Assembly (NCBI RefSeq): GCF_001299635.1
Contig: NZ_JRHN01000047.1
Coordinates: 62,001-126,000, forward strand
Length of the DNA: 64,000 nucleotides
Direction of reading: 5' to 3'
Source of the DNA: Clostridioides difficile
GTDB taxonomy: Bacteria; Bacillota; Clostridia; Peptostreptococcales; Peptostreptococcaceae
The first letter of the stretch is position 1. Every line of letters begins with the position of its first letter. Of the stretch, positions 1-64,000 are shown piece after piece. The position numbers were made by a program, and so were the translations under genes. Under the pieces are notes generated by a model. That model searched no databases, had not been told where the DNA came from, and saw only the letters and a program-made list of their open reading frames with translations.

Positions 1-468
1 AGAATTTATACCACCTTTCCATGCAAGAGAATATATAAGAAAAGCTCCAAATAAAGCTCCTACAAGTGCAACAACTGGCATTGTAAATACGGTAAGATTA
101 CTCATTCCTTCATAAACATTCCCATTCATAAGGTATATATAAACGACTACAAATAATGCAGCACCTGAGTTTATCCCCAAAATACCAGAGTCTGCTAAAT
201 CATTCTTTGTAACACCTTGAAGTATTACACCTGCTGTTGATAATGCTGAACCAACCAAAAGAGCTATTACTATTCTTGGTAATCTCAATTTAAATATTGC
301 AATTTCATGATTACGCTGACCTTGCCCTAAAAAAGTCTTTATAACATCCATTGGTTCTATAGAAAATGAACCTATGTTTAAGCTCACTAGAAAAGTGATA
401 AAAATAAGCACCACTAAAATGGATACAACAAGCAATGTTTTTGAATTGTTTTTCATAATATTTTTCAT
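1..468 (-). CDS. fhuG: FecCD-family siderophore ABC permease, truncated by window edge
   Basis: This is the N-terminal about 156 residues of an integral membrane permease of the FecCD (BtuC-like) family that carries ferric siderophores across the membrane. The visible part has a first membrane helix (about residues 8-28), then the family block LRLPRIVIALLVGSALSTAG followed by GVILQGVTKNDLADSGILGI, matching the same block in the gene before it. The start is the ATG at 466-468, 5 nt after the stop of the upstream permease, with a GAAAGGGGG ribosome site overlapping that stop, so translation is probably coupled. An in-frame ATG at 454-456 is a weaker alternative. The 3' end and any ATPase gene lie outside the window. 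The fhuG name follows C. difficile gene order from memory; the substrate cannot be read from sequence. Confidence 0.85.
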   Translation of the reverse strand, partial: MKNIMKNNSKTLLVVSILVVLIFITFLVSLNIGSFSIEPMDVIKTFLGQGQRNHEIAIFKLRLPRIVIALLVGSALSTAGVILQGVTKNDLADSGILGINSGAALFVVVYIYLMNGNVYEGMSNLTVFTMPVVALVGALFGAFLIYSLAWKGGINS

Positions 469-473
469 AGTAC

Positions 474-1487
474 TTATTTTTCCCCCTTTCTAACAAGGTA
501 TATAAATATTGGCACTCCTATAAGTGCTGTTATAGAACCTACTGGTGTCTCATATGGAGGATTTATAATCCTACTTAATATATCTGTATATACAAGCAAT
601 ACAGCTCCTAGAACTAAAGAACTTGGTATTATATACTTATAATCTGAACCTACTATTCCTTTAGCTATTTGAGGGACTATAAGACCTATAAAAATAATAT
701 TACCAGAAACTGAAACAGATGCTCCAGTCATTAATATTACGAGTATTATACATATGAATCTAACAGTGTTAGTTTTTTGACCTAATCCTATTGCTACTTC
801 TTCCCCAAGGCTTAATATAGTTATTCTTGGAGCCATAACCATAGCTAATATAAATCCAATACCACCAGCTATAAATAATAACTTTACACCTTCCCAATTC
901 ACTCCTACAAGACCTCCTGATATCCAGAAGCTCAATTGTTGAGATAGATTAAAATACATAGATATCGCTGATGCTAAAGAAATTAGCAGTGTCCCAAGTG
1001 CTACTCCTGCAAGAGCTAATTTTACATTATTAACTCTTCCTCTTGACTTAGAACTTATAAAATATATAAATAATCCACTTATACTTGCTCCAATAAATGC
1101 AAACATCATTACACTAAGATTTCCATGTATAAGCTGAGGAAGTGTTTTTTGAAGCACTAGTGATATCGCAATTGCAAATGTAGCCCCTTGTGTAATACCT
1201 ATAACAGAAGGTTCCGCTATAGGATTTCTTGTTATCCCCTGCATTATTGCCCCAGAAACTGCTAAAAAGCCTCCAACAAGTGCTGCTGCTATTGCTCTTG
1301 GAAGTCTAACATCCTTTACTATTCTCATATTTATCCCATCTTCCATTTTTATTAAACTATCTATAACAGTTGACAGATTCATATCTTTTGCCCCAATAGC
1401 TATGGATAATACAATTCCAAGCACAAGTACAACTAGACTTATTAATATCAGCAAATAAGTTAAATTTTTTTTATTAAGCTTAGTCAA
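474..1487 (-). CDS. fhuB: FecCD-family siderophore ABC permease
   Basis: A 337-residue polytopic permease (about 9-10 helices) of the FecCD/BtuC family, expected to pair with the second permease and a cytoplasmic ATPase to import ferric siderophores. The family signatures LPRAIAAALVGGFLAVSGA, MQGITRNPIAEPSVIGI and, near the end, GLIVPQIAKGIVG plus PYETPVGSITALIG are intact. The start codon is TTG at 1485-1487, placed by the strong AAGGAGGTAGGATAA ribosome site directly before it. The gene is separated from the binding-protein gene by a hairpin followed by a U-rich run, which should lower permease expression relative to the binding protein. Substrate unknown; catechol or hydroxamate siderophores are the usual ones for this family. 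Confidence 0.9.
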   Translation of the reverse strand: MTKLNKKNLTYLLILISLVVLVLGIVLSIAIGAKDMNLSTVIDSLIKMEDGINMRIVKDVRLPRAIAAALVGGFLAVSGAIMQGITRNPIAEPSVIGITQGATFAIAISLVLQKTLPQLIHGNLSVMMFAFIGASISGLFIYFISSKSRGRVNNVKLALAGVALGTLLISLASAISMYFNLSQQLSFWISGGLVGVNWEGVKLLFIAGGIGFILAMVMAPRITILSLGEEVAIGLGQKTNTVRFICIILVILMTGASVSVSGNIIFIGLIVPQIAKGIVGSDYKYIIPSSLVLGAVLLVYTDILSRIINPPYETPVGSITALIGVPIFIYLVRKGEK

Positions 1488-1555
1488 TTATCCTACCTCC
1501 TTCTCCCTTTTAATTGTTAGTATAATAATATCTATTAAATATTTTCTAAGTTTTA

Positions 1556-1598
1556 TTAAAAATAGGTGTGAAAAATGAATATCATTATCTCACACCTA
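1556..1598 (-). terminator. Leaky terminator between binding protein and permeases
   Basis: TAGGTGTGA (1563-1571) pairs with TCACACCTA (1590-1598), with a second small hairpin (AATGA/TCATT) inside the loop. On the minus strand it is followed by TTTTTAATAAAA. It lies 12 nt after the fhuD stop and before the permease, a common way to express an abundant binding protein above its membrane partners. Confidence 0.65.
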
Positions 1599-1610
1599 CT
1601 AAGTTAAGAA

Positions 1611-2549
1611 TTACTTTGTTAATTCATTTTTAACTGATTCTAATAATAACTCTTTTCCGATTGGATTATATGATTGACTAAAAAATGGCGCTGCGTCAAG
1701 TATTGTTACATTTCCATCTTTTACTGCTCTTATTTGAGCCCAGATGGCACTATTTTCTAAATCTTTTTTATCTGCTTCTGTGGCAATTACAACTATATGG
1801 TCTGCATCTATATCTGTTAGACCTTCCATACTTACCATTGGCAATGTTATTCCATCTTGTTTAGGCATGTTCTTAGGTCTAGCTAGCTTCATATCATCAT
1901 TGATTAAAGTTCCTATTCCACCATCACTAAATACCATAAATTGACCTGAACTAGCTAATACTGGTAAGTAAGTTTTTTCTCCATTTTTCTCCGTAACTTC
2001 TTTACCCAATTTTGTAGCCTTTTCATCATACTTCTGTAACCAGTTTTTAGCATCCTCTTCTTTATCAAATAACTTTGAAACATCAGTTAACTTACTTCTC
2101 CAGTCATTTGCATAATCTTTCATCATTACTACAGGTGCTATTTCTTTTAATTGGTCATATATTTTCTCTTGTCTTTGACTCATTATTATTAAATCAGGAT
2201 TTACTTCCAATATAGCTTCCATATCCATAGTATCCATCATTGAGTGTCCAACTATTTTTACATCTTTAAGTTCTTCTCTTATGTAACTTGGTAATTTATC
2301 AGTTTCATATGAGTCTACATTTGCTGTTGCAACAGGTTTATGGCCTACTAATAATAGTTCTTCACTACTTCCTGATATATCAACTATTTTTTTAGGATTT
2401 GATGGTATCTTAACCTCTCCTTTAACAGATTGTACAACCCTTGTATCTGATTTATCTTCATTCTCTGCATTCTTATCTGAACATGCTGTAACAAGTACTA
2501 GCGTAGTTATAATAGATATAAATATTGCAAGTGATTTTATTTTTTTCAT
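1611..2549 (-). CDS. fhuD: Ferric-siderophore ABC transporter substrate-binding lipoprotein
   Basis: A 312-residue periplasmic-binding-protein-fold lipoprotein (class III, helical backbone) that captures ferric siderophore outside the membrane and hands it to the FecCD permeases. Residues 1-22 form a lipoprotein signal with lipobox VTAC, giving lipidation at Cys23. The mature domain contains the TroA-like landmarks PSNPKKIVDISGSSEELLLV, VNPDLIIMSQRQEKIYDQLKEIAP (split here from a longer stretch) and a C-terminal NPIGKELLLESV. The start ATG is preceded by GTAGGAG. It is the first gene of the operon, behind a strong promoter with a Fur-type box. The name comes from C. difficile gene order from memory; other iron-complex binding proteins look alike. 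Confidence 0.88.
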   Translation of the reverse strand: MKKIKSLAIFISIITTLVLVTACSDKNAENEDKSDTRVVQSVKGEVKIPSNPKKIVDISGSSEELLLVGHKPVATANVDSYETDKLPSYIREELKDVKIVGHSMMDTMDMEAILEVNPDLIIMSQRQEKIYDQLKEIAPVVMMKDYANDWRSKLTDVSKLFDKEEDAKNWLQKYDEKATKLGKEVTEKNGEKTYLPVLASSGQFMVFSDGGIGTLINDDMKLARPKNMPKQDGITLPMVSMEGLTDIDADHIVVIATEADKKDLENSAIWAQIRAVKDGNVTILDAAPFFSQSYNPIGKELLLESVKNELTK

Positions 2550-2582
2550 GATTTTTTCTCCTACTTGTTTATTATATTTATA

Positions 2583-2597
2583 TGATATTGATTATCA
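2583..2597 (-). promoter_or_regulatory. Fur box upstream of fhuD
   Basis: On the minus strand the 15-mer is TGATAATCAATATCA, one mismatch from the 7-1-7 Fur consensus TGATAATnATTATCA. It sits just downstream of the -10 element, where bound iron-Fur would block initiation. This predicts iron-repressed expression. Confidence 0.8.
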
Positions 2598-2610
2598 TAA
2601 GCACATATTT

Positions 2611-2638
2611 ATTATAGCATTTTTCTATTTTTAGTCAA
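2611..2638 (-). promoter_or_regulatory. Sigma-A promoter of the fhu operon
   Basis: On the minus strand TTGACT (2633-2638), a 16-nt spacer and TATAAT (2611-2616) with an extended TG before the -10 form a strong vegetative promoter about 60 nt upstream of fhuD. Confidence 0.75.
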
Positions 2639-2819
2639 TATTATTTTGTAAAAGGATAAAAATTCCTAATTAATCTTAATTATATATACTACAGATAAGG
2701 TTTTCTCATATTAAACAATAATTTAAAACTTGAATTTTTATATAGACAGAATGACTTTTCAGTTAAACAATGATAAAATACAATTTATAAAGAAATCTTT
2801 AGTAAGAAGGGTTTAAAAT

Positions 2820-2906
2820 ATGGATGATTGGCTTATTATTGAAAAAATTGAAGATGTAGTTGTTGGCACTAGTATACCTTATAATTATGAGAAGTCTAAA
2901 TTTTAA
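2820..2906 (+). CDS. Possible 28-residue small protein or gene remnant
   Basis: An ATG preceded by AAGAAGG opens a 28-codon frame beginning MDDWLIIEKIEDVVVG and ending at TAA. It is followed about 45 nt later by a strong hairpin that could serve as its terminator. It has no recognisable motif. It could be a genuine small peptide, the N-terminal stub of a decayed gene, or chance. The rest of the 2639-2949 interval shows no other convincing feature. Confidence 0.25.
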   Translation: MDDWLIIEKIEDVVVGTSIPYNYEKSKF

Positions 2907-2949
2907 AACATGGATAAAAGCATAATAGATTAGTAAATTCTATTTTAAT

Positions 2950-2999
2950 AAAAAGAGTATCTGTAATAATTATAATAAATCATTACAGATACTCTTTTT
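2950..2999. terminator. Bidirectional terminator 3' of the PTS operon
   Basis: AAAAAGAGTATCTGTAAT (2950-2967) pairs perfectly with its complement at 2982-2999 around a short AT loop, giving A and T tracts on both sides. It lies 17 nt beyond the chbA stop. Confidence 0.85.
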
Positions 3000-3016
3000 A
3001 TGATAAATGCTTTAAA

Positions 3017-3334
3017 TTACTTATTTTCTAATCTTTCATATACATCTATAAATTCTTCTGCTAATTGCTGAAAATTCATAGACGTCATTAAATGGTCTTG
3101 TGCATGAATAAGTATAACACTTATATCAGTTTTATTACCACTAGCTTCATTTTGTATTAGTTCTGTTTGGAATTTATGAGCTTTATGAATTGATTCTTTT
3201 GACTTTTCAATACATTCTCTAGCTTTGTCTATATTCCCACTCTTCGCTTCTTTTATAGCTTCAAATGCCAATCCTTTTGCATCCCCTGCAAATCCAATTA
3301 TTCCAAAAGATATTTCTATCATTTTTTCATCCAT
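3017..3334 (-). CDS. chbA: PTS lactose/cellobiose-family EIIA (chitobiose type)
   Basis: A 105-residue cytoplasmic phosphocarrier of the Lac-type EIIA family, which takes a phosphoryl group from HPr and passes it to EIIB. The all-helical family pattern is present, with ISFGIIGFAGDAKGLAFEAI at the N terminus and the phospho-acceptor block LIHAQDHLM; His77 is the likely phosphorylation site. Length matches the family (100-115). It is the last gene of the operon; its AGGAGG site overlaps the stop of the deacetylase gene, so the two are probably translationally coupled. The set EIIA, EIIB, EIIC, GH4 enzyme and YdjC deacetylase equals the components of E. coli chbBCA-FG, which is why the chb name is preferred over cel or lic. 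Confidence 0.88.
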   Translation of the reverse strand: MDEKMIEISFGIIGFAGDAKGLAFEAIKEAKSGNIDKARECIEKSKESIHKAHKFQTELIQNEASGNKTDISVILIHAQDHLMTSMNFQQLAEEFIDVYERLENK

Positions 3335-3346
3335 ATATTCTACCTC

Positions 3347-4078
3347 CTAAATATCTCTATAGCTTGATATGACTAATCCATTCTTTTCTAAAAATTCTTT
3401 GACTCCTTTAGATGTAAGTATCTTATGCTCTTTTGTTCTATCAATTGCATAAGATGTAGAATTTAAAATATAATCATCTAAAAAAGCTGGGTGAGACATA
3501 ATATCCACTACATCATACTTCATTATTTTGTCTATATTTTTTATAAAAAACTCTTCACTTACATTTTCCTTATAAAAACTATCAATTAATGGAACTACCT
3601 TTGAATACTCTAAATTATATTCAAATCCGCCTCTTATTGGAAGGTCATACTTATTTACAATCTTCTCTATCACTGGCTTTAAACTTACTAAAGTATGGAT
3701 ATGATGGTGACTATCCAGATGAGATATTTCTATTCCAAGTTCTTTTACTTTATCTATTTGAGCACAAAGTTCTCTATAAATCTCATCACAATCCATATTT
3801 TTAATAATTTCGTCTGTAATTCTTCTAATAAAAAAACCTTCTTTGTCAACAATAGTTTTTAAGTCAGATAATAATGGTCTACCACAGCTTAAAGTCATGT
3901 GAACGCCACAATTTAAAGACTTATTTTCTTTAAGTAATTTTACTCCATGTTCTACTCCAGGCATATTCGCCATCATAGAAGTAGACTTCACTATTCCATT
4001 ATTATGAGCTGATATTATACCATAATTCACAGCTTCACAATAGCCAAAGTCATCTGCATTTATTATAATTTTAGTCAT
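3347..4078 (-). CDS. chbG: YdjC/ChbG-family carbohydrate deacetylase
   Basis: A 243-residue metal-dependent deacetylase of the YdjC family. In E. coli the homologue removes one acetyl group from N,N'-diacetylchitobiose-6-phosphate so that the GH4 enzyme can act. The catalytic and metal motifs are intact: INADDFG near the N terminus (Asp pair), and HLDSHHHIHT in the middle, plus the C-terminal MSHPAFLDD. Family length is 240-260. It lies between the GH4 gene and EIIA, with 12-22 nt gaps. Its presence is the main reason to infer an N-acetylated disaccharide substrate; a role on acetylated plant oligosaccharides is also possible. Confidence 0.88.
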   Translation of the reverse strand: MTKIIINADDFGYCEAVNYGIISAHNNGIVKSTSMMANMPGVEHGVKLLKENKSLNCGVHMTLSCGRPLLSDLKTIVDKEGFFIRRITDEIIKNMDCDEIYRELCAQIDKVKELGIEISHLDSHHHIHTLVSLKPVIEKIVNKYDLPIRGGFEYNLEYSKVVPLIDSFYKENVSEEFFIKNIDKIMKYDVVDIMSHPAFLDDYILNSTSYAIDRTKEHKILTSKGVKEFLEKNGLVISSYRDI

Positions 4079-4100
4079 ACCACAACCTACTTTCTATAGA

Positions 4101-5411
4101 TTATCTATTAAATCTAGGAAGATAATCCTTATGAGCTTCTAACATTTCATCTAATATAGTTTTCGCCAAATCATCTGAAGGAATCAATGGATTTATACAA
4201 AGTGCCAAAAGGGCAGATTCATAATCTCCATATACAGCTGCTTTAGCTGCCAATACTTCAAATGACTTAATTTGACTTACTAACCCATGTACAGAATCTG
4301 GTAAGTATCCCATACTTAGTGGTTTTGGACCATTTTTTGTTATTACACTGCTGACTTCTACAGCTTGCTCGTCTTTAAAGTCTCTTATAGCACCATTGTT
4401 TAATGTATTAACTACTTGAATATCTTTTTTATCATTGTATATAGAGCTTATCAAATTACAAGCTGCATCACTATAATAAGCTCCCCCTCTTTTTTCAAGC
4501 TGAGGTGGTTTTATATCTAGTTTTTCATCTTTATACAAATCAAATAGTTGCTCCTCTAATTCTTTAACTACTTGACCTCTGGCTTTTCCTTCTTTAAACT
4601 CCCTCAACTCATCTTCAAGCATTTCTTTAGTTTTATAATAATATCTATGATATGGACAAGGTATTGCACCTAGAGATTTTATAAATTCTGAATTAAAGTC
4701 AATTGCCTTTATGTTTTGCATACTTATATCTGCTTTAACAAACTTATCTATTGCTTCTTTTGTAACATCTTCTCCATCTAAAAATACATTTAAACCATAA
4801 ACCATATGATTAAGACCTGCAAAATCCATACTTATTCTATCACTTTTTACATTAAATAGTTTGGCAACATCGTTTTTTAGATGAATTGGAACATTACATA
4901 AACCTATATATTTTTTAAAGTTAGTATATTTGAATACAGCTTCTGTTATTATTCCTGTTGGATTTGTAAAGTTCACCATCCATGCATTTGGACATAATTC
5001 TTCCACATCTTTTATTATATCAAATATAATTGGTATTGTGCGAAGGGCTTTGAATAGCCCTCCAGCACCATTAGTTTCTTGACCCATAACTCCATGAGAT
5101 AAAGGAATAGTTTCATCTTTAATTCTTGCATCTAAAAGACCTACTCTAAGTTGTGTTGTCACGAAATCTGCATCTTTTAGAGCTTCTCTTCTATCTAATG
5201 TAAGATTTATTTTCATATCTATTCCAGCTTTTTTTACCATTCTTTTAGCTAAATTTCCTACTATCTCTAATTTTTCTTTTCCATCCTCTATATCTACAAG
5301 CCACAATTCCTTTACAGGTAGCTCTTCATATCTATTTATAAAACCCTCTACAAGCTCAGGAGTATAACTTGAACCTCCTCCGATTGTAACTATTTTTAGT
5401 CCATTTTTCAT
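4101..5411 (-). CDS. chbF: GH4-family 6-phospho-beta-glucosidase
   Basis: A 436-residue glycoside hydrolase of family 4, which uses NAD+ and Mn2+ to cleave phosphorylated disaccharides by a redox-assisted elimination. The N-terminal Rossmann motif is IVTIGGGSSYTPELVEGF; the metal ligands are the Cys in YIGLCNVP and the His in GLNHMVYGL; QETNGAGGLFKALRTIP is the family signature near residue 100. Length is normal (430-450). It acts in the cytoplasm on sugar-phosphate delivered by the PTS. Homologues named CelF, LicH or ChbF differ in substrate; the neighbouring deacetylase favours the ChbF assignment. Confidence 0.9.
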   Translation of the reverse strand: MKNGLKIVTIGGGSSYTPELVEGFINRYEELPVKELWLVDIEDGKEKLEIVGNLAKRMVKKAGIDMKINLTLDRREALKDADFVTTQLRVGLLDARIKDETIPLSHGVMGQETNGAGGLFKALRTIPIIFDIIKDVEELCPNAWMVNFTNPTGIITEAVFKYTNFKKYIGLCNVPIHLKNDVAKLFNVKSDRISMDFAGLNHMVYGLNVFLDGEDVTKEAIDKFVKADISMQNIKAIDFNSEFIKSLGAIPCPYHRYYYKTKEMLEDELREFKEGKARGQVVKELEEQLFDLYKDEKLDIKPPQLEKRGGAYYSDAACNLISSIYNDKKDIQVVNTLNNGAIRDFKDEQAVEVSSVITKNGPKPLSMGYLPDSVHGLVSQIKSFEVLAAKAAVYGDYESALLALCINPLIPSDDLAKTILDEMLEAHKDYLPRFNR

Positions 5412-5493
5412 CTCATTATACCATCCTTACCTATAATTTAGTGTATTCTATACAACTTGATAAATTAATTATGCATATAAAATTACCTAGTTG

Positions 5494-6801
5494 TTAATTT
5501 TTTAGTTTCTTAGCCTCCATTTTTTCAGATGCTATGACGAATGGAATATATATTAATATTGACAATATTAAATTAAATAGTGCTAAAGCTCCACCAGTCC
5601 AATCGCCTGTAGCCATTGCCCCACCTAGTATAGGAGGTGTTACCCAAGGTATTTTAGGTAAAATTACTGGTGCTACTAATCCAAAATCTATTGCTAAGTA
5701 TGATACAGCACTACATATTACTGGTGCAAGTACAAATGGAATCATAAATATAGGATTTAAAACTATTGGAAGTCCAAATATTAATGGTTCTCCTATATTA
5801 AATATTGCTGGTGGCCCACCTAATACTATCATTTCTTTACGTCTTCTTCCTGCTATTATTAAAGCTATAATTAATCCTAATACCATTCCAGAACCACCTA
5901 AATATACAAATGCATCAAAGAATGAACCTGCAAGTACATGGTATCCTTCAGTTGCTCCTGCTTGGGCTAAAGCGGCATTTTCTCCACCTAACTTCATAAG
6001 TATAGTTTCTGTAAAAGGAAGTGCTATATTTGCACCATGAAGACCAACAGTCCAAAGTATATGAATTATAAATGCAATAAGCATTGTAGAACCTAGACTA
6101 TCAGCTACATTTGATAGTGGTGCTCCTAAATAAGTATTTAAAATATCTGTTAAGAAACTTCCATTTGAAAACATCTTTATAAATAGTCCTATTACTGTAA
6201 ATATCATTATAGTTAACATTCCTGGTATTAACTTTGCAAATGACCTTGAAACTGCTGGTGGAACTCCATCTGGCATTTTTATAGTTAATTTTTTTACTTT
6301 AGATAATCTTACAAATATCTCAGTTGATAATAATCCTATTAATATAGAAGAGAACAATGCTGCTGTACCTAAGTAAGTTTGTTGTATCATTCCCCATCCT
6401 TCAACTGCTGTAGTTCCTCCTTCAGGAACTATTTTACCAATTTGTGGAGCCATTATAAAAAAGATAGATAGTGCTATAAGTCCAGCCTGTAACCCATCAC
6501 TTTCATAAGATTTGGCTAAGAAATAGGCAACACCTATTACTAAAAATACTGCCATAGTACCTATTGCTCCCCACCAAAGGTCGCCTCCAAATGTAGTCCA
6601 GTTTTCTCCAAATATACTTGCCATTAAGTTCTTATATGCTTTTAGTGGCAAGTTGTTTATTAATGTTCCTAATGCACCTACCATAGTTATAGGTATCATA
6701 GCTATAAATGCATCCCTTACTGCTACTAAGTGCCTTTGAGCTCCTATTTTAGCAGCTACAGGCACTATATATTTATCCATAAATGACATGAATTTTTCCA
6801 T
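5494..6801 (-). CDS. chbC: PTS lactose/cellobiose-family EIIC permease
   Basis: A 435-residue membrane permease (about 10 helices) that translocates and presents the sugar for phosphorylation by EIIB. It shows the Lac-family EIIC landmarks: RHLVAVRDAFIAMIPITMVG at the N terminus, LHGANIALPF, and the sugar-binding block FNIGEPLIFGLPIVLNP, with the conserved Glu. A good GGAGGATG ribosome site precedes the ATG. The 82-nt gap to the next gene has no clear terminator, so one transcript is expected. Length is typical (about 435-450). Confidence 0.92.
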   Translation of the reverse strand: MEKFMSFMDKYIVPVAAKIGAQRHLVAVRDAFIAMIPITMVGALGTLINNLPLKAYKNLMASIFGENWTTFGGDLWWGAIGTMAVFLVIGVAYFLAKSYESDGLQAGLIALSIFFIMAPQIGKIVPEGGTTAVEGWGMIQQTYLGTAALFSSILIGLLSTEIFVRLSKVKKLTIKMPDGVPPAVSRSFAKLIPGMLTIMIFTVIGLFIKMFSNGSFLTDILNTYLGAPLSNVADSLGSTMLIAFIIHILWTVGLHGANIALPFTETILMKLGGENAALAQAGATEGYHVLAGSFFDAFVYLGGSGMVLGLIIALIIAGRRRKEMIVLGGPPAIFNIGEPLIFGLPIVLNPIFMIPFVLAPVICSAVSYLAIDFGLVAPVILPKIPWVTPPILGGAMATGDWTGGALALFNLILSILIYIPFVIASEKMEAKKLKN

Positions 6802-6823
6802 ATTTACATCCTCCAGTACAACT

Positions 6824-7135
6824 TTATTTCGAATTATTTAATTCTATGGCTCTATCTAATACAGCTTTTCCATTACATCTTCCATAATCCATCATATTTA
6901 TAACTTCTACTGGAATATTATGTGGTTTTGCCATTTCAGTTGCTTTTCCTAATACATATCTAACTTGAGGTCCTAAAAGTAAGACATCACAATTTTCTAT
7001 TTCATTTTTTAAGTTTACTTCTGATATAGCCCATATTTTCGCCTCTATATCGTTTTCCTTTGCAGCATCCTCCATTTTCGTAACTAACAAACTAGTTGAC
7101 ATTCCTGCTGAACAAGCTAACATTATTTTTATCAT
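6824..7135 (-). CDS. chbB: PTS lactose/cellobiose-family EIIB
   Basis: A 103-residue cytoplasmic EIIB that receives phosphate from EIIA on a cysteine and donates it to the incoming sugar. The phosphocysteine loop MLACSAGMSTSLLV is at the extreme N terminus, with Cys8 as the acceptor, and DVLLLGPQVRYVL is the second family block. It is the first gene of the operon, 22 nt before EIIC, with TTGGAGGG before the ATG. The 200-nt leader upstream carries the GntR operators. Confidence 0.92.
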   Translation of the reverse strand: MIKIMLACSAGMSTSLLVTKMEDAAKENDIEAKIWAISEVNLKNEIENCDVLLLGPQVRYVLGKATEMAKPHNIPVEVINMMDYGRCNGKAVLDRAIELNNSK

Positions 7136-7230
7136 TTTTTTCCCTCCAAATTAGATTTATTAAATATTTTTTAAGTCATAATTTCTTTAAATTATACATT
7201 TAAAGTATGCTTTTTTATTAATTATTATTC

Positions 7231-7245
7231 CAATGTATATATCTT
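7231..7245. promoter_or_regulatory. Partial GntR operator near PTS start
   Basis: CAATGTATATATCTT keeps the left half and centre of the operator seen intact at 7251 and 7291 but has a degenerate right half. Another half-site (ATACATTT) lies at 7194-7201. These are probably weaker binding positions. Confidence 0.4.
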
Positions 7246-7250
7246 ATTTT

Positions 7251-7268
7251 TAAATGTATATACATTTA
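7251..7268. promoter_or_regulatory. GntR operator 1 (palindrome)
   Basis: TAAATGTATATACATTTA is a perfect 18-bp palindrome about 115 nt upstream of EIIB. The core TGTATATACA recurs at 7291 and, with one change, upstream of the regulator gene, so it is the likely binding site of the neighbouring GntR protein. Confidence 0.75.
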
Positions 7269-7290
7269 ATTCTTGATATTATTATATATC

Positions 7291-7306
7291 AAATGTATAT
7301 ACATTT
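7291..7306. promoter_or_regulatory. GntR operator 2 (palindrome)
   Basis: AAATGTATATACATTT is identical to the core of operator 1, centred 39 bp away (close to four helical turns), which allows cooperative binding. Just beyond it, AGAAAACTTTTTCA (7309-7322) loosely resembles a CcpA cre box. Confidence 0.75.
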
Positions 7307-7335
7307 CAAGAAAACTTTTTCATTTTATTTAAATT

Positions 7336-8040
7336 TTATTCGACAACAGCACTCAAAGTTAAAGTATATCCATGATGATATGTGTGTGAGTATTCAAAAA
7401 CCTCACTATTTTGTAACTTGCAGATTTGATTTATATATAAAAGTGCCTCTGGTTCTTCTAACTTCAAGTTGACCATACATTCTTCATTTGATATTACAGC
7501 TTGTACTTCTCTCTCTGACATAGCTATCTTGTATCCACACACTTCTTCAACAAAATTATAAAGAGAATTTTCACAATGCATCTTATTTAAATTTGGAAAT
7601 AGCTTAACTGGCATATAAGTAATCATATATGAAACTCTTGCATCATTTGCTAATCTTACTCTTTTTATTTCCCATACATTTTCTTCCAGACTTATATTCA
7701 ATCTACTTGATAATTCTTCATCTGCCTGAACTATCTCAAGAGATACCAATATGTTAGATACTTTATATCCTTTACTTTCCATCTCTTTAGTAAATCCACT
7801 GACAGATGATATATTATCATATATATTATTTGCAAGAACTATACTTCCTACACCTCTTTGTCTGGCTATATATCCTTCTTTTACTAAGTTATTTAGTGCA
7901 GACCTTACAGTCATTCTAGTCACATTAAACTCCTCACTTAGCTGTTTTTCAGAGGGGATTAAATCCCCTTTCTTCAAACTATCTGAATTTATTAATTCTC
8001 TAACATGATTTTCTATAACTTTATAAATTGGCTCTTTCAT
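7336..8040 (-). CDS. GntR/HutC-family regulator of the PTS operon
   Basis: A 234-residue transcription factor with an N-terminal winged helix (residues about 5-70, IPSEKQLSEEFNVTRMTVRS and NNLVKEGYIARQRGVGS) and a C-terminal UTRA effector domain. HutC/UTRA proteins usually bind a phosphorylated sugar and then leave the DNA. The gene is immediately upstream of and co-oriented with the PTS operon, with matching palindromes before both its own start (8104-8119) and EIIB, implying autoregulation and repression of the operon. The likely inducer is the disaccharide phosphate or glucosamine-6-phosphate, which is inference. Start ATG follows TAAGGAG. Confidence 0.9.
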   Translation of the reverse strand: MKEPIYKVIENHVRELINSDSLKKGDLIPSEKQLSEEFNVTRMTVRSALNNLVKEGYIARQRGVGSIVLANNIYDNISSVSGFTKEMESKGYKVSNILVSLEIVQADEELSSRLNISLEENVWEIKRVRLANDARVSYMITYMPVKLFPNLNKMHCENSLYNFVEEVCGYKIAMSEREVQAVISNEECMVNLKLEEPEALLYINQICKLQNSEVFEYSHTYHHGYTLTLSAVVE

Positions 8041-8103
8041 TTAATTCACTCCTTATTAGTTAAATCTTTTACATAATAAGATAATTTTATATACAAACAA
8101 AGA

Positions 8104-8119
8104 AAATGTCTATACATTT
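8104..8119. promoter_or_regulatory. GntR operator 3 upstream of the regulator
   Basis: AAATGTCTATACATTT differs by one base from operators 1 and 2 and lies 64 nt upstream of the regulator start, consistent with autoregulation. Confidence 0.65.
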
Positions 8120-8134
8120 AAGATAATTTTAATT

Positions 8135-9496
8135 TTATTCAGACATCTTATACAACTTTCCAACTTTAAGTAAATATATAAATAAACTTATCATTAGTGT
8201 CCCTTTTAAGATACTTGATAAAGTTATACTCCACCATACACCATCTAAACCTAATATTTCTGGTCTGGATATAAGGTAAGCTAATGGTACTCTTGCACCA
8301 GTCAATATAGTAACTATAGTAGAAGGTATATAGGTTCTCCCTAATCCTTTGAAAGCTCCCGTTGTAATTATCTCTAAGCACATAAAAAACTGAGAATATC
8401 CTAGGATTTTAAGATAAGTTGCCCCTTTTTCTATAGCTTCACTTTCATCTATAAAAACAGAAAATATACTCTCTCCTGCAAATACTAGTACTAAAGTAGT
8501 TATTATTCCAAGTATAGAAGACACAATTATACCTATTTTACAACCCTTGTTTATTCTAGAGTACTTTTTAGCACCATAGTTTTGTCCAACGAAACTTCCT
8601 AATGCAACTGCTAATCCTTCAGCAGTCATCCACGATATTGCTTCTATCTGTGAGCCCACTTTTTGAACAGCAACAGCAACAGGTCCCCATGATGCTACGA
8701 TTACTCCTAGCAACATTGAAAATACTGTGAACATTCCATTCTGTATCGCTACGGGAAAACCTAATTTATACAACACTTTATAATATCTAAGTTCTATTTT
8801 TCTAAATATTTTTATTCTAAAATATTCTTCTTTACTCTTAAGAACTATATATAAAAAACACATTGTAACTACTATCTGTGCAAATACAGTTGCTATAGCA
8901 GCTCCTGCTACACCAAGTCTTGGAGCAGGACCCCATCCAAAAATTAATATAGGGTCAAGTATAATATTAGTTATTAATCCTACTGTATTAATGCAAAAAG
9001 GAGTTTTGCTATTTCCAAGACCATTGAAAATTGCAGTAAACACTGGGTTTATAAAATAAAATACCATACCTAAGGCTACTATTATCAAATATTGTCTAGA
9101 CATAGTAATAACTTCTAAATCTCCCAATTTAAAAAAACCTATCAGCTGTTTATTAAGCACTATTAAAGATATTGTATATATTATTGCTAACATAATATTT
9201 ATTTCTATTGCTGATTTTATATATGATTTGGTGGCACTTATATTGTTTTCTCCTATACTTTGTGCTACTTTTACTTCTCCACCCACCTTAGAAATCATAA
9301 TAAATGCCATTGCAAGCCATGGAAAAAATCCAGCCGTTCCAACCGCTGCTACTGCCTTACTTCCAGCTTTACCAACCCATATCATATCTATCATGTTGTA
9401 TCCCATTTGTATAAATGAAGTCCCCATTATTGGAAGTGATAGTTTAAGTAATTTTTCTGTAATTCTTCCTTCTGTTAAATCAAGTCTATCTTTCAT
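8135..9496 (-). CDS. MATE-family multidrug/cation exporter
   Basis: A 453-residue, 12-helix MATE family transporter, expected to export organic cations or drugs in exchange for Na+ or H+. It has the two-lobe family layout with KLSLPIMGTSFIQMGYNMID at the N terminus, and NGLGNSKTPFCINTVG and KGLGRTYIPSTIVTI as the paired loop motifs of each half. The start ATG follows AAGAGGTGG. It lies upstream of the GntR gene on the same strand with a 94-nt gap, but there is no sign that it belongs to the sugar operon. Substrate unknown. Confidence 0.9.
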   Translation of the reverse strand: MKDRLDLTEGRITEKLLKLSLPIMGTSFIQMGYNMIDMIWVGKAGSKAVAAVGTAGFFPWLAMAFIMISKVGGEVKVAQSIGENNISATKSYIKSAIEINIMLAIIYTISLIVLNKQLIGFFKLGDLEVITMSRQYLIIVALGMVFYFINPVFTAIFNGLGNSKTPFCINTVGLITNIILDPILIFGWGPAPRLGVAGAAIATVFAQIVVTMCFLYIVLKSKEEYFRIKIFRKIELRYYKVLYKLGFPVAIQNGMFTVFSMLLGVIVASWGPVAVAVQKVGSQIEAISWMTAEGLAVALGSFVGQNYGAKKYSRINKGCKIGIIVSSILGIITTLVLVFAGESIFSVFIDESEAIEKGATYLKILGYSQFFMCLEIITTGAFKGLGRTYIPSTIVTILTGARVPLAYLISRPEILGLDGVWWSITLSSILKGTLMISLFIYLLKVGKLYKMSE

Positions 9497-9730
9497 TTCC
9501 CACCTCTTATAGATTATAAAATTTTAAATTTATTTATACAGCTAGATTTATCAACTTATTTAGTTAAACTCTCTATCATAAATATAATTGCTATATACTC
9601 ATAAGTATAAATATAATTATTTCCTCAATTACTATTATAATTCTTATCTTAACATCAATTAAGTGGATATAGTTCAATAAATAATAAACTTGTAATTAAT
9701 TAGAATTATTTATTCTATATTTTCCAAAGA

Positions 9731-9759
9731 TTGACAAGCTTTTTTGGGGTTGATATACT
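9731..9759 (+). promoter_or_regulatory. Sigma-A promoter of the methyltransferase/MTHFR gene
   Basis: TTGACA (9731-9736), a 17-nt spacer and TATACT (9754-9759) with an extended TG element make a near-consensus promoter. The resulting leader is only about 30 nt, too short for a SAM riboswitch. The remaining 9497-9730 shows nothing else recognisable. Confidence 0.85.
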
Positions 9760-9797
9760 AATATTTAAAATATTTTAAATTCTTATGAGGTGAATCA

Positions 9798-11561
9798 ATG
9801 AACATAAATGAATATATAAAAGACTCTATCTTAGTTTTTGATGGTGCTATGGGAACATACTATTCTAAACTAAAGAATAACGCTTTCAACTGTGAAATGG
9901 CTAATATCAATGATGCATCTACAATTTTATCTATTCATAGAGAATATATAAGAGCTGGGTGTAAAGCTATTAAAACAAATACCTTTGCTGCCAATGAAAT
10001 ACTCCTAGAATGTGATTTTAAAACTGTCAAAGATATTATCAAAAGTGGATATGAAATTGCATTAGAGGCAACAAAAAATACAGATGTATTTGTATTTGCT
10101 GACATAGGTCCAATACCTGCTTTAAATGACAGAGATTTACTATCTGACTATAAAAAAATAGTAGATATATTTTTAGAGCTTGGTGCAACAAACTTTATAT
10201 TTGAAACATTTAGTAATGATGAATATCTACCAGAAATCTCAAGTTATATAAAGAAAAAACAACCAAATTCATTTATATTAACAGAATTTGCAGTTAATCC
10301 TGAGGGATTTACTAGGCTTGGAAAAAGTGGTGCAAAAATATTCGAATCTATTTCAAAGAATAAAAACATAGACGCATTAGGATTTAATTGTATCTCTGGA
10401 CCACATCATCTATTGCATTTTATAAAGACAATTGATATTAATGACAGTATAGTTTCCATTATGCCTAACGCAGGCTATCCTACTATCATCAATAACCGTA
10501 CTTTTTTTGAAGATAATTCAGACTATTTTTCAGAACAAATGTTGGAAATACTAAACCAAGGAGTTCATATATTAGGTGGATGTTGTGGTACAACACCAGA
10601 ATTTATAAAAAAGACTGTTGATATAATAAATTCTTCACATAGAGGTGAATCTGCTATAGAAAAAGTTATTTCTTCAAAGGAAAAAACCAAACCAATATCA
10701 AAAAATAAACTTTTGGAAAAACTTGAAGTAGGTAAAAAAATTATAGCAGTTGAATTAGACCCTCCAATTGATACAGATATTGAATTTTTTATGAGTAGTG
10801 CCAAAAAATTAAAAGACCACGGAGTCGATGCAATTACAATTGCAGATTGTCCAATAGCTAGGGCAAGAGTTGATAGTAGTTTATTAGCTTGCAAAATAAA
10901 AAGAGAATTAGATATTACCCCTATACCTCATATGACATGTAGAGATAGGAATATTAATGCAACTAAAGCTCTCCTTTTAGGACTTAATATTGAAAATATA
11001 GATAATGTACTTGTAGTAACTGGAGACCCTATACCATCTGCTGAAAGAGATGAAATAAAAGCTATGTTTAGCTTTAATTCCTCAATATTAGCAAATTACA
11101 TAAAAACATTGAATGAAAATACATTTAATACACCTTTTAATATACTTGGAGCATTAAATATAAATGCAATAAACTTCGATTCTCAACTTAAACATGCTAA
11201 GATTAAAATAGAAAATGGAGTTACTATGTTTTTAACTCAGCCAGTTTTAACAGAGCAAGCTTTAATAAACCTAAAAAAAGCTAAAGAAATACTTCCTGCA
11301 AAGATACTTGGAGGAATAATACCTGTTGTAAGCTATAGAAATGCTTGCTTTATGAATAATGAGATTTCAGGGATTACTGTTTCTCAAAATATTATAGACC
11401 TGTACAAAGATACATCAAAAGAAGAGTCTACCAAGCTTGCTATTAATATATCTACTCAAATAGCAAAAGAAATTGAACCCTATGTAGATGGTTATTACAT
11501 TATTACACCTTTTAAAAGAATTGATATAATATGTGATATAATAGCAAATATTTATAAATAA
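9798..11561 (+). CDS. Homocysteine S-methyltransferase / methylenetetrahydrofolate reductase fusion
   Basis: A 587-residue two-domain enzyme like Bacillus YitJ. Residues 1 to about 285 form a homocysteine S-methyltransferase domain with the zinc ligands Cys198 (GFNCISG), Cys262 and Cys263 (GGCCGTTPEF). Residues about 300-587 form a 5,10-methylene-THF reductase TIM barrel with FAD (AVELDPPID, PHMTCRDRN, LVVTGDPIP). The fused protein would make methyl-THF and transfer a methyl group to homocysteine for methionine synthesis, although the true methyl donor is uncertain. The start follows GAGGTG. It is transcribed alone from its own promoter; MetE or MetH are not visible in the window. Confidence 0.9.
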   Translation: MNINEYIKDSILVFDGAMGTYYSKLKNNAFNCEMANINDASTILSIHREYIRAGCKAIKTNTFAANEILLECDFKTVKDIIKSGYEIALEATKNTDVFVFADIGPIPALNDRDLLSDYKKIVDIFLELGATNFIFETFSNDEYLPEISSYIKKKQPNSFILTEFAVNPEGFTRLGKSGAKIFESISKNKNIDALGFNCISGPHHLLHFIKTIDINDSIVSIMPNAGYPTIINNRTFFEDNSDYFSEQMLEILNQGVHILGGCCGTTPEFIKKTVDIINSSHRGESAIEKVISSKEKTKPISKNKLLEKLEVGKKIIAVELDPPIDTDIEFFMSSAKKLKDHGVDAITIADCPIARARVDSSLLACKIKRELDITPIPHMTCRDRNINATKALLLGLNIENIDNVLVVTGDPIPSAERDEIKAMFSFNSSILANYIKTLNENTFNTPFNILGALNINAINFDSQLKHAKIKIENGVTMFLTQPVLTEQALINLKKAKEILPAKILGGIIPVVSYRNACFMNNEISGITVSQNIIDLYKDTSKEESTKLAINISTQIAKEIEPYVDGYYIITPFKRIDIICDIIANIYK

Positions 11562-11733
11562 AATATTTATAATATAAGTAATATTAAAATATTTATTAAA
11601 ATATATTATAATTCTATAAAGCTTTATATTTTAAGGTTATAGGCTTGTTTATTCGTTGTAATTTTTATATAAATTTGGTAATATATAGATATATTATGGT
11701 GAAATTTATAGATATATATTAATTATGAGGAGA

Positions 11734-11755
11734 TTGTGGGAAGCTCTTTTCACAA
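11734..11755 (+). other. Hairpin between ribosome site and GGDEF start
   Basis: TTGTGGGAA and TTTTCACAA (with two G-U pairs) can pair around the loop GCTC. A GAGGAG sequence (11727-11732) lies just before it and the ATG 12 nt after it. Folding would bring GAGGAG to about 13 nt from the start. No other ribosome site is seen. Confidence 0.4.
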
Positions 11756-11767
11756 AACAACTAAGCT

Positions 11768-12919
11768 ATGAAAATAAATAAAAAATTTAATAGAGTTGAT
11801 ATGCAGGTTTCAATACTTACTGCAATTATTGTAATAATATCTTCTTCGTGCGTGTATTTTTTTAACTATCAATTGACTTACAATGATATGATATATACTT
11901 TGAGTGAAAGGTCTAGACGCATATATGAGTATGCAGAAAAAAATATTGATAAAGATACATTTACTGAAATTAACTCTAAAGAAGACCAATCAAAAAACTC
12001 TTATAAAAGTTCTAAGACCTTATTAGAATCTATAAAAAATACCACTGGAGTCATGTATCTATATACTGCTAAAAAAACAAAAGATGGCTCATTAGTGTAT
12101 GTTGTTGATGGCTTAGATTCATCTAGGAGTGATTTTAGAAACGCTGGTGATTTAATAGAAAAAGAAATTTGGGGTGACCTTAACAAAGCGCTGGATAATA
12201 ATATATTGCTCCCTAAAAAAATTAAAGCAACATCCTGGGGATACATATTCATATCATACTTTCCTATTCACAATAATGATGGTGAAGTTGTTGGGGTAAT
12301 AGGAATTGAATTTGAAGCAAACCATCAATACAATACATTTAAATTTATAAGCATAGTTACACCACTTATAGCATTATTAACTTGTCTAATATCAGCATTG
12401 GTTGCAGTAGTTCTATTTAAGCGTATATCAAACCCTACATATACTGATTTTGCTAATACAGATTACTTAACAGGTTTAAAAAATAGAAATGCCTTCGAAA
12501 TAGACATGAATAATTTGAACAATTTAAGTATAAAAAAGCTAATATCTATCATATCAATAGACTTAGATGGCTTAAAAAAAATCAATGATAAATTTGGTCA
12601 TCAGACAGGAGATTTATACATTAAGCATGCAAGTAAAATTATAAGAGATGTTATAGCTAAAAAACATGTAGTTTATCGTGTTGGTGGAGATGAATACATA
12701 GTCATTCTAAAAAATTCATCTCATGAAGAGATAAATACTATTATAAATAATATCAATTTAAAAATAATTGAAGAAAACTCGACTAACGAGTTAAAGTTAT
12801 CAATGTCTATTGGATATGCTGTTTTTGATGATAAATTAGATGTTTCTTTGTTTGATACATATCATCGTGCAGATTCTCAAATGTACGATAATAAAAGGAA
12901 ATTTAAAACACGTTATTAA
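11768..12919 (+). CDS. Membrane-bound diguanylate cyclase (GGDEF)
   Basis: A 383-residue protein with a first membrane helix (about 14-33), an extracytoplasmic sensor region (34-193, Cache-like), a second helix (about 194-217) and a C-terminal GGDEF domain. The active-site motif is GGDEY at 306-310, preceded by DLDGLKKINDKFGH; this variant is generally active, so it probably makes cyclic di-GMP in response to an external ligand. No RxxD inhibitory site is seen before the motif. The ATG is the first possible start, because a TAA lies two codons upstream in frame, but a normal ribosome site is missing. A 18-codon frame starting at 11725 overlaps it and could be a leader. Terminator follows. Confidence 0.88.
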   Translation: MKINKKFNRVDMQVSILTAIIVIISSSCVYFFNYQLTYNDMIYTLSERSRRIYEYAEKNIDKDTFTEINSKEDQSKNSYKSSKTLLESIKNTTGVMYLYTAKKTKDGSLVYVVDGLDSSRSDFRNAGDLIEKEIWGDLNKALDNNILLPKKIKATSWGYIFISYFPIHNNDGEVVGVIGIEFEANHQYNTFKFISIVTPLIALLTCLISALVAVVLFKRISNPTYTDFANTDYLTGLKNRNAFEIDMNNLNNLSIKKLISIISIDLDGLKKINDKFGHQTGDLYIKHASKIIRDVIAKKHVVYRVGGDEYIVILKNSSHEEINTIINNINLKIIEENSTNELKLSMSIGYAVFDDKLDVSLFDTYHRADSQMYDNKRKFKTRY

Positions 12920-12935
12920 CATTAATTCTAAGCTT

Positions 12936-12974
12936 AAAAAGTCTATTCCATAAATAACAAGAATAGACTTTTTT
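12936..12974. terminator. Bidirectional terminator between GGDEF gene and ABC operon
   Basis: AAAAAGTCTATTC (12936-12948) pairs with GAATAGACTTTTT (12961-12973), giving a stem with A and T tracts on both flanks, between two convergent genes. Confidence 0.85.
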
Positions 12975-12999
12975 AATTTGTATTTTTTTAAGAATTTAT

Positions 13000-14718
13000 T
13001 TAGTTAAGATTTGTCCTTTTTTCCAAACGATTTTTTATGAACTCATGTATTACTTTCACTAATATGTTTGTAATTAGTATTAATACTGCCAATGCTGCAG
13101 CCTGTGCAGTGCTACCTTTATCATCCAATTGTACAATTGATATTGCAGCCACTTTTGAACTTGCAGTATATATAAATACTAAAGCTGATATGGTCACCAT
13201 AGAGTTTAAGAAAAAATACATAAAATTTTCTAAAACTGCTGGCAAACAAAGTGGTATAGTTACATTTTTAAGAATTGATGCACTGTTTATCCCCATCGAC
13301 TTAGCCACCATATCTAATTCCTTATCTACTTTCTTAATGGCTGTAGTAGCAGTTATAAAAGCTACTGAAAAGAAATGTACTACATTACATATAACCATTA
13401 TAAGCACTGTTCCATATAATCCATTGAATAAGTTTTTAATGTATATTGTATCCATAAAATTAAACTCTAACTTATTAAAAAATAGTACATAAGATATACC
13501 TAAAACCAACCCTGGCAATGCCATAGGTAATGTACTTAAAAAATATCCAAATGATTTTAAATACGGAGCTTTTTCTGTTTTTTCATTTAGATATGCAAAT
13601 AAGAAAACAAAGCTTGTACCAAGAATAGCTGTTAATAGTGACATTTTTATTGAATTTATAAATGGTGTAATTCCATCAATACTATTTTTCATAGAAAAGT
13701 GTTCTAGTGTGAGTCTTAAATCATATGGCCAAACAGATATTAAGGATGATAAGATTACAGTTAACATTACAGCTATTATACCAAATGCAATAAATCCTAC
13801 AATCCCACCAAAAATACTATCTCTTAATTTATTAGATTTAATTTTATATGGAATTGACTTTGAATTTATATACGAATTTTGATTCTTTTCAATTTTTTTA
13901 GTTACCATAAATGATATTATTGCAGGTATTAAAAGTAAAATTGATACAGTAGCACCCATTGGCATATTTTGTTGTCCTATAATCTGCTTATACACATCTA
14001 TTGATAATACATTAAACTCTCCTCCAATTACTTTTGGAGCTCCAAAGTCTGTAAAGCATAATGTAAATGATACAAATGCAGAACTTATCAAAGAGTACTT
14101 TATACTAGGAATTGTTATACTTATAAATTCTCTTATTTTACTTATACCCATAGTGTTACTAGCTTCATATAATCTATAATCCGTTGAACTTAATGATATA
14201 TAAAGTATTTGAAATGATTGAGGAAATACATATATAATTTGTGCTAATATTATTCCTACTGCTCCATATATTGGAACATGTATTCCAAGTAAATTAGTTA
14301 CAACCCCTTGATTCCCAAACAAATATACTAAGCCTATTGCGTGCATCATTGTTGGAGCAAACATAGGAAACATTGCTAATGACTTAAAAAATCCCTTAAA
14401 TTTAATCTTTGTCCTCGTTAGTGCATACGCATATACTAATGCAAGTGTTAATGATATTACAGTTGATATAATAGATACAAATACTGTATTTTTCAGCGAA
14501 TTCAACAGAGCTTCAGAAGCTAAGTATTCTTGGAAGTTTTGCAATCCAACAAAGACTCCATCTTTATCTAAAAATGCCTGCACAAATAGATATATTATAG
14601 GTGCCAGTAAGAATATTACTAAAGACATAACCAATACTGTAAGCATGCACTTTTTTATATCTAGATTCATTTTTGATTTAAGACTTATACCCTTAGAACT
14701 CATAGCATTATTATTCAT
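13000..14718 (-). CDS. Fused double permease of a PhnU/FbpB-like ABC importer
   Basis: A 572-residue permease made of two tandem binding-protein-dependent transport domains (about 12 helices). Each half keeps its EAA-type coupling loop: EASNTMGISKIREF near residue 190 and MVAKSMGINSASIL near 475. Fused permeases of this length are typical of ferric-iron (FbpB/SfuB) and the putative 2-aminoethylphosphonate importers. The ATG lies 4 nt after the ATPase stop with AAAGGAGC inside the preceding gene. With the ATPase and binding protein it forms one operon. Substrate could be a phosphonate, iron or another small anion; sequence alone cannot choose. Confidence 0.88.
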   Translation of the reverse strand: MNNNAMSSKGISLKSKMNLDIKKCMLTVLVMSLVIFLLAPIIYLFVQAFLDKDGVFVGLQNFQEYLASEALLNSLKNTVFVSIISTVISLTLALVYAYALTRTKIKFKGFFKSLAMFPMFAPTMMHAIGLVYLFGNQGVVTNLLGIHVPIYGAVGIILAQIIYVFPQSFQILYISLSSTDYRLYEASNTMGISKIREFISITIPSIKYSLISSAFVSFTLCFTDFGAPKVIGGEFNVLSIDVYKQIIGQQNMPMGATVSILLLIPAIISFMVTKKIEKNQNSYINSKSIPYKIKSNKLRDSIFGGIVGFIAFGIIAVMLTVILSSLISVWPYDLRLTLEHFSMKNSIDGITPFINSIKMSLLTAILGTSFVFLFAYLNEKTEKAPYLKSFGYFLSTLPMALPGLVLGISYVLFFNKLEFNFMDTIYIKNLFNGLYGTVLIMVICNVVHFFSVAFITATTAIKKVDKELDMVAKSMGINSASILKNVTIPLCLPAVLENFMYFFLNSMVTISALVFIYTASSKVAAISIVQLDDKGSTAQAAALAVLILITNILVKVIHEFIKNRLEKRTNLN

Positions 14719-14722
14719 ATAC

Positions 14723-15712
14723 TTATGCTCCTTTAACTTTTGGATACTTTAAATAGTATTTTTCATCTATATTTATCTTTACAAGGTCACCTTCTGCTAA
14801 ATTTAAATTAACCCATTCTTTTATAGAAACATCACTTATCATGAAATTTTCATTTAATTTATCTTTTATTTCTACTCTTAGGAGATTTCCTCTGAACTCT
14901 ATGTTAGATATTATTCCTTGATAATTTTCTTTTGTTGATTTCTCTATTTGAACATATTCAGGTCTTACAGTTAATATAGAATCTCCATTATCAAAGCAGT
15001 TTGTATCTCCTATAAATTGAGCTGTAAATAGATTTTGAGGATTTTGATATATTTCCTCTGGAGTTCCTATCTGCATTATATCTCCTCCGTTTAAAATAGC
15101 GATTTTATCTGCCATTGTTATAGCTTCTTCTTGGTCATGTGTTACCATTATTGTTGTTATATTAAGTTCTTTTTGTAGCCTTTTAATATCCATTCTAAGC
15201 TTGTGTCTAACCTTTGCATCTAATGCAGACATTGGCTCATCTAAAAGCAAAAACTTTGGTTCAAGCGCTAATGCTCTCGCTATTGCAATTCTTTGTTGTT
15301 GCCCACCTGATAACGCTTTAGGATATTTATGAGCTTCATGAGTTAATCCCACTATTTCAAGAACTTCCTTAACTTTATTATCTATTTTTTCTTTTGAAAC
15401 TTTTCTTTCTTTAAGCGGAAAGGCTATATTGTTATATGCAGTCATATTTGGAAACAAAGCATATGATTGAAACACTATTCCAAAACCTCTCTTTGACGGT
15501 TCTAAATCTGTAATATCTTTATCTTGGAGAATTATAGCTCCACTATTTACTTCTTCAAGACCAGCTATTATTCTAAGTAATGTAGTCTTACCACATCCAC
15601 TAGGCCCAAGTAAACATAAAAATTCACCTTCTTCAATATCCAAACTAATATTATTTAAAACCCTTTTTTGGTCATAATTTTTAAACACATTATTTATTTT
15701 TAAGTAACTCAT
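14723..15712 (-). CDS. ABC importer ATPase (PotA/FbpC-like with TOBE domain)
   Basis: A 329-residue nucleotide-binding subunit. Walker A is GPSGCGKTTLLR, the signature is LSGGQQQRIAIARAL, Walker B is FLLLDEPMSALD and the H-loop is MVTHDQEEA. After about residue 235 it has a TOBE-like beta domain common to spermidine, iron, sulfate and phosphonate importers. It would energise the fused permease. The ATG follows AAGGGGAGAT. Spacing of 84 nt to the binding protein has no terminator. Confidence 0.9.
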   Translation of the reverse strand: MSYLKINNVFKNYDQKRVLNNISLDIEEGEFLCLLGPSGCGKTTLLRIIAGLEEVNSGAIILQDKDITDLEPSKRGFGIVFQSYALFPNMTAYNNIAFPLKERKVSKEKIDNKVKEVLEIVGLTHEAHKYPKALSGGQQQRIAIARALALEPKFLLLDEPMSALDAKVRHKLRMDIKRLQKELNITTIMVTHDQEEAITMADKIAILNGGDIMQIGTPEEIYQNPQNLFTAQFIGDTNCFDNGDSILTVRPEYVQIEKSTKENYQGIISNIEFRGNLLRVEIKDKLNENFMISDVSIKEWVNLNLAEGDLVKINIDEKYYLKYPKVKGA

Positions 15713-15796
15713 ATCTTATCTCCCCTTATCTAATTATATTTTTATTTTAAATTTTTTTCTTCTAAAATTATCTCTTCTAAACTATTCATTTAAATT

Positions 15797-16846
15797 TTAC
15801 TTACTTTCAGATTTTGAACCATACTTTGATTCCCAAGTTTTTAATACCATACCTCTATTTTTTGCAGCAGAGTTTAAATCTACTTCCTTTATTAGCTGTT
15901 CAAATGGTTGTTTAGAATAACCCTTTGGAACTGGATTATTTGTCTTTATAGAAGTAACTGCTACTTCGTGTGCATATCTATTCATAGCTGAATCACTCAT
16001 TGCCCAGTCTAGAAATATTTTTGCTTCTTTTTTTATATTCTCTTTTTTAACTAAAGCATTTGCTTCTAAATCCCAACCTGAACCCTCTTTTGGAAATACT
16101 ACTTCTATAGGTTCACCACTAGATAATTGTTGTGTAGCTCTATATCCAAGTGTAATACCTATTGGATATTCTCCAGAACCAGCTAGTTTAGCAGGCTTTG
16201 AGCCTGAGTGTGTATATGTAGCTATATTTTTATGTAATTTATCCATATAATCGTAAGCATCTTTTTCGCCCATCATTTGAATAAGTCCTGATACTGTAAG
16301 ATACCCTGTTCCAGATGATGCTGGATTTGGCATTGTTATTAACCCTTTATATTCTGGTTTTATCAAATCTTTATAACTTTTTGGAACATCAATACCTAAT
16401 TTTTCAAGCTCTTTATAATTAACTACTATAGCTGTTTCTGGTACACTCATTCCTACCCAGGATACATCTTCTCCAGTATCTTTGAATTTTTTATCAACCT
16501 TATCATAATTTTTTGGCTTATACACTTCAAGAGCTCCATCTTCTTTTAACTCTATCATGTTCATTGCTGACAATCCCCATATAACATCAGCTTGCGGATT
16601 ATCTTTTTCTGCTAATAATTTTGAAGCTATTACTCCATGAGAATCCATAACTATCTCTACATCTATATTTGGATACTCTTCTCTAAAACCTTCCATATAG
16701 TAAGCTATTTGCTCTTCCTCTAATGCTGCATATATTGTAAGTTTATTATTTCCTTTTCCTTGAGTAGTTTGTGGTGTTGTTGATATGCAACTTGTCATAA
16801 ATGTAATTACTACAATACACAGACAAGTAAATATAAATTCTTTCAT
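15797..16846 (-). CDS. ABC importer substrate-binding lipoprotein (PhnS/FbpA-like)
   Basis: A 349-residue extracytoplasmic solute-binding protein of class II fold. Residues 1-19 are a signal with lipobox MTSC, lipidated at Cys20. The mature part begins with LTIYAALEEEQIAYYMEGF and contains QADVIWGLSAMNMIEL and PNPASSGTGYLTVSGLIQMMG, blocks shared with proteins annotated as 2-aminoethylphosphonate- or ferric-binding. The tyrosine pair that binds iron in FbpA is not obvious, which favours a non-iron ligand, though this is weak evidence. It is the first gene of its operon, with AAGGGGGAAG before the ATG. TTAAC-rich repeats at 16935-16976 may be an operator. Confidence 0.85.
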   Translation of the reverse strand: MKEFIFTCLCIVVITFMTSCISTTPQTTQGKGNNKLTIYAALEEEQIAYYMEGFREEYPNIDVEIVMDSHGVIASKLLAEKDNPQADVIWGLSAMNMIELKEDGALEVYKPKNYDKVDKKFKDTGEDVSWVGMSVPETAIVVNYKELEKLGIDVPKSYKDLIKPEYKGLITMPNPASSGTGYLTVSGLIQMMGEKDAYDYMDKLHKNIATYTHSGSKPAKLAGSGEYPIGITLGYRATQQLSSGEPIEVVFPKEGSGWDLEANALVKKENIKKEAKIFLDWAMSDSAMNRYAHEVAVTSIKTNNPVPKGYSKQPFEQLIKEVDLNSAAKNRGMVLKTWESKYGSKSESK

Positions 16847-17073
16847 ATCTTCCCCCTTTATGTATTTTATGTGTTTTTATATTTTTTTAATTGTTTTTTA
16901 TTGTTTTTGCTTATGTTTATATAATACACCTAATTTGTTAATATAAAGTTAAGTGTAAATTAACAGTTCGTTAATTTTTAGAAATTTTTGTTAAATATGT
17001 TATTTTTGATTAATTCTAGTATGCTTTTAAACAATATTTTATTTTATGGTATCTATATTTTTAATTTGAGCAT

Positions 17074-17115
17074 AAAAAATAAGCCTAACTCCTATAAACT
17101 AGAATGTTAGACTTA
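17074..17115 (-). terminator. Terminator of the V-ATPase operon
   Basis: AAGCCTAAC (17081-17089) pairs with GTTAGACTT (17106-17114) with one mismatch. On the minus strand it is followed by TATTTTTTATG. It lies just past the ntpD stop. Confidence 0.7.
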
Positions 17116-17132
17116 CTTTTATAAGTATTTAA

Positions 17133-17810
17133 TTACACAACCAAATTATTTTTCTTCTTTTCTTCAAGTGCTTTTTTAAGCACCATATCCTTAACCTTCA
17201 TAAGTCTAGTAGTACTTGCTCTTTCATTTTCCTCAAGCTTCATAGCAATATACTTAATAGTCTCCATGTAATTTGGTATCATTACATTCTCAAGAGCATT
17301 AACACGTCTACGTGTCTTTTCTATCTCTTGAGCAAGAAGTTGTGCACTTTTCTCACTTTCTGCAAGTCTTAAAAGTGGCTCCATAGCAGCTGAGAATGCT
17401 TCCATAGCAGAATCTAATTCACCTGATGTAAAGGCAAGTCCATAAGGATAAATATCACTTTGATTGTTTTCAGTTTTAAAGTCAAACACAGGAACATCAA
17501 CACTCATTATATTTTTCGTAGAGACATCTACTGAAACAGATTGCTTTGGCATCATAAGTGCTGAACCTAGATACTCCTGACTCATAACTGCTCTTGCAAT
17601 TATAAAATTTTTATAAGCACCATCAAGAGCATTTTCTGCTTCTTCACGTAATCGCTTATTTTCTCTTACAATATCAAGAAATTGTTTCATAAGTTCATCA
17701 AGCTTATCTTTAAGAAGCTTATGACCTCTTGTAGCAGTTTTAAGGAGTTTCTTAAGTCTAGTCATTTCCATACGTGTTGGATTTACATTTAATCTAGCCA
17801 CAGATATCAC
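17133..17810 (-). CDS. ntpD: V-type ATPase subunit D (central rotor stalk)
   Basis: A 225-residue subunit D, a long antiparallel coiled coil that forms the rotor shaft inside the A3B3 head and transmits torque to the membrane ring. The N-terminal [20 protein letters not shown] and the C-terminal helix with [16 protein letters not shown] are family hallmarks. It is the last gene of the operon and its ATG overlaps the ntpB stop by 4 nt. Length is normal (200-230). Confidence 0.93.
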
Positions 17811-19180
17811 TCCTTAGGCATATATTTTTCAAAATATTCATCACGAATACGTTTAAGTTCACTCTTTGGTAACATACTAAGAAGCTTCCATCCAATTTCT
17901 AATGTTTGCTCAATAGTTCTGTCAGTTCTAAATCCTTGTGAAACATATTCTTTCTCAAATTCATCTGCAAACTTTGCATACATTAAATCAATCTCAGAAA
18001 GTGCAGATTCACCAAGTATTGCCATAAGTTCTTTTGCATCTTTACCTCTTGAATAAGCGGCAAAAAGTTGGTTCATTGTATCTGCATGGTCCTCACGAGT
18101 TTTACCTTTACCAATCCCCTTATCTTTTAGACGAGAAAGTGATGGTAAAACATCTATAGGAGGCTGTATATCTTTTTTATAAAGTTCACGGCTAAGTATA
18201 ATCTGTCCTTCTGTAATGTATCCTGTAAGGTCAGGAATTGGATGTGTTTTATCTTCCTCAGGCATTGTAAGTATAGGAATCATAGTTATAGAACCTTCAT
18301 GCCCTTTCATTTTTCCTGCTCTTTCATACATTGTAGCAAGGTCAGTATAAAGATAACCTGGATATCCACGACGTCCTGGTACTTCTTTTTTAGCTGCTGA
18401 AACTTCACGTAATGCTTCTGCGTAGTTTGTAATATCTGTTATTATAACAAGTACATGCATGCCCTGGTCAAAAGCAAGATATTCAGCTGCTGTAAGTGCC
18501 ATTCTAGGTGTAGATACACGCTCTACAGCTGGGTCATTTGCAAGGTTTACAAATACTACAGAACGGTCAATAGCACCAGTTGCTTTAAAGTCACTTATAA
18601 AGAAATCTGCATCTTCAAAAGTTATACCAACTGCAGCAAACACAACGGCGAACTTAGAATCAGTTCCACGTACTTTTGCCTGTCTTGCAATTTGAACAGC
18701 AAGGTTAGCATGTGGCAAACCTGCTGCTGAGAATATAGGAAGCTTTTGCCCCCTAACCAGTGTATTAAGTCCATCTATCGCAGATACACCAGTCTGTATA
18801 AATTCTGCTGGATAATCACGTGCTGCTGGATTTATTGGAGCTCCATTTATATCAAGTCTTTTATCTGGTATAATTTCTGGGCCTCCATCAATAGGTTTAC
18901 CCATTCCACTAAAGACACGACCTAATATATCTGGTGAAACTCCAAAATCAAGACTCTTTCCTAAAAAACGAACTTTACTTTCAGCAAGGTTTATACCTGT
19001 TGAACTTTCAAAAAGCTGAACAAGTGCAGTATCTTCATTTACCTCTAGAACTTTACAACGACGAATCTCTCCATTTGAAAGCTCAATCTCTCCAAGTTCA
19101 TCAAATTTTACACCTTCTACACCGTTTATTAACATAAGAGGACCGGCCACCTCTTGTATTGACTTATATTCCTTTATCAT
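17807..19180 (-). CDS. ntpB: V-type ATPase subunit B (non-catalytic head)
   Basis: A 457-residue non-catalytic nucleotide-site subunit of the A3B3 head. It keeps [20 protein letters not shown] and the sequence [17 protein letters not shown] in place of a Walker A loop, as expected for subunit B, plus [20 protein letters not shown]. It overlaps ntpA by 4 nt upstream and ntpD by 4 nt downstream, so all three are tightly coupled. Length fits the family (455-470). Confidence 0.95.
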
Positions 19181-20955
19181 AGTTCTTCAGCCCCCCTCTT
19201 TTTAATAAGGTCTGCAAGCTCATTGTCTATTTCCTCTTCAATTGAATCGTAAGTAGCATCTATACTGTCTTCTTCTACATACTTAGCACGACCAATCTTT
19301 TCAAGAACTGAAAGCTTGATAATATCATTTATAGTAACATTTTGCTTGATGGCATCTTGTGCTAACTTATAGAATTTTAATATAAGTCCCATCATTCTAT
19401 ATTGTTTATGAAGTGATGTGTAAGTATCAACTTCGTGGAAAGAGTTTTGATGAAGGAAGTCTTCTCTTATAGAACGAGTAACTTCTAATATCAATCTATC
19501 TCCATCTGAAAGTGAATCCACACCAACTAATTGAACTATTTCTTGAAGTTCAGATTCAACTTGTAAAAGTTTCATAGCTTGAGCTCTTTGAGCTGAGAAA
19601 TTATCATTTACATTTTTATCTGTCCATACATCAACTTTTTCCTGATAGAGTGAATAACTTGTTAACCAGTTGATTGCTGGGAAATGACGCTTATATGCCA
19701 AAGAGGCATCAAGCCCCCAGAATACCTTTACTATACGAAGTGTTGCTTGGCTGACAGGTTCTGATGTATCTCCACCAGGAGGAGAAACTGCACCAATTGC
19801 TGTAAGTGTTCCTTCTCTATCATCCATACCTAGACAATTTACCTTTCCTGCTCTCTCATAGAATTGAGCAAGACGTGAACCTAAGTATGCAGGATAACCT
19901 TCTTCACCAGGCATCTCCTCTAGACGACCACTCATCTCTCTAAGAGCCTCAGCCCATCTTGATGTAGAGTCTGCCATAAGTGCAACACTATATCCCATAT
20001 CTCTAAAGTATTCAGCTATTGTAATACCAGTGTATATAGAAGCTTCACGTGCGGCAACTGGCATGTCTGATGTATTTGCTATAAGCACAGTTCTTTGCAT
20101 AAGTGACTCGCCTGTTCTTGGGTCTTTTAATTCAGGGAACTCAAGAAGAACATCAGTCATTTCATTTCCACGTTCACCACAACCTATATATACAACTATA
20201 TCTGCATCTGCCCATTTAGCAAGCTGATGTTGTGTAACAGTTTTTCCACTTCCAAAAGGACCTGGTATAGCTGCTACCCCACCTTTTGTGATTGGGAAAA
20301 ATGTATCTATAACTCTTTGACCTGTAACAAGAAGTGAATCTGGTGTTTTCTTTTCTCTATATGGTCTTTCTTTTCTAACTGGCCATTTTTGCATCATAGT
20401 TACAGCTATATCGTTACCTTTTTCATCTGTAATAACACAAACTGTATCTTCAACAGTAAATTCTCCAGAATATATTTCTTTTATAGTACCATTAACTCCA
20501 TAAGGAACCATAATTTTACATTCCACTACAGCTGTTTCTTGAACTCCACCAATTATATCACCAGATACAACTTTATCGCCTACAGCTTTTTTAGGTTTAA
20601 ATTCCCACTTAACTTCTCTATCAAGTGAAGATACCTCAACACCTTTAGTTATATTAGTACCTGAAATATCATACATTTTTTCAAGTGGACGTTGAATACC
20701 ATCATAAATAGTTGAAATAAGACCTGGTCCAAGCTCAACACTCATAGGCATTCCAAGAGAAACAACTTCCTCTCCTGGTCCTAGACCAGAAGTCTCCTCA
20801 TAAACCTGTATAGAAGCTTTATCTCCATGCATTTCTATAATCTCGCCTATAAGATGTTTATCTGAAACTCTTACGACGTCAAACATATTCGCATCTCTCA
20901 TGCCCTCCGCTACAACAAGCGGTCCTGACACCTTTACAATTGTGCCTGTTTTCAT
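19177..20955 (-). CDS. ntpA: V-type ATPase catalytic subunit A
   Basis: A 592-residue catalytic subunit that hydrolyses or makes ATP in the soluble head. The Walker A loop is [11 protein letters not shown] near residue 235, followed by [16 protein letters not shown] with the catalytic Glu, and the family-specific non-homologous insert (about 115-185) is present. [20 protein letters not shown] is the arginine-finger-side block. A gap of 116 nt separates it from ntpG without a terminator. Length is standard (580-600). Confidence 0.95.
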
Positions 20956-21071
20956 ATTCTCTCACCTGCAATCATATACTTTATCAAAATTTAAATACTC
21001 CCTCCTATATTTTATCAATACGTACTTTTAGCACTAATAAAATTTGAGATTGTCTTTTATTCAACTTCCAT

Positions 21072-21395
21072 TTATTCTTTAAATAATATATCTGCACCTA
21101 TAGCACGTTTACTAGATTCTCTTACTTCATTCATACCTAATCCCATACTTCCTCCAATACCTGGAATAACTATAATAGCAGGAAGTTGGTAGTCCTTGTA
21201 TTTTGCTATTGATTCTTTTGCAAGCAATGATGCCTGTTCTGTAATATAAATTATCGCATACTCATCTTCAACCAACTTATGTATACTTTTTTTAATTTCG
21301 TCACTATCATAGGCTGGGAAGATATCTATTCCAAGAGCTAAAAATCCCATGATGCTATCTTTATCTCCAACTACTCCTACCTTATACATAAGCAT
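21072..21395 (-). CDS. ntpG: V-type ATPase subunit F (NtpG, rotor stalk)
   Basis: A 107-residue subunit F, called NtpG in Enterococcus hirae, which binds subunit D and modulates head activity. The Rossmann-like fold pattern MYKVGVVGDKDSIMGFLALG and YAIIYITEQAS, then IPGIGGSMGLG, is typical. The frame overlaps the end of ntpC by 14 nt. The ATG at 21393-21395 or the next ATG two codons later could be the start. Confidence 0.9.
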   Translation of the reverse strand: MLMYKVGVVGDKDSIMGFLALGIDIFPAYDSDEIKKSIHKLVEDEYAIIYITEQASLLAKESIAKYKDYQLPAIIVIPGIGGSMGLGMNEVRESSKRAIGADILFKE

Positions 21396-22359
21396 CCCTT
21401 AGCCTTTCTTTTATAGTATCTGCGTCTATATTATTAAGCTTACTAGTCAAAATAATTCTTATTGTTTTTATCTCTGATTCTTTAGCATATAAATAAGCAA
21501 TTAATGGCTCTAATGTAAGAGGTTTAAATTTTGCTTCTCTAACATATTCCATAAGATAGTCATCACAGAGTTTTTCAAATACAGTGAATCCATTACTCAT
21601 ACCATTTTTACAGATATCAGAGTAAGAAGTAGACTTAAAACATGATGCTGGAGTGTCTGAAGAAAAAGCTTCTAAGAATTTTTCCTTATCAAGTGAGCCA
21701 CCTGAAACAAACACATTCATAAACATGTGAAAATCTTTCTTCATATTTTTAACTCTTATAAAACTTTTTAGATTTGTTAAATCACAAACTTTCATAACAT
21801 AATCTATTACAAATTTGTTTTGACTTTCTTTAGCAGTCTCTTTCATACTAGAAAAAGTCGCTTTATCTAAAGCAATATCGACCATCTGACCATTTTGTGT
21901 CTTACTATAAACATCAAATGCCTCTACTATGGCTGCTGCCATTATATTAGGTAAATCACTAAAATTACGATTTGCTAAAGATTCTCTAAGCTTAATAAGA
22001 GGAATTGTACCTCCATCAATCAAATATTTTTCACCATCTACACCAGAAATTTCTTCTTTAATCAGCACTTTTAAGTTGTGATAGTCATTTTTATAAAGAA
22101 ATACATCAACAAATTTTTCTTCAGGAGCTAGACCTTTAAGAATTTCATATGTCTTTGATAATTCTTGAGTCAAAATATTCTCAAAATTATGGATATTATT
22201 ATTCGATGTATCCACATAACCTGCTTCAGCTATAATTCTTAAAGAATCTTCAGGGCTTTTGGCTTCTGCCATTTGAATAAACATTTGTCTGTTAAGAAGC
22301 TGTTTTTCAAGCACTCTTATTCGTGCCACGGCATAGGGATAAGTTTTTTCTTCTGCCAT
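21382..22359 (-). CDS. ntpC: V-type ATPase subunit C (central socket)
   Basis: A 325-residue subunit C/d, a pseudo-threefold helical funnel that connects the D-F shaft to the K ring. The N-terminal YPYAVARIRVLEKQLLNRQ and the C-terminal SEIKTIRIILTSKLNNI are recognisable. It lies 15 nt after ntpE and overlaps ntpG. Length is close to the usual 320-350. Confidence 0.9.
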   Translation of the reverse strand: MAEEKTYPYAVARIRVLEKQLLNRQMFIQMAEAKSPEDSLRIIAEAGYVDTSNNNIHNFENILTQELSKTYEILKGLAPEEKFVDVFLYKNDYHNLKVLIKEEISGVDGEKYLIDGGTIPLIKLRESLANRNFSDLPNIMAAAIVEAFDVYSKTQNGQMVDIALDKATFSSMKETAKESQNKFVIDYVMKVCDLTNLKSFIRVKNMKKDFHMFMNVFVSGGSLDKEKFLEAFSSDTPASCFKSTSYSDICKNGMSNGFTVFEKLCDDYLMEYVREAKFKPLTLEPLIAYLYAKESEIKTIRIILTSKLNNIDADTIKERLRDAYV

Positions 22360-22373
22360 TTTTTAACCCCTCC

Positions 22374-22937
22374 TTAATTAAACAAAATTTCTGCTGCAAT
22401 TTGCTCAATATCTTCATGTTCTACTGCAATTATGGCTTCAAATGAATAATTATACTCAATGTCGCCTTTTTTAACTATAAAGCCTCCAGTAATATCTCTG
22501 ATTTCATCAGATACTTTAATGCCTTTTTTTGATAACACATCTTTCAATGCTTTTTTATCTTTTTTAGATAATACTATCTGTGAGTCTTCTGTGCAGTTTG
22601 ATTTTTCAATCATATTTAATATAATCTCTTCATATTCACTATCTTTAAGATTTAAAAGTTTATTTTTAGCTTCTAAAATTACTTCTTCTAAAATCTCTTG
22701 TTTTTTTGATAATATTTGTTTCTTAGCCTCCATATAAGCTCCTGATATTTCCTTAGAAGCTGCTTTTTCTGCTTCTGCCTCTGCAAGCTTTGTATAGGAA
22801 GCCATTTCCTTTTCAGCTTTTTCAGTAGCTGAATTTATTTTTGAATCTGCCTCACTCTTAGCTTTATCCAATATTTCTTGTGCTTCTTGTTTGGCATCAG
22901 CTATAATTCTGTCAATCATTTTTTGTTCATTACCCAT
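22374..22937 (-). CDS. ntpE: V-type ATPase subunit E (peripheral stalk)
   Basis: A 187-residue peripheral stalk subunit. Residues about 1-100 are a charged coiled coil beginning MIDRIIADAKQEAQEILDKA, and the rest is a globular head-binding domain ending EDIEQIAAEILF. It pairs with the short coiled-coil NtpF to hold the head stationary. A strong AAGGAGGAAG site precedes the ATG. Confidence 0.88.
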   Translation of the reverse strand: MGNEQKMIDRIIADAKQEAQEILDKAKSEADSKINSATEKAEKEMASYTKLAEAEAEKAASKEISGAYMEAKKQILSKKQEILEEVILEAKNKLLNLKDSEYEEIILNMIEKSNCTEDSQIVLSKKDKKALKDVLSKKGIKVSDEIRDITGGFIVKKGDIEYNYSFEAIIAVEHEDIEQIAAEILFN

Positions 22938-22988
22938 AGGAGTGCTTCCTCCTTTTCATTTTTTTTACTTATGAATTATAATCTATAA

Positions 22989-25408
<2,420 letters not shown>

Positions 25409-25409
25409 A

Positions 25410-25721
25410 TTATCTCACTACCTTTCCAATAACCGCTTCAATCGCCTTACTTTTTCTTTCTTTAGCAGTTTTTTCAATTTTCAGACATTCACTTTTAGCA
25501 TTAGCTAAGATTTTATCAACCTCCACCTTACTGTCGGTGACTGCCTTCTCAATAAGAGTTTCTTCCATAAGCTTTGCTTGCTTTTTTACATCAGCAAAGA
25601 TGCTTTCACATTTGTTTACAGCATCAGCTCTGATAGACTCTGCATCAGTAACAGCTTTTACTTTGATACTGTCTGCTGTCTGCTCTGCCTCAACAATGCT
25701 TTTTATTATTTCAAAAGCCAT
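25410..25721 (-). CDS. ntpF: V-type ATPase peripheral stalk coiled-coil subunit (NtpF/G)
   Basis: A 103-residue highly charged coiled coil (SIVEAEQTADSIKVKAVTDA and heptads to the end) that pairs with subunit E as peripheral stalk; subunit G or H in other nomenclatures. The start chosen is the ATG at 25719-25721, 7 nt after GAGAGGTGA; a GTG 9 nt upstream lies inside that ribosome site and is rejected. It is the first gene of the operon, whose order matches E. hirae ntpFIKECGABD. Confidence 0.85.
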   Translation of the reverse strand: MAFEIIKSIVEAEQTADSIKVKAVTDAESIRADAVNKCESIFADVKKQAKLMEETLIEKAVTDSKVEVDKILANAKSECLKIEKTAKERKSKAIEAVIGKVVR

Positions 25722-25730
25722 CCAAATCAC

Positions 25731-26350
25731 CTCTCTTACCTTTTTACTATGTATATAACCAATTAGATTTTTTTATTCTAATTAGATTACTACCTCATTG
25801 TTAAAGTATAAACAGCATTTTTATATAATAATTAATATTTTTTAACGTTTATCTCTTAATAAAACATATTTTAGAGTAGCATTTACTTAGATTTACATCC
25901 TTTTTTGACTTACTTTTAGACTATGACATGAGTATGATTTTTTAATACCATTATTTTCAATAATTATAATTTAAAGCGATATGGTTTGTCAATAGCGTTA
26001 TTCTGTTTTAAAATTAACGTTTTATCGACATTTTTAATTTTTATTTCAATATTTTTCTATATATAATTTTATTTATTACATATAAAATATTTTTATCAGT
26101 TTTTTCAACACTTATAGTATTGAAACTAATTGTTTTTTTTGAATTTTTAGAAATATCTCACATTATTTCATCTAAGTTTTATAAATCATTGAGCTATATC
26201 GATTTTTGTCACCTTATTTTTAATTTAATTTTTTGTATTTACTTAGATATAAATTAATATTTTCTAAGATTGATAAAATTTACACTTATATTTGATATTT
26301 TTATTTTAACTAGTTATATTAATTTAAAATTGATAATATATACAGTTATT
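25731..26350. other. Long AT-rich intergenic region with V-ATPase leader
   Basis: This 620-nt interval has no credible reading frame. Its left half is the roughly 220-nt 5' leader of the V-ATPase transcript, and the promoter is at 25963-25992. A second possible -10 (TATACT) is at 25805-25810 on the minus strand, without a good -35. No known riboswitch motif was recognised. The right half (26000-26350) follows the Nif11 gene and shows no clear terminator. Confidence 0.5.
25963..25992 (-). promoter_or_regulatory. Sigma-A promoter of the V-ATPase operon
   Basis: On the minus strand TTGACA (25987-25992), an 18-nt spacer and TATAAT (25963-25968) match the consensus hexamers exactly. Initiation near 25955 would leave a leader of over 200 nt. 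Confidence 0.75.
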
Positions 26351-26626
26351 TTATATATTCGACAACATTATAAAAAAATCCTCGTACCAATCACTCCAAT
26401 CTTCAATAGGATATGCTGCTCCTCCATTTACACTTTTCAATAGATTTGATGTATATTCTTCTCCTATAGAAAAAAGTTCCCCTACTGTTATATTGTAACC
26501 TCTAGATGTAACAACTTTGCAAAACGAATCCATAACATCACGTTGTTCTCTTGTTTTTATAAGCTCTATTTTGAACTTCTCATCTTTCCTAGCTTCTTCT
26601 AAAATCCTAATTAACTTTTCATTCAT
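26351..26626 (-). CDS. Nif11-like leader peptide (putative RiPP precursor)
   Basis: A 91-residue protein resembling the Nif11-type leader family. Residues 1-66 are a helical, charged leader (IRILEEARKDEKFKIELIK, then RGYNITVGELFSIGEEY), ending in a double-glycine cleavage-type motif SVNGG at 65-69. The 22 residues after GG form a possible core that is rich in aromatic and acidic residues (PIEDWSDWYEDFF) and has no Cys or Thr. AAAAGGAGG precedes the ATG. No modification enzyme, peptidase or dedicated exporter is found anywhere in the window, so it is an orphan precursor or a peptide reused for another role. It stands alone between V-ATPase and L,D-transpeptidase genes. Confidence 0.72.
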   Translation of the reverse strand: MNEKLIRILEEARKDEKFKIELIKTREQRDVMDSFCKVVTSRGYNITVGELFSIGEEYTSNLLKSVNGGAAYPIEDWSDWYEDFFIMLSNI

Positions 26627-26654
26627 TATATATTCCTCCTTTTAATAACCTCTA

Positions 26655-26693
26655 TATAAAAATGAAGCCATCTTAAAAAACTAAGATGACTTC
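26655..26693 (-). terminator. Terminator of the L,D-transpeptidase gene
   Basis: GAAGCCATCTTA (26664-26675) pairs with TAAGATGACTTC (26682-26693) with one mismatch, followed on the minus strand by ATTTTTATATAG. It separates the transpeptidase gene from the Nif11 gene. Confidence 0.75.
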
Positions 26694-26721
26694 ACTTAAT
26701 GCTTATAATCATATATATTCA

Positions 26722-28131
26722 CTAATATAAAATAATTGGTGTACCTGGCTCTATATTTTCATATATCTTCTTTGCTTTAGAAAAAGGCGTATTTACACAT
26801 CCATGCGAACCTGAAGATCTATATATACCTCCACCAAAAGAACTTCTCCAAGTAGCATCATGAATTCCTATATTTCCATTGAATGGAAGCCAATAGCTTA
26901 CAGGTGAACTGTAACCTTGCCCAGTTAATGAAACATTTCTAGCCTTATAATTAAGAGGGTATATACCTGATGGTGTGGCAAATCCTCTACCTAAATCCCC
27001 TGTTACAACATCTGTTGATACAAGCATCTCTCCATTTTTAAAGAACCACATATGTTGGTTAGAAAGACTAATCTCTACATATGTATTTCCAATATCATCT
27101 TTATTACGAGATACAGCTTTTTGTATGTAAATAGGTTCTCTTGTAACATTTTTACCAGCTTTTACAACATCAACCAATGCTTCAGCTTCTTTGTTTTTGT
27201 CTATCAACCAACCATAAATTCCACCTGAAATTGTAATGTCTTTACCTGTTGCAGTTTTAAATGGTCTTGAATCTCCAAAAGTACTATATTTTTTGCTTAG
27301 TCCTCTCGTATATTCAACCATAGCAGCATTATCAAAGCTTATCTCATAATTCTTTTCTGAATCTACCTTTAACCATTTATTAATCTCAACACCATCTAAA
27401 GTTTCCTTACGGTCACTAAAATCATATGTAACAACTACACCGACATACTTATCTAATGTCTTAATAGCTTCTTTCAATTTTTCTGAATCCTTTGTATTGT
27501 TTGGTGCTTCATACACCTTATTTTCGTCTAAAGAAATAGAAGTCTCTCCAGAATTAATTGATTTTTGTACTAACTTATAAAAGTCATCTTTTTTTACCTT
27601 GTTTCCAAGTACCTCTGGAACTATAGTATAAGCATTTTTAGTACTATCATACTTAGGGTAAGCACTCTTAGGTTCTACAACTTTTTTACTATCAAAGCAA
27701 GCTAGAGCATTAAATTTCTTTTCTAGTAAATCTTTATTATATGAAAGAGTTACCATATTATTATACTCTTTAGATTTAAATATCCCAACAATCCATCCAA
27801 ATGCACTCTGGCTATCTTTTATCTTTTGGACTTTATCATCTGATGTAAACTTTAAATCAATATCTTTTGCTTTTATTTGTTCTTTCTTATTATCTCTTTC
27901 CTCTAAATTTAAGGTATAAGAACTAGTACTTGATGCTAATAAATCATTTACTTGCTCAACTGTTTTTCCTGAAGCTTTAACTCCATTAATAGTTGTTCCA
28001 AAATAAAAATGACTTCTAAAAAAGATTGCCATTCCTATATAAGCTACAACTAAAACACCGACTACTATACCTATCTTAAACTTCAGATTTTTTTGCCCAC
28101 TTTCTTGTTTTACCTCTTTTCCATCAATCAT
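26722..28131 (-). CDS. ldtCd1: L,D-transpeptidase (YkuD) with peptidoglycan-binding domains
   Basis: A 469-residue membrane-anchored enzyme that makes 3-3 cross-links in peptidoglycan. It has a short cytoplasmic start, one helix (about 24-42), two PG_binding_4-type modules (about 60-300) and a C-terminal YkuD domain (about 340-469). The catalytic motif is HDATWRSSFGGG followed by SHGCVN, with His443 and nucleophile Cys445. 3-3 cross-links dominate the C. difficile wall and resist most beta-lactams; from memory this position corresponds to the LdtCd1 gene. The ATG follows AAGGAAGG. The 326-nt upstream interval shows no clear promoter. Confidence 0.88.
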   Translation of the reverse strand: MIDGKEVKQESGQKNLKFKIGIVVGVLVVAYIGMAIFFRSHFYFGTTINGVKASGKTVEQVNDLLASSTSSYTLNLEERDNKKEQIKAKDIDLKFTSDDKVQKIKDSQSAFGWIVGIFKSKEYNNMVTLSYNKDLLEKKFNALACFDSKKVVEPKSAYPKYDSTKNAYTIVPEVLGNKVKKDDFYKLVQKSINSGETSISLDENKVYEAPNNTKDSEKLKEAIKTLDKYVGVVVTYDFSDRKETLDGVEINKWLKVDSEKNYEISFDNAAMVEYTRGLSKKYSTFGDSRPFKTATGKDITISGGIYGWLIDKNKEAEALVDVVKAGKNVTREPIYIQKAVSRNKDDIGNTYVEISLSNQHMWFFKNGEMLVSTDVVTGDLGRGFATPSGIYPLNYKARNVSLTGQGYSSPVSYWLPFNGNIGIHDATWRSSFGGGIYRSSGSHGCVNTPFSKAKKIYENIEPGTPIILY

Positions 28132-28457
28132 AATTAAATCCTTCCTTACATTATAATTACCTATGTACTTTATTGCTTTTTAAACAAAATCATATTTGCC
28201 TTATTTTATATACCCAAATTACTGTAGTATTATTTACATTTTTAAATATAGAGTTATTTTCATGATACTATTTTATATTTTAAATAAAGTAGTTATTGTA
28301 AATACCTCCTTTCAAAATCCCTTAAATATTAGGCTCTGCTATATTAATATATTACCATACTTTTAAGAATCATGGGGATATCTATCTGTTTTTGTAACTA
28401 ATAACTACTTATTTTAAAGATTATATTTCAATCTAACATAACGTTGTTATATACATT
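28132..28457. other. Intergenic region without recognised features
   Basis: This 326-nt AT-rich stretch upstream of the transpeptidase has no convincing reading frame or riboswitch match. On the minus strand a GAAAGGAGG ribosome-like site (near 28310) is followed by no start codon at a usable distance. Confidence 0.4.
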
Positions 28458-29120
28458 CTATTTAATTATTTTAGTTTCTATATCTTTTCCATCTGCATAT
28501 TCTTTAAGTAATTCCTTAGCATAGTCAAAATATTCTTCAATATCCGATTCTTGGCTAAAAGAAAATATACAAATCAATATTTCATTTGCATCCTCTGTTA
28601 TCATTGCTCTCTCAGAGTCACTAGTCGGACTTCCAAATTTACCTAGTGAATCAGATAATATCGGAAGATTTTCTATATTTATCAATTCCTTTCCAATACC
28701 TTTATACTGCTCTCCTTCATCTCCTACAGTAAAGCATACTGGTGAATGTAATTTACTTACATTATATGTACCTACTGGATACAATGATTTTATTGATATT
28801 AGATTATTTATTTCAACTATATTATTTATTGTGTAAAGACCTTTCCCTTGAATAATTCTTCTAACTAATGCTTCTGAAGATGTTCTATATCTACTTGGAT
28901 TTTTACCAAGTTCTTTATAAGCGTTTCTTGCATCTTTAATCTTATCCAATTTTGTAATATCTTCAACTTTTAGACTTTGATTTAAAATATCACAAAATGC
29001 GTTTATCTCACTAATCAATTTTTCTGAGCTCTTACTTACTGCTACTTTTGCTTGGATACATCCTAACTTAGCATTAGGCCATCTTTCCTTAAGTTTTTTA
29101 TCAATACTTACATCTATCAT
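28458..29120 (-). CDS. B3/B4 tRNA-binding-domain protein
   Basis: A 220-residue stand-alone B3/B4 domain, the fold that performs editing in the phenylalanyl-tRNA synthetase beta subunit. The signature KDARNAYKELGKNPSRYRTS near residue 95 and NLISIKSLYPVGTYN are clear. Free-standing members are common in Firmicutes; deacylation of mischarged tRNA is a proposed but unproven role. The start is the ATG at 29118-29120, 10 nt after TATAGGAG; a GTG seven codons upstream sits before that site and is rejected. Monocistronic, with 250 nt of upstream sequence. Confidence 0.82.
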   Translation of the reverse strand: MIDVSIDKKLKERWPNAKLGCIQAKVAVSKSSEKLISEINAFCDILNQSLKVEDITKLDKIKDARNAYKELGKNPSRYRTSSEALVRRIIQGKGLYTINNIVEINNLISIKSLYPVGTYNVSKLHSPVCFTVGDEGEQYKGIGKELINIENLPILSDSLGKFGSPTSDSERAMITEDANEILICIFSFSQESDIEEYFDYAKELLKEYADGKDIETKIIK

Positions 29121-29370
29121 ACTCAAACAACTCCTATACACTAAATTTTTATTAAAGTTTTTATCATCTATACATTATAGTACTATTCCTTTGTTAATGA
29201 CATGTTTATTAACAAAATAATTTATTTTTAATACAATTTTTGTAAAAGGCGATTATTTTTCCTTTACATACAGTCAATATATGACTAAAAATCAAAAAAA
29301 CACTAATTATTTAACAAGAATTTATTAAACTCAAGTATTTATAACTAGTGCTTTATATAAAGATTAAATC

Positions 29371-31596
29371 CTAATCTTTTAGTAAATTTATAAAATTTAT
29401 ACCTGGCATTGGTCTTGCAAAATAAAATCCTTGAACTAAATCACATCCAAATTGCTTCATTAACTCAGCTTGTTCCTTAGTCTCAACACCCTCTATAATT
29501 ACAATTAAGTCTAGTGATTTAGCTAGAGATACTATAGATTTTGCTATATTACGGCTTCTCTTATCATTTTCAATACCATCAAGAAAAGATCTATCTAATT
29601 TAAGTACATCAATTGGCATATCCCTTAAACAGCTGATAGAAGAATAGCCTGTTCCAAAGTCATCCATAGAAATAAAAAATCCATACTTTCTTAACTCATT
29701 TAAGACATTCTTTAAAATATTTAATTCATTCATAGCTACAGTTTCTGTTATCTCCAATTCAATTAAATCTGAATTTATATTATACTTTTGTATAGTATCA
29801 TTGATGAATTTCACTATATCTGGTTGGTATAACTCAACTCTAGATAAATTTACTGAAACTGGAACTATATTTTTACCTTGTTTCTTCCAGTCAGATAGGT
29901 CTATGCATACTCTTTCAAACACAAACCTTCCAATTTTTAAAATCAATTGACTTTTCTCTGCTATAGGTATAAATATTGCTGGGCTTATAAATCCATATTC
30001 TGGATGATTCCATCTTATTAGTGCCTCACTTCCTATCATTTCACCATTTACAAGTGAAAACTTAGGTTGATAATATACTTCAAATTGATTTTTTACTAGG
30101 GCTGTTTTTATGTCATCTAAAATAATTGATTCTTCACTAAGCTTATTTCTAACATCCTCATTGTAAATAGCATAATTTACATTTTTACCTTTGGCAACAG
30201 ACCTAGCCATATTTGCCTTATTTACAGCCTTTTGAATATCTACTTCTCCTTCTTCTACAAAGTAAATCCCTACACACAGAGAAATCTCAAATACGGTATT
30301 TAGATTCCTTTCAATATTATCTCGTATATTATCAAGTTTTCTTATAACTTTATCTCTTCCTTTTTTATAATCACAGAAAATTGAAAAATAATCACTTGAA
30401 AGTCTTGCATATATTTCACCTTCTGTTAGTTCTTCTTTCAAAGCTTTTGCTATTGTAATTAACAGATTATCACCAAATCCATATCCAAAAGTATCATTAA
30501 TCATCTTAAAATTGTTAATGTCAAAATATACTATAATATAGTTTAAAGATGGTTTATTTAAAAGATATCTACTACACTCCTTATAAAACTTATTTTGATT
30601 TCCTATATGAGTAATCTTATCTTCATAGGCCAAACTCAAGACTTCTTTTTCATTAGAATTTTTTATGTACATTATGTAGAAAATTATTGTAATAAATATA
30701 AATATAATTAATAACACTGCATATAAAGCTCTCTTGATAATCTGCTCTGAATTCTTAAATATAACACTTTCTGGAACTGAAAAAATCAAATTCCAATCCT
30801 TTATATAGTTATTTTTCTCATTTCCATTATCCATAGTGGCATATCCTAGGTATCTTTTTTCTCCTGACATCTCCAAGATTGTCGCACCTGTTTGGTTTTC
30901 TTGTAACTCTTTTTTTAACTTATTTACATCTTTAATATCATTATCCTGTTTTAACAATTTATAAATATTTTCTGATAGTCTATCTTGTTGAGGATGAAGT
31001 ATGACTGTACCATCATTTTTTACAACGTAAGATATACTGTTATTTTCATAAAAAGATACATTTATAAGTTTCATTAGAGTATTAACATCATAAGTACAAT
31101 ATAAAACTCCAACCACTTTATTATTATTTAATATTGGTACTGAGATAGTAACTTTTTTTACAGATTTATCTACTTCATCAACATATGGGCTTGAAACGTA
31201 TTCCTTACCTTTGATTGAATTTTTAAAAAATTCTCTATCCTTAACTGAAAACTTATTACCCTTAGTATTTTCTGCATTACCCTCCATGTCAACAATTGCC
31301 ATAGTATAAAATTTTTGATTTTCCATTTCCTCTAAAAGTTTTTTCATTTTTTCTTCATTAGATATGTCTGGATTTGAAGTATAATAATTTGAAAAAATAT
31401 TTAAAACATCTAAATCTTTTTCAATTTGTTTTTGCGCTAATTGAGAACCTTGTGTTGCAACTTCTTTTATATGTACCTCTGCCTCTGATATAAGAAGATT
31501 TTTTGTATCTTCTATATATAGATACCCCATTATCAGAAATATTGAGGTCAATAAAAGAATTATAATTAATGTAATATTCTTATTCCTTTTTGTCAT
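29371..31596 (-). CDS. Cyclic di-GMP phosphodiesterase: Cache sensor, degenerate GGDEF, active-type EAL
   Basis: A 741-residue membrane protein. Helices at about 8-26 and 284-310 flank a dCache sensor domain (about 30-280). The GGDEF domain (about 320-480) has ARLSSDYFSIF where the active motif should be, so it cannot be a cyclase. The EAL domain (about 490-741) keeps SEALIRWNHP, LEITETVA, MDDFGTGYSSI, LKLDRSFL, IEGVET and QGFYFARPM, i.e. the metal-binding and catalytic acidic residues, so it should hydrolyse cyclic di-GMP. The dead GGDEF may sense GTP. The ATG follows AGGGGAGGAG. Monocistronic. Confidence 0.9.
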   Translation of the reverse strand: MTKRNKNITLIIILLLTSIFLIMGYLYIEDTKNLLISEAEVHIKEVATQGSQLAQKQIEKDLDVLNIFSNYYTSNPDISNEEKMKKLLEEMENQKFYTMAIVDMEGNAENTKGNKFSVKDREFFKNSIKGKEYVSSPYVDEVDKSVKKVTISVPILNNNKVVGVLYCTYDVNTLMKLINVSFYENNSISYVVKNDGTVILHPQQDRLSENIYKLLKQDNDIKDVNKLKKELQENQTGATILEMSGEKRYLGYATMDNGNEKNNYIKDWNLIFSVPESVIFKNSEQIIKRALYAVLLIIFIFITIIFYIMYIKNSNEKEVLSLAYEDKITHIGNQNKFYKECSRYLLNKPSLNYIIVYFDINNFKMINDTFGYGFGDNLLITIAKALKEELTEGEIYARLSSDYFSIFCDYKKGRDKVIRKLDNIRDNIERNLNTVFEISLCVGIYFVEEGEVDIQKAVNKANMARSVAKGKNVNYAIYNEDVRNKLSEESIILDDIKTALVKNQFEVYYQPKFSLVNGEMIGSEALIRWNHPEYGFISPAIFIPIAEKSQLILKIGRFVFERVCIDLSDWKKQGKNIVPVSVNLSRVELYQPDIVKFINDTIQKYNINSDLIELEITETVAMNELNILKNVLNELRKYGFFISMDDFGTGYSSISCLRDMPIDVLKLDRSFLDGIENDKRSRNIAKSIVSLAKSLDLIVIIEGVETKEQAELMKQFGCDLVQGFYFARPMPGINFINLLKD

Positions 31597-31795
31597 TTGA
31601 CTCCTCCCCTAATTAGTCAATACCTTATATAGCTAACATATCTTTTTAATACAAATTTATCATTTATGTTATATACACATATACCCAAATATAATGTCTA
31701 AAACCAATATAATTATTATATAAAACATCCTTAATTATTATAATAACATTATTTAATTAAATTTTGAATTAAAGAATAAAAACTATTCATTTTTT

Positions 31796-31843
31796 AAAAT
31801 AAAAATCCCCTATACAGTAAATTTTTATCTTATGCATAAGGGA
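31796..31843 (-). terminator. Terminator of adhE
   Basis: TCCCCTAT (31806-31813) pairs with ATAAGGGA (31836-31843) with one G-U pair. On the minus strand it is followed by TTTTTATTTTA. It lies 26 nt past the adhE stop. Confidence 0.75.
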
Positions 31844-31869
31844 CTTTATTTTATCTATTTTTTATTAAT

Positions 31870-34524
31870 TTATTTTCCATAATATGAGTTTAAATACATA
31901 TTTTTTATTTCATTCATAAGAGGATATCTTGGATTTGCTCCTGTACACTGGTCATCAAATGCTTGAATTACCATTTCATCTATTGAATCCATAAACTTAG
32001 ATTCTTCAACACCAAAGTCTTTTATAGTTTTAGGAATACCAACTTTAGATTTTAATTCTTCAATAGCTATTAGTAAGCTTTTGAATTTCTCTTCATCAGA
32101 ATTTCCTTTTAAACCTAAGAATGAAGCTATTTCAGCATATCTTTTCAACGCCTCTGGGTATTTATATTGAGAAAATGCTCCCATTTTCTTTGGTGCATCT
32201 GAAGAATTAAATTTCATAACCTCTGTTATTAAAAGAGCATTTGCAACACCATGTGGTACATGATGGAAAGCACCTAATTTATGAGCCATAGAGTGACAAA
32301 CCCCTAAAAATGCATTTGCAAAAGCCATACCTGCCATTGTTGAAGCATTTGCCATTTTTTCTCTAGCTTCTGGGTCTTTTGCTCCATTATCATATGCACG
32401 TGGAAGATATTCAAATATACTCTTAATAGCTTGTAGTGCAATACCATTTGTATAATCAGTTGCAAGCATAGATACATATGCTTCTAATGCATGAGTCAAA
32501 GCATCTATACCAGAAGCAGAAGTTAAGCTTTTTGGCATATTCATCATCATATCAGAGTCAACTATAGCCATATTTGGCATTAATTCATAATCAGCTAGTG
32601 GATATTTTACCCCTGTATCTTGGTCAGTTATAACAGCGAATGGTGTTACTTCTGAGCCAGTACCTGCTGATGTTGGTATTGCTACGAAATTGGCCTTCTC
32701 ACCCATTTTAGGGAATGTATATACTCTTTTTCTTATATCCATAAATCTCATAGCTAGGTCTTGGAAATCTACTTCTGGATGTTCATACAATGTCCACATT
32801 ATCTTTCCTGCATCCATTGCACTTCCTCCACCTATAGATATTATTACATCTGGGTTAAATTCTCTCATTGCTTTAGCACCTATCTTGGCACATTCCAAAG
32901 TTGGGTCTGGCTCTACTTCAAAGAATGTAGTATGTTTAATATTCATTTCATCTAATAAGTCAGTCACTGCTTTAGTATATCCATTATTGTAAAGGAATGT
33001 ATCTGTTACAATAAAAGCTCTCTTTTTATTCATTACATCTTTAAGTTCTTTTAATGCAACTCCTAAACAACCCTTTTTGAAATAAACTTTTTCTGGTGCT
33101 CTAAACCAAAGCATATTTTCTCTCCTCTCAGCTACTGTCTTAATATTAAGTAAGTGCTTAACTCCTACATTTTCAGATACTGAATTTCCACCCCAAGACC
33201 CACATCCTAAAGTAAGAGAAGGAGCTAGTTTAAAATTATATAAGTCACCTATACCACCTTGAGAAGAAGGAGTATTAATTAAAATTCTACAAGTTTTCAT
33301 AGCAGAAGTAAATTTATCAAGTTTTTCCCTTTGATTTACATCATCAATATATAGTGAAGATGTATGACCAAATCCTCCATCTTCTACTAATTTTTCTGCT
33401 TTTCTAACTGCATCATCAAAATCATTTGCTCTATACATTGCAAGTACTGGTGAAAGTTTCTCATGAGCAAAAGCCTCTTCTAACTCAACATACTCTACTT
33501 CACCTATTAAAACTTTAGCATCTTCTGGAACTTCAAAACCTGCAAGTTTTGCTATTGTACAAGCTGTCTGTCCAACTATTTTAGAGTTTAATCCTCCATT
33601 TATCAAAATTACATTTCTCATTTTTTCTGTTTCATCTTTATTTAATAAATAAGCGCCACGCTCTTCAAATTCTTTTTTAACTTCATTATATACATTTTCT
33701 AATACTATAACTGATTGTTCAGAAGCACATATCATACCATTGTCAAAAGTTTTAGACACAAGAATTGAATTTACAGCAGTTTTTATATCTGCACTATCAT
33801 CAATTATTGCTGGTGTATTACCTGCTCCAACTCCAATAGCTGGCTTCCCAGATGAATATGCTGATTTAACCATTCCAGGTCCCCCTGTAGCAAGAGTTAA
33901 ATCCACTTCTTTCATAACAGTTGTAGTTAATTCTAAAGAAGGTTCGTCTATCCATCCTATTATACCTTCAGGAGCTCCAGCTAAAACAGCCGCCTCAAGA
34001 ACTACCTTTGCAGCTTCTATAGTAGAATTCTTTGCTCTTGGATGTGGAGAGAAAATTATCCCATTTCTAGTCTTAAGTGCCAAAAGTGCTTTAAATATAG
34101 CAGTAGAAGTTGGATTAGTTGTAGGTACAACAGCTGCAATAACACCTATTGGTTCAGCAATTTTAGTCATGCCAAATGCCTCATCTTTCTCTATTACACC
34201 ACAAGTTCTAGTTTCTTTATATGCATTATATATATACTCTGAAGCATAATGATTCTTTATGACTTTATCTTCTGCAATCCCCATACCAGTTTCTTTTTGT
34301 GCCATTATAGCTAGAGGAACTCTTTGCTTATTAGCTGCTAAAGATGCTGCTAAAAAAATCTTATCTACTTGCTCTTGAGTATATGTGGCAAATATTTTTT
34401 GAGCCTCTCTAATTTTTGCTAACTTTTTAACTAAAGTTTCAACATTATTTACAACACCTACATTAATTGACATAACCTCATCTCCCTTTATATTTTCTAT
34501 TATATCCTGTTCTTTATTGGCCAT
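31870..34524 (-). CDS. adhE: Bifunctional aldehyde/alcohol dehydrogenase AdhE
   Basis: An 884-residue fusion that reduces acetyl-CoA to acetaldehyde and then ethanol with NADH, forming spirosomes in the cytoplasm. Residues about 20-460 form the CoA-acylating aldehyde dehydrogenase, with the catalytic Cys in GMICASEQSV. Residues about 475-884 form the iron-dependent alcohol dehydrogenase, with ISIGGGSAMDAGKI and the iron-binding HSMAHKLGAFHHVPHG. The start at 34522-34524 has AGGAGG; an in-frame ATG at codon 18 also has a plausible site and would give the more usual 867 residues. The promoter is overlapped by a Rex operator, so expression should rise when NADH accumulates. Confidence 0.96.
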   Translation of the reverse strand: MANKEQDIIENIKGDEVMSINVGVVNNVETLVKKLAKIREAQKIFATYTQEQVDKIFLAASLAANKQRVPLAIMAQKETGMGIAEDKVIKNHYASEYIYNAYKETRTCGVIEKDEAFGMTKIAEPIGVIAAVVPTTNPTSTAIFKALLALKTRNGIIFSPHPRAKNSTIEAAKVVLEAAVLAGAPEGIIGWIDEPSLELTTTVMKEVDLTLATGGPGMVKSAYSSGKPAIGVGAGNTPAIIDDSADIKTAVNSILVSKTFDNGMICASEQSVIVLENVYNEVKKEFEERGAYLLNKDETEKMRNVILINGGLNSKIVGQTACTIAKLAGFEVPEDAKVLIGEVEYVELEEAFAHEKLSPVLAMYRANDFDDAVRKAEKLVEDGGFGHTSSLYIDDVNQREKLDKFTSAMKTCRILINTPSSQGGIGDLYNFKLAPSLTLGCGSWGGNSVSENVGVKHLLNIKTVAERRENMLWFRAPEKVYFKKGCLGVALKELKDVMNKKRAFIVTDTFLYNNGYTKAVTDLLDEMNIKHTTFFEVEPDPTLECAKIGAKAMREFNPDVIISIGGGSAMDAGKIMWTLYEHPEVDFQDLAMRFMDIRKRVYTFPKMGEKANFVAIPTSAGTGSEVTPFAVITDQDTGVKYPLADYELMPNMAIVDSDMMMNMPKSLTSASGIDALTHALEAYVSMLATDYTNGIALQAIKSIFEYLPRAYDNGAKDPEAREKMANASTMAGMAFANAFLGVCHSMAHKLGAFHHVPHGVANALLITEVMKFNSSDAPKKMGAFSQYKYPEALKRYAEIASFLGLKGNSDEEKFKSLLIAIEELKSKVGIPKTIKDFGVEESKFMDSIDEMVIQAFDDQCTGANPRYPLMNEIKNMYLNSYYGK

Positions 34525-34559
34525 TTTGACAACCTCCTAGAATAGTATTTTTTACTTAA

Positions 34560-34577
34560 CTGTTAATTTATTAACAG
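34560..34577. promoter_or_regulatory. Rex operator upstream of adhE
   Basis: CTGTTAATTTATTAACAG is a near-perfect palindrome containing TGTTAA-N4-TTAACA, the core of the Rex consensus TTGTTAA-N4-TTAACAA. It overlaps the end of the -10 and the start site, an ideal place for NADH-released repression. Confidence 0.85.
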
Positions 34578-34604
34578 TATAACACCTTCTTTTTCTATTT
34601 TCAA
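34576..34604 (-). promoter_or_regulatory. Sigma-A promoter of adhE
   Basis: On the minus strand TTGAAA (34599-34604), a 17-nt spacer and TATACT (34576-34581). A cre-like palindrome TGATAACGTTATTA (34743-34756, two mismatches) lies farther upstream. The remaining interval up to 34911 also holds the promoter of the divergent small gene, not resolved here. Confidence 0.78.
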
Positions 34605-34911
34605 GTTATTTTTTTAACATTTTATTTTTATTTAAAATAATCTCACTTGTCCCGCTAATACTCTACTTTAAGAATACTTATTTTCATCATATATCACTTT
34701 ATTTTTTATGTAGATTATAGAAAAATCCATCTCAAAACTTAATGATAACGTTATTATTTTAACACGACATTTTTCTTATAAATAAAAATATATACGGAGA
34801 ATTTTTTAATATAGTATAATTAAACATATACATTCACAATTCTTATGTGATATAAAATAAGATATAGTTAATACAGTATAGATAAACTTAGAGTTCATAG
34901 GAGGAATAAGG

Positions 34912-35100
34912 ATGAAAAAATTAAAAGTAATTAGCATTTTATCTTTAATTATGAGTACAATTTTAGCTCTTGGAGGTATTGCAGTAGCAACCTATTATGT
35001 GGACAATTTGTTTATTAGAGGACTATCAGTATTTATCTTAATTATGTCTGCTTGTTTTGTATCAAGTACAGTTAACTTGATATTCAAAGAAGCAAAGTAA
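34912..35100 (+). CDS. Small two-helix membrane protein
   Basis: A 62-residue protein with two predicted membrane helices (about 7-29 and 34-56), a lysine-rich start (MKKLKVI) and a short charged tail (FKEAK). A strong ribosome site (AGGAGGAATAAGG) precedes the ATG and a strong terminator follows, so it is very probably a real gene. It is divergent from adhE. No family is recognised; a regulator or partner of a larger membrane complex is possible but unsupported. Confidence 0.7.
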   Translation: MKKLKVISILSLIMSTILALGGIAVATYYVDNLFIRGLSVFILIMSACFVSSTVNLIFKEAK

Positions 35101-35155
35101 TATAAATTCCAGTTTATAAATTAAATTAGATAAATACTTTTAATATATTATAGAT

Positions 35156-35187
35156 AAAAGTCCAGCAAATAATATTGCTGGACTTTT
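35156..35187. terminator. Bidirectional terminator between small membrane protein and dpaB
   Basis: AAAAGTCCAGCAA (35156-35168) pairs with TTGCTGGACTTTT (35175-35187) around a 6-nt loop, with U tracts in both directions. It serves two convergent transcripts. Confidence 0.88.
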
Positions 35188-35225
35188 ATTAATATTACAT
35201 ACAATACATATATCACATCACTAAT

Positions 35226-35816
35226 TTATTGGTGTGGACTTTTTATAACTGGTTGCAATTGCTTATTTTCTAGAGCAAGTTCTATAGTTGGAACTATTAA
35301 CTCAGTATGTGCTATCATAGAATTAGGCTTTGCTTTACAGTTATCTTGACCAAAAGGTACAAAATATATATTTTTAGAATTAAGGAGAATACCAATGTTT
35401 TTGAAGTTGAAACTCAGAGCATCGTTCGTTGATATTGATATTACTAATGGTTTATCATTACGAAGATGACCTTTAGCTGCCATCAATACTGGTGAATCTG
35501 TAATCCCATTAGCTAATTTTGCAGCAGTATTTCCAGTACAAGGTGCTATTATTATAATATCAGCAATCCCTTTAGGTCCAAATGGCTCTGCCTCTTCAAT
35601 TGTAACTATAGGCTTATTACCTGTAAGTTCATATGCTTTTTTCATAAACTCTTCAGAATTTCCAAATCTACAATCAATATTTTGTGATACATCTGAAAAT
35701 ATAGTGTGTACATTTGCTCCCTCTTTAACCAAATTCTCTAACTCTATAAATATTTTATCATAAGTACAAAACGAACCAGTAAATCCTACTCCAATTGTAA
35801 GTCCTTCAAGTCTCAT
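35226..35816 (-). CDS. dpaB: Dipicolinate synthase subunit B (flavoprotein-like)
   Basis: A 196-residue flavoprotein-fold subunit (SpoVFB) of dipicolinate synthase, which oxidises dihydrodipicolinate to dipicolinic acid in the mother cell. The motifs IGVGFTGSFCTYDKI and IIIAPCTGNTAAKLANGITD are typical of the phosphopantothenoylcysteine-decarboxylase-like flavoprotein fold. It starts 2 nt after the dpaA stop with GAAAGAAGGG inside dpaA. Dipicolinate is needed for core dehydration and heat resistance of spores. Confidence 0.93.
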   Translation of the reverse strand: MRLEGLTIGVGFTGSFCTYDKIFIELENLVKEGANVHTIFSDVSQNIDCRFGNSEEFMKKAYELTGNKPIVTIEEAEPFGPKGIADIIIIAPCTGNTAAKLANGITDSPVLMAAKGHLRNDKPLVISISTNDALSFNFKNIGILLNSKNIYFVPFGQDNCKAKPNSMIAHTELIVPTIELALENKQLQPVIKSPHQ

Positions 35817-35818
35817 TT

Positions 35819-36694
35819 CTAATCCCTTCTTTCATTTATAATATTTTCTATAGCATTAACAAGAATTTCACCAGATGTTTTTGGTGAGTATTTACCAGGA
35901 AGCCCAGGACAAAGAGTCGCATTAATACCTGTATCTTTCGTAACAGAATAATCCACTCCACCAGGAGAAGAAGCTATATCAATAATAGTTACTTCTTGTG
36001 ATACTTTTTCCAGTCTTTCTTTTGTTAAAACACATTCTGGTATAGTATTAAAAATATAATCAAACTGTAAAAGTTTTTCATCAAGTTGATTCAAAGAAAT
36101 ACTAGAATATCCAAATGCATTAGCCGTACTTCTTGCATCATTACTCCTTGCTCCAACACATACATTTGCATCTAAAGAGTATAATTTTTTTGCAAGTATT
36201 TGTGCACATCTTCCAAAACCTAATACTAAGCAGTTACTTTGATGTATATTAATTATACTTCTTTTAATAGCTTCTGCTATAGCGCCTTCAGCTGTAGCAA
36301 CTGCATTTAAAATAGCAACATCATTCATTTTCATAAAATCATAAATCTGAATAGAGTGTTGCTCACAAAATTTACAAACTTTAGTTGGTATATTACCTCC
36401 AAATAATATTTGATTAGGAGATAAATTAATTAGCAAGTTATCAATAGTAGCATCTAGACAACCATCCGTATTTTCAATGTTAACTTGATTCTTTGTAAAT
36501 GGAATTGGACATAAAATAATGGAACTTTTGGATAGTGCCTCAGCTAGTGAAGTTGCTTTTCCAACGATTCCATTTATTATTTCATTTGATATTCCATAAG
36601 TGACTACAGAATACCCTTTATTAATTAGTTTTTTTACCATGTACACTTGTCGCAGGTCTCCCCCGATAACAGTTATATCGTATTGATTTGACAT
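35819..36694 (-). CDS. dpaA: Dipicolinate synthase subunit A (NAD(P)-binding)
   Basis: A 291-residue subunit A (SpoVFA). The N-terminal domain holds ITVIGGDLRQVYMVKKLI, and the second Rossmann domain holds NCLVLGFGRCAQILAKKL, which binds the nicotinamide cofactor. The C-terminal VDYSVTKDTGINATLCPGLPGKYSP is split here but diagnostic. The start is the ATG at 36692-36694 preceded by AAAGGAGG; the longer frame beginning at 36748 has no ribosome site and would start inside the promoter. A sigma-K-like promoter lies directly upstream, fitting late mother-cell expression. Confidence 0.94.
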   Translation of the reverse strand: MSNQYDITVIGGDLRQVYMVKKLINKGYSVVTYGISNEIINGIVGKATSLAEALSKSSIILCPIPFTKNQVNIENTDGCLDATIDNLLINLSPNQILFGGNIPTKVCKFCEQHSIQIYDFMKMNDVAILNAVATAEGAIAEAIKRSIINIHQSNCLVLGFGRCAQILAKKLYSLDANVCVGARSNDARSTANAFGYSSISLNQLDEKLLQFDYIFNTIPECVLTKERLEKVSQEVTIIDIASSPGGVDYSVTKDTGINATLCPGLPGKYSPKTSGEILVNAIENIINERRD

Positions 36695-36716
36695 ATTGTA
36701 AGCCTCCTTTACTATA

Positions 36717-36744
36717 TACAATATGTTTTTATCAATATATTGGT
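36717..36744 (-). promoter_or_regulatory. Putative sigma-K promoter of dpaAB
   Basis: On the minus strand ACC (36742-36744), a 16-nt spacer and CATATTGTA (36717-36725) match the sigma-K pattern AC-N(15-17)-CATAnnnTA. It lies within the 75-nt gap after the acyl-CoA ligase gene, 22 nt before dpaA. Confidence 0.65.
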
Positions 36745-36769
36745 TCACTAAAATTACTAAATATTATAT

Positions 36770-38155
36770 CTATAATATTTTTAATAATGCTAATCTATCT
36801 ATCTTTTCAGAAGAGGTATATGGAAATGAATTTAAAAAGATAACTTTTCTTGGTATTTCATTTTTTATTAGATTCTCTCTCATTTTAATTAATAAATCTT
36901 TCTTTGTAATTTTATCTATAATTGTTACAAATAATGCAATTTGACTTCCTCTTATGGAGTCTGAATATGGTAATACAACTGCGTTCTCAATTTGAGGAAT
37001 TTTTTTCACTTCATTTTCAACCTTAGTAGAGCTAACTTTAAATCCTCCAATATTTACAATATCATCATTTCTTCCTTCAAAAATTAAATATCCATCATCA
37101 TCAAAATATCCAACATCATTAACAGAATAAGGTCTTGTTGCATCATATACTGCATATTTTGTATTTACAAAAATCTTTCCATCTCTAACATATACATCTA
37201 TTTTAGGAAATGGTCTTCCTACACTTAAAGGTTTCTTAATCAATTCATCATAACATAAATATGTAATGTAGTTTAATTCACTTGCTCCATAATATAAAAT
37301 AATTTCAGATTTTGGCATATAGTACTTTAAACTTTTTGCAGTATTTTCAAACAATAATTGAGAGCCAGTGAAAATACTTACAACATTGAGTATCTCTTCT
37401 TTTAAATGTTTAACTAAGAGTTGTAGCTTTGTAGGTATGAGATATATATTCGTTATATTATATTGTTTTATTGCTTTTATCCATGCCTTACAATTCATAC
37501 CTGAATTTATTACAACACTTCCACCTTCATATAATACTGATATTAAAGAATTTAGATTTCCTGTAAAACTCAATGTTCCATTAATAAATAAAATTGATTC
37601 CTTAGATATATTAAAAATATCATTTTGAATATGAAAGAATCCAACCCAACTCTCATATGTTCTATACAATACTTTTGGAACACTTGTAGAACCTGAAGAC
37701 AAAACACCCATGCAAATATCTTTATCTATATAGTTTATAGGAGTATTATATTGATACATATATATATTAAATTTAGGATTAAATATAGAAAAATTAGTTT
37801 TCTTTACTTTTTCATTATCATCAAATAAATTAATGTTGTCCATAGGCTCATCAGATATAACTATTGAAATATTATTTTTTATTAGAATATCATTCAATAC
37901 TTTTTTAGAAAGATTATAATGACAAATAATAGGTACATTTTTTGAATAATTAATTGCGAAAAAACTCACTAACTGAAACATTATACTTTTAGAATATATT
38001 AAAATAGGTGTATTATCTCCTATAGAAATTTGTTTTCCAAGCTCCTCACTATAACTTAACATATTTTCATAAGTATGTTTTTCCCCATCTATAATTAAAA
38101 AATCTTTATTTTTATGACTATCTCTTTTTATTTTTAGAAGTTCATAGTAGTTCAT
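36770..38155 (-). CDS. ANL-superfamily acyl-CoA ligase (YhfT-like)
   Basis: A 461-residue AMP-forming ligase. It has the phosphate-binding loop GVLSSGSTSVPKVLY, the YGASE motif, DVGYFDDDGYLIFEGRNDD (hinge Asp and Arg), GGFKVS and a C-terminal catalytic Lys in SEKIDRLAL. It would activate a carboxylic acid as acyl-AMP and then probably acyl-CoA. At 461 residues it is shorter than typical long-chain ligases (about 510). It follows bioY and a thiolase with 3-16 nt gaps, the composition of the Bacillus yhfUTS operon, which is biotin-repressed there. A role in supplying or salvaging a pimelate-like precursor is inference. Confidence 0.82.
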   Translation of the reverse strand: MNYYELLKIKRDSHKNKDFLIIDGEKHTYENMLSYSEELGKQISIGDNTPILIYSKSIMFQLVSFFAINYSKNVPIICHYNLSKKVLNDILIKNNISIVISDEPMDNINLFDDNEKVKKTNFSIFNPKFNIYMYQYNTPINYIDKDICMGVLSSGSTSVPKVLYRTYESWVGFFHIQNDIFNISKESILFINGTLSFTGNLNSLISVLYEGGSVVINSGMNCKAWIKAIKQYNITNIYLIPTKLQLLVKHLKEEILNVVSIFTGSQLLFENTAKSLKYYMPKSEIILYYGASELNYITYLCYDELIKKPLSVGRPFPKIDVYVRDGKIFVNTKYAVYDATRPYSVNDVGYFDDDGYLIFEGRNDDIVNIGGFKVSSTKVENEVKKIPQIENAVVLPYSDSIRGSQIALFVTIIDKITKKDLLIKMRENLIKNEIPRKVIFLNSFPYTSSEKIDRLALLKIL

Positions 38156-38158
38156 AAT

Positions 38159-39295
38159 CTACACCCTTTCAATTAATAAGGCTGAACCCAATCCACCAGC
38201 TGCAGCTATAGAACAAATCCCATATCTACCATTAGTCTTTTCTAATGCCTTTAAAAGATGTAATGCAATAATTGCACCTGAAGCACCATATGGATGTCCA
38301 TATGCTAAAGCTCCACCAAATACATTGTATCTATCAATCAATTCTGGATATTTTCTTTGAAATAGTACATCTATAACTGCAAATGCTTCATTAAATTCAA
38401 CAGCAGATATATCTAGATAATTAATTTTTTCTATTTCTAAAATTTTTTCCATTGCCTTTATAGCAGATGTTGGACTTAAATTTGCATCTGTTCCTATTGT
38501 ACATGCATTGACAATCTTTGCTTTAGGCTTCTTTTTTGTATTTTCTATGTATTTTTTAGAGCACAATATAATAAATGAAGCTCCATCATTAATAAGACAT
38601 GAATTTGCTGCATTTGTAATAGTTTCTTTTCCCAAAATTGGTGGAACTCTGTCTAATAATCTTTGGCTCATCTTGCCTCGTATACCTTCGTCATAAGTAT
38701 TATTATCTATAGGATATATGATATCCTCAAGTACTTTATCTTCTCTCGCCTTCTTTGCTCTTTTGTGGCTTTCTTTCACCCAAAAATCTAATTCTGTTTT
38801 CTTAATCTGATACAATTTTGCTACTCTTTCTGCACCTTCTAACATGCTATTTTCACTATTATCATCAGGTGAAAATTGAGCAACTATATAATTAGGATTC
38901 TTTATATCATATCGTTTATCATTTTTATGGTATGTACGCATTGGTTGCAGAGAGCTACTTTCAAATCCACCAGCAATAATTAAATCACACTGCCCAGATT
39001 TAATTTTTGAAAATGCTATGTCTATGCTCATCATAGCAGAAGCACACTGCATATCTACAGTAAAAGCAGGTACTTCATTTGATACACCTGCTGTTAAAGT
39101 CATTAATCTTGCTATATTGCCACCTGTTCCAACTGCATTTCCACATATAATCTCATCAATCTTATCAATTTCATATTTTTCAATTAGATGTTTTAATACA
39201 CTTGCACCTAATGATTCAGGTTGAACAAATTGAAATATCCCATTTTTTAGACCTATATGACTTCTAAGTCCTCCTAATATAAAAACTTCTTCCAT
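38159..39295 (-). CDS. Thiolase-family acyltransferase (YhfS-like)
   Basis: A 378-residue thiolase. The acylated Cys84 lies in MQCASAMMS, the active His334 in YGHPYGASGA and the second active Cys361 in GICSIAAAGGLG, so all catalytic residues are present. Such enzymes join or cleave acyl-CoA units. The C-terminal loop departs from the usual CxGGGxG, and the enzyme is a little short (typical 390), as in the YhfS group. It sits between bioY and the ligase gene in one operon, suggesting chain building or shortening linked to biotin precursor metabolism. Confidence 0.85.
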   Translation of the reverse strand: MEEVFILGGLRSHIGLKNGIFQFVQPESLGASVLKHLIEKYEIDKIDEIICGNAVGTGGNIARLMTLTAGVSNEVPAFTVDMQCASAMMSIDIAFSKIKSGQCDLIIAGGFESSSLQPMRTYHKNDKRYDIKNPNYIVAQFSPDDNSENSMLEGAERVAKLYQIKKTELDFWVKESHKRAKKAREDKVLEDIIYPIDNNTYDEGIRGKMSQRLLDRVPPILGKETITNAANSCLINDGASFIILCSKKYIENTKKKPKAKIVNACTIGTDANLSPTSAIKAMEKILEIEKINYLDISAVEFNEAFAVIDVLFQRKYPELIDRYNVFGGALAYGHPYGASGAIIALHLLKALEKTNGRYGICSIAAAGGLGSALLIERV

Positions 39296-39311
39296 ATATT
39301 ATAATCTCTCC

Positions 39312-39860
39312 TTATAATAGATTTCTTTTTAGTACATTATTTAATTTAATACCTAAAAAGGATGCAATAACTGCTTTTATTGTATCTCCAATTAAAAATG
39401 GTACAACAGCTGCAAAAAGTGCTGCTTCTACTGTCATTTGATTAAAATAACACATAAATACTGTTCCCATAAAATATATAATTGGCATACCAATAAAAAT
39501 TGTTATTAGTATATATCGTTTAATATCATTATTTTTTCCTTTTAATAAACTAATAATTAATGCTGCAAACAAAAATCCAAAATAAAAACCTCCTGTTGGA
39601 CTTAACAATTTTCCAATCCCAGATGTTCCTCCACCAAATACTGGTATTCCAATTAAACCTATCATTATATATACGCCAACTGTGCTAAATGCTTGTCTTG
39701 GTGTTAAAATCAAAGCTATTAAATTTATCATTATTGTTTGTGCTGTTACTCCTGCTGGTGTAAATGGCAATGGTATATATATGTAGGATGATATACATAA
39801 CAATGCTACACATATTGACATTTTAGTTAAATCTTGAATATTTACCTTAGTATTTTTCAT
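39312..39860 (-). CDS. bioY: Biotin transporter S-component BioY
   Basis: A 182-residue, six-helix BioY protein, the substrate-specific part of an ECF biotin importer. ISSYIYIPLPFTPAGVTAQT and the glycine-rich GLIGIPVFGGGTSGIGKLL, then PTGGFYFGFL, are family signatures. The chosen start is the ATG at 39858-39860, about 10 nt after GAAGGG; an ATG six codons upstream precedes that site. It leads the thiolase-ligase operon. An expected BirA operator was not confirmed. The 293-nt upstream interval to 40153 contains a TGTATATATACA palindrome (39903-39914) of unknown meaning. Confidence 0.9.
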   Translation of the reverse strand: MKNTKVNIQDLTKMSICVALLCISSYIYIPLPFTPAGVTAQTIMINLIALILTPRQAFSTVGVYIMIGLIGIPVFGGGTSGIGKLLSPTGGFYFGFLFAALIISLLKGKNNDIKRYILITIFIGMPIIYFMGTVFMCYFNQMTVEAALFAAVVPFLIGDTIKAVIASFLGIKLNNVLKRNLL

Positions 39861-40153
39861 TTTTATAATTCCCTTCATATGTCTTATTCAATTTAGTTTA
39901 TATGTATATATACAAGTTTTCTATCAAAGCTTTGTTTTAGTATAAAAGAAAGACGTTTTTTTGTCAACTTAAAATATATTATAGGTTTACATTTTATTTT
40001 TAAGTAAACTGTGGATTAATGCTTTATATTTTAATGGTCATTTAGAAAAATTTATTTAGAAACAAACCTATTTTGTCTATACTTGTAAATTATAATATGA
40101 TATATTTTTATATGAGATTTTATTTTATATAAAAATAATAAGGAAGTGATGAT

Positions 40154-40933
40154 ATGAAAATTAATGAAAATACTTTAAATAACATAGATGAAGAGTTGGA
40201 TGAACTTAGTAAGAAAGTTTATTTAGATTCGCCAGATTTTTGGATAAGCATTTCTGATAAAGTAATAGATAAAGTATTTGATGAAATGTTATTATTTTTT
40301 GCAGTTAAGTATAATTACTTTAATATATTATCCTTTGCTATTAAGAATAATTATATAGATTTGAATGCACCATCAAAAAATAAAGAATATCCTAATATAA
40401 TGAGTCATCTTTTAAATACAGCAAAACAGAATGAAGATAAAAGAATGTATAATTATCTTCTAAATTTAAATAAGTATGAAACTATAGATGAAAGTTCAGA
40501 TTTAAATGATTTAGATTGTCATACTAGTAGTGATATTCTTGAAAAGAAAGATGTATATATCCCAAAATACTTGTGTCCAAACTGTAATTCGAATATTTTT
40601 GATACTGGTTATAAAGTATCAAATGACATAATATATAAATTCTCTTTTGATAAATCTGAACCTGTTGAAATATCTAGTGAAATTGCTTCTATTAGATGTT
40701 GTAATTGTGAAGAACTATTAGAAAATATTACACCTGACAAATTATATAGTATATGTAAAATCCAAAACTGTAATAATTGTGGTTCTAATTTAACTAAGGT
40801 TGGTATTCTTGCAAAGAAAAAAATGGAGTTTGATGAGAATAACGAAGAATTTAAAGATATCTCAACGTCTTATTGTTGTGGAAATTGTGACTCTGAAATA
40901 AACATGTCTCAAAAAGAATATTTTAAGATTTAA
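40154..40933 (+). CDS. Protein with helical N-terminus and two zinc ribbons
   Basis: A 259-residue cytoplasmic protein of unknown function. Residues 1-110 are helical and resemble a short ankyrin-like solenoid (ILSFAIKNNYIDLNAPSKN). The C-terminal half holds four CxxC pairs: Cys141/144, 182/185, 206/209 and 242/245, which would form two zinc ribbons in sequence. AAGGAAGTGAT precedes the ATG and a terminator follows. It is divergent from bioY and alone on its strand. Zinc ribbons may bind nucleic acid or protein; no specific role can be claimed. Confidence 0.8.
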   Translation: MKINENTLNNIDEELDELSKKVYLDSPDFWISISDKVIDKVFDEMLLFFAVKYNYFNILSFAIKNNYIDLNAPSKNKEYPNIMSHLLNTAKQNEDKRMYNYLLNLNKYETIDESSDLNDLDCHTSSDILEKKDVYIPKYLCPNCNSNIFDTGYKVSNDIIYKFSFDKSEPVEISSEIASIRCCNCEELLENITPDKLYSICKIQNCNNCGSNLTKVGILAKKKMEFDENNEEFKDISTSYCCGNCDSEINMSQKEYFKI

Positions 40934-41023
40934 TAATTTATAGTTTTAAATAAGAAGAATATTTTATTAGATACTATATAAGTTTTTAAAATATATAAAA
41001 TAAACATTTTTATGATAATTAAG

Positions 41024-41073
41024 ATTGCTATGAAATCCAACTTTACTAAGCTGGCCTCATAGCAATTTTCTAT
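41024..41073. terminator. Terminator between zinc-ribbon gene and rlmA
   Basis: ATTGCTATGA (41024-41033) pairs perfectly with TCATAGCAAT (41057-41066), with a further short CCA/TGG stem inside. The plus-strand U tract is good; the reverse is weaker. The two flanking genes converge. Confidence 0.75.
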
Positions 41074-41119
41074 TATAAAACCATAATTAAACTTTATCTA
41101 ACTCTTATAAGGATTCTTT

Positions 41120-42037
41120 TTATTTCTTTATAGCACCAACTATGACTCTTAAATCGATTGTTATATCAGATATACCTGATTCTAACAACATTAAAATCTC
41201 TTCTTCACCTAATGATGATGTCAAAGGGGTCATTTTAATTAAATTACTTAAGTTTAATACATTGATATTGGTCTTATAATTAATTCTACTATCATAAATT
41301 AAATCAAGATGCTTCTTAAATACATCTACAATATTTTTATTATCATAATAACTATTTTTTACATTTTTCTGTATACTTTTTCTTATTTCTTTCAAATAAT
41401 TTGACTCTGGAACAATCTTTACTACTATTCCACCATTATTTAAAACTCTCGTAAACTCCTTATAGTTTGCAGGAGAAAGTATATTTAATATTATATCAAG
41501 CTTACTATCTTGAAGTGGCAGATTTGCTAAATCTGAAATACACCATATAATTTCATTTTCTCCTCTTGTAGCAATAGAAATCCCTTCTTTAGCTATGTCA
41601 ATTCCAATTAATTTACATCCATTATTAATCTCTTCATCTTCATATAATTTATTTAAGAAATATCCTTCACCACAACCTGCATCTAATACATAGTTACTAT
41701 ACTTATTTAAAGTGTAATTTTTAATTATAGATTTTATTTCTTCTATTAAATAATCATACACATTAGAATTATATATTTCATGTCTTGACTCAAATAGTTC
41801 TTTATTATAAATAGTTTTTGTATTTCTATTTAATAAATTAACATATCCTTTTTTAGATATATCAAAGCAGTGTTTATTCACACATTTGACACTATTTTTA
41901 TCAACAGTAACCATATTTTTTTTGCAAAGTGGGCATTTAAATACTTCTATATTTTCATTAAGTAGTAATCTAGTTGTTTCTATCTTTTTTAGTTTACCTA
42001 TATTTTTTTTATTTACATTACTTATATTCTGTTTCAT
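41120..42037 (-). CDS. rlmA: 23S rRNA (guanine-N1)-methyltransferase, RlmA family
   Basis: A 305-residue methyltransferase that modifies a guanine in domain II of 23S rRNA (745 or 748 in related enzymes; the type-II enzyme influences macrolide sensitivity). A zinc finger FKCPLCKKNM, then CVNKHCFDISKKGYVNLL, lies at the N terminus, followed by the SAM-binding motif LDAGCGEGYFLN and the catalytic-fold ILSPANYKEFTRVL. The start is the ATG at 42035-42037, 9 nt after AAGGAG; a longer frame from a GTG at 42079 would run through the ribosome site. The leader contains nested inverted repeats (42058-42168) that could control expression. Confidence 0.85.
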   Translation of the reverse strand: MKQNISNVNKKNIGKLKKIETTRLLLNENIEVFKCPLCKKNMVTVDKNSVKCVNKHCFDISKKGYVNLLNRNTKTIYNKELFESRHEIYNSNVYDYLIEEIKSIIKNYTLNKYSNYVLDAGCGEGYFLNKLYEDEEINNGCKLIGIDIAKEGISIATRGENEIIWCISDLANLPLQDSKLDIILNILSPANYKEFTRVLNNGGIVVKIVPESNYLKEIRKSIQKNVKNSYYDNKNIVDVFKKHLDLIYDSRINYKTNINVLNLSNLIKMTPLTSSLGEEEILMLLESGISDITIDLRVIVGAIKK

Positions 42038-42057
42038 TCCCATAATCTCCTTAAATT

Positions 42058-42168
42058 CACTATTTAATTTAAATAGCACGAAATTATGGCTACTTGCATA
42101 AGATAACTTTTCTAGATTATATAAAATGTGTTATAAGCTGTTGTAAAATAGCCACAATTTGTGCGCTA
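42058..42168 (-). repeat. Nested inverted repeats in the rlmA leader
   Basis: The arm at 42072-42092 is complementary, with small gaps, to 42149-42168 (GCACGAAATTATGGCTA versus TAGCCACAATTTGTGC). The same region can instead pair with the sequence nearest the ribosome site, because CACTATTT (42058-42065) mirrors AAATAGCAC. Two exclusive folds upstream of the start look like an attenuator. Confidence 0.5.
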
Positions 42169-42318
42169 TCCTCTTATTCTAGTGTAATATATAAATGCTC
42201 TTTTATTCATTATTTTTCCCCCTGTCATTATGTTTATTAATATCTTAAGTACATGTAATTCACAACTCTAAAAAATATTCTTTAAATTATGCCTATTGGA
42301 ATAATAAATATATTAATG

Positions 42319-42747
42319 TTATTTACTATATTCCATGATGTACTCTTTAAATCCTGAATCTTCATTTATTTGCTCTTTTACTATATTAAATCCTTTTTTA
42401 TTGTAAAATACAACTGCCTTTTTATTGTCTTTGTATACTGCTAGACTTAGATTCTTGTATTCTTTAGTTGCATAGTCTAAAAGTTTACTTCCTATACCTA
42501 GGTTTTGATAGTTTGAATTTATAAATAAGGCTCCTATGAAGCTTTTATTTATTATGCTTATAAATCCTTTTATTTCTTGACCATCCTCATATACAAATGT
42601 ATCTGATATAGGTATATATTCATTTTTGACAGTGTTATAGTTATTTTCCCAGTATTCTTTATTTATAAAGTTATGTGCTTTGATTGTGCTTTCTTTCCAT
42701 ATTTCCATGATTTTATTTATATCTTTATCATTTGATTTTCTTATCAT
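42319..42747 (-). CDS. GNAT-family N-acetyltransferase
   Basis: A 142-residue GNAT enzyme that transfers acetyl from acetyl-CoA to an unknown amine. The acetyl-CoA loop is NLGIGSKLLDYA (about 87-98), with LSLAVYKDNKKAVVFYNKKGF completing the fold, and the N-terminal MIRKSNDKDINKIMEIW is typical. It resembles E. coli YiaC in length and pattern. It lies just past the trailing end of the CRISPR array and is probably unrelated to it. Ribosome site GGGGTGA is somewhat distant. Confidence 0.85.
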   Translation of the reverse strand: MIRKSNDKDINKIMEIWKESTIKAHNFINKEYWENNYNTVKNEYIPISDTFVYEDGQEIKGFISIINKSFIGALFINSNYQNLGIGSKLLDYATKEYKNLSLAVYKDNKKAVVFYNKKGFNIVKEQINEDSGFKEYIMEYSK

Positions 42748-42804
42748 AAATTTTATTTCACCCCATTTTTATGTTGATTTTTATTTATAGTATAAGTTTA
42801 CTTC

Positions 42805-44074
42805 ATTTAGATATGATTTAGTTAATATAAAACGTTATTTGGATATGATTACACTCATGAGAAGCTGAACTTTACATACCACTTAGTTAATATAAAACTT
42901 GTGTAATTTTATATCTTGCATGCTTGCCTCCTTACTTTACATACCACTTAGTTAATATAAAACTTTTACAAACTCTTTCAACTCGGGATATTCTAGTCCC
43001 TTTACATACCACTTAGTTAATATAAAACGTTTTCAAAAAAAATTCGTAAAAAGGTGTGATTTTTTCTTTACATATCACTTGGTTAATATAAAACGTAAAT
43101 TATCGTGCTATAATTGTAGTATATAATTTACCTTTACATACCACTTAGTTAATATAAAACATTTTTCTTTTTCATATTTCCAACTCATTATGTTCGCCTT
43201 TACATACCACTTAGTTAATATAAAACAATTTCCATTATTACTAAATTTGAATACTTCGTATTCCTTTACATACCACTTAGTTAATATAAAACGATTTTCG
43301 CTCTCACATGCTCTAAAGAGTTTTTCTACTTTACATACCACTTAGTTAATATAAAACGAACTTGAATCTGGAGCAGTAGACGAAGTAGGGCAACTTTACA
43401 TACCACTTAGTTAATATAAAACCTCTCCCTCTTCAACTAAATCACCTTCAGAAACTTTCTTTACATACCACTTAGTTAATATAAAACCTAACATAACTCC
43501 ACTAAAAATTCAACATTTTTTTAGCTTTACATACCACTTAGTTAATATAAAACAATAGATGTAAATAGTAAATTGCCTTTTTCGTCAACCTTTACATACC
43601 ACTTAGTTAATATAAAACAAGAAATAGAGCCTAGTGCAATATCTTCGCTTCCCTTTACATACCACTTAGTTAATATAAAACTTAATCAAATTGATGTTTT
43701 TTGGTTTAACAAATTTTACTTTACATACCACTTAGTTAATATAAAACCTTATAAAAGCTATTAAGCCTAGTACTCCGTATCCTGCTTTACATACCACTTA
43801 GTTAATATAAAACTATAATTTATAATATAATGTGATATAATATAAATATCTTTACATACCACTTAGTTAATATAAAACCAATACACTAACTAATACATGT
43901 AAAGATATTGGTATCTTTACATACCACTTAGTTAATATAAAACACTATATGCTTTGGAAATTTAATTCCAGTGTTTAGTCTTTACATACCACTTAGTTAA
44001 TATAAAACGCTATTTTTACATGCAGACGAATTTTTTTTATTTAGGCTTTACATACCACTTAGTTAATATAAAAC
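42805..44074 (-). CRISPR. Type I-B CRISPR array, 20 repeats and 19 spacers
   Basis: The 29-nt repeat reads, on the minus strand, GTTTTATATTAACTAA followed by GTGGTATGTAAAG. Repeats start (plus coordinates) at 42805, 42870, 42935, 43000, 43066, 43132, 43198, 43264, 43329, 43394, 43459, 43525, 43590, 43653, 43719, 43785, 43850, 43915, 43980 and 44046. All are identical except 43066 (two changes) and the terminal 42805 (five changes). Spacers are 34-37 nt. The degenerate end is far from cas2, so the array is transcribed on the minus strand from the leader near cas2, and new spacers enter at the 44074 side. The 8-nt crRNA handle would be AUGUAAAG if Cas6 cuts as in other type I-B systems. Confidence 0.98.
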
Positions 44075-44257
44075 CCCAGAATAGATGCAATTGAATAGCC
44101 TGAAAATGCTACACTCACGCAATCATAATTCAATAAAAACATCAAAATTTGCAGTGAGCGAGCAATAGTGCAATTAATAACAATTATCAGTACCCTTCAA
44201 TCTCTTATATTCCAACTGTTAAGCCTTATTTTAGCACAAATATCGCTCACTGCAAAC
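44075..44257 (-). promoter_or_regulatory. CRISPR leader
   Basis: A 183-nt AT-rich segment between the cas2 stop and the first repeat. It begins right at the cas2 stop with TTTGCAGTGAGCGA (44243-44256, read on the minus strand) and the inverse copy occurs at 44148-44161, an exact 14-nt inverted repeat 81 nt apart. It should hold the array promoter and spacer-integration signals; the promoter hexamers are not clear. Confidence 0.85.
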
Positions 44258-44524
44258 CTATATAAACATTTCATCAGAATACTTATCAATACCATAACAT
44301 TTCTTTTTAATTGAATTAGGATTTTTTATCTCATAAACATAAATCGAATCTTCGCTATTATCAATAATCTTTTCTATTTCAGAAATACATTTATGTAACT
44401 TCCCATCAGTAATATCTCCTTCAAAAACAGAATTCTGAGTCCAAGTTAGATATTTTTTAAGTGTTTTTCTAACCCTGTTTAATGACCTTGCTTCAACAAC
44501 ATCATAAGTAACAATAACAAACAT
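44258..44524 (-). CDS. cas2: CRISPR adaptation endonuclease Cas2
   Basis: An 88-residue Cas2 with the ferredoxin-like fold signature FVIVTYDVVEARSLNRVRKTL and the second strand block QNSVFEGDITDGKL. It bridges two Cas1 dimers in the spacer integrase complex. It is the last gene of the cas operon, 3 nt after cas1, and its stop adjoins the leader inverted repeat. Confidence 0.96.
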   Translation of the reverse strand: MFVIVTYDVVEARSLNRVRKTLKKYLTWTQNSVFEGDITDGKLHKCISEIEKIIDNSEDSIYVYEIKNPNSIKKKCYGIDKYSDEMFI

Positions 44525-44527
44525 ACT

Positions 44528-45508
44528 TTACCACCATGCCTTTAAAACTTTATACTTTTCATCATTGATAAAATGTTTAATTAATTTATAACATTCTAAC
44601 CTTATAAACATTCTATATGAAACTTTTCTATTAAGATTTCTATGTTTTATAGTTGTCTGCATCTTATTTTCAAATTCTTGTAGAAATTTCTTCTTTCCTT
44701 TTTCACTTAAATAACAAATTTTGTCCTGATATTCAAAATCACTCTTATTAATTCTTTTGTTATTAATCAAGCTAAAAATTATTGTGTCAATTATAATTGG
44801 CTTGAAAATTTCTGCAATGTCTAAACTTAAGGAAAATCTCTTTATTGATGGTTCATGTAAAAAGCTTATTGTAGGGTCAAGTTGTGTCTTATATATTTCA
44901 CTTAAAACATTTGTATACATTATACTATTTCCAAAAGACATAAGAGCATTTACTGGGTCTTTAGGAGGTCTTTTTTCTCTCTTATAAAACTCAAAGTCAT
45001 CTTTCAATATTTGATTAAATGATTTATAGTATGTTTTTCTTATTCTTCCTTCTTTACCCATAAGTTCTGATATTTCTTTGACATCATTCAAACTATTTAG
45101 TTCATCTTTTATAGTATCAATTAAGCTTTCATCAACCTTGTAATATCTCATATTTCTTAAAATATGATATGATGCACTTTCCACAAATGATTTTGCTAAG
45201 TATAGTCTTTCATTTTTATCTAAATAGCAAGCCGATTGAGATACTAAACTGAATCCTGATACATTTTTCTTTCTTGGGTAATATGTACCTGAATAATATC
45301 CATAGTAATTATAGAAATGAAGCATAACTCCATATTGGCTTATATAATTTATAAGTTTTGTGTTTAAATCCACTTCCCCATATATATGAATATCATCAAC
45401 TTGTTCTACTGGTAATATTTTTTTCTCACCTTCTAAATTATAATAGTAAATCGTATTTTCTTTTCTTTTTATACTCCCATTACTTATAATATAATAATCT
45501 CTATACAT
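44528..45508 (-). CDS. cas1: CRISPR integrase Cas1
   Basis: A 326-residue type I-B Cas1, the catalytic subunit that joins new spacers to the first repeat. The active-site blocks are present around EISELMGKEGRIRKTYY (Glu) and PTISFLHEPSIKRFSLSLDI (His and Asp). The start is the ATG at 45506-45508 after AAGGAGGAG; an upstream TTG in the same frame lies before that site. It begins 2 nt after the cas4 stop. Length is typical (320-335). Confidence 0.96.
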   Translation of the reverse strand: MYRDYYIISNGSIKRKENTIYYYNLEGEKKILPVEQVDDIHIYGEVDLNTKLINYISQYGVMLHFYNYYGYYSGTYYPRKKNVSGFSLVSQSACYLDKNERLYLAKSFVESASYHILRNMRYYKVDESLIDTIKDELNSLNDVKEISELMGKEGRIRKTYYKSFNQILKDDFEFYKREKRPPKDPVNALMSFGNSIMYTNVLSEIYKTQLDPTISFLHEPSIKRFSLSLDIAEIFKPIIIDTIIFSLINNKRINKSDFEYQDKICYLSEKGKKKFLQEFENKMQTTIKHRNLNRKVSYRMFIRLECYKLIKHFINDEKYKVLKAWW

Positions 45509-45510
45509 TG

Positions 45511-46029
45511 TTACTCCTCCTTCACGAAACAAAATTCATAATAAGCACATTTTGTACAATAAGATTTCTTTTCAATTTTGGGAGGAGATAACTTCATGTT
45601 TATTTCATTTATATTTATAAGTGTGTTTTCAATAATTCTTTCTTTTTCCTCTGTCAATATCAATTCTTCTTGTTTCTTTTCCTTAACATAATTTATAGTT
45701 CCTTTTTTCTCTATCCCCATACTATTTTTTAAATAGTATAAGTAATAGTATAACTGCATTTCATCTGCTTCTTTCATCTTTGAACTTATTTTTACTTCTT
45801 TTACATACTCGTCCTTTATTATATCTAATTTCAAGATATCATCAATCAACACTTCTTTATTTTTCATTCTTTTATATGAATCTTCATGTACTATCTTTCC
45901 AGACAATACTCTATTACTATTTTGTTCCATAGTTATTCCTTTAGAGAATAACCATAGTTTTCTTTTACATACATAATAATAATTTATCTTTACTCCTTGA
46001 ACTTTTAATAGTTCTAAATCTATTGGCAC
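45511..46029 (-). CDS. cas4: CRISPR-associated exonuclease Cas4
   Basis: A 172-residue Cas4, a RecB-like nuclease that trims prespacers and checks the PAM. It has the single N-terminal Cys (YYVCKRKLW) and the C-terminal cluster KKSYCTKCAYYEFC that bind a 4Fe-4S cluster, plus GKIVHEDSY for the nuclease. The chosen start is the GTG at 46027-46029 after GAAGGTGA; an ATG at 46060-46062 and a TTG at 46078-46080 are possible but have no ribosome site. With the GTG start, a 47-nt gap to cas3 contains a CRISPR-repeat-like sequence. Confidence 0.9.
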   Translation of the reverse strand: MPIDLELLKVQGVKINYYYVCKRKLWLFSKGITMEQNSNRVLSGKIVHEDSYKRMKNKEVLIDDILKLDIIKDEYVKEVKISSKMKEADEMQLYYYLYYLKNSMGIEKKGTINYVKEKKQEELILTEEKERIIENTLININEINMKLSPPKIEKKSYCTKCAYYEFCFVKEE

Positions 46030-46056
46030 AAAATCACCTTCTTTAGTAAATTTTAG

Positions 46057-46076
46057 CCACATTGTTAATATAAAAA
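46057..46076 (-). repeat. CRISPR-repeat-like sequence in the cas3-cas4 gap
   Basis: Read on the minus strand, TTTTATATTAAC at 46064-46075 equals the repeat's 12-nt segment, and GTGG at 46057-46060 also matches at the right spacing. From 46057 to 46075 the match is 17 of 19; the rest of the repeat is not conserved. It starts directly after the cas3 stop. Confidence 0.55.
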
Positions 46077-48407
46077 TCAAATAAATTGGTCTATTTCTTT
46101 ACCTATAAGCACACCTTTGCCAAATATCTGTTTTGTATGCTCATTTTCATGTATATCATATTTATATAAAAGTATCTTTAAATCTTCAAGACCTTTCACC
46201 TGTATGTCCATTATATTTTGTTTAGCTTTATATATTGGTAAATTTACAGTTTTTTTAATTATCTCTCTTCTAGACTTTTTTCTCTTAAACTTTATTTCAT
46301 TTATTAATTCTCTATCATCATTACTATATGCTTCTGTAAGTTCTTGTCCTAATTCTTCATAATCTTTTATTAAAGTCTCTTCAATTTTATTATATATATC
46401 CACTGGTATTACTGTATATCCTTCAATATTTCTAAGTATATTTTGTGCCTCGTTAGAGCCTAAACTATATGGTGTTATAGTATCTAAGATATTTAAAGCA
46501 CTAGTAAATCTTTTTTTAAAGTCTGTACCTTCTAAATTTTCTTTAGAGTATAGCATCTTAACCATTTCTACCTTATATTTTTCTTCCATCTTCAAACATT
46601 CTTTGCCATTTATAAAAGATTTCAATAGTTCAAATCCTTTTTCTACAATATCTTTATCATAAATGCTACCTATTCCTGTAACTTTTTCTGTATATATAAA
46701 TATATTTGGGCTAATTTCTTTATACTCTCGACTTCTATAACATCTACCAAATCTTTGGAATAGACTATCTAGTATTGAATTTTCTGTATGAAGTTCATCA
46801 AAATCAATATCAAGGGATGCTTCCACTAATTGTGTAGTAATCCAAATACCATTACTATTACTATCTGCAAATTCTTTTATATATTTTTCTAGCTTTGCTC
46901 TATCTTCTTGTATATACATAGAATGTAAAAGATTTACATTAACATCTATTCCTTTTGACTTAACTATATCTTCTATTAATTCATATTTTTCTATGGCACT
47001 TTTAACTGTGTTTACTATTACAAGAACCTTTTTATTCATTCCACTTTGTATTATTTGTTCTAAATTTTCATCTATTGAATTTTCTACAATAGACACACAA
47101 TGTCTTATTTTTTCTGTGTTACATGTTAAATCAGCTAAGTTACTATCAATTACACCTCTTTTGTTTAGTTCATCTCTATATATAGTTGGCATAGTAGCTG
47201 TCATTATCATAAATCTTCCACCTATTTTATGTATCATTTCTATACCTTTTACCAATACAGCTGCTATTTCTGGTGAATATGCTTGTATCTCATCTATCAC
47301 TACTTTTGAATATGCTAATGTTGAATATACTTTTTCATACCCTCTATACAAAAAAGGAAATTTGAATATTTGGTCTATTGTAGAAAATGTCAGTTTACAA
47401 GATAATAACTTTGCTAAATCTACAATCTCATTTGAATTTTCCTGATTACTTTCTTCTAGATAATCTATTGCTGTTGAATGTAACAGACCTAAGAATGTAT
47501 CATTTAATTCTCCTACTCCAACTATATTTTTAGCTCTATCAAATAACGCATTTATACTCACTCTTAATGGCAGTGTGAAAAATGCCTTATCATTATCTAT
47601 CCAAATTAAAGCAGTTTCTGTTTTTCCCATCCCTGTAGATGCAATTAGTATTATATTCTTATTTCTATTTGATTTAGCAAATGACTGCACTTCTCTTAAA
47701 CTACCAAACTCTTTTACTAAATGTTTTTCTGTGTATTCACCTATATTCATGTTACTATTGCACTCAACAATCTCATGAGCAGAAGCACTATGGTCTAATC
47801 TATGTAATATACCTTTTAACATGATATATAGATTATAGTATTTGTGATTTTTATCTATTCTTTTTATTACACTTTGTATATACACTTTACTTAATTTTTC
47901 GGTTCTTATTGGATATCTAACTTTAAATTCATGTTGTAATTCATAAACTTTATTTATTAAATCCTCATCTAATATTTTTTGTATTAAAACTTTGAAATCT
48001 TTATCTATAAATATATCTCTTTCATGATGATATACAATAACTTGATTTAATACCGCTCTCAGTTCTCTATCTTTTTCCTTGTCTACATAACTATAATCAA
48101 TAAATGCAGGAGAAAGATAATTATGACCTACATTATTTTCTAGATGAGTTACTATTTTAGGTTCATTTGTTTCAATATCTATCTTACTTCTTATTAATTT
48201 TTGAAATGGAGAAAATGATTTTCCAATATCATGAAATTCTATAACAAAATCAAGTAATTGCCAAAATCTCTCTCCCTCTAAAAAATTTAGTCTATTTATA
48301 TTTGTTCCATAGCATTCTCTTAGCACATTCATTTGTTTTAAAAGCTCATCAGTATGTTCCCTCAGTGTTTCCACTGGATTAGATTTAGCATATATCATAC
48401 TCATCAC
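46077..48407 (-). CDS. cas3: CRISPR helicase-nuclease Cas3 (HD + DExH)
   Basis: A 776-residue effector nuclease that degrades DNA bound by Cascade. The N-terminal HD nuclease has REHTDELL and the His59-Asp60 motif in EFHDIGKSF. The helicase has Walker A IASTGMGKTETALIW (about 255-269), the DEIQ variant of the DEAD box in VVIDEIQAYSPE, the SAT-like MTATMPTIYRD, and the RFGRCYRS motif VI. The frame opens with GTG, ATG and ATG within four codons; the third (48396-48398) lies best relative to AGGTGATG. It abuts cas5. Confidence 0.95.
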   Translation of the reverse strand: MMSMIYAKSNPVETLREHTDELLKQMNVLRECYGTNINRLNFLEGERFWQLLDFVIEFHDIGKSFSPFQKLIRSKIDIETNEPKIVTHLENNVGHNYLSPAFIDYSYVDKEKDRELRAVLNQVIVYHHERDIFIDKDFKVLIQKILDEDLINKVYELQHEFKVRYPIRTEKLSKVYIQSVIKRIDKNHKYYNLYIMLKGILHRLDHSASAHEIVECNSNMNIGEYTEKHLVKEFGSLREVQSFAKSNRNKNIILIASTGMGKTETALIWIDNDKAFFTLPLRVSINALFDRAKNIVGVGELNDTFLGLLHSTAIDYLEESNQENSNEIVDLAKLLSCKLTFSTIDQIFKFPFLYRGYEKVYSTLAYSKVVIDEIQAYSPEIAAVLVKGIEMIHKIGGRFMIMTATMPTIYRDELNKRGVIDSNLADLTCNTEKIRHCVSIVENSIDENLEQIIQSGMNKKVLVIVNTVKSAIEKYELIEDIVKSKGIDVNVNLLHSMYIQEDRAKLEKYIKEFADSNSNGIWITTQLVEASLDIDFDELHTENSILDSLFQRFGRCYRSREYKEISPNIFIYTEKVTGIGSIYDKDIVEKGFELLKSFINGKECLKMEEKYKVEMVKMLYSKENLEGTDFKKRFTSALNILDTITPYSLGSNEAQNILRNIEGYTVIPVDIYNKIEETLIKDYEELGQELTEAYSNDDRELINEIKFKRKKSRREIIKKTVNLPIYKAKQNIMDIQVKGLEDLKILLYKYDIHENEHTKQIFGKGVLIGKEIDQFI

Positions 48408-49109
48408 CTAACTTATATTATTAAAATATAGTAAATCCATCTCATTATCTAAAAATATCTCTCCAACTGTTAAAGTATTTCCATCCTCTACATAATAACT
48501 ATCTACCTTATTCCAAACTCTTTTCTTGTCTTTCTTAGAATCATTCTTATAATAACTATTGAGTCTATAACTTATACCATTTATATCTGTATCTTCTAAA
48601 CTTGACTTTGGTATATATATAGGTATTCTTATATTATATTCTGCTAACATATAATTTTCATAATCATCTAATTGCATATCAGGGTCTACTTCAAACTTAT
48701 TAACCTCTACAAATCTAATATCATTAATTCTTACTAAATCTTCTTTTCTACCTAATGATAAATGTTCATCAAAATTTAATAAATTATCATATAATTTTTT
48801 TAATAATTCAAAATCTCCTCCTATATGAATTATTAAATTTACATTCAATAACATATGACTATTCATTGGCATAGATGTAATACTATCCTTTTTATAAAAA
48901 TATGTTGTCTGATAATTATTAAAGATACTTTCATATGTTCCTTGTACACTTATATTAAATGGTATATACTCTGTAGCATTTAATATTTTGTGAAGTAATC
49001 CATTTACTGTAGAATATGGTGGTAGTGGATAAGTTTCTGTAATTTTCATAGCAAATGGTTTTTTATAGCATGCAGTTTCTTGAAATAAATCTAATTTCAA
49101 TACTTTCAT
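48408..49109 (-). CDS. cas5: Cascade subunit Cas5 (type I-B)
   Basis: A 233-residue RAMP protein that caps the 5' handle of the crRNA in Cascade. The N-terminal motif TYPLPPYSTVNGLLHKIL is diagnostic, followed by SLGRKEDLVRINDIRFVEV. Its stop overlaps the cas3 start region by zero bases (adjacent), and it begins 1 nt after cas7. GGGGTGA precedes the ATG. Confidence 0.93.
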   Translation of the reverse strand: MKVLKLDLFQETACYKKPFAMKITETYPLPPYSTVNGLLHKILNATEYIPFNISVQGTYESIFNNYQTTYFYKKDSITSMPMNSHMLLNVNLIIHIGGDFELLKKLYDNLLNFDEHLSLGRKEDLVRINDIRFVEVNKFEVDPDMQLDDYENYMLAEYNIRIPIYIPKSSLEDTDINGISYRLNSYYKNDSKKDKKRVWNKVDSYYVEDGNTLTVGEIFLDNEMDLLYFNNIS

Positions 49110-49110
49110 A

Positions 49111-50025
49111 TTAATTCACCCCATAATATTCCTTTACTTCTTTAACTAATTGTCCAAAAAATTTATCTACACTTAAAAATTTATCTTCAAATAACTCTTC
49201 AAACTCTTCTTTATTTGTAAATGTTCCATCTACCATTCCAACATAAGTAAATTCTTTTAGACCCTTTCCTAAAAAAGTACCTTGAACTACTTCTTCTATT
49301 GCTGACTTATTTACTTTAAATCCATTTTTATCTCCTTTTAATTTTATTCTACCTAAAAAGAATGGATTTGCTATTTCATACACTCCTCCTACTACAAACA
49401 GAGGAGATAAATTTTCTTGTCTACCTCTAATATTTCTATTTAATACTTTTATTATTTCTAAAAATTCTACTACTCGTTTACATTTATCTTTATTATCAAG
49501 TTCTATATCTCCATCTTTACCTATTTTAGATAAATCTATAGTCACTGTATATGTATAATAGCTTAAATGTTGTTCTATGTTTGCAAGATTAGGGTGTTCT
49601 CCTATTCTATCTGCTAATCCTTTATTATTTAAAAAGTCCATATCACTTCTATATGGCTCAAGAGAAATTGCATTACTTAATCTTACAGTAGCTTCTCTAG
49701 TAAGTGAACCTCCTTTTTTATCCTTCTCATCTTTTTTATTTGTTTTCATATATCCAAATAAATCCATTTCTTCTGACTCTCTTATACTTATATTATCTTT
49801 AAATTGAACTGTACCTTTTCCTTTATCAACAACTTGTAAATTCCAATTAAATAACTCCGAAGCTAATCGTACTATGTCATATCTTAAACACTGACGAGAT
49901 GCAAATGTATAGATGTTTCCATCAGCTCTACTTAGTTTTTTTAATTCTGATATATTACCTATCCCTTCACCATAGTTTAAACTTTGAGCCTGTGCTATTA
50001 CTGTAAATGTTAATCCTCTTTTCAT
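49111..50025 (-). CDS. cas7: Cascade backbone subunit Cas7 (Cst2/DevR family)
   Basis: A 304-residue RAMP backbone subunit that polymerises along the crRNA spacer. The N-terminal GLTFTVIAQAQSLNYGEGIG and ASRQCLRYDIVRLA are typical of the Cst2/DevR family. The start is the ATG at 50023-50025 behind AAAGGAGGAAAA; a frame beginning at 50070 runs back into cas8 and lacks a site. Spacing to cas8 is 1 nt. Confidence 0.94.
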   Translation of the reverse strand: MKRGLTFTVIAQAQSLNYGEGIGNISELKKLSRADGNIYTFASRQCLRYDIVRLASELFNWNLQVVDKGKGTVQFKDNISIRESEEMDLFGYMKTNKKDEKDKKGGSLTREATVRLSNAISLEPYRSDMDFLNNKGLADRIGEHPNLANIEQHLSYYTYTVTIDLSKIGKDGDIELDNKDKCKRVVEFLEIIKVLNRNIRGRQENLSPLFVVGGVYEIANPFFLGRIKLKGDKNGFKVNKSAIEEVVQGTFLGKGLKEFTYVGMVDGTFTNKEEFEELFEDKFLSVDKFFGQLVKEVKEYYGVN

Positions 50026-50026
50026 C

Positions 50027-51898
50027 TTATTTTTCCTCCTTTTCGTTTGGCAGTTTACCTTTTCCTTCATATTTTCCAGAAACTAATCCAGATATAAAAG
50101 CATGGCCTATAGATTCGAAGTCTAAATCTTTTTCAACCTCTATATCTAAAATAAACTCTGGAATCTGTTTTTTAGCTGACATAAAAATTCTTATAACTGT
50201 ATCCATAAAATCATTTTTATTTCCAACTTTAACTGAATTTAAAAGTTTATAGCTTACTCCATCTATTTTATTTTTAGAATTTTCATTGACATAATGGTCA
50301 TGTACATCACAACCCAAATAATAAATTACTCTTAGTTTTTTATCATTTTCTTCCAAATTTTTACTGTTCATTTTACATACTCCCTTCTTATAGCTATTTA
50401 TTAATGCTCTTAATTGTACTATTCTAAAACAGTCTATTCCTGATATATTTGATTTGTTTTTACTTTCCATACCATTCTTAACTTTATTTCTTAAAGTATT
50501 ATTAGTTAGATGCTTCAGATCCCTATTTCTCAAAAGTAAATCTAATACATTTGATTTAAGCTTATAGTCATATATATTTTGTATTTTTGTGTTTTCATAT
50601 GCAAAGATTTTGGCTAAATAAGTAGGAATATTAAAGTAGTTTATATTACACTTTTTAGAGTCTATACTTGCTTTAAATTCTACAAAAAGTATGTTATGAA
50701 GCTGCCATTCACTTTTTAATTTATTTTCTTCTACTATACTTTTTATAAGTTTATTAAAAGGATTCTCATCTTTTGAATCTGAAGACTCACTTTTTTGAAC
50801 TTTCAAATTGTTGTTTCTTTCAAAAAGCTCATTTATAGAAGTATCCATATTAACAAATAAATAAAACTCATTTTCTTCATTAGACAAATAATTTTTTCTT
50901 GTATAAGTAGCTCCTGCTGGTGTACAGAACAATATAAGCTTACAAACATCACATATTGATGTTGTATATTCCTGATTCCAAAACATATTTCTAGCATTAT
51001 TAGTACTTACTCCAAGTGGGGCAAAATTACTTTCTGAGTACTCATCTAATATCCCTTTATATGAGCCACACATTTCACAGACTTCTAAACTATCCATATA
51101 CAATCTTATATCTTCAATACTTTTATTTTTCTTTATAAATTTATTGTTTATTTCCTTCATAATTTTTTCTATAGTATTTATACTAGACTTACTAACTTTT
51201 TTTTCATTTACATCTTTAGATATACTATCTAATCTATCATTTAAATAGATTTTTAATTTATCATAGTCATTCTCTTCTAATAAATCTTCTAATTCTCCTA
51301 AATATATGATTTGTCTTAAATAGTCATTAAACATTACTTGTTTTAATCCATCTAAATCTAATTTAGCCTTAGCAACATTAAAAAAACTAACTTGTCCAAA
51401 ATAATTATCTTGAACTACATATTTATAAAGATTGGCTGTAAGTCTGTCATTTATTGACTTTATTTGAAATATATCAATAATCTCATCAATTAAAGTTTCT
51501 AATAAATCAAATTCATCATAACTTTTTATCTTAGACATAATGTCTAGCTTTTCTTTTATCAAGTTAGAATTATTTTCATCAAATTTTTTTACCTTATCAT
51601 TTTGCTGTTTTATATTATCTTTAATTTTCTTAATTCCATCTTTGATTTTATCAGGCTTAGACTTAATAAAATTTATATTGTAATCAACACTCTTTCTAAT
51701 CCTTTTTGATACATCATATTCATCCATGAAGTAATCGAAATAATACTCATGAAAGTTTTCAAGAAAGGAACTATCAAATTCAATATAGTCTTCCATAATA
51801 AATATTTCTGATTTCTTCTCTGCTTTCTTTATTATGTTTAAAAATCCAACTATACCCATATTAAAGAACCAGTCTCCTCTATAAACCCTTAACTTCAT
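50027..51898 (-). CDS. cas8: Cascade large subunit Cas8 (type I-B, Cst1-like)
   Basis: A 623-residue large subunit expected to recognise the PAM and recruit Cas3. Its hallmark is a zinc finger of two CxxC pairs, CEMCGSYKG and ICDVCKLILFC (about 285-330). The N-terminal MKLRVYRGDWFFNMGIVGFL is typical of the Cst1/Cas8a1 group. The start is the ATG at 51896-51898, 7 nt after GGAGGTGA, and that site overlaps the end of cas6. Long coiled, lysine-rich stretches occupy about 65-130. Divergence is normal for Cas8. Confidence 0.88.
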   Translation of the reverse strand: MKLRVYRGDWFFNMGIVGFLNIIKKAEKKSEIFIMEDYIEFDSSFLENFHEYYFDYFMDEYDVSKRIRKSVDYNINFIKSKPDKIKDGIKKIKDNIKQQNDKVKKFDENNSNLIKEKLDIMSKIKSYDEFDLLETLIDEIIDIFQIKSINDRLTANLYKYVVQDNYFGQVSFFNVAKAKLDLDGLKQVMFNDYLRQIIYLGELEDLLEENDYDKLKIYLNDRLDSISKDVNEKKVSKSSINTIEKIMKEINNKFIKKNKSIEDIRLYMDSLEVCEMCGSYKGILDEYSESNFAPLGVSTNNARNMFWNQEYTTSICDVCKLILFCTPAGATYTRKNYLSNEENEFYLFVNMDTSINELFERNNNLKVQKSESSDSKDENPFNKLIKSIVEENKLKSEWQLHNILFVEFKASIDSKKCNINYFNIPTYLAKIFAYENTKIQNIYDYKLKSNVLDLLLRNRDLKHLTNNTLRNKVKNGMESKNKSNISGIDCFRIVQLRALINSYKKGVCKMNSKNLEENDKKLRVIYYLGCDVHDHYVNENSKNKIDGVSYKLLNSVKVGNKNDFMDTVIRIFMSAKKQIPEFILDIEVEKDLDFESIGHAFISGLVSGKYEGKGKLPNEKEEK

Positions 51899-51903
51899 TT
51901 GTC

Positions 51904-52641
51904 TCACCTCCATTCTAGAATATCTACATCTCCAAATCCCTGTGCTCTTCTAAAACCTATTCCTAGGTTGTAGATAAGATTTAAGTCATCAATATCACCT
52001 TTTAATATAAACTTACCTTTGTAACCATTAACATATTGATACTCTTTGCCTGTTATTTTTTTAAATTCTCTTAAACGCTCTTTAACAACTACCTTTTTAA
52101 GACCTATATTTTCAAACTCTAACTTTCTTTTTAATCCATTTCCTCTATAGTTTTTGATAACTTCATTAGTTATATAGTTTAACTCTTCTATATATCCATC
52201 ATCATCTACCTCCAAGAATTTTCCTTCTTTAGACTTTATACAAATTGGAGATAGTGCATTAAATAGTACCATCTCTTTTGTTACCTTCTTTTCTCTTGAT
52301 AAGTCTATTCTAATCCTTGTAAGTTCATATTCTTTATATAAGCACTTTTTAGAGGTCATTAATCCATTATATATATGAAAACCTAACTCTAAATCTGGAG
52401 TGCTTATATTTAATATAACTTTATCTTTAATAATAAAATTGTCACCTTCAATACTATATTTTTTTATATAAACTGAAAATGTGAAGTTTTTAGTTTTTTT
52501 ATTATTTTTTTCATTATAGTAGTACATATTTTTATAGTAATCTTCATTAGACTTTCTTATCGCTTCTTTTATAATACTCATAAAAAGTGAATTATAAGAT
52601 ATTGGTATACAATCGGTACTAAATTCAATTTTCATTTTCAT
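51904..52641 (-). CDS. cas6: crRNA-processing endoribonuclease Cas6
   Basis: A 245-residue RAMP ribonuclease that cuts the array transcript within each repeat. The C-terminal glycine-rich loop GIGFRRAQGFGDVDI is the Cas6 signature; YNSLFMSIIKEAI and the candidate His in LELGFHIYNGL lie in the first half, but the catalytic His cannot be fixed from sequence alone. It is the first gene of the cas operon, with GAGAGGTGA before the ATG. A possible -10 TATACT lies at 52684-52689 without a clear -35. Confidence 0.9.
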   Translation of the reverse strand: MKMKIEFSTDCIPISYNSLFMSIIKEAIRKSNEDYYKNMYYYNEKNNKKTKNFTFSVYIKKYSIEGDNFIIKDKVILNISTPDLELGFHIYNGLMTSKKCLYKEYELTRIRIDLSREKKVTKEMVLFNALSPICIKSKEGKFLEVDDDGYIEELNYITNEVIKNYRGNGLKRKLEFENIGLKKVVVKERLREFKKITGKEYQYVNGYKGKFILKGDIDDLNLIYNLGIGFRRAQGFGDVDILEWR

Positions 52642-52718
52642 AATATCACCTCTCTCAACTAATATATTAACACTAGACCGTGAAGTATATCTGTCTGAAT
52701 ATAAATTATTTAAAAAAA

Positions 52719-53672
52719 TCAGTAAATTTTTTTCATTTTTTCAATTTCTGACAATATATCATCTCTAAGTCTAATAGGTTCTATAACTTCAACATAAGCT
52801 CCCATACTCAAAATCCAACTTTTTATCTCTTCATAACCTCTCATTTTAGCTTTAAATAGTATAGAATTATTGTCATACTCTATAATTTGTTGATTATTAA
52901 CCCAAATTTTCTCCTTTATAATTACTGAAAATGGATGGCTAATTTTTATAACAACATTAATTTCTTCTCCCTTATAAATTCCTATACTATTTTTACTGTA
53001 TTCATCCCAATTAAAACTTCTATCTACATTATATTTTTCTTCTAAAACCTTATAACTTTTAATTCTACATAATTTAAAATCTATAAACTTAAGCCTTTTT
53101 TCACAAAAAGCTACCATATAGGTATCTGATTTATAATTAAATAAACCGTATGGATGAACAATTCTTTCGCTACTGCCTGAGTTCAACGAATAATATCCTA
53201 TCCAAATCTTACGTTTTGTCGTATACGCTCTAGTTATTTCGTTACATTTATTTTTTTCAAACTCATAATCACAATTACGTTGTGCTTGTACTGTGAAATA
53301 ATCCATATATGTATCGCTTTTTTCTCCTGTATTTAATACTGCTTTTATTTTTTCTACAATACTATTAAATTCATTTTTGTAAATATCATTATTGTACTCT
53401 AGTTGTGAATTTATCATGTCTAGAATTGAAACTTCACTATCCAATAATTTAATTAGTGAGATACTATTACTTTTATCAATTTCATATCCACCATAAATCC
53501 CAGGTGTTGAATTTATAAATATACCTGCTTGTTCTAAGTATTCCTTATAACTTTTTATTTGCCTTTCACTTACTTCCAATTCTTCTGCTAGCTCTTTACA
53601 CTTCATTCTTCCTCTACTTTGAATTAATATCATCATTCTTATTGTATTAACTAACTTACTAATGAATAACAC
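52719..53672 (-). CDS. WYL-domain transcriptional regulator upstream of cas operon
   Basis: A 317-residue regulator with an N-terminal winged HTH (LVNTIRMMILIQSRGRMKCK and ELAEELEVSERQIKSYKEYL) and a WYL domain (about 150-235) with RIVHPYGLFNYKSDTYMVAF, then a WCX-like C-terminus. WYL regulators next to cas operons control them in other bacteria, and this gene is directly upstream and co-oriented. The ribosome site AGGAGGTG contains the GTG counted here as start (53670-53672); the codon at the right distance is ATT at 53661-53663, so a rare AUU start is possible. WYL domains sense nucleic acids or nucleotides. Confidence 0.85.
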   Translation of the reverse strand: MLFISKLVNTIRMMILIQSRGRMKCKELAEELEVSERQIKSYKEYLEQAGIFINSTPGIYGGYEIDKSNSISLIKLLDSEVSILDMINSQLEYNNDIYKNEFNSIVEKIKAVLNTGEKSDTYMDYFTVQAQRNCDYEFEKNKCNEITRAYTTKRKIWIGYYSLNSGSSERIVHPYGLFNYKSDTYMVAFCEKRLKFIDFKLCRIKSYKVLEEKYNVDRSFNWDEYSKNSIGIYKGEEINVVIKISHPFSVIIKEKIWVNNQQIIEYDNNSILFKAKMRGYEEIKSWILSMGAYVEVIEPIRLRDDILSEIEKMKKIY

Positions 53673-53817
53673 CTCCTAATAATATTAATTAACATCTTAT
53701 ATTGTTTATTTCTACACATATATACATATAACCTCCTTATATTTTATATAAGTAGAATATTTTACTATTTAGATACTTATTACGACATATTAGTATATAA
53801 TCTTAATAATTAATACA

Positions 53818-53865
53818 ATAAAAAATATTACTGAAAAAATAAATATTTATAATTCCAGTAATATT
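53818..53865 (-). terminator. Terminator of the uppP-ABC operon
   Basis: AATATTACTG (53824-53833) pairs perfectly with CAGTAATATT (53856-53865). On the minus strand it is followed by TTTTTATTG. It lies 40 nt past the permease stop. Confidence 0.75.
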
Positions 53866-53904
53866 AATCAATTTTAAATACTTTTTATTAGTTAATAGCA
53901 TATC

Positions 53905-55821
53905 CTAAAAATTAACTAAATTTAATCTTATCTCTTTTAAATAATTATTTCTCACAATTAAGAAATACACTATTTGAACTAAAAATAGACTTCCCATTAC
54001 CAAAACTGCTGAAGATGCTACCTCTATATCAAAAGAATTTCTCAGTGCAGTAAGTGCAAATATCGAATGTATAACTGCCACTACATAAGGCAATAAAAAC
54101 ACAATTCCAATCTCAATAGTTGAAGCTTTTTTAATCTCATTATATGTCATCCCTAACTTATTTAACTGCTCATACTTTTTCTTGTCTACTTGACAATCCA
54201 TATAAAACTTATTATATAAAAAGCTACTTGTAGTAACAAAGAAAATCATACCTATAAATATTGCCAAAAACATAAATGTAGAATATGTTAATTTACCATT
54301 TTCTATCATTAATTCTTTAGAGAAGAATAAATATGGTTGCATTCCAGACTCATCATTAAATTTATTCTCAAATTGTCTACATATCTCTGTAGTTTTACTT
54401 GAATCAGCTACTTCAAATGTAGTAAATCTATCCACTATAAATTTTGATTTTATACTATCATAAAAATTATCTTTTACCACATACATATTGTCATAATATG
54501 CTGGCATAATACACTCTTCTACTTGTTTTACTATCCTTAGACTTTTATTACCTATAACCACATTGTCTTTAACTTTCTTATCACCTGGCAAGTTTGATGA
54601 AAGCAATGATATAGATTCATTATCTTCAAAACTTATAGGGTTAACTCCTATAGTCTTTGTGATTTCTAGATACTTAGATTCTTTCATAATTCTCACATTA
54701 AAATCGCTTTTCTTAGGAAATACAGTTTTAAATTCTCCATTAATTCTTGTATAATCTACATTTTCTTTTTTTAATTTGCTTTCTATAAATCTCATTCTTT
54801 CCTTATCTTTTTCTTTACTATCAGGCTTGTTAGTATCATTATGCAAAGTCATTGTTGAATAATACATTGTGTTAGGATATATTAAATTAATTTGACGCTT
54901 TACATCTTTCCAAAATGAATAAACTGTACCTATAGCAGTAAATGCTACTGCAGAAGTTATAGCTATCAAAAAGAATATCCTAGCATTATCCTTTACTTTG
55001 TAAATTAAATTTGAAATCCAAAGCATATTCGTATTTTTTCTATAAAATCTCTTATTTAATTTTAGCTTTTTTAGAAAAAAAACACTAAATTGAGAAAAAA
55101 ATAAATAGGTTGCTAATATAGTAAGAGATGTAACTGGAACTAAGCGTAGATATGTTGTATATTGGTCAGTTGATGTAACAGCACTATAATATGCTATTAC
55201 AAACAGACAAATACTTAATATAACAAATACTAGTGATGTTTTAGGCTCTGGTTTTGGAGTTTTTGTACCTTTAAGCAATCTCAATACTTGATTTTCCTTA
55301 ACTATAAAAGAAGCAAATACTGATGTTAATATAGCTAAAATTATGAAGTAAAATAAAGTAGATAATATTGCATTTATTGGTATATAGAACTTCAATGGTG
55401 ATAATTCTAAAAAGGTAGACATAATCACTAAAAATATCTTTGAAAAGACTAAACCTATTATTACTCCAATTACAGAAGATGCTATATTTATTATTATATT
55501 TTCTATAAAAATTAACTTCATTACCTGTTGCTTTGATATACCTGTAATGTAAAGTATTCCAAATTCTTTATATCTACTTTTAAGAAATATACTCACTGAA
55601 TAAAATACAAAGAAGAATAAAAATAAATATGCAATTATTTTACTCATCTTAAGCCCCTCTTTTAGATAATCGGGAAATTGAGATATCTCTAAATCGGGAT
55701 GACTTGTAAACATGATAAAAGAAAATAGTAGGACAGAGGATATAACGATACTTGCTAAATACCCTACATAAGCTTTAATGTTTCTTGAAATATTGTTGAT
55801 GGCAAATTGTTTTATATTCAT
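53905..55821 (-). CDS. BceB-type antimicrobial-peptide ABC permease (FtsX family)
   Basis: A 638-residue permease with about 10 helices and a large extracellular domain (about 310-505) between helices 7 and 8, the layout of BceB proteins. The N-terminal NIKQFAINNISRNIKAYVGY and RYKEFGILYITGISKQQVMK are typical. Such permeases free the lipid target from bound peptide antibiotics and also signal flux to the partner kinase. It shares one base with the ATPase stop. Substrate unknown; bacitracin-like or lantibiotic peptides are usual. Confidence 0.88.
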   Translation of the reverse strand: MNIKQFAINNISRNIKAYVGYLASIVISSVLLFSFIMFTSHPDLEISQFPDYLKEGLKMSKIIAYLFLFFFVFYSVSIFLKSRYKEFGILYITGISKQQVMKLIFIENIIINIASSVIGVIIGLVFSKIFLVIMSTFLELSPLKFYIPINAILSTLFYFIILAILTSVFASFIVKENQVLRLLKGTKTPKPEPKTSLVFVILSICLFVIAYYSAVTSTDQYTTYLRLVPVTSLTILATYLFFSQFSVFFLKKLKLNKRFYRKNTNMLWISNLIYKVKDNARIFFLIAITSAVAFTAIGTVYSFWKDVKRQINLIYPNTMYYSTMTLHNDTNKPDSKEKDKERMRFIESKLKKENVDYTRINGEFKTVFPKKSDFNVRIMKESKYLEITKTIGVNPISFEDNESISLLSSNLPGDKKVKDNVVIGNKSLRIVKQVEECIMPAYYDNMYVVKDNFYDSIKSKFIVDRFTTFEVADSSKTTEICRQFENKFNDESGMQPYLFFSKELMIENGKLTYSTFMFLAIFIGMIFFVTTSSFLYNKFYMDCQVDKKKYEQLNKLGMTYNEIKKASTIEIGIVFLLPYVVAVIHSIFALTALRNSFDIEVASSAVLVMGSLFLVQIVYFLIVRNNYLKEIRLNLVNF

Positions 55822-56567
55822 TAATTATCGCCCCCCAATAATGTAAGTACATCCATTATCTCTTGATAAAACTGCTCTCTACTACTTCCCTTATATATTT
55901 CATTATATATAGCTCCATCTTTTATAAATAAAATCCTACTACAATAACTTGCAGCTAATGGGTCATGAGTTACCATCATAGTAGTAACCTTATTTTCTCT
56001 ATTTATATTCTCAAATAACTCCATAACAGTCTTTGATGACTTTGAATCTAAATTACCAGTTGGTTCATCTGCTAAAAGTATTGATGGTCTATTTATTAAT
56101 GCTCTAGCAATAGCAGTTCGCTGAGCTTGACCACCTGATACTTCAAAAGTTCTTTTTTCTAATAAATCTTTTATCCCTAAAATTCCAGATACTTCAGCCA
56201 ATCTATTATTTTGTTCTTTTACACTAACCTTATCTAATGTCAATGGTAATACTATATTTTCACCTATAGTTAAGGTATCTAATAAATTAAAATCTTGAAA
56301 TACAAAACCTAACTCTCTTCTTCTAAATAATGCAAGTTCTTCACCTTTTAATAGTAGTGGATTCTTACCTTTTAGCTCCATAGTTCCTGTAGTTGGTTTA
56401 TCAATAGTAGAAATCATATTTAAAAGAGTAGTTTTCCCACTGCCAGATGGTCCCATAATTCCTACAAATTCTCCATCATCTATACTAAAATTTATATCAT
56501 TTAATGCATTAAAAATTATTTTCTTGCCATATACTTTACTTAAATTATTTACAGTTAAAATTTTCAT
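55821..56567 (-). CDS. BceA-type antimicrobial-peptide ABC ATPase
   Basis: A 248-residue ATPase of the LolD/MacB-like group that drives the FtsX-type permease. Walker A is GPSGSGKTTLLNMISTID, the signature VSGGQAQRTAIARAL, Walker B ILLADEPTGNLDS and the H-loop MVTHDPLAA. AAAGGATAG precedes the ATG. It lies 108 nt after uppP without a terminator, so it is probably in the same transcript. Confidence 0.92.
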   Translation of the reverse strand: MKILTVNNLSKVYGKKIIFNALNDINFSIDDGEFVGIMGPSGSGKTTLLNMISTIDKPTTGTMELKGKNPLLLKGEELALFRRRELGFVFQDFNLLDTLTIGENIVLPLTLDKVSVKEQNNRLAEVSGILGIKDLLEKRTFEVSGGQAQRTAIARALINRPSILLADEPTGNLDSKSSKTVMELFENINRENKVTTMMVTHDPLAASYCSRILFIKDGAIYNEIYKGSSREQFYQEIMDVLTLLGGDN

Positions 56568-56675
56568 TATTAACTATCCTTTCTAATCTAATTTTTGAAA
56601 TAACATATATATTTATTTGTTAATTATTATTTATATTGGTTAGCTAATTCTCGTAAATAATAAATATATCTTAAT

Positions 56676-57527
56676 CTATACACTAATTATGTTTGTAAAA
56701 GCTAATATAGCAAGCAATATTCCCATAAGTATTCTATATATAGCAAATACTCTCATTGATTTTTTCTTTAGAAAATCCACAAATTTTTCCATAACTACTA
56801 TTGATACAATAAAAGCTACTATAAATCCAACTATCAAGGCAATCCACAATGTTGGTGTCATTATTGAATAATCAAATTCAAATAAATCCTTTCCTGAGGA
56901 AGCTACCATAGCTGGCACAGCTAAAAAGAAAGAAAATTCAGCTGCTATAGGAGAATTAAGTCCTGCTATCCATCCACCCATAATAGTAGATGCACTTCTT
57001 GACATACCTGGCCATGCAGATAAAACTTGTAAAACTCCAACTTTTAATGCTTGTATTGGCGTGATTTTGTCTATATTATCAGTAGAATGTTTCTTTTTTC
57101 TAAACAAAGTCTCTACCACTAGTAATAAAATCCCACCAACTATAAATCCTATAATTACAGATTGTAAATTAAACAAGGCTTTTATGTTGTCATAAAATAG
57201 AACCCCCACAATCGCAAATGGAATACATGCTATAATTACATTCATTCCAAATTTAAAGCCAGTTTTTCCTTCTTTTCCACCAGTAAATATAAATTTTAAA
57301 AATTCTATAACACTATCTTTTATTTTCTTCCAATAAAGTACTACTACTGCTAATATTGCTCCAAGTTGTATTACAACCTCAAACATTTCAGCAAATTGTC
57401 CTTTAAAATCTATCAAGCTACCAACCAATATCATATGACCAGTAGATGAAACTGGGATAAATTCCGTAAGCCCCTCTACTATAGCTATCATAACTGATTT
57501 TAATATGAAAATAATATCTAAACTCAT
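56676..57527 (-). CDS. uppP: Undecaprenyl-diphosphatase UppP (BacA)
   Basis: A 283-residue, about 8-helix membrane phosphatase that recycles undecaprenyl pyrophosphate to the monophosphate lipid carrier; extra copies raise bacitracin resistance. The two active-site motifs are present: EGLTEFIPVSSTGHMILVG (Glu-rich motif) and LSAWPGMSRSASTIMGG (PGxSRSxxT). The start is the ATG at 57525-57527 after GGAAAGGATG, with a TTG one codon before it. Placement between the sensor genes and the ABC genes, as in some bcr loci with BcrD, suggests a shared function in lipid-II-cycle defence. Confidence 0.94.
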   Translation of the reverse strand: MSLDIIFILKSVMIAIVEGLTEFIPVSSTGHMILVGSLIDFKGQFAEMFEVVIQLGAILAVVVLYWKKIKDSVIEFLKFIFTGGKEGKTGFKFGMNVIIACIPFAIVGVLFYDNIKALFNLQSVIIGFIVGGILLLVVETLFRKKKHSTDNIDKITPIQALKVGVLQVLSAWPGMSRSASTIMGGWIAGLNSPIAAEFSFFLAVPAMVASSGKDLFEFDYSIMTPTLWIALIVGFIVAFIVSIVVMEKFVDFLKKKSMRVFAIYRILMGILLAILAFTNIISV

Positions 57528-57627
57528 CAATAAACATCCTTTCCTTTTTGCAAAATTTATTTTTTATGTTATTTCTTATACTAATTGTAATTTAGATTAG
57601 AAAATTTAACTATCTACAAACATTACA

Positions 57628-57653
57628 CAAACCTTACAGCTATGTAAGGTTTG
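57628..57653. promoter_or_regulatory. BceR-type operator upstream of uppP
   Basis: A perfect 11-bp inverted repeat (CAAACCTTACA, loop GCTA, complement) contains TTACA-GCTA-TGTAA at 57634-57647, an exact fit to the TNACA-N4-TGTNA box of BceR-like regulators. A candidate -10 (TATAAG, minus strand, 57575-57580) with no good -35 lies about 55 nt downstream, as expected for an activated promoter. Confidence 0.75.
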
Positions 57654-57750
57654 CAGGTAAACTCTATTAAAATTAGATTTTTTAACTGTAATTATCTCAT
57701 TCAACAAATAATATATAAATTAATAAAAAACATAATCAATTAAAGATTTA

Positions 57751-58752
57751 TTATAGAAAATTATTCATATTATCTTTATTAAACATTATTGAAACTTCTG
57801 TGCCTTTTCCTACCTCTGATTTTATGCTGACTTTATGCCCTAAATCATCACATACTTTTTTTACTAGATAAAGTCCCATACCTGTAGATTCTCCAAACTT
57901 ACGACCGTTTTCCCCTGTAAAAAACGGGTCAAATACTCTTTTTATATCTTTAGAAACAATCCCAACACCCTCGTCTATTATACTTAGTGTTACATAGTTA
58001 TTGTTTTCTTCAGCTTTTATATTTAGGTAGTTACTATAACCTTTAGAATATTTCACACCATTTGTAATCAACTGGTTTATTATAAATTTCATCCATTTTA
58101 TATCTGTATAAACATAAGTAAATTTGTCTATTTTTATCTTCGGAATTATCTCATTTTTTATAAATAGCCTCTTTTCTTCATTTACAATACCAACTACAAT
58201 TTCGTTCAATTTAGCTTTCTCAACCACAAAATCTTTTTGGAAATTATCTGCCCTTGCAAAGTGCATCGCCATATTTAGACCTTTATTTAGCCTATCTAGT
58301 TCTTCTCTTATGTTTTCTGTTACTTCTTCTCCCTCATATTCTTGAAGTTGAAGACTTATAACTGATATTGGTGTTTTCATCTGGTGAATCCATTGATTGA
58401 TGAAAGTTAAATGTTCACTATGTACTTTTTTATGTTCTTGTATCATTGATTGATATAATTTATGTTGTTGTTTTAAAATAGCTGATATATTTCTTCCCAA
58501 GAAAGAATTTCCTAAATACAAGAATGATTCATCCAGAGATTTTATGCCTTTTTTGAATAGAGTATATACTTCTCTATGCTTATAGTATTTATATATTAAA
58601 AAACACAATAATATAAAAGAGCTAAATAAAAGAATATATAAACTCTCTCCCAAATTGATAAATTTCATAAGATTACAATAAATAATTGTCATAAATATTC
58701 CTATATAATATATAAAAATATAACCCTTACAATCTCTAAAAAATAATTTCAT
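57751..58752 (-). CDS. BceS-type intramembrane-sensing histidine kinase
   Basis: A 333-residue kinase with two N-terminal helices (about 10-30 and 36-54) joined by a very short loop, so it has no external sensor domain. This is the intramembrane-sensing architecture that depends on a BceAB transporter for its signal. The phospho-acceptor His is in FINQWIHQMKTPISVI, and the ATPase boxes are NQLITNGVKYSKG, DEGVGIVSKDIKRVFDPFF and STGMGLYLVKK. It is 9 nt after the regulator gene. Confidence 0.92.
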   Translation of the reverse strand: MKLFFRDCKGYIFIYYIGIFMTIIYCNLMKFINLGESLYILLFSSFILLCFLIYKYYKHREVYTLFKKGIKSLDESFLYLGNSFLGRNISAILKQQHKLYQSMIQEHKKVHSEHLTFINQWIHQMKTPISVISLQLQEYEGEEVTENIREELDRLNKGLNMAMHFARADNFQKDFVVEKAKLNEIVVGIVNEEKRLFIKNEIIPKIKIDKFTYVYTDIKWMKFIINQLITNGVKYSKGYSNYLNIKAEENNNYVTLSIIDEGVGIVSKDIKRVFDPFFTGENGRKFGESTGMGLYLVKKVCDDLGHKVSIKSEVGKGTEVSIMFNKDNMNNFL

Positions 58753-58761
58753 ATTTTCTCC

Positions 58762-59454
58762 CTACCAATTTTTATTTAATTTATATCCTAATCCTCGTAC
58801 AGTTTGAACAGCATTATCTATACCTAATTCCTCAAATCTTTTTCTTATCCTGCTAACATTTACATTTAGAGTATTTTCTTCTACAAATTCAATATCGTCC
58901 CATATCTTTTCTAACAGATAATCTCTACTTACTACTTTTGGGTATTTTCTAATGAGGCATTCAATCAATATCCCTTCTTTCTTAGTAATAATTAGAACTT
59001 TTCCACCTAATTCTAACTCCAACCTCTCTGGATAAAACTTCAATCCATCTAATTCAACTATTCTTTCCTCTATTTTAGGTGAATATTCACCATAGACTCT
59101 TCTTATATGACTCTTTATCTTTGCCATTACTACATCATAATAAAAAGGCTTTGTTATATAATCATCTGCTCCACTTTCTAAAGCTCTAATCTGGTCTACG
59201 TTCCCATCTCTAGCTGATATAAAAATTATAGGTAGATTAGACTGCTGTCTAATACATCTACACCAGTAAAAACCATCAAATTTAGGTAAATTTACATCCA
59301 ATAGCACTAAATCTGGCTTTATTTTTTCAAATGTAACCATTATATCATCAAAGTTTTCTTCAACAACCACTTCAAATCCATATTTCTCAATATAATCCTT
59401 AAGTAATGTACTTATTGATATATCATCTTCCACAATATATATTTTATGACTCAT
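58762..59454 (-). CDS. BceR-type OmpR-family response regulator
   Basis: A 230-residue regulator with a receiver domain (1-120; acidic pair ED at 9-10, phospho-Asp in VLLDVNLPKFDG, Lys in YITKPFYYD) and a C-terminal OmpR/PhoB winged helix (about 130-228; VSRDYLLEKIWDDIEFVEEN). It should be phosphorylated by the adjacent kinase and activate uppP and the ABC genes through the box at 57634. GGGAGG precedes the ATG. Confidence 0.92.
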   Translation of the reverse strand: MSHKIYIVEDDISISTLLKDYIEKYGFEVVVEENFDDIMVTFEKIKPDLVLLDVNLPKFDGFYWCRCIRQQSNLPIIFISARDGNVDQIRALESGADDYITKPFYYDVVMAKIKSHIRRVYGEYSPKIEERIVELDGLKFYPERLELELGGKVLIITKKEGILIECLIRKYPKVVSRDYLLEKIWDDIEFVEENTLNVNVSRIRKRFEELGIDNAVQTVRGLGYKLNKNW

Positions 59455-59520
59455 ATATTCCTCCCAATATCTATTTTAACATTAACTAAACCTACTAAAA
59501 ATAAATATAATTATTAATAT

Positions 59521-59554
59521 AAAATAGAAAAAGTTACCTTAATTAAGGTAACTT
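59521..59554. terminator. Terminator of the ssu-like operon
   Basis: AAGTTACCTT (59531-59540) and AAGGTAACTT (59545-59554) form a perfect 10-bp stem with an AATT loop. On the minus strand it is followed by TTTCTATTTTA. Confidence 0.85.
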
Positions 59555-59599
59555 AAACTTTTATTATAGTTTCTATTTAATATTATTTTAGCATAATTT

Positions 59600-60559
59600 C
59601 TACTTAGCAGCATATATTAATTCTTTTATGTCTACTTTTTTCTCTTGCAATCCATTTTTTATTAAGAAATTTTGTGTATCTTCAAGTGAAGATATGTCTT
59701 TATCTGTTATATCTAAACTAAAATCATACCAAGCATACAACTCTTTAGTTTCTTCAACACTTAAATCAACTTCTTTAGCTACTTTTTCCATAGCTTCATC
59801 AAAATTATTATTTACATATTCTAAAGTCTCTTCTTCAACCTTCATAAATCTTTCAACTATCTCTGGATGTTTCTCTGCAAAATCTGTACTAACAGCTGTT
59901 ACTATTATCCCATCTACTAAACCTTCACCATTTGCTACAAGTTTACTTCCAGACTTCATAGCTTTAAGGGCTGCTGGTCCAGCAATCAATGCAGCATCAA
60001 CACTGCCATCAGCAAGAGCTGCTGATGCTTCTGGGATACCCATGTTAATAAACTCTACATTATCCATACTTAATCCTTCTTTATCAAGAGCTGCAATTAA
60101 TACTTGATGTAGTATAGTTCCTTTTGGACCTGCTACCTTCTTACCTGCCAAATCTGCTGCTGATTTTATTGAACCATCGTTAGTTAAAATCATAAATCCT
60201 TTTGGTGACCTACTATAAGTGTTCAGTATCTTTAATTCCACTCCATTAGATGCAGCTATCAAAGCTGATGTACCACCCAATGCATGTAAAAAGTCTATTT
60301 CTCCAGCAGCTAAGGCCTGTGTCTGCTCTGGTCCTGTAGTAATTTCATGGAAATTAACTTTTATATTATCCTTTTTAAATTCCTTTCTAAATAAATCATC
60401 CTGTTTTTGAATTATAGAAGGAACATTTAATGGTGATTTTACATAAGTTAAATTTATTTCTGAAAGTTTTTCTCCATCATCTTTTTTAGCACATCCACCT
60501 AAAGATGTTGTTGCAAGCGTTAATATCGTTATACCTACCAATAGTTTTTTTAATTTCAT
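59600..60559 (-). CDS. ssuA: SsuA/NMT1-like ABC substrate-binding lipoprotein
   Basis: A 319-residue binding protein of the SsuA/TauA/NMT1 group (sulfonates, taurine, nitrate, thiamine precursors). A lipobox LGGC gives lipidation at Cys23. Ligand-site blocks are KSPLNVPSIIQKQ, AAGEIDFLHALGGTSALIAA and AGKKVAGPKGTILHQVLIAA. It is the last gene of the operon, 32 nt after the ATPase. The ssu name is family-based; because the operon has a Fur-like box and begins with an iron-sulfur-like protein, the real ligand may not be a sulfonate. Confidence 0.85.
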   Translation of the reverse strand: MKLKKLLVGITILTLATTSLGGCAKKDDGEKLSEINLTYVKSPLNVPSIIQKQDDLFRKEFKKDNIKVNFHEITTGPEQTQALAAGEIDFLHALGGTSALIAASNGVELKILNTYSRSPKGFMILTNDGSIKSAADLAGKKVAGPKGTILHQVLIAALDKEGLSMDNVEFINMGIPEASAALADGSVDAALIAGPAALKAMKSGSKLVANGEGLVDGIIVTAVSTDFAEKHPEIVERFMKVEEETLEYVNNNFDEAMEKVAKEVDLSVEETKELYAWYDFSLDITDKDISSLEDTQNFLIKNGLQEKKVDIKELIYAAK

Positions 60560-60591
60560 TTACTTTACTCCTTAAAATATTATTAATTTCT

Positions 60592-61470
60592 TTACATGTC
60601 TTTATTTAATTTCATTGTCATTAAAATATCTTTTTTTAATTTAATATAATAGTCTGAAGTCAAATCTCTATCATAATCATCTTCTATATTAAATTCTTTT
60701 ATTTTTCTTTTGTTTGTAAAAACAACTATTTTCTTGCCTATCTTTAATGCTTCATCGATATCGTGAGTTACAAATATTACACCTTTATTAGTTGACTTAT
60801 GTATTCTTATAACTTCATTTTGCATATCAATCCTTGTAAAATAATCTAATGCCGAAAAAGGTTCGTCCATAAACAACATATCTGGATTGAAAGAAAGAGC
60901 TCTAGCTATACTTACTCTCTGCGCCATACCTCCTGATAACTCATTTGGATAAGAATTTTTAAATTTCTGCAAGTTCATCATCTTAAGATATTTTTCTACA
61001 TCAATACAATTTTTCTTATTAGGTCTATTTAAGTAATTTAAATTATCATTAGTCTCTAAATCTATGGAATTATCATTTATACCTTTACTAGCAATGCTTC
61101 TGTGATATTTGAATTTACCAAATACTTTACTTAAAATAGTGTTTTTTCTTTGATTATGTAAGGCTATATTTTCACTTACACTTAACCAAGGCATCAATCT
61201 ACTCTCTTGAAATACAAATCCTACATTAGGTCTATACTCTTTATTATCTTTAACAAATCTAATCTCACCACTATTTATATCTTCAAGGGATGCAATTGCT
61301 CTAAGTAAAGTAGTCTTTCCACATCCACTTTCACCTAAAATTACAGTTATATGATTTTTATCTATGTTCAAAGAAATATTACTAAGAACTATGTGTTCTT
61401 CATTGTTGACTTCATAACTTTTAGATAGATTTCTGATTATGTACCCAGAATCACATACTAAATTATTCAT
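60592..61470 (-). CDS. ssuB: SsuB-like ABC ATPase with internal insertion
   Basis: A 292-residue ATPase of the SsuB/TauB group. Walker A is GESGCGKTTLLRAIASL, signature LSGGMAQRVSIARAL, Walker B MLFMDEPFSALD and the H-loop FVTHDIDEALK. It is about 35-45 residues longer than usual because of a polar, Asn/Lys-rich insertion at about 108-150 (KYHRSIASKGINDNSIDLET and onward) between the Q-loop region and the signature. It overlaps the permease gene by 8 nt. Confidence 0.88.
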   Translation of the reverse strand: MNNLVCDSGYIIRNLSKSYEVNNEEHIVLSNISLNIDKNHITVILGESGCGKTTLLRAIASLEDINSGEIRFVKDNKEYRPNVGFVFQESRLMPWLSVSENIALHNQRKNTILSKVFGKFKYHRSIASKGINDNSIDLETNDNLNYLNRPNKKNCIDVEKYLKMMNLQKFKNSYPNELSGGMAQRVSIARALSFNPDMLFMDEPFSALDYFTRIDMQNEVIRIHKSTNKGVIFVTHDIDEALKIGKKIVVFTNKRKIKEFNIEDDYDRDLTSDYYIKLKKDILMTMKLNKDM

Positions 61471-62245
61471 AGGCTTCCACCATCTTTCCCTTACTTACCT
61501 TTTTCACAATAATTGAAAATATATAATCTGTAATTATTCCTAAAAGTCCAATTACAATTATACCTACAATGACAACATCTGTTCTAGACATTTCCTTTCC
61601 ATCAGATATCAAGTAACCAAGACCTGAAGAAGCTGCTACAAGCTCTGCCCCAATAATCGCTCTAAAACTATATCCAAGAGCCAACTTTAGTCCAACTGCA
61701 ATATCAAGAATGGCATTAGGTATAATTATTTTAAATATTATTTGAATCTTTGAAAACTCAAATACTCTACCTACTTCAATCAGTTTTGAGTCACAATTCC
61801 TAATCCCCTTTAATGTGCTTGTAAAGATTGGGAAAAAAGAAGCCAAAACTATAATTATAATTTTCGATTCTTCTCCTATGCCAAACCATAGTATAAGCAT
61901 TGGTATTAAGGCAAGTGGAGGTGTATTTCTCAAAAAATTTATTAACGACTTAAAATATTCATATACTCCACTATGAATTCCAAAGAATATCCCTAGAGGT
62001 ACACCTATTGCAGTACTTATTGCAAATCCTATCAAAACTCTTTTCATACTTGCATATACATTAATAAATATTGAACCATCACTTATCATATTTAAAAATG
62101 TACTATACACCTTTTCAGGTGATGGTAATATATAATCACTCCAGATACCAAGATAATTAGTAATTTTCCATAATAAAAGAATTATAAAAAATATCAAAAC
62201 ACTTTTTACTAGACTTAAAAACCTATTATTAAATTTATTGACCAT
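61463..62245 (-). CDS. ssuC: SsuC-like ABC permease
   Basis: A 260-residue permease with about 6 helices and the binding-protein-dependent EAA loop SKLIEVGRVFEFSKIQIIF. LRNTPPLALIPMLILWFGIG and the C-terminal SYSFRAIIGAELVAASSGLG are typical of the SsuC/TauC family. It begins directly after the stop of the HydA-like gene (no gap), so the two are translated together. Confidence 0.9.
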   Translation of the reverse strand: MVNKFNNRFLSLVKSVLIFFIILLLWKITNYLGIWSDYILPSPEKVYSTFLNMISDGSIFINVYASMKRVLIGFAISTAIGVPLGIFFGIHSGVYEYFKSLINFLRNTPPLALIPMLILWFGIGEESKIIIIVLASFFPIFTSTLKGIRNCDSKLIEVGRVFEFSKIQIIFKIIIPNAILDIAVGLKLALGYSFRAIIGAELVAASSGLGYLISDGKEMSRTDVVIVGIIVIGLLGIITDYIFSIIVKKVSKGKMVEAYE

Positions 62246-62875
62246 TTACAAACCATCTCCATTATTACACCCATCTTTACAATAAAACATTTCTACTATA
62301 TCATACTTATCTTTAGAACCATCTCTTATATTTTGTATTTCGCTTAAGATTTCTTCTTCAGTCGATACTTCAAGAACCTTTTCAAAAGAGTCTTTGAAAT
62401 ATCCTAATGGAATAGGAGATTCATCTATCTTTCCAAGTGATTTTATACCTTCTTTTTCAGCAAATTCTTTCCATGTATAAAATATAGCATTACTCTTATC
62501 CTTAAATTTTTCACTTGCAAAATCCCTTAATTGTGTACATGGAGAGGTTACTATCAGCATATCATCTTCACTCTTGATATATTTGTCATATAAAACCCTA
62601 CAAGTTCTTACTAGTATTGGTTCTATCATAGGTATTTCAAAACTATCTATCAAATTATTTCTTTTTAAAAGGTTTATACTCTCTGGACATCTACAATCTA
62701 ACATTGTATTCTCAGTCTTTTTTGTATACTCTTTATATTGCTTCTTTACATATTCTAATTGTGGCTCACATTCTGCCATTATGTACCCCTTTTTTATCAA
62801 ATTTTCTTTGACAAGGTGAAACTTTTCCCCATACATTCTTTCTGCCACTGGATTTATTAGAAGATATTTATTCAT
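62246..62875 (-). CDS. Compact protein with [FeFe]-hydrogenase H-cluster-like cysteine motifs
   Basis: A 209-residue soluble protein of unknown function. Three blocks echo the loops that hold the H-cluster in HydA: LDCRCPESI with Cys61/Cys63 (compare TSCCP), VTSPCTQLRDF with Cys113 (compare MPCxxK), and VEMFYCKDGCNNGDG with Cys199/Cys203 (compare MACxGGCxxGGGQ). Together these can supply the four cysteines of a 4Fe-4S cluster. The usual N-terminal ferredoxin domains and most of HydA (over 350 residues) are absent, and the residues lining the proton path are not recognisable, so hydrogenase activity is doubtful. It is the first gene of the ssu-like operon behind AGGAGGAGCT. Fe-S sensor, reductase or cluster scaffold are possible roles. 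Confidence 0.6.
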   Translation of the reverse strand: MNKYLLINPVAERMYGEKFHLVKENLIKKGYIMAECEPQLEYVKKQYKEYTKKTENTMLDCRCPESINLLKRNNLIDSFEIPMIEPILVRTCRVLYDKYIKSEDDMLIVTSPCTQLRDFASEKFKDKSNAIFYTWKEFAEKEGIKSLGKIDESPIPLGYFKDSFEKVLEVSTEEEILSEIQNIRDGSKDKYDIVEMFYCKDGCNNGDGL

Positions 62876-62897
62876 AGCTCCTCCTATTATTTAATAT

Positions 62898-62912
62898 TGA
62901 ATATTATTATCA
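62898..62912 (-). promoter_or_regulatory. Fur-like box upstream of the HydA-like/ssu operon
   Basis: On the minus strand TGATAATAATATTCA matches the 7-1-7 Fur consensus at 12 of 14 informative positions and lies just after the -10, near the expected start site. The position is the same as in the fhu promoter of this window. Confidence 0.65.
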
Positions 62913-62918
62913 ATTACT

Positions 62919-62947
62919 AGTTTAAATGAGCACTTAAATTTTGTCAA
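62919..62947 (-). promoter_or_regulatory. Sigma-A promoter of the HydA-like/ssu operon
   Basis: On the minus strand TTGACA (62942-62947), a 17-nt spacer and TAAACT (62919-62924). The leader would be about 35 nt. The rest of 62948-63200 shows nothing else recognisable. Confidence 0.7.
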
Positions 62948-63200
62948 TATATTAAATTTTTCTTAATAAAATAATTTTTCTCTACATTTTTTGCTATTTA
63001 AATTAAAATATTAAATAGTACATTCAATCTATTTTAAATATTAATATACACATAACGCTAGTAATCTACTTATATAATAATCTATAAATATTATATAATG
63101 ATATGTACATAATTAGTATTAATATTTGATAATAATATCAACAAAAGTAGAAAAACTCTGAAGTATTATAAGATATAAAATCGAATCTTAAAACTACACA

Positions 63201-63232
63201 AAAAAGTGAAGTCTAAACAGACTTCACTTTTT
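63201..63232. terminator. Terminator of the right-edge WYL gene
   Basis: AAAAAGTGAAGTCT (63201-63214) and its complement (63219-63232) form a perfect 14-bp stem with an AAAC loop and U tracts both ways, 8 nt past the WYL stop. Confidence 0.88.
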
Positions 63233-63239
63233 ATAATCT

Positions 63240-64000
63240 TTATAAATATTTCATTTTAACATCATCTATAATTTGTAAAATTTTATTTCTAACATCTATT
63301 GGCTCCAATACTTCAATATTTTTTCCAAAAGAAAGTATATACCCATAAATCCAATCATTTTTTGGATACTGTACTGTTACGATGAAATCTCCATCATTAT
63401 CATACAATATATTATCAATATCAAATTCATCATACACTCTATAGCCTACATCTTTAGAAATTTTTAACTTTAAAGTAATACTTTCATTCTCATCTTCTTT
63501 TATCTCTCCAACTTCAACTGGTATACTCCTTATAAATGTCTGTTCACAAACACATATATTTCTCATCCTTACAATCTTAAAAATTCTATAATCATTTTTT
63601 TGATGACAATAGGCTTTGATATACCATGACTTCTCTTTAAACCAAAGCATAAGTGGTTCTACACAACGCTTTGTTACCTTTCCATAAGTATTTATGTACT
63701 CAAAAGTTATAATATTACAATCTAAAATGGCTGATTTTATTTTTATAAATTTATCTTTCTCTATATCATTACTACCCCAATGAGAAAAATCAACAGTTAT
63801 CCAGTTTATATCTGACTTACAAAATAAAGGTTTAAGTTTTGATAATGTAGAATCAATTTCTGGATATTTAAGAATATTTAAACTTTCTAATGAGGCTAGA
63901 ATTTCTTTCTGTTCTTGCTCAGACAAAATAGATTTATCAAAGGTAAAATTATCTAAAATACCTATACCCCCATTTCTGCCTTTGTCAGTATAAATTGGAA
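63240..64000 (-). CDS. WYL-domain (YafY-type) regulator, 5' end outside window
   Basis: The C-terminal 252 residues of a regulator whose frame stays open to the window edge, so the start and helix-turn-helix are missing. The first visible residues PIYTDKGRNGGIGILDNF are the conserved segment linking HTH and WYL domains in YafY-type proteins. The WYL block is RCVEPLMLWFKEKSWYIKAY and a WCX-like C-terminus follows. A TTG-started frame of 228 residues (from 63926) is not the true start. The target is unknown; the ssu-like operon lies just downstream, separated by a terminator and its own promoter. Confidence 0.85.
   Translation of the reverse strand, partial: PIYTDKGRNGGIGILDNFTFDKSILSEQEQKEILASLESLNILKYPEIDSTLSKLKPLFCKSDINWITVDFSHWGSNDIEKDKFIKIKSAILDCNIITFEYINTYGKVTKRCVEPLMLWFKEKSWYIKAYCHQKNDYRIFKIVRMRNICVCEQTFIRSIPVEVGEIKEDENESITLKLKISKDVGYRVYDEFDIDNILYDNDGDFIVTVQYPKNDWIYGYILSFGKNIEVLEPIDVRNKILQIIDDVKMKYL

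Follow-up and report, generated by a model that had tools for sequence, protein, structure and literature searches.

What does a small protein with the cysteine loops of an [FeFe]-hydrogenase do at the head of an operon that otherwise encodes an importer of the sulfonate type? The question is raised by a Clostridioides genome (G000), in which this protein, here called H, is encoded in a window of 64,000 nucleotides, by which we mean the whole stretch of DNA analysed (G000:C41:62001-126000). H recurs at 91-96% identity in three named C. difficile assemblies. A sequence-only reading of the window had likened the cysteine loops of H to those that hold the H-cluster, and had proposed an undescribed, iron-regulated system linked to a transporter.

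Gene order and distribution of the operon

All four genes lie on the minus strand, in the order H, permease, ATPase, binding protein. The motifs LDCRCPESI, TSPCTQLRDF and EMFYCKDGCNNGDG are indeed encoded at 62246-62875(-), where the open reading frame, PF02906, profile-profile comparison and the predicted structure define a compact, stand-alone H-cluster-domain-like protein of 209 aa. The reported zero spacing to ssuC is equally real: the last base of the H stop codon is 62246, and the next base, 62245, opens the ATG of the permease, a 260-aa SsuC/TauC-like ABC protein (61463..62245, minus strand). The gene of the 292-aa ABC ATPase (60592..61470, minus strand) overlaps that of the permease by 8 nt, and the last gene encodes a 319-aa NMT1/SsuA-family substrate-binding protein (59600..60559, minus strand) with a TYVKSPLNVPSI signature and an N-terminus that, judged by eye, starts like a lipoprotein. 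These three were assigned from open reading frames and family matches. The promoter-like TTGACA-17-TAAACT (62919..62947, minus strand) and the terminator-like hairpin 3' of the binding-protein gene (59531..59554, minus strand) are consensus matches only.

The operon is preceded by a gene for a WYL/WCX-domain regulator (window 63240-63998, cut by the window end), which is separated from it by a terminator-like hairpin of its own, again a consensus match. Directly downstream (window 55821-59454), an ABC ATPase (recognized by eye), the undecaprenyl-diphosphatase UppP and a two-component system look like a cell-wall antibiotic response module with no relation to the H operon.

At E<1e-20, H was identified in 16 genomes out of 393 sampled from the order, in 5 out of 391 from the class and in 2 out of 398 from the phylum; these samples overlap, and one of the matches is a fragment. 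We kept 12 H loci from 11 genera (the window, L005, L066-L074 and L079; L067 and L069 belong to the same genus), leaving out other Clostridioides copies and the fragment in G030. The neighbourhood survey showed the order H-permease-ATPase-binding protein, in one orientation, at 11 of these 12 loci, which upholds the suggested linkage of H with an SsuABC-like importer. At the remaining locus (L074:3974-4624) the H gene has no adjoining transporter gene or permease, and no Fur box. The most distant H is 27% identical to that of the window and the most distant binding protein 48%, and the trees of the two proteins show no conflict at supported splits. The operon is present in Clostridioides and in scattered other anaerobes; a search for H on plasmids gave no match. 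At two of the 12 loci a fifth gene follows directly 3' of the four (L068:11767-12312 and L079:926-1459). Its products in these distant operons share 43% identity and have no Pfam match, and the gene is absent from the other loci, save for a weak match in L117.

Relationship of H to [FeFe]-hydrogenases

Window H alone matches Pfam PF02906 weakly (E=0.0014; 18.8 bits, under the 22.1 cut-off), a PDB sequence search with it gave no significant match, and a PDB search with the A2 profile gave matches of E 0.13 or worse only. Across the family, however, PF02906 is matched at E<=1 by 14 of 15 members, with a best E of 5.9e-12. The best profile match of H is A7, an alignment of a hydrogenase-like family of 563-584 aa whose members extend further at the C-terminus and have additional conserved Cys there; HHalign joined the H family to it with a probability of 98.3% and an E of 1.6e-14 over 200 columns, and all four H cysteines were in register. 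The predicted H structure matches [FeFe]-hydrogenases across residues 1-209; the corresponding part of CpI is longer by about 80 residues. The profile-profile and fold comparisons settle the relationship, and the resemblance to the H-cluster domain is not a product of chance.

The only cysteines invariant in the 15 aligned H members are Cys63 (loop 1, RCP; codon 62687..62689), Cys113 (loop 2, PC; 62537..62539), and Cys199 and Cys203 (loop 3, CxxGC; 62279..62281 and 62267..62269), all on the minus strand, with coordinates computed from the open reading frame. Of the two cysteines in LDCRCP to which the sequence-only reading had drawn attention, the second (C63) is kept across the family and the first is not conserved.

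The residues around these cysteines speak to the function. The site of the CpI proton-relay Cys299, directly before C63, is Arg in 15 of 15 H members; it is C or A in the 14 of 18 hydrogenases whose loop fitted the search pattern, and L or F in two others compared by alignment. The loop-2 Lys (C+3), which contacts a cyanide of the H-cluster, is found in none of the 15 H members vs 17 of the 18 hydrogenases collected. The active-site Met pair (M353 and M497 in CpI) is replaced by S/C/T/A and F/L throughout the 15. The losses of the relay Cys and of the Met pair are undecisive alone, because in the excerpted text of PMC11803613, which describes group D [FeFe]-hydrogenases without the relay Cys, the group D protein TamHydS has an H-cluster even though its relay Cys and both Met are replaced, the latter by Ser and Leu.

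The genomes were also searched by profile, with cut-offs, for HydF and HydG, the two proteins on which our maturase test relies. HydF exceeded the threshold in 12 of 13 H genomes, of which two have merely an orphan H or a fragment of it, in all 15 transporter-only genomes and in 17 of the 22 others, and this enrichment in transporter genomes is too weak to use. G049, a genome in one contig and 99% complete, has neither HydF nor HydG over the cut-off, yet its H operon is complete and preceded by a Fur box. Given that none of the 15 members aligned retains the relay Cys or the loop-2 Lys, and that G049 has an H operon with neither of these maturases over the cut-off, it is very unlikely that H works as an H-cluster protein or hydrogenase. 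In G047, rated 100% complete, HydF is present with no HydG over the cut-off, and the importer lies behind hcp.

Control of the operon by iron

The Fur-like box noted in the window is present at 62898..62912 (minus strand), directly past the -10-like element. This predicted box, a consensus match, reads TGATAATAATATTCA and agrees at every position with the consensus TGATAATVAWHWTCA given in the excerpted text of PMC6311696. It proves little alone, because the window holds 3 matches to the Fur pattern vs 2.5 expected; we rejected it as stand-alone proof and count only recurrence across genera. A second Fur-box-like site with one mismatch, TGATATTGATTATCA, lies at window 2583-2597. Defined as at most two mismatches to TGATAATNATTATCA and scanned within 300 nt upstream, a Fur box was found at 10 of the 12 H loci (L072 and L074 lack it) and at none of 19 transporter-only loci, a scan that left out L120, L170 and L171 and covered only 178 nt for L117. 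Comparison of the H loci with the first 16 transporter-only loci gives p 5e-6, uncorrected for relatedness. We also compared 10 H operons (L074 and L079 excluded) with the other ORFs, called mechanically and 100 aa or longer, of the same loci. The box lies within 100 nt of 9 of the 10 operons vs 1 of 156 other ORFs, and within 300 nt of 9 of 10 vs 5 of 154 (p 1e-10); for L066, L070, L071 and L072 the distances refer to an internal H start picked by alignment. Among six of the eight Clostridioides loci, four carry TGATAATAATATTCA and two TGAGAATAATATTCA. A paired tree test of H against the Fur box gave four pairs for, none against and one tied (p 0.125), too few pairs to weigh. The recurrence of the box across genera is not due to chance.

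Gene order and annotation identify the window operon as the homologue of C. difficile ssuA2B2C2 (CD630_29890-29910). The excerpts of PMC6311696 list the counterparts in strain 630 as CD630_29920, "iron hydrogenase-like", with ssuC2, B2 and A2, and report that the operon transcripts, and the proteins where detected, rise with low iron and with loss of fur; for H, the log2 change was 2.93 in low iron and 4.38 in the fur mutant. In the same excerpts the Fur effect on the operon is called indirect, because no box was found there. The published response and the boxes recurring here together bear out the iron and Fur control predicted from the window. Two further reports, each seen in excerpt, describe a SigH promoter for ssuA2 (PMC7438776) and mention as unpublished an induction of CD2989-2991 by cysteine (PMC5767170).

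The transporter and its relatives without H

The binding protein scores 191.6 bits with TIGR01728, over the SsuA-family cut-off of 163.5, and the solved proteins that it matches best bind taurine or sulfonates, so that an organosulfur cargo is quite possible. The permease (173.8 bits vs the SsuC equivalog cut-off of 347) and the ATPase (136.4 vs 395 for SsuB) fall far short, and where two solved proteins read WAP or WDP this binding-protein family reads AGP. Residues P43 L44 N45, P47, I49, T97 S98, Y115 S116, G144 P145, G147 T148, H151 and A193 G194 (window numbering) are identical in 26 of 26 binding proteins; L173, outside the 26, reads PLNAPA. Aligned with solved TauA and SsuA, these signature residues are taken to sit around the ligand pocket, and their constancy there suggests that the importers share one kind of cargo.

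A profile search with the binding protein found copies without H in many genomes, and G000 and G180 have a transporter-only copy plus a separate H operon. The tree of the 26 binding proteins requires seven gains or losses of H, five of them forced by supported branches. Since no Fur box accompanies the 19 transporter-only copies scanned, the transporter itself need not be dedicated to iron. In L128 (6144-6167), directly before the permease start, a remnant reading GCNNGDV-stop appears to be the last part of an otherwise deleted H gene. The second importer copy of the window's own genome (L110:2049-8169, contig C25) has no H and no Fur box in its upstream region; it lies behind feoB, a FeoA-like gene (under the cut-off) and an AIM24-like gene (by eye).

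HydE and HydF are encoded near the importer at 4 of 22 transporter-only loci, from three families. In L114, L171 and L172 the order permease-ATPase-binding protein-TM1266-HydE-HydF runs on one strand; in L130 HydE precedes the importer and HydF is on the opposite strand. L173, the one locus of the 22 beside hydA, has a group A6 hydA immediately before the importer and hypF after it, and in L169 a partial hydrogenase-like protein, under the family cut-offs, lies about 5 kb upstream. As several loci are short, 4/22 and 1/22 may be too low. No hydE, hydF or full hydA was found in the stretch searched at 17 of the 22, and none of hydE, hydF or hydA at E<=1e-8 at 13 H loci, aside from weak HydF matches in L073 and L075 that by eye look like Era GTPases. 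An hcp gene occurs in transporter-only locus L118 and in H locus L066.

Nine transporter-only leaders (L114-L119, L121, L129 and L131) share, about 60-200 nt before the permease, a core resembling CTGA...AAAGG, and carry a terminator-like hairpin. At the Rfam gathering cut-off there was no match in the eight transporter-only leaders scanned, and the seven scanned leaders of this group of nine likewise gave none; weaker matches for two leaders were at chance level. RNAalifold found no pairs in the transporter-only leaders, the resulting model was sequence-only, and a descriptor made for this analysis fits 3 of 16 transporter-only leaders. These results do not support a known riboswitch, and the shared core is a lead to a possible new leader RNA.

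Proposed role and alternatives

We favour, tentatively and at less than an even chance, a Fur-repressed iron-starvation operon in which an importer of an iron-related small molecule is paired with H as its cytosolic Fe-S partner. The four genes would be repressed by Fur and expressed when iron is scarce. The importer would take up an iron-bearing or iron-related molecule, presumably not a plain sulfonate but a chelate or a complex with a thiolate. In the cytosol H, with one putative [4Fe-4S] cluster, would serve this cargo as redox partner or acceptor and release or take over its iron, working like FhuF though unrelated to it. Several observations tell against this reading. The binding protein scores over the SsuA-family cut-off and has taurine- and sulfonate-binding proteins as its closest solved matches, and cysteine induction has been mentioned (PMC5767170, in excerpt). 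A Fur box was found at 0/19 transporter-only copies and is missing from two H loci, of which L074 has no adjoining transporter; the excerpts of PMC6311696 term the Fur effect indirect. At 17/22 transporter-only loci, hydE, hydF and full hydA are all missing from the vicinity, and an Fe-S protein is costly to build under iron starvation. Taken more broadly, the operon is probably a new way to acquire or handle an iron-related nutrient.

Sulfur import is a serious rival to an iron cargo. Here an importer of sulfonate, taurine or a thiol would supply sulfur when iron is short, and H would be a cytosolic Fe-S redox protein that helps to release this sulfur from the cargo. The SsuA-family score, the ligands of the closest solved proteins, a remark on sulfur-iron co-regulation in the excerpts of PMC6311696 and the cysteine effect in those of PMC5767170 all fit, but the permease and ATPase scores far under the Ssu equivalog cut-offs, the AGP motif and the neighbours noted, among them hydE/hydF, hydA, hcp and feoB, do not, and we consider it somewhat unlikely.

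It is also conceivable, though unlikely, that importers with the PLNVPSI signature constitute a novel class of transporters, with an iron complex or a building block of the H-cluster as cargo. The cargo would go to HydE/HydF or, in iron-starved cells, to H, a retired hydrogenase domain acting as its intracellular receiver, and the hydrogenase fold would have been reused for iron acquisition.

A sensory role seems rather improbable. H could be an Fe-S sensor or gate that, through its cluster, informs the permease and ATPase of the iron or redox state: its best match, A7, has a Cys-bearing C-terminal extension, and hydrogenase-like proteins of that type are sensory; the H gene heads the operon, flush against that of the permease, and the transporter occurs without it. 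Yet H has no output domain, its contact with the transporter is hypothetical, and iron is already sensed by Fur.

More doubtful still is an importer that feeds H-cluster assembly with a block for HydE/HydF, H carrying that block or an iron synthon. The three same-strand hydE-hydF loci, L130, the hydA of L173 and the hydrogenase fold of H suggest it. Against it stand G049, with H and transporter and neither HydF nor HydG over the cut-off, and the stretches searched at 17 of 22 transporter-only and 13 of 13 H loci, with no hydE, hydF or full hydA. Nor is a simple replacement of HydG by the importer supported, because HydG is over the cut-off in G043, G413 and G784, three of the four genomes that have transporter and hydEF together, the fourth (G952) being a 360-contig draft.

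The fold and four cysteines would suit an active miniature [FeFe]-hydrogenase, but the Arg at the relay site, the missing loop-2 Lys, a length of 209 aa (some 80 residues shorter, with no space for an electron-relay domain) and the G049 genome, with neither HydF nor HydG over the cut-off, speak against it; we rejected it and give it hardly any credence.

If the preferred reading of an iron-related cargo handed to H is true, a hydrogenase fold would be added to the means by which anaerobes, gut species included, acquire iron. A transporter annotated "sulfonate" would gain a testable substrate question, and the link between importer and hydE-hydF could expose a new input to H-cluster assembly.

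Comparison with known systems

The claim that the system is undescribed holds in part: in C. difficile the operon is already named, as ssuA2B2C2 with its "iron hydrogenase-like" gene, but among the matches listed in the open-licence PMC literature, as far as their excerpts go, there is no functional study of H, and none joins the importer to hydE/hydF. With SsuABC/TauABC importers the operon shares the C-B-A gene set and the NMT1/SsuA-family binding protein; it differs in its own PLNVPSI signature, its Fur box and its H partner, and some relatives adjoin hydrogenase and iron genes. FhuF, a [2Fe-2S] siderophore-iron reductase, is alike by analogy only, as an Fe-S protein under Fur control beside an uptake system; the FhuF family is absent among the 12 Pfam families matched by the 15 H members at E<=1. 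Narf/Nar1-type proteins, too, retain the hydrogenase fold; they are [4Fe-4S] proteins that carry out no H2 chemistry. Unlike H, which is bacterial, compact and transporter-linked, Nar1 takes part in cluster assembly and bears an Fe-S domain at its N-terminus. The closest relation is to the H-cluster domain of [FeFe]-hydrogenases (PF02906), with which H shares homology, the whole-domain fold and the four ligand cysteines in three loops, and from which it departs as a stand-alone, importer-linked protein of 209 aa without ferredoxin domains, with Arg in place of the relay Cys and without the loop-2 Lys.
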